From Dastarcus helophoroides (taxonomy: Eukaryota > Arthropoda > Insecta > Coleoptera > Bothrideridae): a stretch of DNA of 64,000 nt. Positions 1 to 64,000 of this stretch are shown one piece after another (position 1 is the stretch's first letter; every line of letters starts with the position of its first letter). The notes beneath the pieces are model-generated. The model saw only the letters and a list, made by a program, of their open reading frames with translations, had not been told where the DNA came from and did not search any database. The position numbers and the translations under genes were made by a program. The stretch covers positions 38,655,161-38,719,160 of the forward strand of contig CM053329.1 in assembly GCA_028583605.1 (NCBI GenBank), in the 5' to 3' direction.

Positions 1-80
1 TCTTAACATTCTTCTTCAATCTCTAAAAGGACAACTGAGGAAATTTTGGCCTAATCTAAATCCTTCCAGTAGTTAAAAGT
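1..80. other. A/T-rich DNA before the CCTAA array
   Basis: No gene or motif is visible, apart from a first isolated CCTAATCTAA near 50. Confidence 0.5.
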
Positions 81-250
81 GCTAACCTAATTTAATCTAA
101 CCGAACTTAATCTAATCTAACCTAATTTAGCCTAATCTAATCTAGCCTGACCTAATCTAACCTAACCTAATATAACCTAAGCTAATCTTACCTAACTTAA
201 TCTAACCTAACTTAATCTAACCTAAACTAATCTAACCCAACCTAATCTCA
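81..250. repeat. Degenerate CCTAA/TCTAA telomere-like array
   Basis: About 170 bp built almost entirely from 5-bp units, mostly CCTAA and TCTAA with ATTTA, CTTAA and similar variants; CCTAATCTAA is the commonest pair. CCTAA is the complement of TTAGG, the telomere repeat of most insects. The copies are heavily mutated and ordinary sequence follows, so this looks like an old interstitial array rather than a live chromosome end. Confidence 0.75.
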
Positions 251-609
251 AAGTTTCTAGCTCTTAAAAAAACCTCGAATCATATAAGGAGCCTTTCGAA
301 GCGTGTCATAAACTTCTTATCAGTATGAAAAATGTCATGTAAAGATTTGAAAAAAGAAGAATTAGTCAAACAAATAGCCAAAGGATATTAGGTTATTTAG
401 TTGACTGATTCTGTTTCCAAATTTTTCATCCTTTGACTCAAATTTTCGAGTCGACTGTTCTTGTTTTTTTTTTGTAATTTTTATGAAAGAAATGATCCAG
501 ATCTTAAATTTGGATTGGGAAATAGCAACGTAAAATATCTGAGTATTCTAGGCTTAAAAGTTAACAGCTTTTTTCTGTTTGAAAAAGTATCGGAAGACAA
601 TTTTTTCCA

Positions 610-615
<6 letters not shown>
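251..615. other. A/T-rich DNA, no gene seen
   Basis: Short open frames overlap here on both strands but run into the neighbouring (AT)n tract, and their peptides look like low-complexity translation. I see no splice sites or protein resemblance. Confidence 0.5.

Positions 616-668
<53 letters not shown>
616..668. repeat. (AT)n microsatellite
   Basis: About 50 bp of nearly uninterrupted AT dinucleotides. It explains the Tyr-Ile-rich open frames read across it on both strands. Confidence 0.95.
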
Positions 669-704
669 TTTTTAAGTTTAATCTACTCGCAAAGGTTAAC
701 CTCA

Positions 705-1790
705 TTAGGCTTTCAAAGCACTGTGAGTAGGATGCAGAAACAAGGATAGATGGCGATGAACCGCCTTCTTAAACAAGGATAGGTTGTAATTTTTAGGGAA
801 GATTTCTTTCGGTAACAAGTTCCATAACTTAGAAATTCTATAGAAAAAAGAGTCTCCGTAGACAGAAGTCCTCACTGTGTCGAGCTGGACCGCACAGGAA
901 TTTGCTGTCTCCGACTGTCTAGTACGCCTCAAGAATCTTGCAATCTTGCCCTTGGGGGGATCAATCCTATTAGTTCCTGGGAGCATCAACCAAGATATTA
1001 CTTGTAGAAAAGAGACAAGTCACCAATCATACGCCCATACATCCAAGAGAGCTAAAGTGTGTTTTGGGGCTGAACTCCAAACATGAGAACAGTATTCTAG
1101 TGTTGGCCTAACTTGAGCTTTGTTAAGTTAATAGCTGATAAGGTGTGAAGTACTTTTTAACTTTAAAAGGAAAGCCTAGCTTCTGAGAGGCGGATTTGAC
1201 AATGACGCGCACATGATCGTCCCAAGAGAAGTTAGTGCTCGCATTCACTCCTGGGATAGATAGATTAGATCCCATCGGAAGGATTTTACCGTCCATTAGT
1301 ATGTTTGTTGCATTATCCCTTGATGTTTTCCTAGAAAAACCGCGGCCTGAGTTTTTAAAGCGTTGAATTCAACCAAATTGTTCTTGCCCCATTTCAGAAT
1401 AATCTTGAGATCCCTATTAATCATCTGTATCTGCTGTTCCATTTGTCGATCTGAAGCAGCGATAGATAATGGTTTGTTGGAGAAAAAAGATGATACAAGG
1501 TTACTATCATCTGCGTAGGATATAGGATTGAAAGTTGAAGCTAAGAGATCGTTTATGTGTAACAGAAATAGAGTAGGAGACAGAACAGACCCCTGAGGCA
1601 CCCCTGCGTTGATCGCAAATGTTTCGGATGAGATGCCATCGGTGACGACCTGAAGAGATCTGTCAGCGAGAAAATTGGATAACAAATGACAGAGTCCAGA
1701 AGGAAGATCATAAGATGTTAATTTGGCGCGAAGAGATCGGTGCCAGACTCTGTCGAAAGCCTTTGGGATATCCAATGCCACAATCCTATA
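705..1790 (-). mobile_element. LINE (Jockey/CR1-like) reverse-transcriptase relic, 3' part
   Basis: The minus strand encodes the C-terminal part of a non-LTR retrotransposon polymerase in broken frames. A 161-residue open piece (1781 down to 1296) starts ALDIPKAFDRVWH, then has GVPQGSVLSPTLF and the catalytic YADD, the canonical order of RT blocks. The next piece, about 1290 to 1140, reads SWDDHVRVIVKSASQKLGF, typical of the region after the palm domain, but has a stop near LLT. A 94-residue piece (989 to 705) ends with SKLWNLLPKEIFP and HRHLSLFLHP, the usual C-terminus of such elements. Stops and frameshifts between the pieces, and the lack of the 5' half (endonuclease, ORF1), show a dead, 5'-truncated copy. 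The exact clade is inferred. Confidence 0.88.
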
Positions 1791-2959
1791 TATAACATTT
1801 TTTATACATAAACGATTATAGTTTTGTAATTAACTGAAATTTTGGTCTTTTTACGAAATATTTGGCGCCAAACAAGTTTACCTATGCGGTACTGACAACA
1901 TTGTTTTTGTTCATCGATTTGACATCATTATAAAAGTCCAGCATCAGATTTAAAAATATACAAAGGATAATTTGCGTCATAACGCATACTTCTAAAACTT
2001 GTTTATTTTATGGACTTTATAATCTATAAGTTATAAAAATTATTAACAAGCGTATGCACAGATTTATTAGATAAAATGTAAAATTTGAAAGGAAATTAAT
2101 TGTAATTGTCAGGTTATTTTTAGCGCCAAATCATCTAAATTCGAACTAATGACCCACTGCGCCTCCTCTAAAGCATTTAATTTTAACGGTGTTACCTGCA
2201 ATAGAAATACCAATTATATTAACGACCATTAGAAGGTTAATTTCGAGATAACTTCTCGTCGGCGGATAATGCGAATGGTACTTTAAAGCCATAAAGATGC
2301 GAAAAATATGGTTCCACTAATTAACAACTCGACGTTCTTCTTGGGACGGTGAGAGATCTTTATAAGATGAAAAACATTAAATGCCGAGTTATGGCGCATT
2401 TTCTCTTTTAGAAAAAACATCGTGTGAGGTCACCTGGCCATCGCAACAACTTAATGTAGCAATTTGCCAAAACGTGTTTCAATTTCGTGTTTAATCGCTT
2501 TTAAATAACAACTCTAGGTGGATAAAATTGAGTTATCAAAACGTTAGCCGTAAAGAGTGTATTGAACTGGTTGTGGTGTGAAAATACTCGCGGAATAAAC
2601 GCAAAAAAAAATTGGATGCATTTAATGCGGAACACGTGAAGTATTGGAATGTGGGTCAAGTATCAATTTTATAAATACTTTATCGACCATTTGTATCTGG
2701 CATTGTTTAAGATCGAATTTATTATAAAAACAAAGCAATTACGGAAAGATTTTAATTGTTTACAAGTCACTCTTCGGAGGCGTGTACGGGGCTCTCTTGA
2801 AAAGTAATCAGTCACTGGTATCACGCACTAAACTTTTAGCACTTCCCCCTTAAGTAATTGTGTGTACGCTGATGATTAAAAAAATGTTTAAACCATTTTC
2901 AAACGGCTGGACCTTAAAGAAAAAAGTAACAGGAGAAAAATAAAAGATAGCATATTAAA
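1791..2959. other. Unique sequence, no gene recognised
   Basis: More even in composition than the satellites, with GC-richer patches near 2160-2480 and 2760-2860. No long open frame or convincing splice-site pair was found. It separates the LINE relic from satellite A and could be intronic or intergenic. Confidence 0.5.
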
Positions 2960-5900
2960 GCCCAAAGTTTGTAGTCTTCAGATCTTGAGTTCGAAAGTTT
3001 TTAGCCCTAATAGTTTTTGAGCAATTGTAAGAAAACGACGGACTGAACATTTTTTCAAATTTTTGTTTATTTTGCTTAGGTCGACGGACTTTAATAATTT
3101 TTTTTAAAAGAACTTGATAACTTAATATTGAATTGTTGTTTAATTAATTTTAACTTTACTGGTTTCCCAGCCTTGTCCAAAGATTTTACCCTGAATTATT
3201 ATTATTTAAGCCAAAAAAGTCATTTTTGAGTTGGAATTTGATAATCAATAACTCGTGAAATCAGATGGTGTAAATAGGGTTTTGAGAAGTGAAAAACATT
3301 CTCTTTTATTAACTGTTGATAAGAAAGTACCAGAAAAGTGATTGAAAATTAAGGTTCTTGAGTTTAAATTATTTTAGCCTCAACATTTTTTGACTAATCA
3401 TACAAAACCATGGGCTAAATATTTCTCCAAACTTTTGTTTATTTTTATAAGGTATACGGACTTCAAAGATTTTTTTTAGTGATTTTATCATTAAACTATT
3501 CTAAATTATTTAATTATCTTTAACTTAATTGGTTTCTTAGCCTTGTGCAATGATTTTTTGCTAAATTATTAAAATTTAAGCCAAAAAAGTCATTTTTGAG
3601 ATTGGTAATCAATAACTCCCGAAATCAGGATGGTATGGAAAATGCGAGTGGGGTTTTGAGAAGTGCAAAACATTCTCTTTTATGAACTGTTAACAAATAA
3701 GTACCAGAAAATTGATTGAGAAAGGAGACTGTTGAATTTAAATTTTTTAGCGTCAACCGTCTTTGATTAATCATACGAAAACCACGGGCTGAACATTTTT
3801 CAAAATTTTTGTTCGTTTTTGATAAGGTATACGAACTTAAAGAATTTTTTTTTTCAGTAATTTTATCATTAAACTATTCTAGAATATTTAATTATCTTAA
3901 ATTTGATTGGTTTCCCAGCCTTGTGCAAAAATTTTTCGCTGAAGTATCGTTATTTAAGCCAAAAAAGTCATTTTTGAGTTAGAATTTGATAATCAATAAC
4001 TCGTGAAATCAGTTGGTATGAAAAATGTGAGTAGGGCTTTGAGATGTGCAAAGCATTCTCTTTTTTACCTGTCGATAAAAAAGTACCAGAAAAGGTTCTT
4101 GAATTTAAATTATTTTAGCATCAACGTTTTTTGCCTAATCATACAAAACCGCGGGCTAAATATTTCTCCAAATTTTTCTTTATTTTTTATAAGGTATACG
4201 GATTTAAAAGATTTTTTTTGAGTGATTTTATCATTAAACTATTCTAAAGTATTTAATTATCTTTAATTTGATTGGTTTCCCAGCCTTGTGCAATGATTTT
4301 TCGGTGAACTATCATAATTTAAGTTAAAAAAGTCATTTTTAAGTTTGATAATCAACAACTCCTGAAATAAGATGGTATGGAAAATGTGAGTAGGGTTTTA
4401 AGAAGTGCAAAACATTCTCTTTTATTAACTATTAATAAATAAGTACCAGAAACATGATTGAAAAAGAGAATTTTGAATTAAAATTTTTTAGCCTTAACAG
4501 TCTTTGACTAATCATACGAAAACCACAGGCTAAATATTTCTCCAAATTTTTGTTTATTTTTTATAACGTATACGGACTTCGAAGATTTTTTTTAAGTAAT
4601 TTTATCATTAAAGTATTCTAAATTATTTAATTATTTTTAATTTGATTGGTATCTCGGCCTTGTGCAATGATTTTTCGCTGAATTATCATAATTTAAACCA
4701 AAAAAGTCATTTTTGAGTTTGGTAATAAATAACTCCTGAAATGAGATGGTATGGAAAATACCAGCAGGGTTTTGAGAAGTGCAAAACATTCTCTTTTATG
4801 AACTGTTAACAAATAAGTACCAGAAAATTAATTGAAAAACGATACTGTTGAATTTAAATTTATTTAGCCCCAACAGTCTCTAACTAATCATACGAAAACC
4901 ACGCGCTGAATATTTTTCCAAATTTTTGTTTATTTTTTATAGGGTATACGGACTTAAAAGATTTTTTTTTAGTGATTATGGCATTAGACTATTCTAGATT
5001 ATTTAATTATCTTTAATTTGATTGGTTTCCCAGACTTGTGCAATGATTTTTTGCTGAATTATCATAATTAAAGCCAAAAAAGTCATTTTTGAGTTTGGTA
5101 ATCAATAATGCCTGAAATGAGATGGTATGGAAAATGCGAGTAGGGTTTTGAGTAGTGCAAAGCATTCTTTTTTATTAACCGTTTATAAAAACTACCAGAA
5201 AATTGATTGAAAATGAGGGCTCTTGAATTTAAATTTTTTTAGCCTTAACAATCTTTTACTAAAATCACACGAAAACCACGTGCTGAACATTTTTCCAAAT
5301 TTTTGTTTATTTCCAATAGGGTCCACGGACTTTAATGATTTTTATTCAGTGGTCTTTTTATTGAAATATTTTAGCTTAATTATTTGTCTTTAATTTTATG
5401 GTTTTTCAGCCTTGTGCGATGATTTTTCCTCGAATTATCGTCATTTAAGCCAAAAAAGTCACTTTTAAGTTTGGTAATCAATACCTCGTGAAATGAGATG
5501 GTATAGAAAATGCAAGTAGGGTTTTGAGTAGTGCAAAGCATTCTCTTTTATTAACTGTTCATAAAAACTATCAGGAAATTGATGGAAAATGGGGATTCTT
5601 GAGTTTAAATTTATTTAGCCTCAACAGTCTTGACTAATCATACGAAAACCACGCGCTGAATATTTTTCCAAATTTTTGTTTATTTTTTATAGGGTATACG
5701 GACTTCAAAGGTTTTTTTTTAGTGATTATGGCACTGAACTATTCTAGATTATTTAATTATCTTTAATTTGATTGGTTTCCCAGACTTGTGCAATGATTTT
5801 TTGCTGAATTATCATAATTAAAGCCAAAAAAGTCATTTTTGAGTTTGGTAATCAATAATGCCTGAAATGAGATGGTATAGAAAATGCGAGTAGGGTTTTG

Positions 5901-7352
5901 AGTAGTGCAAAACATTCTCTTTTATTAACTGTTTATAAAAACTACCAGAAAATTGATTGAAAATGAGGGCTCTTGAATTTAAATTTTTTTAGCCTTAACA
6001 ATCTTTGATTAAATCACACGAAAACCAAGTGCTGAACATTTTTCCAAATTTTTGTTTATTTTCAATAGGGTCCACGGACTTCAATGATTTTTTTTCAGTG
6101 GTGTTTTATTAAAATATTTTAGCTTAATTATTTGTCTTTAATTTTAATGGTTTTTCAGCCTTATGCAATTATTTTTTCTCGAATTATCGTCATTTAAGCC
6201 AAAAAAGTCACTTTTAAGTTTGGTAATCAATACCTCGTGAAATGAGATGGTATGGAAATTGCAAGTAGGGTTTTGAGCGGTGCAAAGCATTGTCTTTTAT
6301 TAACTGTTTATAAAAACTACCAGAAAATTGACTGAAAATGAGGGCTCTTGAATTTAAATTTTTTTAGCCCTAACAATCTTTGACATCATACGAAAACCAC
6401 GGGCTGAATATTTTTCCAAATTTTTGTTTATTTTCAATAGGGTCCACGGACTACAATGATTTTTTTTCAGAGGTCTTTTTACTGAACTATTTTAGCTTAA
6501 TTAATTATCTTTAATTTTAATGACTTTCAACCTTGTACAATGATTTTTCCTTGAATTATCGTTATTTAAGCCAAAAAAGTCATTTTTGAGTTTGGTAATC
6601 AATAACTCGTGAAATGAGATGGTATGGAAAATGCAAGTAGGGTTTTGAGTAGTGCATAGCATTCTCTTTTATTAACTGTTCATAAAAACTATCAGGAAAT
6701 TGATGGAAAATGGGGGCTCTTGAATTTAAATTTATTTACCCTCAACAGTCTTGACTAATCATACAAAAACCTTGGGCTGAACATTTTTCCAAATTTTTGT
6801 TTATTTTTTATAAGGATACGGACTTCAAAGATTTTTTTTTAGTAATTTTATCATTAAACTATTCTAGATTACTTAATTATCTTTAATTTGATTGGTTTCC
6901 CAGTCTTGTGCAATGATTTTTCGCTGAATTATCATAATTTAAGGCAAAAAAGTAATTTTTGAGTTTGGTAATCAACAACTCCTGAAATGAGATGGTATGG
7001 AAAATGCGAGTAGGGTTTTGAGTAGTGCAAAGCAGTTTATTAACTGTTTATAAAGACTACCAGAAAATTGATTGAAAACGAGGGCTCTTGAATTTAAATT
7101 TTTTTAGCCTTAACTGTCTCTGACTAGTCATACGAAAACCACGGACTGAACATTTTTCCAAATGTTTGTTTATTTTCAATAGGGTCCACGGACTTCAATG
7201 ATTTTTTTTCTGTTGTCTTTTTATGAAAGTGTTTTAGATTAATTACTTATCTTTAATTTTAATGGTTTTCCAGCCTTGTGCAATGATTTTTCCTTGAATT
7301 ATCGTCATTTAAGCCAAAAAAGTCATTTTTGAGTGTGGTAATCAATGACACG
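2960..7352 (+). repeat. Satellite A, left block (about 370 bp monomer)
   Basis: Tandem array whose units carry the landmark GCCAAAAAAGTCATTTTT at about 3210, 3580, 3958, 5073, 5449, 5823, 6198, 6570 and 7313, with degenerate versions near 4323, 4698 and 6943; spacing is about 370-378 bp. Other landmarks are GGTATACGGACTT or GGTCCACGGACTT, AAAACCACGGGCTGAA, and CCTTGTGCAATGATTTTT. Short open frames inside are repeat artefacts. The first unit is degenerate, so the left edge is approximate. Confidence 0.93.
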
Positions 7353-9178
7353 TGAACAGTGGCGGCTCGTAGCCAAAAGTAATAGGGGTGCTGCGACAAA
7401 TTAGTGTTTTAAAATTTTTACGATATCGACTGAAAATTTCGACATTTTCAAAACGTTACTTTGTGAAAACTTTAGATCTCCTGGCAATGAAAACTTTTGA
7501 TAATGTCGCGTTTTTTGAAAGGTTGGATTTTTTTCCAAATTTCGACTGTATTGCAAAATTTAATTTTTACCATTTAAAAATTCTTACTTTTTCTGAAAAT
7601 GTAAATTTTTTCAAATCTGGAACTTTGACTTATTAAATTTTCGACTGTTTTCTAAAGTCGATCTTTGTTTATAATTTTTTTTTGAGAAATTATAATTTTT
7701 TTATTGAAAATTTCGATTCTTAATAATTTCGATTGGTTTTTATTAACATATCAACTATTTTTCAAAATTTTGACTTTTTTTACAAAATTGCAATTATTTT
7801 TTGATTTTTTTTTGTTGAAAATTTCGCTACTTCTTAATTTTCGAAATTCTCTCAAAATTTCGATTTTATTTCAAAATTTTGAAATTTTAAGAAATGTTTG
7901 ACATTTTTTTCTGAATTTTAATTTCTTTGACCTAAAATTTCAAATTTAAAAAAATGTTTCACATTGATTCCAAATTTTAACTACCAAAAATGTAAACTTT
8001 TTCCAAAATTTCAATTTCTCAATATTTCGACTATTGAAAATCTCGATCTGATAATTTTCATCTGTCTTCAATATTTTGATTTTGATTTTTATTGAAAAGT
8101 TGAGTGCAAATTTCCCAACTATTCAAAATCTAATTTTTTTTTATAATTTCGAATTATTTCGTAAATTCGGTAAAAATTCTCAAATCCTTTGCAAATTTTG
8201 ATGTTTTTTTAATTTCGATTATAAATTTCGACCTTTTTTTTAAAAAAATATCTTCTTTTTCAAAATTTTGCTTTCTTTTGAACATTTGAAATGTTTTAAA
8301 AATGTTTGCCTTGTCAACAAATTTCGACTTTCTTTATTGAAAATTTTAACTTTTTCCTAAGTCTGCACATCTTTGAAATTTTCGACTTTTTATTTTAATT
8401 TTCACTTTGTTGAAAATTCCGGCCTTTTTCAAATGTTCGAATTTTTCCAAATTTTAGTTATTTTCCAAAATTTAAAATTTTTGGAAAACTTTTTCACTAC
8501 TTTTTTAATTGCAACTATTTTTACTACTTTTTTAATTTCAACTATTTTCAAAATGTCAACATTTTTTGCAAAGTGTCAATCCTTTATTTGAAAATTAAGA
8601 TTTCTTTATGTCAGACATTTCTTAAAACCATTTATTGAAATTTTGGACTGATATTTCGTAAATTTCGACTCTATTTCAAAAATTTGATTTTTTTTTAAAA
8701 AGTTTCGACTCTTTTTCAACACTTGACTCTTTTTTAAAAAGTTTAGGCTTTTTTAAAAATTCTATTTATACATATTTTAGACATTTCCAATTAAATCTTC
8801 GACCTAAAAGAAAAGATCCTTTTTAAACTTCAACTATTAAAAATTTTGACTTTTTTCAAAATTTTACTTTTTCAAAATTTCAACTCTTTTAATAATAAGG
8901 AATTATTCCATAATTTTGAGTTTTCTCCATTATTGGAAAAATTCAGCTTTTTTGAAAATTTAATTTAAAACTTCGTAATTTATTTTAAATGTCGATATTT
9001 TTCCAAAAATTCGTCTTTTATTCACATTCCCAAAATTATTGAAAATGACGACCATTTTGAAAATTGATTTTTTTTAAAACTTTGACTTTTCTAATAATCT
9101 TAGCTTTATTTTTTAAAGGTGGTAATGTTTTTTTTTTAATTTTACATTTTTTGAGAAACATTTCGAAATAACACTCCA

Positions 9179-9222
9179 CCCAGTTTGGAAATATTTCAGT
9201 TTTTAAATATTCCCAAACTGGG
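9179..9222. repeat. Hairpin CCCAGTTTGG...CCAAACTGGG
   Basis: A 10-bp perfect stem, extended by AAATATTT/AAATATTC pairing, encloses a short loop. The right arm continues into CCGAAGAAATGTTAAATA; that right arm plus tail recurs at 11015-11044 without the left arm. It may be an element terminus. Confidence 0.7.
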
Positions 9223-10408
9223 CCGAAGAAATGTTAAATAAAATTAATAAACATAATATTTCCGGTCAATAAGAGTTCACTATGAAGAATAACACTCGAA
9301 TTAAAAAAAATTAATAACAAAAATGTCTACTTTTACAATTAAGTAAAGCTCTGAAACAAATTTCCAAAAACAACTTGCATTTTATGTACAAATAAATTGC
9401 CAAAATTTAAATTTTAATCACAAAAAATTGGCTACAAACTGTAATATCTGATTTTTAAAATTTCTTTGGAACTTCAAAGTAACTAGAAAAAAGTAAATTA
9501 GAACAGTAAATTGTTAATAAATTTTTTTCAACATTTCGATTTGTTTCAATTTCGAAATTTGAGACTCCTCTAGAAATTTGACTCTTTTTATCAAAAATTT
9601 CAATAATTTTCACTTCAAAAGTCGAACTTATGAGAATATTTTTGACAATTAATTCATTTCAAAAAACATTTTTTTCTTTAATTTCGAAAATGTTATTTTT
9701 TTTTGGAAAATGTTGTTTACTAATAAGAATCTTCAACTTTTTCTAGAAATATGATCTGCTTTCGCTTGAAATTTTGAGTTTAATTTTTAAGCTTCGATTT
9801 TTTTTTATCGAAATTTGAATTTTAAATTCGGACTTGAGAATTTCAAGGATAAATTTAACATTTCTAGAAAAATTGGAAATTCCGATTCAGAATTTCCTTT
9901 GGTCCTACAGTAGTAGTAATTTTTCAGAGAAATATCAAATTGTAAAAAAGGTTAAAATTTACAAGGTTCATTTTTTCTTGAAATTTCAATATTTTTCGCA
10001 AAGTTTTCTTCTTTTTAGGCAGATTTGAAGTTTATTTTCCCTAAATTTATACTTGATAATTTTCAGATTCATATCAAAATTACAAAATAAAATGAACTTT
10101 AAAATATTAAAATTTCGTTAGAAAACTTTTCAGTTTCCAAAACAAATTAGACAGAAATTAAAATTTCTACAAGAAAAAATATTTTAAAAACAAAATATCC
10201 AGGAAGAGTCGAAATTTCAGAAAAATTCTTTGTATAAAATGTTTACAGAAAAACACAAATTGCATAGGGAAAAAGGCAGAATTTCTTAGAGAAAAAATCG
10301 AAATTTGGAAAAAAATTGAAATACCTTTACAAAAAGTCGAAATTTTTTGTTTTTCCCAAAATTTTGAAATTTTTATAGAACTTTCAGGGTTTTTCCAAAC
10401 TGTTTTTG

Positions 10409-10829
10409 TCAAAACTAGAACTAAAGCACTGAACTAAACACTGTGGCTTGTGATTAAGTCCAAAGAAGGTTTCACCCCTTTACCACATCGGCAATTAAAT
10501 AAATAATTACGCGATACGTATTTCGCCAGCAGAACTGGCATTTTCAAGCGCACTAATCTTAAACGATTAGCAAAAGATGCATCGACGTCATCTGCATTGA
10601 GATTCAAATCGATATCGATATCGATATCGTCATCTGCATTGAGATTCAAATCGATATCGATATCGATTTGAATCTCAATGCAGATGACGTCGATGCATCT
10701 TTTGCTAATCGTTTAAGATTAGTGCGCTTGAAAATGCCAGTTCTGCTGGCGAAATACGTATCGCGTAATTATTTATTTAATTGCCGATGTGGTAAAGGGG
10801 TGAAACCTTCTTTGGACTCAAAACTAGAA
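10409..10829. repeat. Near-perfect 0.4 kb palindrome flanked by a 12-bp direct repeat
   Basis: The arms run from 10457 inward and from 10818 inward, meeting at an ATCGATATCGAT-rich centre near 10657. The left arm carries one extra copy of a roughly 39-bp segment (GTCATCTGCATTGAGATTCA...). TCAAAACTAGAA occurs at 10409-10420 and again at 10818-10829, like a target-site duplication. Both arms, read outward, give the same open peptide starting MNLNADDVDASFANRL and containing LKMPVLLAKYVSR, less A/T-biased than its surroundings. This suggests an inverted duplicate of a coding or exon-like fragment inserted as a unit. The source gene is unknown. Confidence 0.8.
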
Positions 10830-11616
10830 AATGAAATGAACTTTAAATTGTCAAAGTGTCGTGAAAGAATTTGTCTTTTTAAAGCAAATTAGAGGAACAT
10901 AAAGAAAAATCTGGAGAAGTTGGAATTTCTAGAAGAAATTTTAAGAACAACACTTTTATTCTTCATGGTAGACTCTATATATATTGTCAATAAACCATAA
11001 AAATTTAAATTTTGCCAAACTGGGCCGAAGAAATGTTAAATAAATTGAAAAAAACACAACACTTTTAGTAAAAATGAAAATTTCGAGAAAATTTCTTTTT
11101 ATAAAATATTTAGAAAAAATGGAAATTTTGCAGAAAAAATCAAAATTTCCTAAAAAAATCGAAATCTTTTAAAAAAACACAATTTTTATACAAAATGAGA
11201 TTTGGGGTAAAGATACCGTATTAACTTATTTTTTAAAGAAATAGTAAAATGCGAGATGAGTTGGATTTAGATTTTTTCTTGAAATTGCACTTATTTTTCT
11301 CAAAATGTTGACAATGTCAAAGAAATTTGAAATTTTTTTTTAACATTTTAATTCTTGCTTGAAATATTGATTTGGTCCGAAACTTTTACAAAAATTAGTG
11401 TTTAAATATGTGATTTTGATCAAAATTAAAAATAAAATAGGGTTTTAAATGTCCTAACTTCTTGAAAGAAACCTAAAATGTCCATACAAAAAATCAGAGA
11501 AAATTTAAAATTTCTACAAAAAATTTTGTAATGAAAAGTGTTCAGAAAATTTTGAGAAAAAGACTCGTAAGCGAAAACTCCTGCTGCAGTTCCACGGAGT
11601 ACGCCAGCCGCCACTG

Positions 11617-14600
11617 ATTTTGAGAAGTGCAAAGCATTTTTTTTATTAACTTTTAATAAAAATGTACCAGAAAAGTGATTGAAAATGGAGGTCCTTGAAT
11701 TTAAATATTTTTTAGCCTCAACATTTTTTCATAACTATTAAACTTGATTAACGATAAAAACGCAACAAAATTTAAAAAATTTTTACAAAGTAAGGGTTAA
11801 AAATGTTAATTATTTCAACATTTTTTGACTAAGCATACGAAAACCAGGGGCTAAATATCTCCAAATTTTTGTTTGTTTTTCATAAGGTATACGGACTTTA
11901 ATTTTTTTTTTTCAGTAATTTTATTATTAAATTATTTTAGATTATTTAACTATCTTTAATTTAACTGATTTCTTAGCCTTGTGCAATTTTTTTTGCTGAT
12001 TTATCATAATTTAAGCCAAAAAAGTCATTTTAGATATTGATAATCAATAACTGGTAAAAGACATGGAAGGAAAAATGTGAGTATGGTTTTGAGAAGTGCA
12101 AAGCATTCTCTTTCATTGAATGTTACTAACAAGTACCAGCAAATTCTTGAATTCTTGAATTTAAATTTATTTAGCCTCAACAGTCTTTGACTAATCATAC
12201 GAAAACCACAGGCTAAATCTTTCTCCAAATTTTTGTTTATTTTTCATAAGGTATACGGACTTCGAAGATTTTTTTTCAGTGATTTTATCATTAAACTATT
12301 CTAGAATATTTGATTATCTTTAATTTGATTGATTTCTCAGCCTTGTGTAATGATTTTTCGCTAAGTTATCACAATTTAAGCCAAAAAAGTAATTTTTGAG
12401 TTTGGTTATCAATAACTCCTGAAATGAGGATGGTATGGAAAATGCAAGTAGGGTTTTAAGAAGTGCAAAACATTCTCTTTTATGAACTGTTAACAAATAA
12501 GTACCAGAAAATTGATTGAGAAAGGAGACTGTTAAATTTAAACTTTTTAGCCTCAACCGTCTGTGATTAATCATACGAAAACCACGGGCTGAACATTTTT
12601 CAAAATTTTTGTTCGTTTTTGATAAGGTATACGAACTTAAGCAAATTTTTTTTAGTAATTTTATCATTAAGCTATTCTAGATTATTTAATTATCTTTAAT
12701 TTGATTGGTTTCCCAGCCTTGTGCAAACATTTTTCGCTGAAGTATCGTTATTTAAGCCAAAAAAGTCATTTTTGAGTTAGAATTTGATGATTAATAACTC
12801 GTGAAATCAGTTGGTATGAAAAATGTGAGTAGGGTTTTGAGATGTGCAAAGCATTCTCTTTTTTACCTGTCGATAAAAAAGTACCAGAAAAGTGACTGAA
12901 AATGCAGGTTCTTGAATTTAAATTATTTTAGCCTCAACATTTTTTGCCTAATCAAACAAAACCGTGGGCTAAATATTTCTCCAAATTTTTCTTTATTTTT
13001 TATAAGGTATACGGACTGAAAAGATTTTTTTTTGGTGATTTTATCATTAAACTATTCTAAATTATTTAATTATCTTTAATTTGATTGGTTTCCCAGCCTT
13101 GTGCAATGTTTTTTTTGCTAAATTATTACAATTTAAGCCAAAAAAGTCATTTTTTTGTTTGGTAATCAATAACTCCTGAAATGAGATGGTATGGAAAACG
13201 CGAGTAGGGTTTTGAGTAGTACAAAGCATTTTCTTTTAATAACTGTTTTAAAAACTACTAGAAAATTGATTAAAAATGAGGGCTCTTAAATTTAATTTTT
13301 TTAGCCTTAACAGTCTTTGACTAATCATACGAAAACCACGGGCTGAACATTTTTCAAAATTTTTGTTTATTTTCAATAGGGTCCGCGGACTTTAATGATT
13401 TTATTTCAATGGTCTTTTTTTAAACTATTTTAGCCTAATTAATTATCTTTAATTTGAATGGTTTTCCAGCCTTGTGCAATGATTTTTTCTTTAATTATCG
13501 ATATTTAAGCCAAAAAAGTCGTTTTTGAGTTTGGTAAACAATAACTCGTAAAATGAAATGGTACGAAAAATGCTAGTAGGCTTTTGAGTAGTGCAAAGCA
13601 TCCTCTTTTATTAACTGTTTATAAAAACTACCAGAAAATTGATTGGAAATGAGGGCTCTTGAATATAATTTTTTTTAGCCTTAGCAGTCTTTGACTAATC
13701 ATACGAAAACCACGGGCTGAACATTTTTCCAAATTTTTGTTTATTTTTGATAAGGTCCACTGATAAAAATTACTTTAGTTATCTTATTACAAAATTATTT
13801 TAGCCTATTTAGCTATCTCTAACTTCATTGGTTTTCCAGACTTGTGCAATGATTTTTTTGCTGAATTATCGTTGTTTAAACCAAAAAAGTCATTTTTGAG
13901 TTTGGTAATCAATAACTTGTGAAATGAGATGGTACAGAATGTGCGAGTAGAGTTTTGAGAAGTAAAAAGTGTTCTGTTTTATTAATTCTACCAGAAAATT
14001 GATTAAAAATAGAGGTTCCTGAGTTTAAATTTCTTTAGCCTTAATAGTTTCCAAGTAATCATAAGAAAATTATTGACTGAATATTTTTCCAAATGTTTGT
14101 TAACTTTTGATAAGGCCTTCGGACTTCAATATTTTTTTTAGTGATTTTATTGTTAAACTGTTCTAGCTTATTTACTTATTATTAATTTGACTAGTATCTT
14201 ACCCCTGTAAAATGTTTTTCCGACGAATTATCGTTATTTAAAACAAAAAACTCATTTTTGAGTTTGGTAATTAATAATTCCTGAAATGAGATGGTATGGA
14301 AAATGCGAGTAAGGTTTTGAGCAGTGCAAAGCATTCTCTTATATTAACTGTTTATAAAAATTACCAGAAAATTGATTAAGAATGGGGGCTCTTGAATTTA
14401 AATTTATTTAGCCTCAACAGTCTTTGACTAATCGTACAAAAACCACGGGCTTAACATTTTTCAAAATTTTTGTTTAATTTTGATAGGGTATACAGATGTT
14501 AGTGATTTTTTTCATTAATCCTATCATTGGAATATTCTAGCATATTTAATTGTCTTTAATTTGACTAGTTTTCCAGCCTTGTGCAATGATTTTTTGCTGA

Positions 14601-14902
14601 ATTATCGTTGTTTAAACCAAAAAGTCATTTTTGAGTTTGGTAACCAATAACTTGAGAAATGAGATGGTACAGATTGTGGGAGTAAAGTTTTGAGAAGTAA
14701 AAAGTGTTCTGTTTTACTAATTCTACCAGAAAATTGATTGAAAAGAGAGGTTCCTGAGTTTAAATTTCTTTAGCCTTAATAGTTTCTAAGTAATCATAAG
14801 AAAATTATTGACTGAATATTTTTCCAAATGTTTGTTAACTTTTGATAAGGTCTTCGGACTTAAACATTTTTATTACTGATTTTATTAATAAATTGTTCTA
14901 GC

Positions 14903-14947
<45 letters not shown>

Positions 14948-15200
14948 TTGACCGGTATCTTACCCCTGTAAAATGTTTTTCTGCCGAATTATCGTTATTT
15001 AAAACAAAAAAGTCATTTTTGAGTTTGGTAATAATTATCCTGGAAAATATCGATGATACAGAAAATACACCAAGGGTTTTGAAAACTACAAAGCATTTTC
15101 TTTCATTACCCTTTAATAAAAAATTACGAGAAAATTTATTGAAAATGGAGACTCAAAAATTCTGTAATTAAGGATTCCCTGATTGCCAAATTTTCACTTC
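11617..15200 (+). repeat. Satellite A, right block
   Basis: Same monomer and orientation as the left block. The GCCAAAAAAGTCAT landmark or variants recur at about 12014, 12388, 12747, 13137, 13508, 13878, 14248, 14608 and 15001. The last units are more diverged and fade out near 15.2 kb. Confidence 0.92.
14907..14945. repeat. (ATT)n microsatellite inside satellite A
   Basis: About 13 uninterrupted TTA/ATT triplets at the place where other monomers read TTATTATTAATTTGAC, so it is a local triplet expansion within one unit. Confidence 0.9.
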
Positions 15201-16485
15201 TTTTTCAATCAACGTTTTTTGTATCAAAAAAAAAGTTTTCTTAAAAATCAATAACTGTGACTTGTAGAAAATTCTTTGGAGTTTTTAAAACTTTACTTGC
15301 GTTTTTCCTACGATTATTATTTCTTTAGTTATTGATTTCCAAAACGAAAAGTGGTTTGATTGTTTTGAACAACATTGATTAAACGAAAAATCATTATACA
15401 AGGCTCAAAAACATCTCAACTTAAAGAGAATTGACATATCTAAGAGAGCTTTATAATGGAATTACTAAAAAAAATTATTGAAGTCTGTGGAACTTTTTCA
15501 AGATAAATAAAAATTTGGAAAAAATGTTGGCCCATGGGTTCTTACGATTAGTCAAAAACAAGCGAGTTCAAAAATGTGGATCGCAAGAGATTTATAAAAT
15601 AGAATTTTTCAGTTTCAATTTGTTTATTCTCTAAGACTAGTTTTCATAAATTCTTCTTCAAGTTTTCATAAAGTTACACCCTTTTGAAAATTATATTAAA
15701 ATTTTGGGAATTTCCCTCCAAAGTTTGTGCCTCTAAAATCAATTAACGACTCCTAATTTATCTTCAAGTTGTGAATTCTAGTCTTCGACAGGACGAAGAA
15801 GAGCAGGTTAAACAATTCACTTGGTTGTCTAGCTCGTCGTCGTCGGAAAAATTTCTAGGTCGTTTTTATTCCTGCTTCGTTTTAACGGCTACTCATGAAA
15901 TTTTAAAGCGACACGCACTCTTCTAGTTGTCGTGTGAGATTTTTCAGCACAACATTACCTATATTTATTTATTGCTTTTACGTAGCACTTTCATGTGTGT
16001 AATCAATTTCATTTGCATATTTTACGACTCGACCGAACAGCTTACAAAATTGATTCGCTTTTAAGGCTGGAGAAGACGGCGATGTTCGTTTTATTTATAA
16101 GCGAATCGTGCATTAGATGACTTTACAGGTTCTGCATATGAATTCTAAATCGTTAAGTAATTTTTTTTTGAATTAAACGTCTTGTGAAAAATTCTAATGA
16201 AAATTATATGAAGCTCTAGCGAACTCAAAATTAAAACCAATAATTCCCATAAGTTTTCATTCATATAACCCATGACCCATCGAAATGGGTTGTGAAACTG
16301 ACAGAATCACTGACAGATAATATTTCAGAATGATTCCGGCTCAAGCTAGCTCTGAATTTAGTCTCAAGCCAAAAATATTCCATTGGCAACATTTTGCCCC
16401 ACTTCGCTTTTATATAGCGATTTATTCCACTTTTATCAATTTTCTAAACCTAATTCAGTTATGAATGTTTTACTGAATAATACTA
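15201..16485. other. Unique sequence, no gene recognised
   Basis: 15.2-15.75 kb still has scattered satellite-like words. From about 15.78 kb the DNA is balanced in composition (near 15780-16110 and 16260-16400) and looks single-copy, but I find no long open frame with splice sites. Regulatory or intronic DNA is possible. Confidence 0.5.
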
Positions 16486-16835
16486 TCAGACATTTTTTAA
16501 ACTAACATTTGGATTTTTCTTCTGAATAGTCCGATCGTCAAGCCGGGAAAAATGGTGGATGCGCAAGAATTTGTTGTTGGAATATATTTTAATCGAAGTT
16601 AACTCATTAGATGTTTCTTTCTTATTCTTCTTCTTTTTCACTTCAGGTTTTAGGCATTATTACCTGTTACGATACCCAAATGTTTCTTTTTATTGTTTTT
16701 TAGAGAAGACAGCAGTATTGACAGAGTTTTTATTAGAATTAGACTAACCATAGGTATAAGTTTTACTTGAAATTTTAGAGCTCTGTATACGTTAGGATCT
16801 TCAAATAAATCTTCTTGTGGATTTAGATTTTTCAT
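16486..16835 (-). pseudogene. Possible broken coding region, two overlapping minus-strand frames
   Basis: Not recognised. The first frame (16835 to 16650) begins MKNLNPQEDLFEDPNVYR and ends LGIVTGNNA-stop. The second, shifted by one base, is open from about 16664 to the stop at 16486-16488 and includes KPEVKKKKNKKETSNE and FLRIHHFSRLDDRTIQ. Together they give about 115 residues with a mixed N-terminal half and a lysine-rich, then basic, tail. The residue mix is more protein-like than the Phe/Lys/Asn-only peptides of nearby A/T-rich DNA. The GTAACAG|GTAATA junction near the shift also looks like a splice donor, so these could be two unrelated frames or an exon edge. The opposite strand has good polypyrimidine acceptors (16646, 16703), which may only reflect the lysine codons. 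Confidence 0.3.
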
Positions 16836-17160
16836 AGAAGTTTTGAATATTATGGAGGAATTTCAAATTATAAGTTATTTCGTCATTTAAGTTTTAATTT
16901 GAAAAAAAAAATAGTTACGAAAGAAATATTTTTTTTAAATGAAATGTCAAATTGAAATTTAAATTTTTTTCAATATTTTTTAAATTTCTTCTTAACCAAA
17001 AGATTTTGGCAATATTTCTTTCAAAATGCCAGATATTTTTCTGGAAATTTCGACTTCACAACGCAAATATTCATCAACAATCCATGGGCGTTTTCTCCGT
17101 AGAAGTTAGGGAAGCACAACTTCATTTGCAGATGGAACAAATTACCACTTTAAAAAAAAA
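16836..17160. other. A/T-rich DNA, no gene seen
   Basis: Low-complexity AAATTT-type sequence leads up to the first MITE copy. Nothing else is visible. Confidence 0.5.
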
Positions 17161-17412
17161 AATTGAAACACAAATCTTGTCCCCTAAGACCAGGAAAGAT
17201 TAAAAAACACAACGAACGTTGCTCTAATGCATTTCGACAGCCAAGCTATCATCTTCAGGGATATACTCTCTCAGTATCTCTCTGAAGATGATAACTTGGC
17301 TGTCCAAACGCGTTAGAGCAACCTTTGTTGTGTTTTTAATCTTTTTTTGGCTTCAGGGGACAAGATTTGTATTTCAATTTTTAAAGATAACCAAGGACCA
17401 GTCCGCTCCACC
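17161..17412. mobile_element. Foldback MITE copy 1
   Basis: Inverted arms carry the family words CTTGTCCCCT, GATTAAAAAACACAAC, GTTGCTCTAA, GACAGCCAAGCTATCATC and their complements, around a short centre near 17260-17280. The right end reads ACCAAGGACCAGTCCGCTCC; the left end lacks this outermost part and starts at AATTGAAACACAAATCTTG. No transposase is present, so it is non-autonomous. The class is not known. Confidence 0.85.
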
Positions 17413-18445
17413 AAAACCACTACTTTTTTATTACAAAAAAGAAGAAACAGGAAACAAAAAACCAATTTCTAAGTTCAATTTTCCTAATACTTAGAAGCCA
17501 ATAAATATGTGACAAAACTTATTTTTTAGTTTTCAATTCTAAGGAGCTTAAACTATTGGGAAATTGGGAATTTTTGCGAAAAATTTTAAGAAAAAGTTGT
17601 GGCTAAGATGACAATTTGACGGATAAGATAGGACGGATAATTTTTTGGCTATTTGGCAACTCTACTTTTAATTCCTACTTAAAACTGAAATTATTATTTC
17701 TTTATCTCGAATGTGAATCCCAGAGAGAAAAGTTAAAACTTTTGGAAAAAGTTTATATTTTGAGCTAAAATAAGAAAAGGAAGAAGAATATTTATTGAAA
17801 AAAATCGTTAATCTTTCGACTCTAATCTCCCATGTTTTTTCTATAAATCTTGAGCAAACAATCTTCCAGATGTCATAAAAACTCAGAATTTAAACAAAAT
17901 ATTGGGTTTTTTTTCAGACCTTCCAGTTTATTTAAAAATTTCGAATTTCTTTTTTAATTTTGATCGAAATTTCAACCAGTTCGCTGAACGTTTTCCAATT
18001 CAAAAATTTGAAAAATATTTTAACTGAAAAATTTAAATATTTGTTTACAAATTTCAAAATTAAAGTCGAAATTTCAAGTAAACTAATCGAAAAAATATTG
18101 AATACACAATTTGCAAAATATCGTGTGGAATGGCTTCAAGCTGGAGTTTCTAAATATTAACTTAGATTTGAAATTTTCGTTTTCATTTTGGAAATTTGAC
18201 GTTAAATAAACTCAAAATTGTGGAAAAATATCTTATTAAATTCCGAAGTGTTTATCACTTTTATTTAAACAATGTTAAATTCGAATTTTCTTTATGTTAA
18301 TAATTACGACGTTTATCAAAATCTGTTTTTTTTGAAGTTTTGAAGATCTTCACGAGATTACTTTAAAATGAAAATTTCGAAAAATATTTTTGTAAAAAGT
18401 TTTATTCACTTTAACCACTAGGGCCTCAATCTTAATCTTGAATTT
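17413..18445. other. A/T-rich low-complexity DNA, no gene seen
   Basis: From about 17.9 kb it consists of degenerate AAATTTCGA/TCGAAATTT words. Open frames here give Phe/Lys/Ile/Asn-rich peptides only. Confidence 0.5.
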
Positions 18446-18592
18446 TTGGTGGAACGGATTGGTCCTTGGCTATCTTCAAAAATTGAAATACAGAACTTGT
18501 CCCTTGAAACCGAGAAAGATTAAAAAACACAACAAAGGATGCTCCCTTATTGTGTTTTTTAATTTTTCTTGGTTTCTAAGGACAAGTTCTGT
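18446..18592. mobile_element. Foldback MITE copy 2 (internally deleted)
   Basis: Starts GGTGGAACGGATTGGTCC, runs through AACTTGTCCC and GATTAAAAAACACAACAAAG, and turns back almost at once into TGTGTTTTTTAATTTTTCTT and GGACAAGTTCT. The central TCGACAGCCAAGCT segment is missing, and the right end is truncated before GGACCAGTCC. Confidence 0.82.
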
Positions 18593-19690
18593 TAATCTCA
18601 AAATTTTAAATTTAAACTCTTTAAATCTTCAAGGAGAACAATGGGAAATTCAAAACTTTTTTCCAACATCTTTAGACTTTGATGTTATAAATTTAAACTC
18701 TTTAAATCTTTATAGTGAATAATGAGAAATTCAAATCATTTTTCCCACCATTATTTCTGGAATTTTATCTTCAATAACAAATATTTAATTCAAAAGTGGC
18801 AAAATATGTTCCAATTTGAAATTCTGGTTAGAAAATCGAGATTTCAAAATCAAGTTAAATTCTTGAAGTTTTTTTATACTATTTTTCTAATTTGATTTAA
18901 AGAAAGTATAAAAAATTTGACGTCAAAGATTAAAGTTTTTACAATAATCTAAAATTTGAGGACAAACCATATTTAAAAAACTGGAAATTTGGAAAAAATT
19001 GGAAACAGTGAAATTTAAAATTTTAGAAGTGCCAATATTTTCAAATAAAATCAAAATTTTTAAATCAGATTTAAAAATAAAATGAAATTTCAAAAATTTT
19101 GAATCAAAAAAAAGATAATCAAAATGGCAAAATTTCGAAAAAAATTGAAATCTCGAAAAATGCCGATATTTCGAAAGATAACATCTTTCAAGAAAAACTA
19201 ATTTAAATTTGACAAAGAATTGAATCGTTTTGTAAAAAGTGAAAATATTTGCAAAAAAAGCGAAAATATATTTAAAAAAAACTTCGAAAGTTAACATTTT
19301 CCAAAAAAGTAGAATTTTGCAAAAAAGCTCCAATTTTTCAAATAAGATGAAAATCGACAAAAAAAATCAAATTTTCTTTTAAAAACTGCAATTTTCATAA
19401 GTCAAAATTTTGAAAAAGTTAAAAACATATCAAAAAGTCGAAAATTCGAGAATCGAAATTTTTAAAGTCGACATTTATAAAAAACCAAGATTTTGAAAAA
19501 AGCGAAATTTTTTAAAAACAGAAATTTATAACAAAGTTAACATTTCGAGAAAAAGCCAAAATATTGAAAAAAATCAAAATTTTCAAAAGAAACTCAATTA
19601 TGAAGTGACCATTTTAAAGAAATTTAAAATTTTAAATGTATTTAAATTTTTAAAAATGATATCGAAGTGTTTTTTCTTAGCTTGCAATTT
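18593..19690. repeat. A/T-rich low-complexity DNA of the TCGAAATTTT type
   Basis: Degenerate short words (CGAAATTTT, AAAAAGTCGAAA) without a fixed period. A short direct repeat with TTTAAACTCTTTAAATCTT lies near 18608 and 18690. The 145-residue minus-strand open frame here is almost only Phe, Leu, Lys, Ile and Ser and is not credible as a gene. Confidence 0.6.
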
Positions 19691-22600
19691 TAAAAAGGTC
19701 ATAAATGTATAATTTTTAAATATGAACTATAAAGCGAGACTTCTACCATATTCAAGAAGGCTAAAATAGCATAGGAACCCAATAGGGCATCTCGACGTGT
19801 AACAAAGAGCCTTAAAGTAAATTTGATGAACAAAGGTGCTTGAGTTTCAATAAGTGACCAAACTTGAGGCAACTGGAAGCTCTTGAGGGTTTTGAGAAGC
19901 AAAGAGTTTTCTCTAAAAGCAAATAGCCTTCTCGAGAAATCCCTCTAGTAGAAAATTACGAAACGAAAGAAGTCTTTCAAAAATTTTTAGAAATAATTTT
20001 CTACAAAAAGTGGCGAAAAAATCTAGAGAAGCCTAGAGCCTTCTCGAGAAGCAAAAAGTCTTCTCAATAAGGCATACGCCTGCTTGAGAAGCAAATAGCC
20101 TTTTCAAGAAATCTCTTCAGTAGGGAATCACGAAATGAAAGAAGTCTTTAGAAGTTTAAGGAAGACTGAATCTATAAATCTGGTAGGAAATATCCCAAGA
20201 AGCAAGGAGCCTTCTTGAAAAGGAAATATTCTTTTTAAGAAGAAAGCGCCTTTTCAAGAAGAAAAAATCTAGAGAAGCAAAGAGCTTTCTCGAGAAGCGA
20301 AGAGCTGTCTCGAGAAGCAAAGAGCTTTCCCAAGAAGCAAAGAGCTTTCTCGACAAGCAAAGAGCTTTCTCGAGAAGCAAAGAGCTTTCTTAAAAAGCAA
20401 AGAGCTTTCTCGAGAAGCAAAAAGTATTCCCAGGAAGGCAAACGCTAGCTTGAAATGCAAATAGCCTTTTCCAGAAAACTCTTCACCATATTCAAGAAGG
20501 CTAAAACAGTATAGGAACCCAATTGGGCATCTCGACGTGAAACAAAGAGCCTTAAGGTGAATTTGTTGAAAAAAGGGGCTTGAGTTTCACCAGGATTATA
20601 AACGGTGACCAAACTTGAGGAAACTGGAAGCTCTTGAGGGTTTTAAGAAGCAAAGAGTCTTCTCTAAAAGCAAATAGCCTTCTCAAGAAATTTCCTCAGT
20701 AGAAAATTACGAAACGAAAGAAGTCTTTTAAAAATTATAAAAAATTAAATTTTCTACAAAAGGTGACAAGAACAATGTGGAGAAAAAATCTAGAGAAGCC
20801 TAGAGCCTTCTCGAGAAGCAAACAGTCTTCTCGAGAAGGCAAACGCCTGCTCGAGAAGCAAATAGACTTTTCAAAAAATCTCTTCAGTAGAAAATCACGA
20901 AATAAAAGAAGTCTTTAGAAGTTTAAGGAAGACTGAATCTATAAATCTGGTAGGAAATATCCCAAGAAGCAAGGAGGCTTCTTGAAAAGAAAATATTCTT
21001 TTTAAGAAGAAAGCGCTTTTCAAGAAGAAAAAATTTAGAGAAGCAAAGAGCTTTCTCGAGAAACAAAGAGCTTTCTCAAGACGCAAAGAGCTTTCTCGAG
21101 AAGCAAAGAGCTTTCTCGAGAAGCAAAGAGCTTTCTTGAGAAGCAAAGAGCTTTCTCGAGAAGCAAAGAGTATTCCCAGGAAGGCAAACGCCAGCTTGAA
21201 ATGCAAATAGCCTTTTCAACAAAACCCTCCACCATATTCAAGAAGGCTAAAACAGTATAGGAACCCAATTGGGCATCTCGACGTGAAACAAAGAGCCTTA
21301 AGGTGAATTTGTTGAAAAAAGGGGCTTGAGTTTCACCAGGATTATAAATGGTGACCAAACTTGAGGCAACTGGAAGCTCTTGAGGGTTTTAAGAAGCAAA
21401 GAGTCTTCTCTAAAAGCAAATAGCCTTCTCAAGAAATTTCCCCAGTAGAAAATTACGAAACGAAAGAAGTCTTTCAAAAATTATAAAAAATTAAATTTTC
21501 TACAAAAGGTGACAAGCAAAAAGTCTTTTCGAGAAGGAAAAGGCCTGCTCGAGAAGCAAATAGCTTTTTCAAGAAATCTCTCCAGTAGGGAATCATGAAA
21601 TGAAAGAAGTCTTTAGAAGTTTAAAAAAGATTAAATTTTCTATAAAACTGGCAAGAAATATCCCAAGAAGCAAGGAGCCTTCTTCAAAAAGAAATAGTCT
21701 TTTCAAGAAGGCTTAAGGAGACTACCACAATTTTCAAGAAGGCTAAAAGAGCTTAGGAATCCAATGGGGCATCTCGACATGAAACAAAGAGCCTTTAAGT
21801 AAACTTGTTGAACAAAAGTGTTTGAGCTCCACCATGATTATAAACGATGATCAAACCTGAAGAAAAAAATGTCTGCCCGAGAAGCTCGATAATTAAAAAG
21901 TCCTTCGAGCAGCAGAGAGCTTTCTCGAGAAGTTTCAAAGAGCTTCAGAACCCAATGGGCATCTCGACGTGAAACAAAGAGCATTTATGTAAACTTGTTG
22001 AACAAAATTGATCGACTTTTACCAGGATTTGAAACAATGACCAAACTTGAGGAGAAAAAAGTTTGTTCGAGAAGCAAGAAGCCTTCTCGAGAATCACAAA
22101 GCTCCCTTGGAAAGAGAGCCTTCTCCAGAAGTCTCAAAGAGTTTCAGAATCCAATGGGTACCTCGACATGAAACAAAGGACCTTTGGGTAAACTAGTTGA
22201 TCAAAAGTGCTTGAGCTTTACCAAGATTATACACGGTGACTAGACTTGAGGCAACTGGAAGGTCTTGAAACTGGCAAGAAATATCCCAAGAAGCAAAGAG
22301 CCTTCTTGAAAAGGAAATAGTCTTTTCAAGAAGCAAAGCGCCTTTTCAAGAAGGCCTAAAGAACCTACCACCATTTTCAAGAGGGCTAAAAAAAGCTTAG
22401 GAACCCAAGGAAGCATCTCAACATAAAACAAAGAGTCTTTAAGTGAATTTGTTGAACAAAAGTGTTTAAGCTTTACTAGGGTTATAAACGGTGACCAAAT
22501 TTAAAGAGGAAAAGACCTGCCTGAGAAGCGAAGAGCCTTCTCGACAATAAAAAAGCCCCTCGAGAAGCAGAAAATCTTCTCGAGAAGTTTTAAAGAGCTT

Positions 22601-25600
22601 CAGAATCCAATGGGCATCTCAACGTGAAATAAAGAGCCTTTAAGTGAACTTGTTAAACAAAAGTGCTTAAGCTCCACCAGGATTATAAACGGTGATCAAA
22701 CTTGAAGAAATAAATGCCAGCCCGAGAAGCGAAGAGCCTTCTTGATAATTAAAAAGCCCTTCGAGCAGCAGAGAGCCTTTTCGAGAAGTTTCAAAGAGCG
22801 TCAGAACCCAATGGGAATCTCAACGTGAAACAAAGAGCGTTTAGGTGAACTTGCTGAAGAAAAGTGCTTGAGCTTCACCAGGTTTATAAACGGTGATCAA
22901 ACTTAAGGAGGGAAAGGCTTGCTCGAGAAGCAAAGAGTCTTCTTGAGAATCAAAAAGCCCCCTCGAGAAGCAGAGAGCTTTCTCGAGAAGTATCAAAGAG
23001 CTTCAGAGCCCAATGGGCATCTCGACGTGAAACAAACGGCCTTTAGGTTTTGGGTCAACTAGTTGATCAAAATTGCTTGAGCTTTACCAAAACTATACAC
23101 GGTGACTAGACTTGAGGCAACTGGAAGCTCTTGAAACTGGCAAGAAATATCCCAAGAAGCAAGGAGCCTTCTTGAAAAGGAAATAGTATTTTCAAGAAGC
23201 AAAGCGTCTTTTCAAGAAGGCCTAAAGAACCTACCACCATTTTCAAGAAGGCTAAAAAAAGCTTAGGAACCCAAAGGGGCATCTCAACATAAAACAAAGA
23301 GTCTTTAAGTGAACTTGTTGAACAAAAGTGTTTAAGCTCCACTAGGAATATAAACGGTGACCAAATTTAAAGAGAAAAAGGTCTGTTCGAGAAGCAAAGA
23401 GCCTTCTCAAGAATTAAAAAGCTCCTTGAGAAGCAGAAAGTCCTTTCAAGAAGTTTCAAGGAGCTTCAGAACCCAATGGGCATCTCAACGTAAAACAAAG
23501 AGCGTTTAGGTGAACTTGTTGAACAAAAGTGCTTGAGCTTTACCAGATTTATAAACAGTGACCAAACTTAAGAAGGGAAAGGCTTGCTTAAGAAGCAAAG
23601 AGCCTTCTCGAGAATCAAAAAGCCCCCTCAAGAAATAAAGAGCCTTCTGGAGAAGTCACAAAGAGCTTCAGAGCCCAATGGGCATCCCGACGTGAAAGAA
23701 AGAGCGTTTAGGTAAACTTGTTGAACAAAAGTGCTTAAGCTTCATCAGGTTGATAAACGGTGACCAAACTTAAGAAAAAAAAGGCTTGCTCGAGAAGAAA
23801 AGGTTGTTGAACAAAATTGATCAAGTTTTACCAGAATTAGAAACGGTGACCAAATTTGAGGAGGGAAAAGCCTGCTTGAGAAGCAAGGAGCCTTCTTGAG
23901 AATCAAAAAGCTTTCTAGAGAAGCAGAGAGCCTTCTTGAGAAGTCTCAAGCTCTTTGAGCCAATGGGCACCTCGACATGAAACAAAGGGCCTTTGGATAA
24001 ACTTGCTGATCAAAAATGCTTGAGCTTCACCAAGACTATACACGGTGACTAGACTTGAGGCAACTGGAAGCTCTTGAAACTGGCAAGAAATAACCCAAGA
24101 AGCAAGGAGCCTTCTTGAAAAGAAAATAGTCTTTTCAAGAAGCAAAGCACCTTTTCAAGAAGGCTTAAAGAGACTATTACCATTTTCAAGAAGGTTAAAA
24201 GAGCTTAGGAATCCAACGGGGCATCTCAACATGAAATAAAGAGCCTTTAAGTGAACTTGTTAAACAAAAGTGCTTAAGTTCCATCAGGATTATAAACGGT
24301 GATCAAACTTAAAGAAAAAAATGCCTGCCCGAGAAGCGAAGAGCCTTCTCGATAATTAAAAAGCCCTTCGAGCAGCAGAGAGCCTTCTCGAGAAGTTTCA
24401 AAGAGCTTCAGAACCCAATGGGCATCTCAACGTGAAACAAAGAGCATTTAGGTAAACTTGTTAAAGAAAAGTGCTTGAGCTTCACCAGGTTTATAAACGG
24501 TGATCAAACTTAAGAAGGAAAAGGCTTGCTCGAGAAGCAAAGAGTCTTCTCGAGAATCAAAAAGCCGCCTCGAGAAGCAGAGAGCTTTCTCGAGAAGTCT
24601 CAAAGAGCTTCAGATCCCAATGGGCATCCCGACGTAAAAGAAAGGGCCTTTAGGTAGGTTGTTGAACAAAATTGATCGAGTTTTACCAAAATTAGAAACC
24701 AAATTTGAGAAGGGAAAAGCCTGTTTGAGAAGCAAAGAGTCTTCTCGAGAATCAAAAAGCCCCCTCGAGAAGCAGAGAGCTTTCTCGAGAAGTCTCAAAG
24801 AGTTTCAGAGTCCAATGGGCATCTCGACGTGAAACCAAGGGCCTTTAGGTAAACTTGTTGAACAAAATTGATCGACTTTTACCAGGATTAGAAACGGTGA
24901 CCAAACTTGAGGAGAAAAAAGTTTGCTCGAAAAGCAAGGAGCCTTCTCGAGAATCAAAAAGCCCCCTCGGGAAGAGAGCCTTCTCGAGAAGTCTCAAAGA
25001 GCTTCAGAACCCAACGGGCACCTCGACATGAAACAAAGGGCCTTTGAGTAAACTTGTTGATCAAAAGTGCTTGAGCTTCACCAAGACTATACACAGTGAC
25101 TAGCCTTGAGGCAACTAGAAGCTCTTGAAACTGGCAAGAAATATCCCAAGAAGCAAGGAGCCCTCTTAAAAAGGAAATAGTCTTTTTAAGAAGCAAAGCG
25201 CCTTTTCAAGAAGGCTTAAAGAGACTACCACCATTTTTAAGAAGCCTAAAAGAGCTTAGAAATCCAACGGAGCATCTCGACATAAAACAAAGAGTCTTTA
25301 AGTAAACTTGTTGAACAAAAGTGCTTGAGCTCCACCAGGATTATAAACGGCGACCAAACTTGAAGAGAAAAATGCCTGTCCGAGAAGCAAAGAGCCTTCT
25401 TGAGAATTAAAAAACCCTTCGAAAGGCAAAGAGCCTTCTCCAGAAGTTTCAAAGAGCTTTAGAACCCAATGGGCATCTCAACGTGAAACAAAGAGCGTTT
25501 AGGTGAACTTGTTGAACAAAAGTGCTTGAGCTTCACCAGGATTATAAACGGTGACCAAACTTGAAGAGAAAAAGACCTGCCCGAGAAGCAAAGAGCCTTC

Positions 25601-25855
25601 TCGAGAATTAAAAAGCCCTTCGAGAAGCAGAAAGCCTTCTCGAGAAGTTTCAAAGAGCTTCAGAACCCAATGGGCATCTCAACGTGAAACAAAGAGCGTT
25701 TAGGTGAACTTGTTGAAGAAACGTGCTTCAGCTTCACCAGTTTTATAAACGGTGACCAAACTTAAGGAGGAAAAGGCTTGCTCGAGAAGCAGAGAGCCTT
25801 CTCGAAAATACAAAAAGCCCCCTTGAGAAGCAGAGTGCCGTTTCGAGAAGAGAAA
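19691..25855 (-). repeat. Satellite B, minus-oriented array (CTCGAG-rich)
   Basis: Tandem array with the recurring order: GGGCATCTCGACGTGAAAC, AAAGAGCCTTTAGG, ACTTGTTGAACAAAAGTGC, ACGGTGACCAAACTTG, then two to four copies of a roughly 20-25 bp motif GAGAAGCAAAGAGCCTTCTC. From about 21.95 kb the monomer is close to 200 bp, with some units near 250-260 bp that also carry AACTGGCAAGAAATATCCC. The left 2 kb has longer units of about 743 bp (landmark near 19783, 20525, 21270), in which the short motif is expanded at 20270-20440 and 21030-21180. Minus-strand frames such as LFASRESSLLLEKALCFSRK are translations of the repeat. Confidence 0.95.
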
Positions 25856-28305
25856 CTTGCAATTTTGAAAAGGTCGCATAATTTTTAACTATGAAAATTC
25901 ATGCTATTCAGATAAAAGGCGAAATTTTAAGGAATGTTCGAAATTCTGAGAAAAAATTGATTTTCTCAGATTTATTTTTATTTGGATGAAAACCAAGCAT
26001 TTGGGACGTTTCTCAAAAATTATCGAAAACGTAATAGTTCGTGTGAAACCACAGTTTGTTAAAACTGTAGTTTTGGGCGAACTCTTTGTAACTTTGGATA
26101 GTTAATTCCATTAACTTGTCTTTGTAGGAATGTTGCCCGTCTTCGGTTGGCGTTTACTATTTTAAATTATCAGGGTTAACAGTTGACCCAATTTGAAGCA
26201 CACAATCATTTTGGCGGTAAAAACGTTTCTAAGGTGTTTACTACATTGGCGACATTTTTCAACAAATAGCATGACATAATTACGGAAGACGAGGAAATAA
26301 ATTTGAGGAATTTCTGAGAAATTATCGTAAATATGTGAATTTCGTAATGTTAACCTTTACACTACTGTATTAAAATAATTTTCTAACACCATCGTGGGCC
26401 GAAACTTATTAATAAAACATTCGCCGAAATCATTTGAATCTGTCCATGTTTCTTTTATTTACTATTATATTATGCGTTGAATTCGAATTTATGGAATTGT
26501 TAACTGAATTATGAACTGAAATCAAATTTATTACATTCTTTCCTCTGATTTGAATAATGTGCACTAATTACTTATTTAATATATCATTAAAATCGCTCTG
26601 TTGTAGAAAAAAAAAGCGGAGACAGTTTTTTATATTGATTAATGATATTAACAAAATTGTATCCGTAATAGCTGTATTTATATGCAAAATTTCAACCGGC
26701 ATGATTAAAGCACTCCTGATTTATTAACCTTAATGCTGCGGCATTACATGCAAATGATGGGGACTTGAAAAATAATTGGAAAAAAATTTCAACACCTATT
26801 TAGCATTAAATACCTTTATAGGCACTCCAGCATGGGCAGATTAGGTTTTAATGGTGATACAGAAGTAATAAAGCAATTCCTAGAAATTGGATGCATTGTT
26901 TTTTCGTTTTTGTAAACAAAAATTCACGATAATGCATTTTATGAATTTATGAATTGCTCGCTTAATGTTGTTCAAAACCGATTGTGTTTGCGACCGATTC
27001 ATCGAGACGTAAGTTCGCTATTTTAACTCTCACCTGCTGATAAAATTGTTTTTGCTCTCGACTACGAATACGAACTTACTGAACGATTATCTTCGTGCGA
27101 TTTCGACGGCGACGGTTCGTAAAAATAATTTGTTTGTAAACAAGATTTTTGTCATTCAGGTCAATATCTTTTAGTAATTAATTATAATCATTAACATATT
27201 TACCTAATAGGAATGTGTCGTATAATTTACAAACAAGTTCTGCAAAATACACAGTCGGAGATAACCGCTTAATTTAGTTTAAAAATGTGGAAGACGAAAG
27301 AAATGTGGGAATTTCTCTTAGGCAATTTGGTTTATGGATCTGTCGCAATTGTCGACATTTTACTTGTAACCCTCCCATCTTCATACTTTTTTTTTAAATC
27401 CAAACACCTTCGCTGGGTCGTGATAGTTGGTGCAGCTTTCTCTTGATGTTGCGCCACAAGATTTCAATTGGTGCAATATCTGGAACCCTTAAGGCCATTT
27501 TAGGAGCGGCTGTTTCGCTTTTATAATTGGATCACGCTAGTAACTTAATCTAAGCCTCAGGATGCATTTCATGATCAATGTTTAAGTTATTTTTTTTTTG
27601 CAAAGTCATGGATGTTTTTGCCACTGAAAGATATGCGACTTACGCGAGTGCTAATTTCTAATATTTGCGATCAGAATATTCCAAGGTACTATTGTATTTT
27701 GCAATTAGAACTGTCGTTATTAGCGACGTTAGTATCAATTATCGTCGAACATGTGTGATTAGCAATCACTTTTTGTCGTCTTAATTTCATCCGCAAATCG
27801 TCTGTTCCCTGACCCTTTTAATAATAGAATTTCAACCTTCTATAACTATGTTGCGGTTTACGTAACAGTATTTATGAAAATACATATCGAGTCTAGCCGG
27901 CGAATTAATAAAGCAAACATAAACATAATATTAAAAACACACTTTAGTTGGAACGTAAACAGAAGACCGACACGATCGCTTATACCGTTGACAGGAAGCT
28001 ATCAAAAGCGGATATAAGAGAGTATCACGCGAGTCGAGTCGGCAACATATTAAATTGCTCTTTTAGTCAGCCTTCGATGATTGATACCGCGAATAAGCCA
28101 CTTAACACGACCAGACACCGAGTCAAGTGTTTGCGGGGGCGCCTCAGATATACGACTTTCTAATTATTGACATTCCCGAATATTTACGACTAGTTATTAA
28201 ATTCCAAACCATCTCACTAGGACAAAAAAGTCCACAAAACTTTAAAACCAAGGACGAGGACAACGAAGTGGTCTTAGCCCCCGTTTGAGTTAATGAATAT
28301 TATTT
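25856..28305. other. Unique 2.45 kb spacer between the inverted satellite B arrays
   Basis: Balanced composition, apparently single copy. It contains the Tc1-like relic at 27397-27504. A 71-codon plus-strand frame at 27948-28163 (MERKQKTDTIAYTVDRK...) uses less biased codons than its surroundings but matches nothing I know and has no clear gene signals. No other gene is supported. Confidence 0.6.
27397..27504 (-). pseudogene. Tc1/mariner-like transposase relic (C-terminal DDE part)
   Basis: The minus strand reads 36 codons containing VPDIAPIEILWRNIKRKL. This matches the conserved SPDLNPIE-LW-LK block of Tc1-like transposases, in which the glutamate of PIE is the third catalytic residue. Just upstream on the minus strand a weaker NIDHEMHPEA could be the remnant of the second catalytic D block, but stops intervene. 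The rest of the protein is not readable, so this is an old dead fragment. Whether the surrounding 0.7 kb belongs to the same element is unclear. Confidence 0.68.
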
Positions 28306-31300
28306 CAAGAGCTTCCAGTTGCCTCAAGTCCAGTCACCGTTTATAGGCTTGGTAAAGCTCAAGCACTTTTGGTCAACAAGTTCACCTAAAGGCCCTTTGT
28401 TTCATGTCGAGGTGCCCATTGGGCTCTTTGAGACTTCTTGAGAAAGCTCTCTTCTCAAAGGGGGCTTTTTGATTCTCGAGAAGGCTCCTTGCTTCTCGAG
28501 CAGGCTTTTTCCTCCTCAAGTTTGGTCACCGTTTCTAATCCTCGAACTCGATCAATTTTGCTCCACAAGTTTACCTAAAGACCCTTTGTTTCACGTCGAG
28601 ATGCCCATTGGGCTCTAAAGCACTTTGAGATTTTTCGAAGAGGCCCTCTGCTTCTCGAGGGGGCTTTTTGATTCTCGAGAAAGCTCTTTGCTTCTCGAGC
28701 AAGCCTTTTCCTCCTTAAGTTTGGTCACCGTTTCCAATTCTGGTAAAACTCGATCAATTTTGTTAAAAAAGTTTACTTAGAGGCCCCTTGTTTCACGTCG
28801 AGATGCCCATTGGGCTCTGAAGCTCTTTGATACCTTTCGAGAAGGCTCTCTGCTTCTCGAGAGAACTTTTTAATTCTCGAGAAGGCTCTTTGCTTCTCGA
28901 GAAGGCTCTTTGCTTCTTGAGCAAGCCTTTTCCTCCTTAAGTTTGGTCACCGTTTCCAATTCTGGTAAAACTCGATCAATTTTGTTCAAAATGTTTACTT
29001 AGAGGCCCCTTGTTTCACGTCGAGATGCCCATTGGGCTCTGAAGCTCTTAGAGACCTTTCGAGAAGGCTCTCTGCTTCTCGAGAGAACTTTTTAATTCTC
29101 GAGAAGGCTCTTTGCTTCTCGAGAAGGCTCTTTGCTTCTTGAGCAAGCCTTTTCCTCCCTAAGTTTGGTCACCGTTTTTAAACCTGGTGGAGCTCAAGCA
29201 CTTTTGTTTAACAAGTTCACCTAAATGCTCTTTGTTTCACGTTGAGGTGCCCTTTGGGTTCTGAAGCTCTTTGAAACTTCTCAAGTAGGCTCTCTGCTTA
29301 TCGGGGGGGGGGGGGGGGGGGGCTTTTTGATTCTCGAGAAGGCTCTTTGCTTCTTGAGCAAGCCTTTTTCTCCTTAAGTTTGGTCACCGTTTATAAACCT
29401 GGTGAAGCTCAAGCACTTTTGTTCAACAAGTTCACCTAAATGCTCTTTGTTTCACGTTAAGATGCCCATTGGATTCTGAAGCTCTTTGAGACTTCTCAAG
29501 AAGGCTCTCTGCTTCTCGAGGGGGCTTTTTATTTCTCGAGAAGGCTTCTTGCTTCTCGAGCAGGCTTTTTTCTCCTCGAGTTTGGTCACCGTTACTAATC
29601 CTGGTAAAATTCGATTAATTTTGTTCAACAAGTTTACCTAAGGGCCCTTTGGTTCACGTCGAAATACCCATTGGGTTCTGAAGCTCTTTAAGAATTCTCG
29701 AGGAGCCTCTCCGCTTCTCCAGGGGCTTTTTAATTCTCGATAAGGCCCTTTACTTCTCAGGCAGGCCTTTTTCTCTTCAAGTTCTCTTCAAGGTCACCGT
29801 TCATAATCCTGGTGGAGCTCAAGCACTTTTGTAGACGTTTGCCTTCTCAAGAAGACTCTTTGCTTCTCAAGAGGGCTGCTTGCTTCTCTAGATTTTTCTT
29901 GTCAACTTTTTGTAGAAAATTTAATTTTTTAAAATTTTTGAAAGACTTCCTTCGTTTCGTAATTTTCTACTGGAGGGATTTCCCGAGAAGGCAATTTGCT
30001 TTTCGAGAAGACTCTTTGCTTTTCGAAACCCTCAAGAGCTTCCAGTTGTCTCAAGTTTGGTCACCATTTATAATCCTGGTGAAACTCAAGCACCTTTGTT
30101 CAACAAATTCCCCTTAAGGCTCTTTGTTTCACATCGAGATGCCCCATTGGATTCCTATGCTGTTTTAGCTATCCTGACTGCAGTAGAATTCGCTTTTAAC
30201 GTTCTTGAAAAGGCGCTTTGCTTCTCGAAAAGACTATTTGCTTTTTAGAAAGGCTCATTGTTTCTTGGAATATTTCTTGTCAGTTTTATAGAAAATTCAA
30301 TCTTTTGTAAACTTCTAAAGGCTTCTTTCATTTCGTAATTCCCTACTGAAGAGATTTCTTGAAAAGGTTACTTGCTTCTCGAGCAGACGCTTGCCTCCTT
30401 AAGAAGACTTTTTGCTTCTCCAGAAGGCCCTTTGCTTTTATAGATTTTTCTTGTCAACTTTTTGTAGAAAATTTAATTCCTTATAATTTTTGAAAGACTT
30501 CTTTCGTTTTATAATTTTCTACTGGAAAGATTTCTCGAGAAGGCTCTTTGCTTCTCGACAGGACTCTTTGCTTCTCGAGATCTTCAAGAGCTTTTAGTTG
30601 CCTCAAGTTTGGTCACCGTTTATATTCCTGGTGAAGCCCAAGCAGTTTTGGTCAACAAGGTTTTTTATGTTTAGATGTCCTATTGGGTTCCTAAGCTTTT
30701 TTAAATATCTTAAAAAGGCGCTTTGCTTCTTGAAAAGACTATTTGCTTTTCAAGAAGGCCCCTTGCTTCTTGGGAACCTTCTTGCCAGTTAAATAGGAAA
30801 TTTAATTTTCTTTAAACTTCTAAATACTTCTTTCATTTCGTAGTTCCCTACTGGAGAGATTTCTTGAAAAGGTTATTTGCTCGTCGAGCAGGCATTTCCC
30901 TTCTCAAGAAGACTTTTTGCTTCTCGAGAAGGCTTTATGCTTCTTCAGGTTTTTCTTGTCACTTTTTGTAAAAAATTCAATTTTTAAAATTTTTTTAAAG
31001 ACTTTTTTTGTTTCGTAAATCTCCACTGGGAAGCTTTTCGAGAAGGCTACTTACTTCTCGAGAAGACTCTTTGCATTTCAAGATCTTTAAGAGCTTCCAG
31101 TTGCCTCAAGCTTGGTCACAATTATAATCCTGGTGAAGCTCAAGCACTTTTGATCAACAAGTTTGCCTAAAAAGTCTTTGGTTCATGTCGAAATGCCCAA
31201 ATTATTGTTTTAAGGGCTTCTACTTGTCTCAAATCTAGTCACCGATTATAGTTCTGATGAAACTCAAAGCATTTTTGGTCAACAAGTTTATATAAAGTCT

Positions 31301-32240
31301 CTTTGTTTTAAGTCGAGATGCCACCTTCTGTTTTCAAGCTCTTTGAGGCTTCTCGAGAAAATTCGTTGCTTTTCGCGCAACATTTTAGCTTCTCAAGAAT
31401 ACTCTTTGCTTCTCTAGAAGACTCTTTGTTTCTCGAGAAGGGCTTTTGCTTCTGAAGATCTTCCTCGCCACTTTTATCGAAAATTCATTTTTTTAAATCT
31501 TCTAAAGACTTCTTCCGTTTCCCCTACTGAAGAGATTTCAAGCAAGAGACGTTTATCTTTAGACTTTTAGACTTTAATCTGAACTATTTTTTCTTCGCTC
31601 ATTCATTTAAATTTTGCTTGAGCTTTGGTTGTTTTTTATTTAAAATCCTTAAGTAAACATTTTTATATCTACAATGAAATTGAACAAGTTCGTCAATTTT
31701 ATATCATCGGATTTTTGGGCCACGAGTTTGGCAACCTTTCTAAATATAGTTCACCAAACTTTAATAAAACCAATGACGAAGACAACGAAGTAATCGATTA
31801 TTAGCCTCCATTAGATTTAATGAGTAGAGAAATTATCGTTTCAAGAGCTTCCAGTTGCCTCAAGTTTGGTCACCGTTTATAATCCTGGTAAAGCTCAAGC
31901 ACTTTTGGTTAAAAAGTTCACCTTAAGACCCTTTGTTTCATATCGAGATGCCCCATAGGATTCCCCAAGCTCTTTTGACCTCTTCAGAAGGCTCTTTGCT
32001 TCTAGAAAATTTACTTCTCAAGAAGGCTCCTTGTTTCTCGAGATCTTCCTCACTACTTTTATAGGAAATTCAATCTTCTTTAAACTTCGAAAAATTTCTT
32101 TCGTTTTGTGACTCTCTACTGCAGAGATTTTTTGAAAAGGTAATTTGCTTCTCGAGAAGGCTATTTTCTTCTCGAGAAGGCGAATCGCTTCTCAAAAAGG
32201 CTCCCTGCTTTTCGAGATATTTCTTGCCACTTTTATAAAT
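28306..32240 (+). repeat. Satellite B, plus-oriented array
   Basis: Reverse complement of the 19.7-25.9 kb array: AGCTTCCAGTTGCCTCAAG (28309, 30029, 30588, 31088, 31843), CAAGTTTGGTCACCGTTTAT, GTTTCACGTCGAGATGCCC and GCTTCTCGAGAAGGCTC recur. Units near 28.4-29.8 kb are about 200 bp; towards the right they are longer and more diverged, with AAATTTAATTTTT spacers as in the left part of the other array. With that array it forms a very large imperfect inverted repeat. Confidence 0.95.
29303..29322 (+). repeat. G20 homopolymer inside satellite B
   Basis: Twenty consecutive G replace the usual CGAGG(G)GGGCTTTTT of neighbouring units. It is either a real slippage expansion or a sequencing or assembly artefact. 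Confidence 0.95.
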
Positions 32241-34390
32241 TCAATCTTTAATCTTATTTCTAGACTTTTTTTGTTTCATGATTCCGTAATAGAGATATTT
32301 CAAGCAAGTGACTTTTATGAAGAAGTTGAACTATTTCCCCACGCCTCTCTCTTTAAATCTCCAGATATTTCGCTTGGTTTTGGACTATTTTTTACTTTTG
32401 AATCTCTAGCTGCCTTACGTTACCATTTTTACATCTACAGTTAAACTGGACATATTCCTTAATTTTAAATCATCACATATTTAAGTCACGATTACGAAGT
32501 TGGACTCTTCATATAGCTCAATACAGTTTTTACTACTAAAGGATAATTCAAGGTCTGCTACTTTGAATTCTGTTATAAATTTTTAACTTATCATTGTGAT
32601 AACATGTGTGCAGATGTTAAGACTCTCGCATATTCTAAACCTTTTCTGGAATGGATACTTTTATAATCAGATGTCGGGTATAAGTATACGCGCATCCCTA
32701 TTGTGATTCATTCAGTACGAAGTATTCAGCATCCATTAATTAAAAATTGATTGTTTTTTTGTACTATTGTTGTTCGATGATTCTGTATCTTTTTGTCGAA
32801 TTAAACAAGATTGAATTTTCTATAAAAGTGGTAGGAAAGGTCTCGAGAAACAAAGAGCCTTCTCGAGAAGCAAATAGTGTTCTCAAAAATGAAATCCTAA
32901 GAAGGTAAATTTGCTTAGAATAGCATAAATCTTAAAGGAATTTATTTTCAGCTCTAAAATGCCATGAAGAGTGTTTAGAGTTTAAAAGTTTTAGAGAAAG
33001 CATCCAGTGTACCAAATTCCAAAAAAACTTTGGCAATACTTCTGCTTCTAGGAAACAAATTAAAGGGAACCTCTAGAGAGTTAGGCTCTCAAGGAAACTC
33101 GCCTAAAAGTTGTCGATATTTGGCAAAAGGAAACGAGCAAAATTCAAGTTTAGAATAATTTTCGTGTTAACAAAAATATTGTTCCAATTTCAAAAGCCTA
33201 ATGTTTGGCCATTTTGTATGGGTTAAATCTTGAAAACTCAAGCTGCCAACACTTTGAGTTCCTGAATATACTAACAAACTCCCAATGAAGTGCATGGAGC
33301 AACAGTAGTCGATGAATGAACTTTCCTTGCCTTCTCCCAAACCAATGGTAAATCCCGCCACAAAATTGCATGAAAGTAAAACGTTTTCGAAGCTGGAAAT
33401 CGCCAAAGAAGATGTATTAATTTATGTCCCCGGGCTCATAAATTATTTAATGAATGGGCGCCTTTCGAAGTAATAACACAGTTGAATAGAGGACTCACAT
33501 CGAGAATCCGATAATGGCTATCTGTTGGCACAGAATGGGTGGCATTTACGCTCGAACGGCTGCTAATATGCCGTGATCCCATTGTGGGACGATTATAAAC
33601 CGTCCAGCAAGCAGAGCCAGCAAGCAGCTGACTGTCAAAGAAACAGGATTATCCCTACGAAAATTGAAATGCTTTTCACCTTTAATCACATTATTGACCG
33701 AAGTGTGTTATTGTGTGGACTGTGGAAAAAGGATTGTTGGCTTTGACAGGATTGACCATTACTCGAACTCCCCCAGGTCACCCTTGATTAATCTTCTGGT
33801 ATTTATATTGCACGCCTAATAATACGAGAAAACAAATGCAGATGTTGATGTGGGAAAGTAATAGGGAGCATTTTTAAAGTACGCCAATTATTACAAAGTG
33901 TTAAATATCTAATGAGTCAAGCGACATGTGTTGAACATTACTAACCATGTGTGAAACCGCTTTCTTGTTAAATAAATTAATAATATTATTTCTTATTGAC
34001 CACATCAAGCGGTGCTGTGTTAAGAGGTGGCGCCAGACAATATTTTGCGGTTGAACATTCAATTAGTACAACACCGTCCGGGTGGGATGGACAGACGAAT
34101 AAATTTCGTTTTCGACACGTCTAGCTTTTTTTGCAACGCCGAAAAGAGCAAATTAAATTTGTCTCCTTGCCTTATGAGGGGGTTAAAAACCCAATTCATC
34201 GCATTGTGATTCGTATTCATACGTGCTCGTTAATTTTCATAATCATTGTGCGGCATTTAGGTAGGGCCATTAAAGAAACAGAGAATTATAGTTGCAGATG
34301 AGGCAATTTGGGTTACGTCTGTTTAATTTCGTTAACATAATGGGACAATTAAAATTTAATTACTGGAAATGAAGTGATAGTAATAATATC
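32241..34390. other. Unique island, no gene recognised
   Basis: Single-copy-like DNA, GC-richer than its neighbours at 33.2-34.2 kb. A 79-codon minus-strand frame (33406 to 33167) and a 60-codon plus-strand frame (34027-34209) occur, but neither shows a family motif or matched splice sites. The composition and lack of repeats suggest an intergenic or intronic segment that could hold regulatory DNA. Confidence 0.5.
32826..32900 (-). repeat. Isolated short satellite B fragment
   Basis: Contains GTCTCGAGAAACAAAGAGCC and TTCTCGAGAAGCAAATAG in the minus orientation of the 19.7 kb array, about 0.6 kb beyond the end of the plus array. Confidence 0.85.
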
Positions 34391-37300
34391 TTCTAGTAGA
34401 CACCCCAATTTCATAGCAAACGTACGGTAATTTCACAGCAGAAATACGGTAATTTTTGTGCAGAATTATGGTAAATTTTGAGCAAATCGAGAAAGTGTGT
34501 GACAAAAATATTACAATCGGTGATCAAATTTAGGTTTTCTTTGGACAGGTTTGTAGTAAATTCTGAGCAATACTGCGGTAGTTTTCAAAAATCGTGGTAA
34601 AATTTGAGCTAACTCGTAGCATCTTGTAAAGAGAATTTATATTGAAAGCTCAACATAATTTCTGACAAAAATCATGATGCTCTATGACGAAAACAGTAAT
34701 AAAATCGAAGCATGAGTACGGTAACTTTTGAGTCGAATCAGACAAGGCGTTCAGAGTAAAATCACATTTTCCTCGAGCATAATTTAATGCAACTTGGGTA
34801 ATATTATAATAATATTTGAAATGATTTCTGGTGACATTTAAAGAAAATCGATATTTTAAACATATTTATGGTAAATTTTGAGCAGAATCGAGAAACTTTG
34901 TGACAAGAGGATTGTAATAAATTCTGAGCAACACCAAGGTATTTTATAATAGTGGTGAAATTTGAGCAAACTCGTAGTACCTTGTAAAGAGAAAGTATTT
35001 TTAAACCTCAACGCAACACAACGGTTCTTTTCAGAAATCGTGGTAAAATTGGAGCAAACTTGTAGTATGTTGTAAAGAGAAATTATTTTAAAAACTCAAC
35101 ATAAGCTTTGATGAAAATTATGATGCTCTATGACGAAAATCGCAGTAAAATACAAGCATAAATACGGTAACTTTTGAGTAGAATTGGACAAATCTTTCAG
35201 CAGAATGCGTGTAAAATCAGATTTTTTTCGAGCAGAATTCAATGCAATTTGGGTAATATTACAATAAGTCTTTAAAAGTTTTATGGTGACATTTTTAAGT
35301 ATCGATTTTTTGCACATAATTATGGTAAATTTTAAGCAGAACCGAGAAACCTTTGAGCAGAATATACAATCTGTAAGAAAATTAAGATTTTTTTTTGGAC
35401 AAGAACTCTAGTAAATTTTGAACAATACTACGGTAATTTATAAAAATCGCGGTAAATTTAAAGCTACCTCATAGTATCTTGTAAAAAGAATTTATATTGA
35501 AAGTTCAACATAATCTCTGACAAAAATTATTATGTCTATGACGAAAATCCTAATAACATCCAAGCATATATATGGTAACTTTTAAGTAGAATCGGATAAA
35601 GCGTTCAGCAATATGCGAGTAAAACCACATTTTCCTCGAGCAAATGTTGATGCCATTTTGGGTAATATTACAATAATTCTTGAAACATTTTGTGGTGACC
35701 TTTAAAGAAAACCAGTCTTTTAAATATAATTATGATAAATTTTGAGTAGAATCGAGAAAAATCTGTGAGCCGAATATGACAATCTGAGATCAAATTTAGA
35801 TATTTTTTGGACCAAATTGTAGTAAATTCAGAGCAACACTACGTCATTTTCAGAAATCGTGGTAAAATTTGAGCAAACTCGTAGGATGTTGTAAAGAGAA
35901 ATTGTTTTGAAAACTCGACATAATCTTTGATGAAAATTATGATGCACTATGACGGAAACCGCAGTAAAATATAAGCATAAATATGGTAACTTTTGAGTAG
36001 AATTGAACAAATCTTTCAGCAGCATGCAAGTAAAATCAAATTTTTTTCAAGCAGCAATTTGGGTAATATTACAATAGGTTGTAAAAAGTTTCATGGTGAC
36101 ATTTAAATATCGATTTTTTAAACATAATTATGGTAAATTTTGAGCAGAACCAAGAAACCTTTGAGTAGAATATACAATCTGTAAGAAAATTAAGATTTTT
36201 TTTGACAATAATTGTGGTAAATTCTGAGCAATACTGCGGTAATGCGGTCATTTTAAGAAACCGTGGTAAAATTTGAGCAAACTGGTAGCATGTTGTAAAG
36301 AGAAATTATTTTGAAAACCTAACATAATCTTAAATAAAAATTATGGTACTCTATGACGAAAATCGTAATAAAATCCAAGCATAAATATGGTAACTTTTGA
36401 GTAGAATCGGACAAAGCTTTCAGCCACATGCGAGTAAAATCGCACAACATGCGAGTAAAATTGCAATTTCCTTGAGCAGAGTTTAATGCAATCTGGGTAA
36501 TATTAGAATAGTTCTTAAAAAGTTTTGCGATGATATTTAAAGAAAATCAATCTTTCTAATAAAATTATGGTAAATTTTGAGCAGAATCAATAAGGTCTCT
36601 AAGCAAAATATTACAATGTATGAGCAAATTAAGATTTTCTTTGGACAAAAAATGTAGTAAATTTTGAGCAACACTACGATAATTTTCAAAAATCGTGGTA
36701 AAATTTGAGCAAAATTGTGGTATTTTGTAAGCAGAAATAAGTAGAATAAACTCAAAGTAATCTTTAACGAAAATCGTGATATAGTGCCATAAAATTCAAG
36801 CATAAATACGGTATCTTTTGAGTAGAATTGTTAAAAGTCAGTAGAATGATGGAACCTAAGAGTAAAATCACATTTTCTTTGAGTAATTGCAATAAAATTT
36901 GGATAACACAACTGACATTTTTAAAGTGTTTTTGTGACATTAAAAAAAATCGAAATCAAACACAATTGCGGTAATTTTTGAGCAGATTCGACATGATCTA
37001 TATAAAGAATGATTTTTTTTAAACAATGTAGTAAATTTTGAGTAGTGCTATGTAATTCTTGAATAAATCAAAATGTTAGTAGTTTGGGGGCATTAAAAGA
37101 AAATAAGTTTGTATTAAACATGCCCACTTAAAATTAGATTGTGTGATTCTTCTGTTGCCTAAAATAAGTAAAATTTGAGCAACAATACTATAATTTATGC
37201 ACCTTGAGCAAAATAATTGTATTTCTTAAAAAAATCTGTTGATATTCTTCGACTAACAAAGCGATTGAATTTGAACAAGTTCGCCTTATGGTTGACGCAA
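34391..37300. repeat. Satellite C (about 400-450 bp monomer)
   Basis: Units share CTATGACGAAAAT (about 34683, 35131, 35537, 35950, 36352), GGTAACTTTTGAGTAGAAT, GGTAATATTACAATA, GGTAAATTTTGAGCAGAA and GTGGTAAAATTTGAGCAAAC. Each unit also contains the shorter internal repeat GGTAAATTTTGAGCA several times, so the array is a nested repeat. Divergence between copies is high. Confidence 0.9.
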
Positions 37301-37316
37301 ATTACGTCAATCTCTC

Positions 37317-39030
37317 TACTTCCGCTAACCTCTCTACTCAATAGTTACCTTACGGTACGGTAACTATACGGTAACCTCACGGTACGGTAACTATTGAGTG
37401 CTCAATAGTTACCTTATGGTAACTATTGAGTAGAACCGAATCTATAAGCAAGAGTCCTGACTAAAATGCTAAAAAATCTACAAGTAGACTATTTTATTCG
37501 AGAAAAATTGCGGTAAAATTTGAATACCATTAACTTTAGAGCAAGATTCTATATGAAATGGCAATAATTAAAATTAAGTTGTAAATGATAAAGCTTGTGG
37601 TTAAAGTAAAGTTACTCATAGGTTCAAACTTTAAAAATTGTTGAGTTGGCGACAAATTTCTGATAAGACGTAGATCTGCGACTATCAAAGTTACCTCACG
37701 GTAACTATTGAGTAGTTTTAAAATCTACTACTCAATAGTTATCGTGAGGTAACAATTGAGTAGTAGATTTTAGCCAGTTGATTCTACTCAATAGTTACCT
37801 TACGGTACGGTAACTATACGGTAAGTTACCTTACGGTACGGTAACTATTGAGTGCTCAAGCTGATGGTAAATATTGAGTAGAATCGAATCTATAAGCAAG
37901 AGTGTTGAATTTGTGACTAAAATGCTAAAAAATCTACAAGTAGAGTATTTTTTCGAGAAAAATTGCGGTAAAATTTGAGTAGCATTAACTTTAGAGCAAG
38001 ATTCTATATGAAATGGGGATAATTAAAATTAAGTTGTAAATGATAAAGCTTCTGGTTAAAGTGAAGTTATTCATAGGTTCAAATTTTAAAAATTGTTGAG
38101 TTGGCGACAAATTTCTGATAAGACGTAGATCTGCGACCATCAAAGTTACCCCACGGTAACTATTGAGTAGTTTTAAAATCTACTACTCAATAGTTATCGT
38201 GAGGTAACTATTGAGTAGTAGATTTTAGCCAGTTGATTCTACTCAATAGTTACCTTACGGTACGGTAACTATACGGTAAGTTACCTGACGGTACGGTAAC
38301 TATTGAGTGCTCAACCTTATGGTAACTATTGAGTAGAATCGAATCTATAAGCAAGAGTGTTGAATTTGTGACTAAAATGCTAAAAAATCTACAAGTAGAG
38401 TATTTTATTCGAGAAAAATTGCGGTAAAATTTGAGTAGCATTAACTTTAGAGCAAGGTTTTATATAAAATGGGGATAATTAAAATTAAGTTGTAAGTGAT
38501 AAAGCTTCTGGTTGAGGTGAAGTTACTCATAGGTTCAAACTTTAAAAATTGTTGAGTTGGCGACAAATTTCTGATAAGACGTAGATCTGCGACCATCAAA
38601 GTTACCTCACGGTAACTATTGAGTAGTTTTAAAATCTACTACTCAATAGTTAACGTGAGGTAACTATTGAGTAGTAGGTTTTACCCAGTAGATTCTACTC
38701 AATAGTTACCTTACGGTACGGTAACTATACGGTAAGTTACCTTACGGTACGGTAACTATTGAGTAGAACCAAATCTATAAGCAAGAGCGTAGAATTTGTG
38801 CCTAAAACGGTAAAAAATCTGCAAGTAGAGTATTTTATTCGAGGAAAATTGCGGTAAAATTTGAGTAGCATTAACTTTAGAGCAAGGTTTTATATGAAGT
38901 GAGCATAATTAAAATTAAATTGTAAATGATAAAGCTTCTGGTTAAAATGAAGTTACTCGTAGATCCAAACTTTAAAAATTGTAGGGTTAACGACAAATAT
39001 TTGATAAGACGTAGATCTGCGACCATCAAG
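37317..39030. repeat. Satellite D (about 452 bp, strongly palindromic)
   Basis: Four units, starting near 37340, 37780, 38234 and 38690, the last one cut short. Each has inverted clusters of GGTAACTATTGAGTAG and CTACTCAATAGTTACC plus TTACGGTACGGTAACTATAC. One clear stem pairs 37691-37715 with 37728-37752 (25-bp arms, one mismatch, 12-base loop). The rest of the unit (GCAAGAGTGTTGAATTTGTG, GATAAGACGTAGATCTGCGA) is well conserved, so amplification is fairly recent. Satellite C and D share GGTAA-TTTGAGTAG words. Confidence 0.93.
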
Positions 39031-39035
39031 TCCAG

Positions 39036-39100
39036 CGTAATCGACGTGATTCCGATCAGTCTGCGTTTTTTATGGCCTGCGGTTTCCCCACGAGTTTAAA
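39036..39100 (+). CDS. Candidate upstream exon of the spliced gene
   Basis: Preceded by GTCCAG and followed by GTGATA, a weak donor; the acceptor has no good pyrimidine tract. The frame is open for 21 codons (RNRRDSDQSAFFMACGFPTS...) and leaves two bases, exactly the phase needed to join the exon at 39599 (giving ...SLK-IRPIPL...). The phase match has a one-in-three chance of being accidental, so this is only a suggestion. It begins six bases after satellite D ends. Confidence 0.3.
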
Positions 39101-39141
39101 GTGATACCGGCTCCGCTCCTAAAAGTGTTATTAATTGAAAA

Positions 39142-39309
39142 ATGCAGAACTGTCCACTTAGAATACTTAAAACAGTAATAGTGCTTCATCAAGTAATCGT
39201 CATAGAGACAATCTTAGGCGTCATGCCGCGACGTATTTTTAAAAGTTTTTTTGCAATGGGGTCCACTATGTCAGCCTCCATCAGTACAATGATTACTCTC
39301 GTCGTGTGA
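39142..39309 (+). CDS. Short ATG-to-stop open frame, 55 codons, status unclear
   Basis: Starts MQNCPLRILKTVIVLHQVIV, continues with MPRRIFKSFFAMGS and ends ITLVV. It is hydrophobic and basic, with less biased codons than the repeats. It lies in what would be the intron between the candidate exon at 39036 and the exon at 39599, and I see no good donor at its end. It may be a chance frame or part of an alternative exon. Confidence 0.18.
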   Translation: MQNCPLRILKTVIVLHQVIVIETILGVMPRRIFKSFFAMGSTMSASISTMITLVV

Positions 39310-39598
39310 AAATGCTCGCAAGGAATTTTCAGTGAGTTTTCCATAAACATCTCTGACGCAATAACAAATAATATTTTTATTATTTATTGTGTAATAGCGC
39401 GGTGTACCTTGTTGGCGACAATGGATTAGCGTTTAACATTCTTCAAATTCTTGGTTTTATTGCATCTCGTAAAAAATTGTGATTAGCATTGTGTATGTGA
39501 TAAGGTTAGATCGAGACCGCTCTTACACCCATTTCCTGTAGTCTGTTGGATTTTCCAGCTAGTTTTTCAAGTTTTAATGTCTCCTTATCTTGTTGCAG

Positions 39599-39641
39599 GA
39601 TACGTCCAATACCGCTTTCACAAAAGGCTTTAATTCTCATG
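39599..39641 (+). CDS. Exon of an unrecognised protein gene (first well-supported exon)
   Basis: 43 bases between a good acceptor (CTCCTTATCTTGTTGCAG) and a consensus donor (G|GTAAGTAG). With the first base completing a split codon, the frame reads IRPIPLSQKALILM and ends exactly on a codon boundary, which fits the exon at 49838 (VIITLIG...). The other two frames end in stops or mismatch the phase. The joined stretch KALILMVIITLIGSTTCF is hydrophobic and could be a membrane helix or a buried strand. The start of the gene lies upstream, at least in part outside what I can recognise. Confidence 0.62.
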
Positions 39642-40299
39642 GTAAGTAGCATCAGTCGAATAAAAAAAAATTGACTTATTGTTACCTGTGACGCAATTAT
39701 AGTAATTTAGCGAATTATAGTTTGTCAGTGTGACAACCGCGTTGAAGTAGTAATATTTATACGTGCCAATTAAAACATTCCAGACAAGCTGTCGGTATTA
39801 ACAGTAGCATCAGTCTTTCAAAAGACGCCAGGCGCTACGCCACAATTGCAGATTTTAACACCGATTCGCCATATACGTAAGACGTATCTGATGATTGGAC
39901 TGGAGAAATTATACTCGCCAAAACATGATACGTCTTCCTACGCGCTATGATTGAAATGCAGGCAGAAGTCGTGGCAAAAAAAATCATTACACATACGCGA
40001 TCAATGACACGATTATTGAATGTCGAGATTATTTTACAGTTCATAAAATATCTGGAGTTCTTCGTTTTGTTTCTGTCGCATATTTGCTCTCCTGTTCAGC
40101 GTTGCAACAATCAATTAAACTGATTAAATAGACTTACTATTTTTACACATGGGACAATTGTTTTAGATAATTGATAAAACAGACTTATTTTTAGGAGAGA
40201 TTTTTCTAAGCAATTCCAATTTTTTGATTAGATTGGAGTGTTTTTGTTTAGTTGTGCCCGAAACAAATCAGTGTCTAAAACTAATAAATTTCCATGAGA

Positions 40300-40580
40300 C
40301 TGGCTAACTAATAATAACTAATAGGTTTGAAAATTTATTAGATTCAAAGTTCGAAACTGGTCTTTGTTTTCCAAACTCTGTATCTGATAAATGTTTAAAC
40401 CTATAGGTCTGTGCATTAGAATCTAGTCTTCTGGGGCTTTCCTAGAGAGCAACCGCTTTGCTAAACGTTTATGGTTCAATTGTCGGTAGTTTGACTACCT
40501 TCGGCTACCTACACGTGCAGAGGGCTGCATACTATAGTCTAGAATGCATAATTCTATTATGCTAAAATAATTATTAATAA
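40300..40580. repeat. Inverted satellite E fragment (foldback)
   Basis: AATAGGTTTGAAAATTTATTAGATTC at the left is followed, after a centre near 40362, by the complementary orientation: ATGTTTAAACCTATAGGTCT, GTCTTCTGG, AGAGAGCAACCGCTTTGC and GAGGGCTGCATACTATAGTC. These are diverged copies of the 377-bp satellite found at 54.3-59.6 kb, turned back on itself as at 54870 and 59510. Confidence 0.85.
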
Positions 40581-40925
40581 TCATTACCTGTATGGACTTC
40601 TTTAAATGATCTAATTCAAAAATGGACTACAGACTAGACGGTGGCTAAGAGGGGTTCGACTCTCGACTGAATGCAATTACTCTGACGCAGGTGTCCGCTT
40701 CAGATCTTTCTAGAAGTCGAATATTATGGAACCGGTGACCAAACGCGAGTCGATTATCTCGAAATTTTGATTTTCATCCCGAAATTATGATTTTTTTTAC
40801 GAAATTTTGATGCCAAGTATAAGATTTTAACTTTGAAAATGAAATTGTTTACTTGAAATTTCGATTTTTGACTTGAATATCTTGACTTTGAATATTTTGA
40901 CCATTAAGTTAACTTGAGCATTTTA

Positions 40926-41072
40926 AATAAAAAATGAAATACAGATCTTGTCCCCTGAAACCAAGAAAGATTAAAAACACAACAAAGGTTGCTCTAACCT
41001 TGGTTTCAGGGGACAAGAGTTGTATTTCATTTAAGATAACCAGGGACCAATCCGTTCCACCAAAAAAAAAAC
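40926..41072. mobile_element. Foldback MITE copy 3 (short)
   Basis: TGAAATACAGATCTTGTCCC, GATTAAAAACACAACAAAGG and GCTCTAACC turn directly into CTTGGTTTCAGGGGACAAG and end CCAATCCGTTCCACC. The second arm lacks the TGTTGTGTTTTTTAATC part, so the copy is deleted in the middle. Confidence 0.85.
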
Positions 41073-41369
41073 ATTTCAAATAAATTTCGAGTTTTTTTGC
41101 AATTTCGACATTTGTCTTCAATATTCCAATATTTACATTTCTTTTCAATATTAAATTTTAAGTCAAAATTTACATCTTTTACAAAAATATCGACTTTAAA
41201 TTGTTCTATTTTCCAATTTTAATTAAAAATCTTGTTTCATGTAGGAATTATATAAAAACAAAATAACAATTGCGAGTTAATACCTAAAATCCTGGTAAAA
41301 GAAGTTAAAGTTTCAAAACAGTAAATAAATTTAAAGTTAAACAAAACGATTTCTTGGAGATGGGATTGA

Positions 41370-42300
41370 AATTTTAACTCTTCGCGAATTTTCAACTCTT
41401 CGCGAAATTTCCATTCTTTTCGCGACATCTTGACTGATCTCGACTCTACCCGGAAATAAAGTCTGAACTCGAATTTTGGACAAAAGTCCAGAGTCTGAAA
41501 AAAAGCTGGAGAAGGGGCCAAATATCGACTTTTTTTTTCAAAACTAAGTTTTTTTGTCCCAAAATTTCCAGGTTAAACGGTATCCCCGGAATTTTCATTT
41601 TAAATTCCAAATATTGACTTTTTTCGCGAAATTTTGATTCTTGTCAAATTGTTGACTCTTCACGACTCTTCGCAAATCTTCGCGATTCTTTTCGCTACAT
41701 TTTGTTTCATTTCGATTCTTTAGGCCAGATTTCGGGGAAAATGTTGGAATTTCGCGTAGTCAAAATTTTGGCTAAAGGCAAAATTTTGCGAAGAGTTGAA
41801 ATTTTGCGAAGAGTCGAAATTTCGCAAAGGAGTCAAAATTTTGCGAGGAGTCGAAATTTAGCGAAGAGTCGAAATTTCGCAGAAGATCTAAAATTTCGAG
41901 TAGAGTTAAAATTTCGCGAAGAAACGAAATTTTGCGAAGAGTCGAAATTTCGCAAAGGAGTCAAAATTTTACGAAGAGTCGAAATTTAGCGAAGAGTCGA
42001 AATTTCGCAGAAGATTTAAAATTCCGAGTAGAGTTAAAATTTCGCGAAGAAACGAAATTTTGCGAAGAGTCGAAATTTCGCAAAGGAGTCAAAATTTCGA
42101 GTGGTCTAGGTTTCACGAAGAGTCGAAATTTCGCAAAGTATTCAAATTTTTGGGTAGAGTTACAATTTCGCGAAGATACGAAATTTTTCGAAGAGTCAAA
42201 ATTTCGCAAAGGAGGCAAAATTTCGAGTGGTCGAAATTTCACGAAGAGTCGAAATTTCGCAAAGAAGTCAAAATGTCGACTTTTGCCACGAAATCTTGAC
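41370..42300. repeat. TTCGCGAAGAGTC minisatellite
   Basis: An approximately 20-bp unit, AAATTTCGCGAAGAGTCG with variants, is repeated many times at 41780-42280. A higher unit of about 126 bp repeats (41840-41965, 41966-42091, then a degenerate third). Because the core TTCGCGAA is its own complement, long open frames appear on both strands (for example repeated KFREETKFCEESKF); they are artefacts. Confidence 0.92.
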
Positions 42301-43980
42301 TTTTGTCCCAAAATTTTCAGCTAAAGCTTTATTCCCAAAATGTTGATGTTAAAATTCAAATATCGACATTTTTTGCGAAATATTTATTTTTTTTTTCGCA
42401 AAATGTTGACTCTTCGCAAAATGTCGACTCTTTTTCTCGAAATTCAGATAGATTTATTAACCCTCTGGGCGAGAATTTTGGTAAATAGTTGAAACTTTAT
42501 TTAGAGAGAAAATTTTGCGTGAAGATTCCAATTTCCGAAAAAGAACTTGAAATTACGACTTTTTCCACGAAATTCCGACTTTTGTCCCAAAATTTTCAGC
42601 TTAAACTTTATTTTCATCCCAAAATGTAAATGCCGATTATTTTTCAGTAAATTTCTATTCTTTTCGTAAAATGTTGACCCTTTTCCCAGAAATGTTGACT
42701 CATTATGTGATATTTCCACTCTTTCCTCGAATTTCCGAAAATGTTGACCTTTCGCAAAATGTCATTTCTTTTCTCAACATTTTGTTTCATTTCGATTCTT
42801 TAGGTGAAATTTCGAGGAAAATGTTGGTAGTTCGCATTGTTAAAATTTCTCGAAGAGTCATCATTTGGCAAATACTCAAAATTTCGCGAAGAGTAAAAGG
42901 CTTGAGAAGAGTCAACATTTTGAAGAGTCATAATTTGGCAAATAGTCACAATCTCGTGAAGAGTCAAAAGCTCGCGAAGAGTCAAAATTTTGCGAAGAGT
43001 CATATTTGGCGAATACTCAAAATTTTGCGACGAAAAAAAAGCTTGCGAAGAGTCAAAATTTCGCAAAAAGTCATAATTTGGCGAATAGTCAAAATTTCGC
43101 AAATAAGTCATAATGTCGACTTTTTCCACGAAATCTCGACTTTTGTCCCAAAATTTTCAGCTGAAGCTTTATTCCTAAAATTTTGATGTTAAAATTGAAA
43201 TATCGACTTTTTTGCGAAATATTAGTTTTTTTTTTCGCAAAATGTTGACTCTTCGCAAAATGCCGACTCTTTTTCTCAAAATTCAGATAAATTCATTAGC
43301 CCTCTGGGCGAGATTTTTGGAAAATAATTGAAATTTCATTTAGAGAGAAAATTTTGCGTGAAGATTCCAATTTTCGAAAAAGAACTTGAAATTACGACTT
43401 TTTCCACGAAATTCCGACTTTTGTCCCAAAATTTTCAGCTGAAACTTTATTTTCATCCCAAAATGTAAATGTCGATTATTTTTCAGTAAATTTCTATTCT
43501 TTTCGTGAAATGTTGACCCTTTTCCCAAAAATTTTGACTCATTATGTGAAATTTCTATTCTTTTCTCGAATTTCCGAAAATGTTGACTCTTCGCAAAATG
43601 TCAACCTTTTTCTCGACATTTTGTTTCATTTCGATTCTTTAGGTGAAATCTCGATGAAAATGTTGGAAGTTCACATTGTTAAAATTTCTCGAAGAGTCAT
43701 AATTTGGCAAATACTCAAAATTTCGCGAAGAGTAAAAGGCTTGAGAAGAGTCAACATTTTGAAGAGTCATAATTTGGCAAATAGTCACAATCTCGTGAAG
43801 AGTCAAAAGCTCGCGAAGAGTCAAAATTTTGCGAAGAGTCATATTTGGCGAATACTCAAAATTTTGCGACGAAAGAAAAAGCTCGCGAAGAGTCAAAATT
43901 TCGCAAAAAGTCATAATTTGGCGAATAGTCGAAATTTCGGGAAGAATAAAAACTCGCGAAGAGTCAAAATTTCGCGAAAA
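42297..43980. repeat. About 840 bp tandem duplication
   Basis: The segment beginning CTTTTGTCCCAAAATTTTCA near 42301 recurs near 43141 in the same order (TTCGCAAAATGTTGACTC, CCTCTGGGCGAGA, TCAGTAAATTTCTATTC, TTAGGTGAAAT, GAGTAAAAGGCTTGAGAAGA). The copies differ by scattered substitutions. Each contains further short GCGAAGAGTCA repeats. Confidence 0.9.
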
Positions 43981-45430
43981 CTTTTAACTTTTTTTTTTGA
44001 AATCTTAACTTTTGCCCCAAAATAACTGCTTATAATTTATTGCAAGAATTGTTAACTTACAATTAAAATATCGTCTTTTTTAGCTAAATGTTAATACTTT
44101 TCGCGAAATTTCCATTCTTTTTTTTGCTTACGCGTCTAGTCTTTGCTCGAGATTTTGTCAAAAAAGTGGAAAAAAACCAACATTTCTCGACATTTTGTTT
44201 CATTTCTTTCGATTCTTTAGGTGAAATCTCGATGAAAATGTTGGAAGTTCGCAGTGTTAAAATTTCTCGAAGAGTCATAATTTGGCAAATACTCAAAATT
44301 TCGCGAAGAGTAAAAGGCTTGAGAAGAGTCAACATTTTGAAGAGTCATAATTTGGCAAATAGTCACAATCTCGTGAAGAGTCAAAAGCTCGCGAAGAGTC
44401 AAAATTTTGCGAAGAGTCATATTTGGCGAATACTCAAAATTTTCGAAGAGAAAAAAGCTCGCGAAGAGTCAAAATTTTGCGAAGAGTCATATTTGGCGAA
44501 TACTCAAAATTTTGCAACGAAAAAAAAGCTCGCGAAGAGTCAAAATTTTGCGAGAGTCATATTTGGCGAATAATCAAAATTTTGCGAAGAGAAAAAAGCT
44601 CGCGAAGAATCAAAATTTCGCGAAAAGTCGTAATTTGGCGAATAGTCAAATTTTTGGGAAGAGTAAAAAGCTCGCGAAGAGTCAAAATTTCGCGAACACT
44701 TAAAATTCTAACTTTTTTCTTGAAATCTTAACTTTTGTCCCAAAATGACTGCTTATAATTTATTGCACGAATTGTTAACTTGCAATTAAAATATCATCTT
44801 TTTTAGCTAAATGTTGATACTTTTGGCGAAATTTCCATTCTTTTTTTTGCTTACGCGTCTAGTCTTTGCTCGAGATTTTGTCAAAAAAGTGGAAAAAAAC
44901 TTATATTTTGACCTTTGCTTGAAATTTCGCTGCAGAGAATTGTTAATTAGCGTTTCGCGAAATTGTTTTATATTCTACCCGTTCGAATTCTAACTTTAAA
45001 CCTTTCCTTCCAAATATTTCACATTTTAGGAAAAAGGTGAAATTCTGAGAAAAAGGTAGACATTTCACAAAGAGTCAAAATTTAGTGAATAGTTACAACT
45101 TTGTGAAGAGTCATAGGCTTGCGAAGAGTCAAGATTTCGCGAAGAGTCAAAATTTCGCGAAGAGTCATGATTTGTCAAATAGTCACAATTTTGCGAAGAG
45201 TCAAAAGCTTGCAAAGAGTCAACATTTTGTAAAGAGTCATATTTGGCAAATACTCAAAATTTCGCGAAGAGTAAAAAGCTCGCGAAGAGTCAAAATATTG
45301 AGAAGAGTCATAATTTGGCAAATAATCAAAATTTTGCAAAAAGAAAAAATTTTGCGAAGAGTAAAAAGCTCGTCAAAAGCTAAAAATCTGAATTGCTATT
45401 TTAAAATTAAAACAACGTCTTTTTTCGCTA
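43981..45430 (+). repeat. Left arm of a large inverted duplication inside the intron
   Basis: Contains GCTTACGCGTCTAGTCTTTG, CTCGAGATTTTGTCAAAAAA and GAAATTTCGCTGCAG, and long runs of GCGAAGAGTCA. All recur in reverse complement at 47990-49640. Two copies of the ACGCGTCTAGTC block (about 44130 and 44850) are present in this arm and two in the other. Confidence 0.88.
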
Positions 45431-45892
45431 AATGTTGACTCTTTTCGCAAAATTTCGACTCTTTTTTTTTGGTTTACGAGTGTGGTCTCTGCTCATGATT
45501 TTGTGAAAAATGCGGAAGAAAGTCAATATTTTGACTTTTGCTTGAAATTTTGCGTGAAGCGTAAAAACAACTAAATTATACTGAAAAAGGTCGCAAAGAA
45601 GTCTAAATTTGAATTTTGAAGTACAAATTTTGGAAATGTAGTTAAAGTGGAAAATTTTCGGAAAATATCGAGATTTTGAAAAAAAAGTCGAAATTGCGAC
45701 TTTCTTTGCGAAAAATCGGTTCTTTTTGCAACTCTAGGCGAAATTTCGACTTTTCGCAAAATGTTGACTCTGCGAAATTTTAACTTTTGTATCAAGATCA
45801 TGTGTAGAGGGTATAACTTTTGCAAAAGCGGCAAACATTTCACTAAAAGTCGAGATTTTGTGAAAAATGTCGAAATTGTTCGAAGAATTAAA

Positions 45893-45993
45893 ATACAGCT
45901 TTTAACTTGTCCCCTGAAACCAAGAAAGATTAAAAAACACAACAAAGGTTGCTCTAACGCGTTTCGACAGCCAAGCTGTCATCTTCAGAAAGA
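45893..45993. mobile_element. Foldback MITE copy 4 (one arm only)
   Basis: TTAACTTGTCCCCTGAAACC, GATTAAAAAACACAACAAAG and GGTTGCTCTAACGCGTTTCG are followed by GACAGCCAAGCTGTCATC and TTCAGA, then ordinary repeat DNA. The complementary arm is absent. Confidence 0.85.
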
Positions 45994-47026
45994 AATTGTT
46001 CGAAGAGTCAAAATTTTGACTTGTTTCTAGAAATTTCGACTTTTTTCACAAAATATCCAACTGTTTCAACTTTATTTCTAAAATTTTAAGCTTGAAATCG
46101 TCTTTTTTCGTAAAAAAATTTGGACCCTACGTAAAATTTCAATTTTTGTTTTTCGAAATCTGGCGTAGACGCTAAATTTTACGAAAAAAAGTCAACATTC
46201 CGCAAAAACAATTGAAATTTCGTGAAGAGTCGAGATTTTTACAGTTAAGTCAAAATTTTAGGAACGACATTTGACAATTTTGCAAAAAAAGCACCGAACT
46301 TTCCAGGAAAAAGTCTAGATTTTGATCCCCTTTACAAAACTTTGACTCTTTTTGCAAATTTTCTAGTGTACGTGTAAAATTTCGAATTTTTTCTCGAAAA
46401 AAAAGGAGTCAAAATTTTAACATTTTCCTGGAAATTTTGATTCTTCGCGAAATTTTGACTCTTCGCGAAATTTTGACTCTTCGCGAAATTTAGATTCTTT
46501 GCAAATTTAGATTCTTTGCAAATTTTTTACTTTAAGCAAAATTTTTAATTTTTCATCGAAACACATAGTCATAATTTTGAAGTAAGCAAGTAAAAGTAAA
46601 GAAAGTAAGAAATTTTGCGAAAGGAGTTAAATTTTCTTGAAAAGAGTCATAATTTTGCTTGCAAAGTCAAAATTTAAAAAATACAGTTAAATCCAGTTAT
46701 TTTGGAAAAAGACTCAAAATTTCCAGGAAAATAGCAAACTTTCGACTCTTCCGCAAAATATTGACTCTACGTAAAAGTTATAAATTTTTCCCGGAAAAAA
46801 GAAGTCAAAATTGTAACATTTTCCTGACATTTTTTACACTATGCAAAATTTTGGATTTTTTTCTTGAAATACCACATACAATCAAAATTTGAAGCAAGAA
46901 ATTTTGCGAAAAGAGTCAAAATTTATTGAAAAGAGTCATAGTTTTTCTTCTAATGTCTACATTTCAGGAATACTGTTTAATGTAGTAATTTAGGAAAAAA
47001 AGCAAAATTTCCAGAAAAGTCGCAAA
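45994..47026. repeat. Degenerate AAATTTTGACTC-type repeat DNA
   Basis: Short words such as GAAATTTTGACTCTTCGC are tandem at 46430-46500; elsewhere the pattern is loose. No gene seen. Confidence 0.65.
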
Positions 47027-47780
47027 ATGTTGACTCCTTCCGCAAAATTTTGATTCTATGAAAAATTTCAATTTCTTTCTCGAAGAAAAAAGAGTCAAAA
47101 TGTTACCATTTTCCTGAAAATTTTGACAAATTTTGCAAATTTTTTACTCTAAGCGAAATTTCTGAGAAAAAGGTAGAAATTTCACAAAGAGTTTAAATTT
47201 AGCGAATAGGTACAACTTTTCGAAGAGTCAAAAGCTTGCAAAGAGTCAAAATTTCGCGAAGAGTCATAATTTGGCAAATAGTCACAATTTCGCGAAGAGT
47301 CAAAAGCTTGCAAAATGTTGACTCTTTCCGCAAAATTTTGATTTTATGAAAAATTTCAATTTCTTTCTCGAAGAAAAAAGAGTCAAAATGTTACCATTTT
47401 CCTGAAAATTTTGACTCTTCGTGAAATTTCGACTTTTTGCAAATTTTTTACTCTAAGCGAAATTTCTGAGAAAAAGGTAGAAATTTCACAAAGAGTTTAA
47501 ATTTAGCGAATAGGTACAACTTTTCGAAGAGTCAAAAGCTTGCAAAGAGTCAAAATTTCGCGAAGAGTCATAATTTGGCAAATAGTCACATTTTCGCGAA
47601 GAGTCAAAAGCTTGCAAAATGTTGACTCTTTCCGCAAAATTTTGATTCTATGAAAAATTCCAATTTCTTCCTCTAAGAAAAAAGAGTCAAAATGTTACCA
47701 TTTTCCTGAAAATATTGACTCTTCGTGAAACTTTGACTTTTTGCAAATTTTCTACTTTATGCGAAATTTCGGATTTTTTC
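47027..47780. repeat. About 295 bp tandem repeat, 2.5 copies
   Basis: CCGCAAAATTTTGATTCTAT and GTCAAAATGTTACCATTTTC recur near 47040, 47330 and 47630, with the same intervening text (GAATAGGTACAACTTTTCGA, CATAATTTGGCAAATAGTC). Confidence 0.9.
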
Positions 47781-47989
47781 TTGAAATACCACATACACTC
47801 AAAATCTTGGAGTAAGAAATTTTGCGGAAATAAATAAAATTTCTTAAAAAGAGTCACAATTTTACTTGTAATGTCGAAATTTTAGGAATACAGTTTAATG
47901 TAGTCATTTTAGAAAAAATGTTAAATTTTCCAGGAAAGTCACAAAATTTCGACTCTTTTAGCAAAATTTTGATTACGTGAAATTTCAAC

Positions 47990-49640
47990 ATTTTCCTGAA
48001 AATTTCGATTCTTCGCGAGCTTTTTACTCTTCGCAAAATTTTGAGTATTTGCCAAATATGACTCTTTACAAAATGTTGACTCTTTGCAAGCTTTTGACTC
48101 TTCGCGAAATTGTGACTATTTGACAAATTATGACTCTTCGCGAAATTTTGACTCTTCGCGAAATCTCGACTCTTTGCAAGCCTATGACTCTTCACAAAGT
48201 TGTAACTATTCACTAAATTTTGACTCTTTGTGAAATGTCTACCTTTTTCTCAGAATTTCACCTTTTTCTTAAAATGTGAAATATTTGGAAGAAAAGTTAG
48301 AATCCGAACGGGTAGAATATAAAACAATTTCGCTAATTAACAATTCACTGCAGCGAAATTTCAAGCAAAGGTCGAAATATTAGTTTTTTTCCACTTTTTT
48401 TTAACAAAATCTCGAGCAAAGACTGGACGCGTAAGCAAAAAAAAGAATGGAAATTTCGCGAAAAGTATCAACATTTAGCTAAAAAAGACGATATTTTAAT
48501 TGCAAGTTAATAATGCTTGCAATAAATTATAAGCAGTTATTTTGGGGCAAAAGTTAAGATTTCAAGAAAAAAGTTAGAATTTTAAGTTTTCGCGAAATTT
48601 TGACTATTCGCCAAATTATGACTTTTTGCGAAATTTTGACTCTTCGCGAGCTTTTTCTTTCGTCGCAAAATTTTGAGTATTCGCCAAATATGACTCTTCG
48701 CAAAATTTTGACTCTTCACGAGATTGTGACTATTTGCCAAATTATGACTCTTCAAAATGTTGACTCTTCTCAAGCCTTTTACTCTTCGCGAAATTTTGAG
48801 TATTTGCCAAATTATGACTCTTTGAGAAGTTTTAACAATGCGACCTACCAACATTTTCCTCGAAATTTCACCTAAAGAATCGAAATCAAACAAAATGTCG
48901 AGAAATGTTGGTTTTTTTCCACTTTTTTGACAAAATCTCGAGCAAAGACTAGACGCGTAAGCAAAAAAAACAATGGAAATTTCGCGAAAAGTATCAACAT
49001 TTAGCTAAAAAAGACGATATTTTAATTGCAAGTTAACAATTCTTGCAATAAATTATAAGCAGTTATTTTGGGGCAAAAGTTAATATTTCAAGAAAAAAGT
49101 TAGAATTTTAAGTTTTCGCGAAATTGTGACTCTTCGCCAGCCTTTTACTCTTCCCGAAATTTTGACTATTCGCCAAATTATGACTTTTTGCGAAATTTTA
49201 ACTCTACGCAAGCTTTTTTTTCGTCGCAAAATTTTGAGTATTCGCCAAATATGATTATTTCGCGAAATTTTAACTCTCCGCGAGATATTGCCTTCGCGAG
49301 CTTTTGTACTTTGCGAGCTATTGACTCTTCGCGAAATTGTGACTATTCGCTAAATTACGACTCTTCGCAAAATTTTGACTATTCACCAAATTATGACTTT
49401 TTGCGAAATTTTAACTCTTCGCAAGCTTTTTTTTTCGTCGCAAAATTTTGAGTATTCGCCAAATATGATTATTCGCGAAATTTTAACTCTCCGCGAGATA
49501 TTGACTTCACGAGCTTTTGACTTTGCGAGCTATTGACTCTTCGCGAAATTGTGACTATTCGCTAAATTACGACTCTTCGCAAAATTTTGACTCTTCGCTA
49601 AATTTTGCCTCTTCGCGAAACCTCTACCTTTTTCTCAGAA
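47990..49640 (-). repeat. Right arm of the intronic inverted duplication
   Basis: Reverse complement of 43981-45430: GACTCTTCGCGAAATTTTGA, TTTCAAGCAAAGGTC, AAAATCTCGAGCAAAGACTG, ACGCGTAAGC. A further duplication repeats the GACTATTCGCCAAATTATGA block at about 49150-49350 and 49370-49600. Confidence 0.88.
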
Positions 49641-49837
49641 TTTCACTTATTTGTCTTAAAATGTGGAAAATTTGGAAGGAAAAGTTTCGCGTTGTAAAGT
49701 GACTAATTTGACCGGGTAGAATATCAAACAATTTCGCGAAATGCTCATTAATCACTACAGGGAAACTTTTTTGTTACAGTTGAAAAATAAACAATTTATT
49801 AGATGAGCAAACGAATAAAAAAGCTAATTTGTTTCAG

Positions 49838-49964
49838 GTCATCATTACTTTGATTGGTTCTACAACGTGTTTTCCCCCCATACAGAATGTTTCGATGAGC
49901 CTGATGCCTGGAAATAAAGTTATGGGTGTTGTCGGAAACCGCGTAGTTTTCATCGAAGAAAGGC
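49838..49964 (+). CDS. Exon of the unrecognised protein gene
   Basis: Acceptor GCTAATTTGTTTCAG and donor GC|GTAAGT are strong. The frame VIITLIGSTTCFPPIQNVSM... through GNKVMGVVGNRVVFIEER is open throughout (42 codons) and leaves one base. That base joins with the next exon to make histidine (ER-HWLSH). Codon use is balanced, unlike the repeats just upstream. Alternating hydrophobic residues (NKVMGVVGNRVVFIEE) suggest beta structure, perhaps a propeller blade, but no family is recognised. Confidence 0.85.
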
Positions 49965-50021
49965 GTAAGTTGCACCCCAAAAAAACCAAAAATTTCATCT
50001 GATTCGCAATTCTTGTTCCAG

Positions 50022-50128
50022 ACTGGTTATCTCACATAACTCTAGAAGGTCTTAACATTTTAATCTACGATCAAGACGCTGAAAGGTTCATCTGTTGGAA
50101 CAGAAAACTGAGGAGACTGATTGCTAGG
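50022..50128 (+). CDS. Exon of the unrecognised protein gene
   Basis: Separated from the previous exon by a 57-bp intron (GTAAGT...TTCCAG). With the carried base it gives 36 codons, HWLSHITLEGLNILIYDQDA... to NRKLRRLIAR, ending in phase 0 at AGG|GTAAGC. The motif LNILIYDQDAERFICWN again looks like a beta-sheet domain edge, then turns basic. Short intron size and clean phase make this a confident exon. Confidence 0.88.
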
Positions 50129-50187
50129 GTAAGCCATCTTATTTTACAACTAAAAAACTGAAAATTGACATCGACGCATTGTTACAG

Positions 50188-50532
50188 AGAAATCCAAAAA
50201 ATCTACAGTATTGTAAATTCATAGAACATGTATCGAGTCATCCAGATCGACGGAAATTCGCAACGAGATACATAACAGAAGTAAAACTTAGGCAAAGGTT
50301 AGAACGTAGGGAAATTAAAGATAATCTTTGTAATAAAAGATGCGAAGTCGACTTCATAAAAGCCACCAGTTCTGTAGTGCAGGATAAGTTTTGTGAAACC
50401 ATGGCTAGTATAATAGCGGCCAATCACAAATTGAACTGCGAGTTAGTTGAATTATGTCGCTTGGAATTTACGCCCGAATTGTTGAGAAAGCGGCGCGTCA
50501 ACAATTGCCTATACAACAACAGAATACACTAG
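50188..50532 (+). CDS. Terminal exon of the unrecognised protein gene
   Basis: Follows a 59-bp intron (acceptor GCATTGTTACAG) and encodes 114 residues to a TAG stop: RNPKNLQYCKFIEHVSSHPD..., then a charged, probably helical stretch (KLRQRLERREIKDN), then CETMASIIAANHKLNCELVE and a tail ending NNCLYNNRIH. Six cysteines are scattered without a zinc-finger pattern. The exon is GC-balanced and sits between repeats. An internal reading from an upstream ATG at 50179 would lie in the intron, so splicing is the better model. I do not recognise the protein; visible length over the four exons is about 206 residues. Confidence 0.9.
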   Translation, partial: RNPKNLQYCKFIEHVSSHPDRRKFATRYITEVKLRQRLERREIKDNLCNKRCEVDFIKATSSVVQDKFCETMASIIAANHKLNCELVELCRLEFTPELLRKRRVNNCLYNNRIH

Positions 50533-50577
50533 TTATACGCGTGTACAGTGCAGAAACTTTAATGTACACCCATCAGT

Positions 50578-50583
50578 ATTAAA
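50578..50583 (+). terminator. Possible polyadenylation signal (ATTAAA)
   Basis: ATTAAA lies 45 bases after the stop codon and before the LINE relic. It is a common variant of AATAAA. No better signal is seen nearby. Confidence 0.35.
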
Positions 50584-50589
50584 ATTATT

Positions 50590-50740
50590 TCCAAATGGGC
50601 ATGAAAGTTTGCCGGGCCCAAGGAGGGACCCGTGCGGAACACCAACTTGAATTATTAGCTTCTAAGTAATCAGATGTCACATTAGAAAGCCACTAAAGCA
50701 ACCATTCCAATGCAATACCTAATTTATTGTTTTCTACTGG
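50590..50740 (-). pseudogene. Second LINE reverse-transcriptase relic
   Basis: The minus strand shows GVPHGSLLGP (50643 to 50614), which matches the GVPQGS-LGP block of LINE polymerases. Upstream of it on the same strand are LEWLL and WLSN (about 50725 to 50683), which match the LEWF-SYLSNR block. The spacing between them is right, but frames are broken by stops. It is a short dead fragment, and the family differs from the copy at the left edge of the window (which reads GVPQGSVLSP). Confidence 0.75.
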
Positions 50741-50965
50741 TCATTTGATTTGTTTTGTATAAATTTTTCGTTCATTTTTTTATAAATGGGTGTGTACATT
50801 TTATTTAACCCCTATGGGGTCTTATTAATTTATTATTTATCTATATTTTCTTTCTCTTTTTGTATGTATTCTGTATATTTTGTACTTAAAGTGAACATAT
50901 TCTACCGATTGAGGTAGTTTAAAAATACAGTATTAAGCCAAGTTTTTTTTTTATTATAATTTTTA
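50741..50965. other. A/T-rich DNA between the relic and a minus-strand frame
   Basis: Contains a small palindrome AACCCCTATGGGGTCTT near 50806 and a run of ten T at 50943-50952. On the minus strand this run is a poly(A) just after the candidate frame below. Confidence 0.5.
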
Positions 50966-51190
50966 TTAATTTATATCATGCACAAATGTGTAAAACGGCG
51001 TTTTCTCAAAATCATAAAATTCAAACATTTGGGAATTGGTTGATGATTTTGATGTAAAACCGGCACCTCCACCAAATAAACTAAATTGTCCACTTTTTTT
51101 TATTAAACTTCTCTTATCGTATTTTGTATAAGATGAATTTTTATGCCTTTTTAACCCGCTAACTTTACAATAGGTTGTGATTAACAGACT
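50966..51190 (-). CDS. Candidate terminal exon or retrocopy fragment
   Basis: A 74-codon minus-strand frame without a start codon: CKVSGLKRHKNSSYTKYDKR, then GQFSLFGGGAGFTSKSS, ending FYTFVHDIN-stop. The residue mix is protein-like. An AATAAA-like sequence and a run of A follow within about 30 bases of the stop, which fits the 3' end of a transcript or a retroposed copy. A possible acceptor (GGTTAG) at the upstream end is weak. No family recognised; a chance frame remains possible. Confidence 0.3.
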   Translation of the reverse strand, partial: SLLITTYCKVSGLKRHKNSSYTKYDKRSLIKKSGQFSLFGGGAGFTSKSSTNSQMFEFYDFEKTPFYTFVHDIN

Positions 51191-52735
51191 CTAACCTTCC
51201 CGTGGACTAATTATGTAAATACGCCTCCTTGTGATTATTTTGTAAAATGTGTTGTAATTAGATTAGACAGACAATACCCAAGCGGCGTGCCATTTTAAGA
51301 CATATTAACAATTTCGAAAGAAGCATATATGTGGCTATTGTAACTTTTCCGGTGCCTATTATTACCATCTAGCTGCGTACAGCACTGTAATCTGATAAGC
51401 CTTCTTATTGGAGATTAAGTTGTACAAATTTTTTCAGCAATTAAATTGCAAAATACCAAAATGTATGAGCGTGTTGTAAAATTTTATCATATTGTGTTTT
51501 CTGTTGGTATTCGCTAACATTAAAACGCCTCATGTTTTATTTTTTTTATCAGATCTGTGCCATTTCAAAGGCAGTGTCCTTATTTATATACATTCCAAAA
51601 ATATAGCATTTACAATAAATCTATAAATATTACTTTGGGTTTTATTCCATCCTTCTGGTATATATCCTTGGTGAGGTTCTAGAATTTTGGTTTTTTATAA
51701 CCTAAGATTTCGTCCTGGATGATTTAACTAGATGATGCACAACTATAAGTACATTTTGAAGCCCTGGGAAGCAATGACAGGTAGGTTTATCAAGATACTA
51801 TTTTTTTGTAAATTCAGATTCCCTCAAAAAAAAAGAAACAAAAAAATAATAAATGGCTAAACATTATATCAAAATTACCCAAACTAGGCTGATTTATGCC
51901 TAAGATTTCTACTTGCTTTTTTAAATTATTAAATAATTATTAAATCTCTAAATGAACTTGCTTGAGAATTTAAAGCTTGCTTGTGAATTTAAACACTTCA
52001 AATGTTCCTTTTATTAACTGAAAATGTTTTAGAATTTAACTTCTAGATTTTCCTCGAAATTGTCGTGCTTTAATTTGAGTTTTGTCGAAAATTTAACATT
52101 GCAGATCAATGTCTGCAAACTGTATGGTACTTCACCTCTCTTCAAAAAATTAGGCAGTCTTGGAGACTGCCGACAGAAGTGAAAACTTAAAACTACGAGA
52201 TAACGGTGTCTATACATTTCAGTTCGAACCCATACTAGTAAACAAGTCTGAATATTAAAAATATTTTAAAATAAAAGCTGTCAAATTGACCTACCTTTTT
52301 ATATTTGTGATTTAGTTTCTTGTAATCGTGTGAAGACGAATTTAGTGTTTATTGATAATAAAATACGTGCATAGATTATACCCTCTTTCTGAAGGATGCA
52401 AACGATAGTTCGTTTTTAAAACATCGTTGTATCGTTTGTAAACATTGATGTTTCAACATCGATGTTGAAGCATAAAAAATATTGATACGTCGTTCAGTTT
52501 ATAAACGATGTTTAAAAAATCGATGAATCGCAACGCCACAGAATTAGCCCCATCTGTTGTACATAATTGATACAACAAACAACAACACAATTTCGTAAAT
52601 AACCACGCGATGGTAGCAGCGCATATTTAATAAATTGATGCCAAATTTAATGCCGCAGATATACAGTAAAATTTTCTGAAAATCCACTCTCTAGCTATTT
52701 TAATTTTGCAATCTATGAAAAAGGTCAAATTTCGA
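51191..52735. other. Unique sequence, no gene recognised
   Basis: Balanced composition at 51.1-51.8 kb. Near 52.4-52.56 kb short inverted words (TTCAACATCGATGTTGAA, repeated CGATGTTT/AAACATCG) suggest a small MITE. Open frames are short and unconvincing, including a 62-codon minus-strand one at 52217 to 52029. Confidence 0.5.
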
Positions 52736-53600
52736 AAGAAAAAATAAAAATTTTAAAAACAGTTTTTCGAGTATTAACTTTGAAAACTTGAAAACATTAA
52801 CTACACTTGTTAAAATTTCGATTTTAAATTCACAAATATTTATTATTTATTTAGTATTTGTCATTTTAAATTTTCGGTAAAAAGAAAGTTCTTATCTTTA
52901 ACAAAATTTCTAGTTCAAACTTCAAATTTTCAGTTCCTTTAGGACACTAAATTATTTTTTTTAGAATTTTTATGTTTTATATTTTGTATTTTAATTCAAA
53001 ACTAATAGAAAAAGGTTGACATTTTTTAAAAAAATGAACCTTTTTAGAAATAAATCAATTTTCGAATAAGAAACAAAAATTTTTAAATAAAAATTAAGAC
53101 AGAGTTGTCAAAATTTCGACTCGAATTTTCAAATTAAAAACTTCCTAGAAATCGTCAATTTTTAAGTAAAAAAATCCAATATTAACTTTGAAATCTTGAA
53201 AACATTAACTACACTTGTTAAAATTTCGATTTTAAATTCACAAATATTTTTTATTTATTTAGTTTTTGTCATTTTAAATTTTCGGTAAAAAGAAAGTTCT
53301 TATCTTTAACAAAATTTCTAGTTCAAACTTCAAATTTTCAGTTCCTTTAGGAAACTAAATTATTTTTTTTTAGAACTTTTATGTTTTATATTTTGTATTT
53401 TAATTCAAAACTAATAGAAAAAGGTTGACATTTTTTTAAAAAATGAACATTTTTAGAAATGGATCAATTTTCGAGTAAGAAACAAAAATTTTCAAATAAA
53501 AACCAAGACAGAGTTGTCAAAATTTCGACTCGAATTTCCAAATTACAAACTTCTTAGAAATCGTCAATTTTTAAGTAAAAAAATCCGAATAGCTGTGCCG
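52736..53600. repeat. About 410 bp A/T-rich tandem duplication
   Basis: TTGAAAACATTAACTACACT, TTTTCGGTAAAAAGAAAGTT and TCAGTTCCTTTAGGA occur in order near 52780-52950 and again near 53190-53355. The flanking GTCAAAATTTCGACTCGAAT also repeats (53107, 53517). Confidence 0.9.
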
Positions 53601-53764
53601 TGCTTTACTTGAAAATTAAAATTGAAAATTGAAGGTTTTCAAAAAAAAGAGTTGCAAGTTCCAAAAAAAGTCGAACAAAAGTTTATAAAATCGGAATTTT
53701 CCAAAAAAGTCGATTTTTAAAGTTTAATCAAAAATGGAGTTTAGAAAAAAATTGGAATTTTAAA

Positions 53765-54620
53765 GAAATTCGAAATTTTGAAAAAAGTCTGGATTTGAAG
53801 AAGCAATCGAAAATCGGAAAAAAATGTTGAAATTATCAATAAAGTAGAGATTTTCAAAAACAGACCGATATTTTTGAAAAAATTTAAATGATTGAAATTT
53901 CAAAATTTTCAAAAAAGGTCGAAATTTTCTTAAAGTCCAACCCTTTGAATATTCGAAGTCGACATTTGAAAAAATTTACAATTTTAAAAAACATCGAAAA
54001 TCAAGAAAAGTCAAAAATCTAAAAAAAGTGCAAATTCTGGGAAAGGAAGTCCTAATTTTGAAATAAAATCATATTTTTTTTAAGTTAGATCCAAAAAAAA
54101 ATCACTTTTTCAAAAAACTCAATACGACGAAGCTTCAAAAAATTGGAAGCTTAAAAACTGAAATTTTTATAAGAAGTTGCCATTATTGAAGTTTAATTAA
54201 AAAAAAAGAGCAGCACATTTAAACAGAAGCAGGAGGTTTTTATTAAATGTCGAATTTTTGAAATCAAGATTTTAAGAAAAGTCGAAATTTTGATGCAACT
54301 AGAATGCAGCCCAGAGTACAAATTCATGTAGCCCTCCAGGCGTGTAAGGTGAATCATAGTTAGGTGAACTACCAACAGTTGAAACACTGCCACCTAGCGA
54401 AGAGGTTGCTCTCTAGGAAAAAGTTACCAGAAGACAAGGATTCTAATGCACAGGCCAATAGGTTTGAACATTTATTAGATTCGAAGTTTGGAAACCAAAG
54501 ACCGGTTTCGATCTTGTTAGATCTCGTCAGTTTGGTATATCCAACTCGAATGCTAACAAATGTTCCAAGTAAGTACTATAGAATTCACGGATGTCAAGCG
54601 TGTGACTCTTAGTACTACCA
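53765..54620 (+). repeat. Left copy of a roughly 0.85 kb duplicated block
   Basis: AAGTCTGGATTTGAAGAAGC, TCCAACCCTTTGAATATTCG and AAGAGCAGCA.ATTTAAACAG, up to the first satellite E unit, recur almost base for base at 57150-57990. The two copies flank the hairpin array. Confidence 0.9.
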
Positions 54621-55035
54621 CCTATTGGTCCATAGAGAAACTATGGCCAAAGCCAACAATGTCGTATGCAAGTAGAATGCAACCTAGACTACAAATTCAT
54701 GCAGCCCTCCAGGCATGTATAGTGAATCATAGGTAGCTGAACTACCAACAGTTGAAACACTGCCACCTAGCGAAGCGGTTGCTCTCTAGGAAAAAGTTCC
54801 CAGAAGACAAGGATTCTAATGCACAGACCAATAGGTTTAAACATTTATTAAATTTGAAGTTTGAAAACCAAATGTGCATTAGAATCCTTGTCTTCTGGGA
54901 ATTTTCCTAGAAACCAACCGCTTCGCTAGGCGGCAGTGTTTCAACTGTTGGTAGTTTAGCTACCTATGATTCACTATACACGCCGCCTGGAGGGCTGCAT
55001 GAATTTTTAGTCTAGGTTGCATTCTACTTGCATAT
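54290..55035. repeat. Satellite E, left cluster with inverted end
   Basis: One full 377-bp unit (54298-54668, landmarks GCAGCCCTCCAGGC, AGTTGAAACACTGCCACC, ACCGGTTTCGATCTTG, GACTCTTAGTACTACC) is followed by half a unit. At about 54870 this turns back into the reverse complement (TGTGCATTAGAATCCTTGTC to GAGGGCTGCATGAATT). Confidence 0.93.
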
Positions 55036-55486
55036 GAAAATTGCATATTTTTGTAATTTCAGATTTTTCTCAAAATTTCAAATTTTTCCCTAAAATTTTG
55101 TATTGTACCAAATTTCCAAATTTTATTTTTATAAATTTTAGGCTTTTCTCTAAAGATGAAAATTTTCTTAGCATTTGAAGCGTAATTTTAATCTTCAAAC
55201 GTAATCTTTGGTTTTACAAACATTTTTTAAACTTCGCATTTGTCAAAATATGCACTATTTTGAAAATCTTAACTTTTTAGTGAAAATTTTAACTTTTTAT
55301 GAAGCTTTCGATATCTTTCAAAATTTCGATTATTAAAAATTTTGACATTTTCCCAAAATTCCTTTGTTCTTCAAAATTTCGATTTTTTGAAAATTTGAAA
55401 TTATTTGAAAACTTGTTTATCAAAAAAAAACCAATTCTTTTGAACATTCTGATTTTATTTTGACAGTCCTTGACTGGTGCTTGGTT
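55036..55486. other. A/T-rich low-complexity DNA, no gene seen
   Basis: TTTCAAATTTTT-type words only, leading to TGACTGGTGCTTGGTTATCT, the start of a degenerate MITE arm. Confidence 0.55.
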
Positions 55487-56808
55487 ATCTTCTAAAATTG
55501 AAATACAAAACTTGTCCCCTGAAACCAAAAAAGATTGAAAAATACAACAAAGGTTGCTCTAACGCGAAGATGATAGCTTGGCTGTCGAAAAACACATTAG
55601 AGCAACCTTCGTTGTGTTTTTTAATCTTTATTGGTTTCAGTGGAAAATGTAAGACTTGTCCACTGAAACCAAGAAAGATTAAAAAACACAATAAAGGTTG
55701 CTCTAACGCGAAGATGATAGCTTGGCTGTCGAAACACGTTAGAGCTACCTTTGTTTTGTGTTTTTTAATCTTTATTGGTTTCAGTGGAAAATGTAAGACT
55801 TGTCCACTGAAACCAAGAAAGATTAAAAAACACAACAAAGGTTGCTCTAACGCGAAGATGATAGCTTGGCTGTCGAAACACATTAGAGCAACCTTCGTTG
55901 TGTTTTTTAATCTTTATTGGTTTCAGTGGAAAATGTAAGACTTGTCTACTGAAACCAAGAAAGATTGAAAAACACAACAAAGGTTGCTCTAACGCGAAGA
56001 TGATAGCTTGGCTGTCGAAAAACACATTAGAGCAACCTTCGTTGTGTTTTTTAATCTTTATTGGTTTCAGTGAAAAATGTAAGACTTGTCCACTGAAACC
56101 AAGAAAGATTAAAAAACACAATAAAGGTTGCTCTAACGCGAAGATGATAGCTTGGCTGTCGAAACACGTTAGAGCTACCTTTGTTTTGTGTTTTTTAATC
56201 TTTATTGGTTTCAGTGGAAAATATAAGACTTGTCCACTGAAACCAAGAAAGATTAAAAAACACAACAAAGGTTGCTCTAACGCGAAGATGATAGCTTGGC
56301 TGTCGAAACACATTAGAGCAACCTTCGTTGTGTTTTTTAATCTTTATTGGTTTCAGTGGAAAATGTAAGACTTGTCCACTGAAACCAAAAAAGATTGAAA
56401 AACACAACAAAGGTTGCTCTAACGCGAAGATGATAGCTTGGCTGTCGAAAAACACATTAGAGCAACCTTTGTTTTGTATTTTTTAATCTTTATTGGTTTC
56501 AGTGGAAAATATAAGACTTGTCCACTGAAACCAAGAAAGATTAAAAAACACAACAAAGGTTGCTCTAACGCGAAGATGATAGCTTGGCTGTCGAAACACA
56601 TTAGAGCAACCTTCGTTGTGTTTTTTAATCTTTATTGGTTTCAGTGGAAAATGTAAGACTTGTCCACTGAAACCAAGAAAGATTAAAAAACACAACAAAG
56701 GTTGCTCTAACGCGAAGATGATAGCTTGGCTGTCGAAAAACACATTAGAGCAACCTTCGTTGTGTTTTTTAATCTTTATTGGTTTCAGTGGAAAATGTAA
56801 GACTTGAG
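55487..56808. repeat. Tandem array of nine ~144 bp hairpin units derived from the MITE
   Basis: AAGACTTGTCCACTG-type unit starts lie at 55651, 55795, 55937, 56081, 56225, 56367, 56513 and 56655; the first unit begins near 55508 and the last ends at 56799. Spacing is 142-146 bp. Each unit is itself palindromic: ACTGAAACCAAGAAAGATT, ACACAACAAAGGTTGCTC, GATGATAGCTTGGCTGTC, then the complements AGAGCAACCTTCGTTGTG and TTTAATCTTTATTGG. Two variants (ACATTAGAGCAACCTTCG, ACGTTAGAGCTACCTTTG) occur in a three-unit order in units 1-3 and 4-6. Long open frames on both strands are products of this symmetry. Confidence 0.96.
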
Positions 56809-57031
56809 ACGGACTGGTCCTTGGTTATCTTCAAAAATTGAAATACAAAACTTGGCCACTGAAACCAAGAAAGATTAAAAAACACAACATAGGTTGCTCT
56901 AACGCGAAGATGATAGCTTGGCTGTCGAAAAACACATTAGAGCAACCTTCGTTGTGTTTTTTTAATGTTTCTTGGTTTCAGTGGTCAAGTTTTGTATTTC
57001 AATTTTTGAAGATAACCAAGGACCAGTCCGT
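56809..57031. mobile_element. Foldback MITE copy 5, complete
   Basis: The 223-bp element starts ACGGACTGGTCCTTGG and ends with its complement CCAAGGACCAGTCCGT. The arms are near-perfect inverted repeats around GATGATAGCTTGGCTGTC. Its interior matches the 144-bp units to the left, which makes it the best reference copy in the window and the likely edge of the element from which the array expanded. Confidence 0.92.
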
Positions 57032-57149
57032 TCCACTAGAGTTAGTAACAATCCAAAAATTTACAAATTCGATATTTTCTCAAGACTTTGCTTTTTTTTT
57101 AAATTCCGACTTTTTTGAAGTTTAACATTTTTTTAAATCTAGTCTGACT

Positions 57150-57990
57150 TCTTGAAAATTTCGAAATTTTGAAAAAAGTCTGGATTTGAAGAAGCAATCG
57201 AAAATTTGAAAAAAATGTTGAAATTATCAATAAAGTTGAGATTTTCAACAACAGACCGATATTTTCGAAAAAATTTAAATGATTGAAATTTCAAAATTTT
57301 CAAAAAAGGTCGAAATTTTCTAAAAGTCCAACCCTTTGAATATTCGAAGTCGACATTTGAAAAAAATTACAATTTTAAAAAACATCGAAAATCAAGAAAA
57401 GTCAAAAATCTAAAAAAAGTGCAAATTCTGGGAAAGGAAGTCCTAATTTTGAAATAAAATCGTTCTTTTTTAAGTTTGATTAAAAAAAATTCACTCTTTC
57501 AAAAATCTCAATACGACGAAGCTTCAAAAAATTGGAAGCTTAAAAACTGAAATTTTTATAAGAAGTTGCAATTATTGAAGTTTAATTTAAAAAAAGAGCA
57601 GCAGATTTAAACAGAAGCAGGAGGTTTTTATTAAATATCGAATTTTTAAAGTCAAGATTTTAAGAAAAGTCGAAATTTTGATGCAACTAGAATGCAGCCC
57701 AGCGTACAAATTCATGTAGCCCTCCAGGCGTGTAAGGTGAATCATAGTTAGCTGAACTACCAACAGTTGAAACACTGCCACCTAGCGAAGAGGTTGCTCT
57801 CTAGGAAAAAGTTACCAGAAGACAAGGATTCTAATGCACAGGCCAATAGGTTTGAACATTTATTAGATTCGAAGTTTGGAAACCAAAGACCGGTTTCGAT
57901 CTTGTTAGATCTCGTCAGTTTGGTATATCCAACTCGAATGCTAACAAATGTTCCGACAAGTAAGTACTAAAGAATTCACGGACGTCAAGC
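57150..57990 (+). repeat. Right copy of the 0.85 kb duplicated block
   Basis: Matches 53765-54620 with few substitutions, then continues into satellite E. The boundary on the left is in A/T-rich DNA and is approximate. Confidence 0.9.
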
Positions 57991-59590
57991 GTGTGACTCT
58001 TAGTACTACCACCTATTGGTCCATAGAGAAACTATGGCCAAAGCCAACAATGTCGTATGCAAGTAGAATGCAACCTAGACTACAAATTCATGCAGCTCTC
58101 CAGGCATGTATAGTGAATCATAGGTAGCTGAACTACCAACAGTTGAAACACTGCCACCTAGCAAAGCGGTTGCTCTCTAGGAAAAAGTTACCAGAAGACA
58201 AGGATTCTAATGCACAGGCCAATAGGTTTGAATATTTATTAGATTCGAAGTTTGGAAACCAAAGACCGGTTTCGATCTTGTTAGATCTCGTCAGTTTGGT
58301 ATATCCAACTCGAATGCTAACAAATGTTCCGACAAGTTAGTACTAAAGAATTCACGGACGTCAAGCGTGTGACTCTTAGTACTACCACCTATTGGTCCAT
58401 AGAGAAACTATGGCCAAAGCCAACAATGTCGTATGCAAGTAGAATGCAACCTAGACTACAAATTCATGCAGCCCTCCAGGCATGTACAGTGAATCATAGG
58501 TAGCTGAACTACCAACAGTTGAAACACTGCCACCTTAGCGAAGCGGTTGCTCTCTAGGAAAAAGTTCCCAGAAGACAAGGATTCTAATGCACAGACCAAT
58601 AGGTTTGAATATTTATTAGATTCGAAGTTTGGAAACCAAAGACCGGTTTCGATCTTGTTAGATCTCGTCAGTTTGGTATATCCAACTCGAATGCTAACAA
58701 ATGTTTTGACAAGTAAGTACTAAAACATTCACAGGCGTCAAGCGAGTGACTCTTTAGTACTACCACCTATTGGTCCATAGAAAAACTATGGCCAAAGCCA
58801 ACAATGTCGTATGCAAGTAGAATGCAACCTAGACTACAAATTCATGCAGCCCTCCAGGCATGTATAGTGAATCATAGGTAGCTGAATTACCAACAGTTGA
58901 AACACTGCCACCTAGCGAAGCGGTTGCTCTCTAGGAAAAAGTTACCAGAAGACAATGATTCTAATGCACAGGCCAATAGGTTTGAACATTTATTAGATTC
59001 GAAGTTTGGAAACCAAAGACCGGTTTCGATCTTGTTAGATCTGGTCAGAAAAGGTTCCCAGAAGACAAGGATTCTAATGCACAGGCCAATAAGTGTGAAT
59101 ATTTATTAGATTCGAAGTTTGGAAACCAAAGACCGGTTTCGATCTTGTTAGATCTCGTCAGTTTGGTATATCCAACTCGAATGCTAACAAATGTTCCGAC
59201 AAGTAAGTACTAAAGAATTCATGGACCTCAAGCGTGTGACTCTTAGTACTACCACCTATTGGTCCATAGAGAAACTATGGCCAAAGCCAACAATGTCATA
59301 TGCAAGTAGAATGCAACCTAGACTACAAATTCATGCAGCCCTCCAGGCATGTATAGTGAATCATAGGTAGCTGAACTACCAACCGTTGAAACACTGCCAC
59401 CTAGCGAAGCGGTTGCTCTCTAGGAAAAAGTTCCCAGAAGACAAGGATTCTAATGCACAGACCAATAGGTTTGAACATTTATAAGATTGGAAACCAAATA
59501 CCGTTTTCGATCGAGACCTAACAAGATCGAAACCGGTATTTGGTTTCCCAACTTCGAATCTGATAAATGTTCAAACCTATTGGTCTGTGT
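57680..59590. repeat. Satellite E, main array (377 bp monomer)
   Basis: AAGTAGAATGCAACC landmarks lie at 58060, 58437, 58815 and 59304, with a variant at 57683. Spacing is 377-378 bp except the last, which holds an internal junction near 59045 where a unit restarts at GGTTCCCAGAAGACAAGG. The array ends by turning back on itself near 59510 (AACAAGATCGAAACCGG). Each unit gives the same 60-70 codon frame (KHCHLAKRLLSRKKLPEDKD...), shared because units are recent copies. Confidence 0.95.
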
Positions 59591-59639
59591 ATGAGAATCG
59601 AAATTTTGAAATAAGTCAAAATTGGTTTTAAAAAATAGG

Positions 59640-59800
59640 AATTTTGAAAAAAGCGAAATTATGAGGGTCGCTGCTTGAGAAGATCTGTTGAATGGTATCG
59701 GATACAACACATTGAATATCGAATAAATTTACCGATGTATCGAAACGTATCGATCCATCAATTAAATATGGTGTCGATGTTTTAAAAATTTTGTGTATCC
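59640..59800. repeat. Possible small MITE with CGATAC/GTATCG-rich interior
   Basis: Words such as ACCGATGTATCGAAACG and TATCGATCCATCAATTAAAT, ending TGTGTATCCCTAAT, resemble the ends of some hAT-type MITEs. Boundaries and target duplication are not clear. Confidence 0.35.
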
Positions 59801-61361
59801 CTAATATTAACGTATTGTCAAAAATCTTAACTCGAATTTGGACACCGAAACTTGACACATTGACAAACATCAGAGCGTACTTTTAGCGCCCCTCTAGGCC
59901 CCCCTAGAGGTCGAATTTCCAAAAATCTTTTCTAGGTGTGCGTCTATATTTCAAAAGGAAACTCTGTGCAAAATTTCGAGCTCCTAGAGCGGCTTTGGCT
60001 GTGCGTTGATATACCTTTGAAAGGGGTACAAAATGACATTTAGTTTTAAACTATTTCCAACCTTATGTTAAAATTTGAAGACTTTTGGAATGATTTCTAT
60101 CGTTAGTGTCTTCAGTGACTGGCCTAAAACGCGTTCGCTATGTCTCAGCTGTCTCTGGTGCGCTGTGTACTGGTCTACCGTAATTACCGAATTGCGAGTA
60201 AATAAACCTGTGCGAGCTCCTGAAGTGTATATCTCGATTTAAGTGAAATAAAGATAAAACTGCGATTTAGCTGATTAAAGTTTTCATTCTCGACTGCGTG
60301 AGACAAAGGGGGGCAATGGCTCCATTTTGCCCGCTAATATAATTTTTAATTGGTTCAGTAAAAAGGAAAAGCTGCATTATGTGGTAAAAAAACGAATATT
60401 AGAGGTTTAAGCATACATATATCAGGTATATTACGAGTAGTACATAATTTAATATAAAATTATTTCACTATTTTTCTTAAGTTCATTGAAATTCAATGCA
60501 GACACATTCTATTGACCCAATATATTTTGTAAACAACACAAATATTCTGACAAAGAATTTAAATAATAACGCAATCGCACTTTGTAACAATATCTTTACC
60601 AAATAAGTATTCTCTAAATTAACATATGCGCTCTTTATTATAGAATTTATGGTCGAAAGCTGCTATATATTTAATTATAAGGTAGAAACTGATACGTTGG
60701 CAAGGTTAAGTGTAAGATATAATTAATTTGTACCTACGGCTGCCATTTGATACATGCCTTGGCTGGGCTTTAGAGTAAATAAAATTATCTCTGTTGTTAT
60801 TTTGATAAAATCATACTCTTGTGTTTAAGTAACTCCTGATTTATAGTAGCAATATGTCAGAATGGTATCTCTTCAAAAACAAAGCCGATTCGATCCTCGA
60901 CTCGCTTGCGAACGCACCTAGCACGTAATCCTCGGACCAATTTAAATTTATTTCGCAGAGGAATCCTCCGTTAGATTTGACGATATGTTTTACGGGCTAC
61001 AAGGTAGTCTTTTTGGCTATAAAATTAAAAGATGGTCTTGCCGGGTTGTAAACCAAGTTCCCACGTTTGAGGCGGCGCCATCCGAGCTTGTGTCAACATA
61101 AGCTGCAGCCCGTTTATACGACAAACGTGAAGCTGAAACGATGAAACCACCAAAGACCAAGAGATGCCTACATTCCGATCTTATTCTTTGATAACTTTGG
61201 CCATTCAATTAAAAGCGACTCTATTCTTTTCTTGATAATTGTAGCAATTAAAACGCTCTACGTGCCCGCCGTGGTCTCTACTACCTTTGGAACTGAGCAA
61301 CTTCAGAACGAGATGATAACGTTAAACGAATGGATAAATTTGGTGCATTTGGTTATATTAA
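59801..61361. other. Unique region, no gene recognised
   Basis: At 59891-59910 there is a GC-rich hairpin (CCTCTAGG/CCTAGAGG). The next 150 bp, including GTGCAAAATTTCGAGCTCCT and GGCTGTGCGTTGATATAC, resembles a phrase often found in dispersed insect retroelements (recollection, not searched). 60.2-60.4 kb and 60.85-61.2 kb are GC-balanced and could hold exons or regulatory DNA, but I found no convincing splice-linked frame. A 63-codon minus-strand frame at 61208 to 61017 is unassigned. Confidence 0.5.
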
Positions 61362-61630
61362 AAAATTGAAACACAAATATTGTCCCCTGAAACCAAGAAA
61401 GATTAAAAAACACAACAAAGGTTGCTCTAACGCGTTTCGATAGCGAAGCTTCAGAGAGACAAGATTTGTATTTTAATTTTTGGATGGATAAATTGATATA
61501 AAATCTTGGCCCCTGAAGCCAAGAAAAACTAAAAAATACAATACTTGCCATGAGGAATTTCGATAGCCAAGCTATCATCTTCAGAGAAATACTGTTTTGA
61601 AGATAACCAGGACCAGTCCGGTCCACAAAA
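61362..61630. mobile_element. Foldback MITE copy 6 (diverged)
   Basis: TTGAAACACAAATATTGTCC, GATTAAAAAACACAACAAAG and GCTCTAACGCGTTTCGA are followed by a second, rearranged arm (CTTGGCCCCTGAAGCC) and the end GACCAGTCCGGTCCAC. Confidence 0.85.
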
Positions 61631-61680
61631 CGAATGGATGAATCTGTTAAAAATTTTCGTATTCTTCATCAAGACACTAA

Positions 61681-61911
61681 ATTGAAACACAGAACTTGTC
61701 CCCTGAAACCAAGAAAAATTAAAAAACACAACAAAGGTTGCTCTAACGCGTTTCGACAGCCAAGCTGTCATCTTCAGAGAGAAAACTCACGTCACGTCGA
61801 AACGCGTTAGAGCAACCTTTGTTGTGTTTTTTAATTTTTCTTGGTTTCAGGGGACAAGTTCTGTGTTTCAATTTTTGAAGATAACCAAGGACCAGTCCGT
61901 TCCATCAAAAA
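61681..61911. mobile_element. Foldback MITE copy 7 with flanking direct repeat
   Basis: Arms AACTTGTCCCCTGAAACC, GTTGCTCTAACGCGTTTCGA and complements surround AGCTGTCATCTTCAGAGAG. It ends AAGGACCAGTCCGTTCCATC. AGACACTAAA is present on both sides (61672-61681 and 61911-61920), suggesting a target duplication of 9-10 bp. The left end lacks the outer GGACTGGTCC part. Confidence 0.88.
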
Positions 61912-61920
61912 GACACTAAA

Positions 61921-62389
61921 TAATCATTTAATCGCTTTTTGATTTACTGAATCGATAACAGGGACAAACACATTTCGGTTTTAATTCAAATTCATAATTT
62001 AGACTCAAAAGATTGCCTTCTTCTCAAAAATTTGATCGAAACACATTTTTTTAAATGGTAATTTTCTCCCATAATCTTACTCAAAATTTTCAATCCAAAC
62101 ACTCTTCTTACGCTTTTTCTTAATCAATAAATAAATCGATTTCCTCTTTTCAAAACTAAGATTTTACAAATTTCAAATTTTTTGGAAAATTCTAGTTTCA
62201 AAATTTCGACATAATTGAAAATTTTGCTTCTTTTTCAAATTTGCAACCTTTCTCAAGTTTTTATTGTAGGTTTTGACCTGTTTTGAAAATGTTGACTTAT
62301 TTCAAAATGTTGACTTTTGGAAAATTCCAATTTTTTTTGAACAATTCGATTTTTATAAGAAATATTTCCTATTTATTTCATTTTATTTT
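61921..62389. other. A/T-rich DNA leading into satellite F
   Basis: Low-complexity TTTCAAAATTT words; no gene or fixed period. Confidence 0.5.
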
Positions 62390-64000
62390 TTAAAAAACTC
62401 GATTTTATAAGCAATATTTCTTATAAAAAAAATTTGAAACTTTTATTTTCTATTCAAAATTTGACATTTTCCTTAACACTTGACTTTTTGAAAAGGTTCG
62501 CCTTGTTCTTGAACTTTCAATTTATTCTCATCGACAAATTCGACGTTTTTTTTTTCTTAAATTTACCTTTCTGTGTTTTAAACGGTTCAAAATTTTGATT
62601 TTTTATTCTCTGAAATTTTACCTTTATTTTAAAAGTTAAATTTCTTCGAAATCACTTCATTTTTCTTAAAATTTCGACGGCTATTTACTCGAGAAACAAC
62701 TTTTTTTATGAAAGTTTATTTTATATTTAAAATTTGACATTTTCCTTAAAACTTGACTTTGTAAAAAGTTTTGCCTTGTTCACGAACTTTCAGTTTATTC
62801 ACAAAAATTCGACGAAATTCAACGTTTTTTTCTTAAATTTGCCTTTCTGTGTTTGGACGGTTTTTTCGACTTTATTTTCAAAATTTACCATTTTTCGTGA
62901 ATCTTTATAATTGTCAAAGTTTCGATTTTTTTCTCGAAAAACAACTTTTTTTTAAAGTGTTAATATTTTCGAAATCTGCCAATTTTCTTGAAACTTGACT
63001 TCCTTTGGAAAGCTTTGTTTTGTTCTCAAACTTTCAACATTCGTCGATTCTTCTTCAAATTTACCATTCCCTAAAATTTCGATTTTAGTTTGAAAATTAA
63101 ATTTCTCCGAAATCACTTCATTTTTCTTAAAATTTCGACGGCTGTTTTCTAGAAAAAAAAATTTTTTTTCGAATTTTATTTTGTATCCAAAATTTGACAT
63201 TTGCTTTGATTTTGTGAAAAGCTTCGCCTTGTTCTCGAACTTTCAATTTATTCTCAAAAATTGGACGACATTCGACGAAATTCGACGTAATTCGACGCCT
63301 TTTCTTAAATTTGCCTTTGTGTGTTTGGACGGTTTTTTCGACTTTATTTTCAAAATTTACTTTTTTTTGTAATTCTTTATTATTGTCAAAATTTCAATTT
63401 TTTCTTGAAAAACAATTTTTTTGAAAGGTTGATTTTATTTTCGAAATCTGACTTTTTTCTTAAAACTTGACTTCCTTTGGAAAGCTTTGTTTTGTTCTCA
63501 AATTTTCAACATTCGTCGATTTTTCTACAAATTTATCATTCTCTGAAATTTCTACTTTATTTTGAAAATGAAATTTCTTTGAAATCACTACATTTTTCTT
63601 AAAATTTCGACAGCTGTTTGCTCGAAAAACAATTTTTGTTTAAAGTTCATTTTGTATTCAAAATTTGACATTTTTCTTGACTTTGTGAAAAGCTTCGCCT
63701 TGTTCTCGAACTTTCAATTTATTCTCAAAAATTGGACGACATTCGACGAAATTCGACGTAATTCGACGCCTTTTCTTAAATTTGCCTTTCTGTGTTTGGA
63801 CGGTTTTTTCGACTTTATTTTCAAAATTTACTTTTTTTTGTACTTCTTTATTATTGTCAAAATTTCAATTTTTTCTTGAAAAACAACTTTTTTTAAAGTT
63901 TGATTTTATTTTCGAAATCTGACATCTTTCTTAAAACTTGATTTTCTTTGGAAAGCTTTGTTTTGTTCTCAAACTTTCAACATTCGTCGATTTTTCTACA
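62390..64000 (+). repeat. Satellite F (about 467 bp monomer), runs off the window
   Basis: GGACGGTTTTTTCGACTTTA occurs near 62865, 63329 and 63798, a period of 464-469 bp, with an older version near 62575 (TGTGTTTTAAACGGTTC). Other landmarks are GCCTTGTTCTCGAACTTTCA, AACATTCGTCGAT and AAATTTCGACGGCTG. The last two units are nearly identical. The array continues past the right edge. Confidence 0.92.

Follow-up and report, generated by a model that had tools for sequence, protein, structure and literature searches.

A nine-unit hairpin array in the beetle Dastarcus helophoroides, probably grown by local tandem expansion of a foldback element

Introduction

How does a single hairpin element turn into a row of hairpins, and what kind of element was it? 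The question is raised by a locus of Dastarcus helophoroides at which nine hairpin units lie head to tail beside one complete foldback element (the solo copy), within the 64,000-nt stretch of DNA analysed here (the window). The original prediction saw in this locus the interior of a MITE in the course of conversion to a satellite. We conclude that the array is real and that its structure was mostly described correctly, whereas the MITE label is probably mistaken. The explanation that we favour, with somewhat better than even confidence, is that the hairpin core of a short, non-coding foldback element was expanded locally in tandem, and that the family of this element probably moves into new sites by way of an RNA copy.

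The window is AT-rich (GC 0.32) and abounds in tandem repeats (149 TRF rows, many of them overlapping). It contains a reverse-transcriptase fragment on the minus strand (1296–1829, Pfam RVT_1), the best listed relative of which, from the leaf beetle Gonioctena, shows 60% identity over 86%. TTAGG is the insect-type telomere repeat, and TRF reports degenerate CCTAA (TTAGG) repeats at positions 82–248. Between 41781 and 49620, several arrays are built on a base period of 18 bp (approximately AAATTTCGCGAAGAGTC), with higher-order periods of 55–304 bp.

Results

Nine hairpin units are repeated head to tail

The array occupies positions 55510–56801 on the plus strand and comprises nine units of 142–146 bp each, starting at 55510, 55654, 55798, 55940, 56084, 56228, 56370, 56516 and 56658. 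Units 1 to 8 measure 144, 144, 142, 144, 144, 142, 146 and 142 bp, respectively, and the length of unit 9 was put at 144 bp (56658–56801) from its alignment. TRF detected a period of 144 bp with 9.0 copies (94%) and a period of 430 bp with 3.0 copies (97%). In a BLAST comparison, the solo copy matched all nine units with identities of 89.7–94.4%, and the units correspond to positions ~31 or 33 to 176 of its 223-nt hairpin. These results bear out the earlier claim of nine head-to-tail units of ~144 bp taken from the interior of a foldback. A 24-nt loop motif occurs ten times without a mismatch (in the nine units and the solo copy) and, with up to 3 mismatches, 14 times in the whole window, where 0 occurrences are expected; the array is thus not due to chance.

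Each unit had also been claimed to fold singly, and all nine are predicted to do so on the plus strand, each as a hairpin with a short linker (-68.8 to -75.8 kcal/mol). Four of the nine units were compared with shuffled sequences on the plus strand, one of them also on the minus strand (200 shuffles each), and no shuffle was equally stable (z -12.9 to -17.8). A transcript of the array would form a row of stable hairpins and might thus be a source of small RNAs; the array itself appears to have no selected function. Its head-to-tail monomers have changed in concert as in a satellite (nine units, three of them identical, with trimer blocks), at an abundance of a single 1.3-kb array within the 64-kb window.

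Protein searches with translations of the repeats found no relatives (no candidate in one search and 2276 in another, none of these at E <= 10), and exact DNA patterns had no match in viral and prokaryote collections, neither of which is made of insect genomes. Rfam gave no match at gathering level anywhere in the window. At loose thresholds, the array and the dispersed copies of the element resemble many miRNA-precursor models, all below cut-off among the matches listed (150 of 207 in one of the searches), and we take these to be generic matches to long hairpins.

Trimer blocks record the growth of the array

There is no difference among units 3, 6 and 8, a single differing site between units 2 and 5, and five such sites between units 1 and 4. 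The mean difference between units is 3.3 at a lag of 3, compared with 6.2, 5.3, 6.8, 4.0 and 4.0 at lags 1, 2, 4, 5 and 6. Permutation of the unit order gave p 0.03 for this lag-3 likeness, and the case for trimers therefore leans on shared markers more than on the permutation test. These data agree with the proposal that the array grew in steps of three units. Unit alignment places a first full trimer at 55510–55939 (units 1–3) and a second at 55940–56369 (units 4–6), so that the predicted three-unit pattern stands for these two blocks; the third block is not whole. Here unit 7 is a mosaic, with a front like unit 1 (A) and an end like unit 5 (B), and the shared markers suggest that positions 56370–56657 hold a reduced trimer made of an A/B fusion (unit 7) and unit 8. 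As judged from the aligned units, the simplest order would be ABC, ABC, a third trimer cut to (A/B)C, and then unit 9.

In the left arm, the motif CCCCTG is kept by unit 1 and by three dispersed copies (c17, c40 and c61b, described below) and is absent from units 2–9 and from the solo copy. Because unit 1 alone among the units keeps this motif, we regard this edge unit as the least homogenised, which is what unequal exchange would be expected to produce.

Array and solo copy were joined by a rearrangement

Comparison with the solo arm and BLAST identified the left outer arm of the founder element (GACTGGTGCTTGG...), without its first ACG, at 55472–55509 on the plus strand. From 55472 the arm reads GACTGGTGC, and it differs from the solo left arm by 2 mismatches over 43 nt (55472–55514). 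On the right, the array lacks an outer arm of its own and ends 5 nt into a tenth unit. These nucleotides (ACTTG) together with an AG filler make up a junction at 56802–56808, after which a second left end, ACGGACTGGTCC, begins at 56809 within the structure. The prediction that the outer ends remain single at the edges does not hold where array and solo copy meet. This edge structure (partial tenth unit, AG and second left end) argues that array and solo copy were joined by a rearrangement and not by a clean insertion. No direct repeats flank the solo copy or the structure as a whole (p 0.92 and 1.0).

The solo copy (56809–57037, plus strand) is a complete foldback, as judged from its arms, its fold and comparison of its ends with those of other copies. 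Its hairpin (56809–57031) has arms of 74 nt that are 97% complementary, with 75 nt between them and 1 mismatch in the outer 54 pairs, and is followed, on the right only, by TCCACT. Compared with shuffles, its fold gave a z of -24.9. The left tip lacks the T-run and the GGTGGA that are present, slightly varied, in the dispersed copies c17, c18, c40 and c61b. An insertion of the solo copy into the array was considered, given that TCCACT at its right resembles a unit; however, TCCACT is also the element's own end (GGTGGAACGG in other copies) and hence is no evidence for such an insertion. The hairpin array is flanked by a 1.1-kb direct duplication (53766–54872 and 57157–58263, 96.4% identical). 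This duplication was rejected as a source of an empty site, the array falling outside both of its copies.

The joint sequence between units is TTTCAGTGG / AAAATGTAAG / ACTTG, with AAAATATAAG in two of the nine joints and GTGA for GTGG in one. Since all nine carry the same odd linker, AAAATG(or A)TAAG-ACTTG, one founding duplication must have seeded the array. The linker resembles a stretch of the left arm, GAAATACAAAACTTG, with several transitions. We therefore interpret the joint as a connection from position 176 back to ~31, probably with little or no microhomology, although descent of the linker from position 31 is not certain, given that several sites differ from the left arm.

Four of six dispersed copies carry long flanking direct repeats

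BLAST found six dispersed copies of the family in the window, five of them on the minus strand. End comparison delimited c17 (17158–17412), which has the longest hairpin, and c18 (18448–18609, plus strand), in which the hairpin tip is deleted and the end was placed at ~18592. The other four copies are c40 (40929–41061), with one arm mostly deleted; c45 (45883–45990), a one-arm fragment; c61a (61342–61626), which is rearranged; and c61b (61679–61906). Direct repeats of 12–16 nt flank these four of the six copies, measuring 13 nt at c40 (12/13 letters matching), 15 nt at c45 (15/15), 16 nt at c61a (15/16) and 12 nt at c61b (12/12), while the flanks of c17 and c18 show no significant direct repeat. 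The ends were set by eye, and the sample is small (six copies in one window). Against a Markov null, the flanking repeats gave a combined p of 1.8e-8. Thirty cross-paired flank controls scored at most 10, compared with 15 for c45, 13 for c61a and 12 for c61b; c40, at 10, ties with the best of them. Against sites sampled from the actual window, with its many repeats, the single values were less striking, at 0.029 for c45, 0.048 for c61b and 0.078 for c40 (c61a not included). The surroundings of c45 hold similar AT-rich background repeats.

The usual ends of the family are TTTTGGTGGAACGG and TTTCAATTT, neither of which is the inverted repeat of the other. Copies c17, c40 and c61b terminate in ~CAATTT with no inverted arm, c18 terminates earlier, and c45 has a single arm; an inverted arm on both sides is found fully in the solo copy and partly in c61a. 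Variable-length T-runs precede GGTGGAACGG in c17, c18, c40 and c61b, and T-runs are frequent throughout the window. Exact matches to the end pattern TTTTGRTGGAACGG number three, all within the foldback family, while with up to 3 mismatches 12 were found against 13.2 expected, which is not above chance. The sequence CTCTGAAG/TTCTGAAG coincides, exactly or to within a few bases, with a junction or an end in c45, in c61a (twice) and in c61b. This sequence may be the end of a monomer, in which case the foldback may be an inverted dimer of that monomer. The two arms of a copy differ less from each other than from the arms of other copies in a test that left out c40, c45, c61a and units 6 and 8: 0.122 versus 0.153 for four copies (permutation 0.083), 0.107 versus 0.137 for five copies (0.017), and 0.092 versus 0.109 for eleven sequences (0.003), the units among the latter being non-independent. 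At best, these values hint at arm-to-arm copying within a copy.

Because direct repeats of 12–16 nt occur at four of six copies and the usual ends are unlike one another, RNA-mediated insertion of the foldback family appears likelier than cut-and-paste movement, and the MITE label is not supported. Some observations count against RNA insertion, namely that c40 only ties with the best cross-pair, that c17 and c18 show nothing significant, that neither the solo copy nor the structure as a whole is flanked by direct repeats, and that the solo copy (and partly c61a) has the both-sided inverted arm of a DNA foldback. A MITE or foldback of the DNA-transposon type, moved by a transposase in trans and with its interior turned into a tandem array as in Tetris or Xstir, would account for the near-perfect hairpin of the solo copy with both outer arms, and an equal outcome has been published for MITE-like elements. 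A MITE, however, needs flanking repeats of one fixed short length, whereas those found here vary in length; three copies end without an inverted arm, and a scan of four translations, a weak test, revealed no transposase. We consider such an origin possible but rather unlikely.

A hammerhead-like core in the family and a hammerhead motif nearby

The arm tip of c61b fits a minimal type I hammerhead, with stem I (CUCU/AGAG), CUGAAGA, an unpaired U, stem II (GACAGC-UUG-GCUGUC), GAAA and CGCGU-U. The pattern scan also found a hammerhead-like core in c45, where stem I is CUUU/AGAG. In 60 simulations, the pattern, which was written after the motif had been noticed, would turn up 0.03 times per window. 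The core resembles the minimal hammerheads of Penelope-type elements. An Rfam search of c61b and c17 gave no hammerhead match. The core is disrupted in array units and solo copy alike, where it reads GCGAAGA.

Unexpectedly, the pattern scan also matched a 376-bp tandem repeat beside the array (57681–59297 and 54293–54872) five times, with motif starts on the minus strand at 57924, 58300, 58677, 59167 and 54536. The motif consists of stem I (ACCAAA/UUUGGU), CUGACGA, GAAA and a GUC site. It matched the Rfam model HH9 with 37.3 bits, below the curated 52, at an E of 1e-8 for 81 bases and of 7e-6 for 55,400 bases. The 43-nt core is unchanged at five of six places and has 6 changes at the sixth. 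When the four full copies were aligned, 33 of 378 columns were variable, none of them in the 71-nt extended motif. The longest invariant block (95 columns) contains the motif, the next longest being 31 columns, and invariant 71-column stretches make up 8% of all such stretches, every one inside the 95-column block. With a GC content of 0.41–0.43, the 376-bp repeat is, on its sequence, a candidate insect retrozyme, and its hammerhead motif may matter more than the hairpin array. A piece of the repeat is inverted at 54873–55037, where it abuts the direct copies at 54293–54872 and makes a large hairpin. Two arrays of a similar 373/374-bp unit lie at 2998–7346 and 11815–14913; the strict hammerhead pattern gave no match there.

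A bolder history would link these features. A hammerhead-headed retroposon could have formed inverted dimers by snap-back copying at the monomer end, yielding a MITE-like foldback; a loop deletion would then have dropped the ribozyme core, and the dead hairpin would have become a satellite. We put this forward only tentatively and think it unlikely. If true, MITE-like foldbacks and hairpin satellites could come from ribozyme retroelements with no need of a DNA transposase, and the link would offer a testable origin for some MITE-like foldbacks.

An array made at the RNA level seems improbable. By this route, proposed for retrozymes, multimeric or circular RNA copies of a hammerhead-bearing monomer are made, and reverse transcription lays down the array. 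The hammerhead-like core in c61b and c45, the long flanking repeats of the dispersed copies and the motif-bearing tandem repeat next door would all suit it, but the core is lost in the array units (GCGAAGA for CUGAAGA), Rfam finds no hammerhead in c61b or c17, and the trimer blocks and fused unit suggest later exchange at the DNA level. An assembly error that stacked copies of reads into an array is very improbable, for although units 3, 6 and 8 share one sequence and the AG junction is out of the ordinary, the other units have private differences and a mosaic such as unit 7 is unexpected from read stacking.

Discussion

Local expansion of a retroposon-like foldback, the explanation that we prefer, would have begun with a non-homologous backward jump from ~176 to ~31 of the 223-nt hairpin, for which slippage during replication or a template switch at the hairpin could be responsible. 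The array would later have grown by unequal exchange or conversion between units, evening out its middle and sparing unit 1, in which the older state of the family survived. The complete copy may have come to lie next to the array through a second jump or through a deletion (position 46 to 1, with the AG filler). At this one small locus, the element, the array, the trimer step and the fused unit are all visible. The locus also gives reason for caution, as a hairpin with inverted ends is not necessarily a DNA transposon.

As described in PMC7229834, metazoan non-LTR retrozymes are short, low-GC tandem repeats of 150–450 bp with type I hammerheads and long target duplications. The 376-bp repeat fits this description well; in the 144-bp units, unlike retrozymes, the hammerhead core is not intact and the hairpin runs throughout (PMC7229834). 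Hammerheads have been reported from an insect satellite in cave crickets (PMC2837043), and for Penelope-like elements PMC11167929 serves as a source for comparison.

For hairpin or inverted-dimer retroposons or satellites, there was no obvious prior case among the literature matches listed, in a search whose coverage mostly excludes subscription journals. Other parallels come from elements tied to DNA transposons. The foldback element Tetris of Drosophila virilis yields repeats, TIR-220, that grow into satellite-like arrays, for which changes in copy number by unequal crossing-over have been proposed (PMC4079207). The array described here is likewise a satellite-like row of foldback-derived repeats. 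TIR-220, according to the same account, sits within a DNA transposon's terminal inverted repeats and forms kb-size arrays at many places (PMC4079207), whereas the unit in our case is the entire hairpin core, a single array is known, and the element appears to have been retroposed. Xstir and miDNA4 of Xenopus are similar in that MITE interiors gave rise to tandem repeats, among them composites of a MITE with an array; both are classed as DNA-transposon MITEs (PMC12628747, PMC9659126), a class that the target duplications of our dispersed copies do not fit. In coral CMITE arrays, too, small inverted-repeat elements stand in tandem, but whole elements, akin to piggyBac-like transposons, are repeated there, unlike the core-only array at our locus (PMC2872659). 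Going by these accounts, conversion of a transposon to a satellite is a route already described, and the array is ordinary in kind (PMC4079207, PMC12628747, PMC9659126). Our locus adds an insect example in which the trimer history is readable and the element is probably a retroposon and not a DNA transposon.
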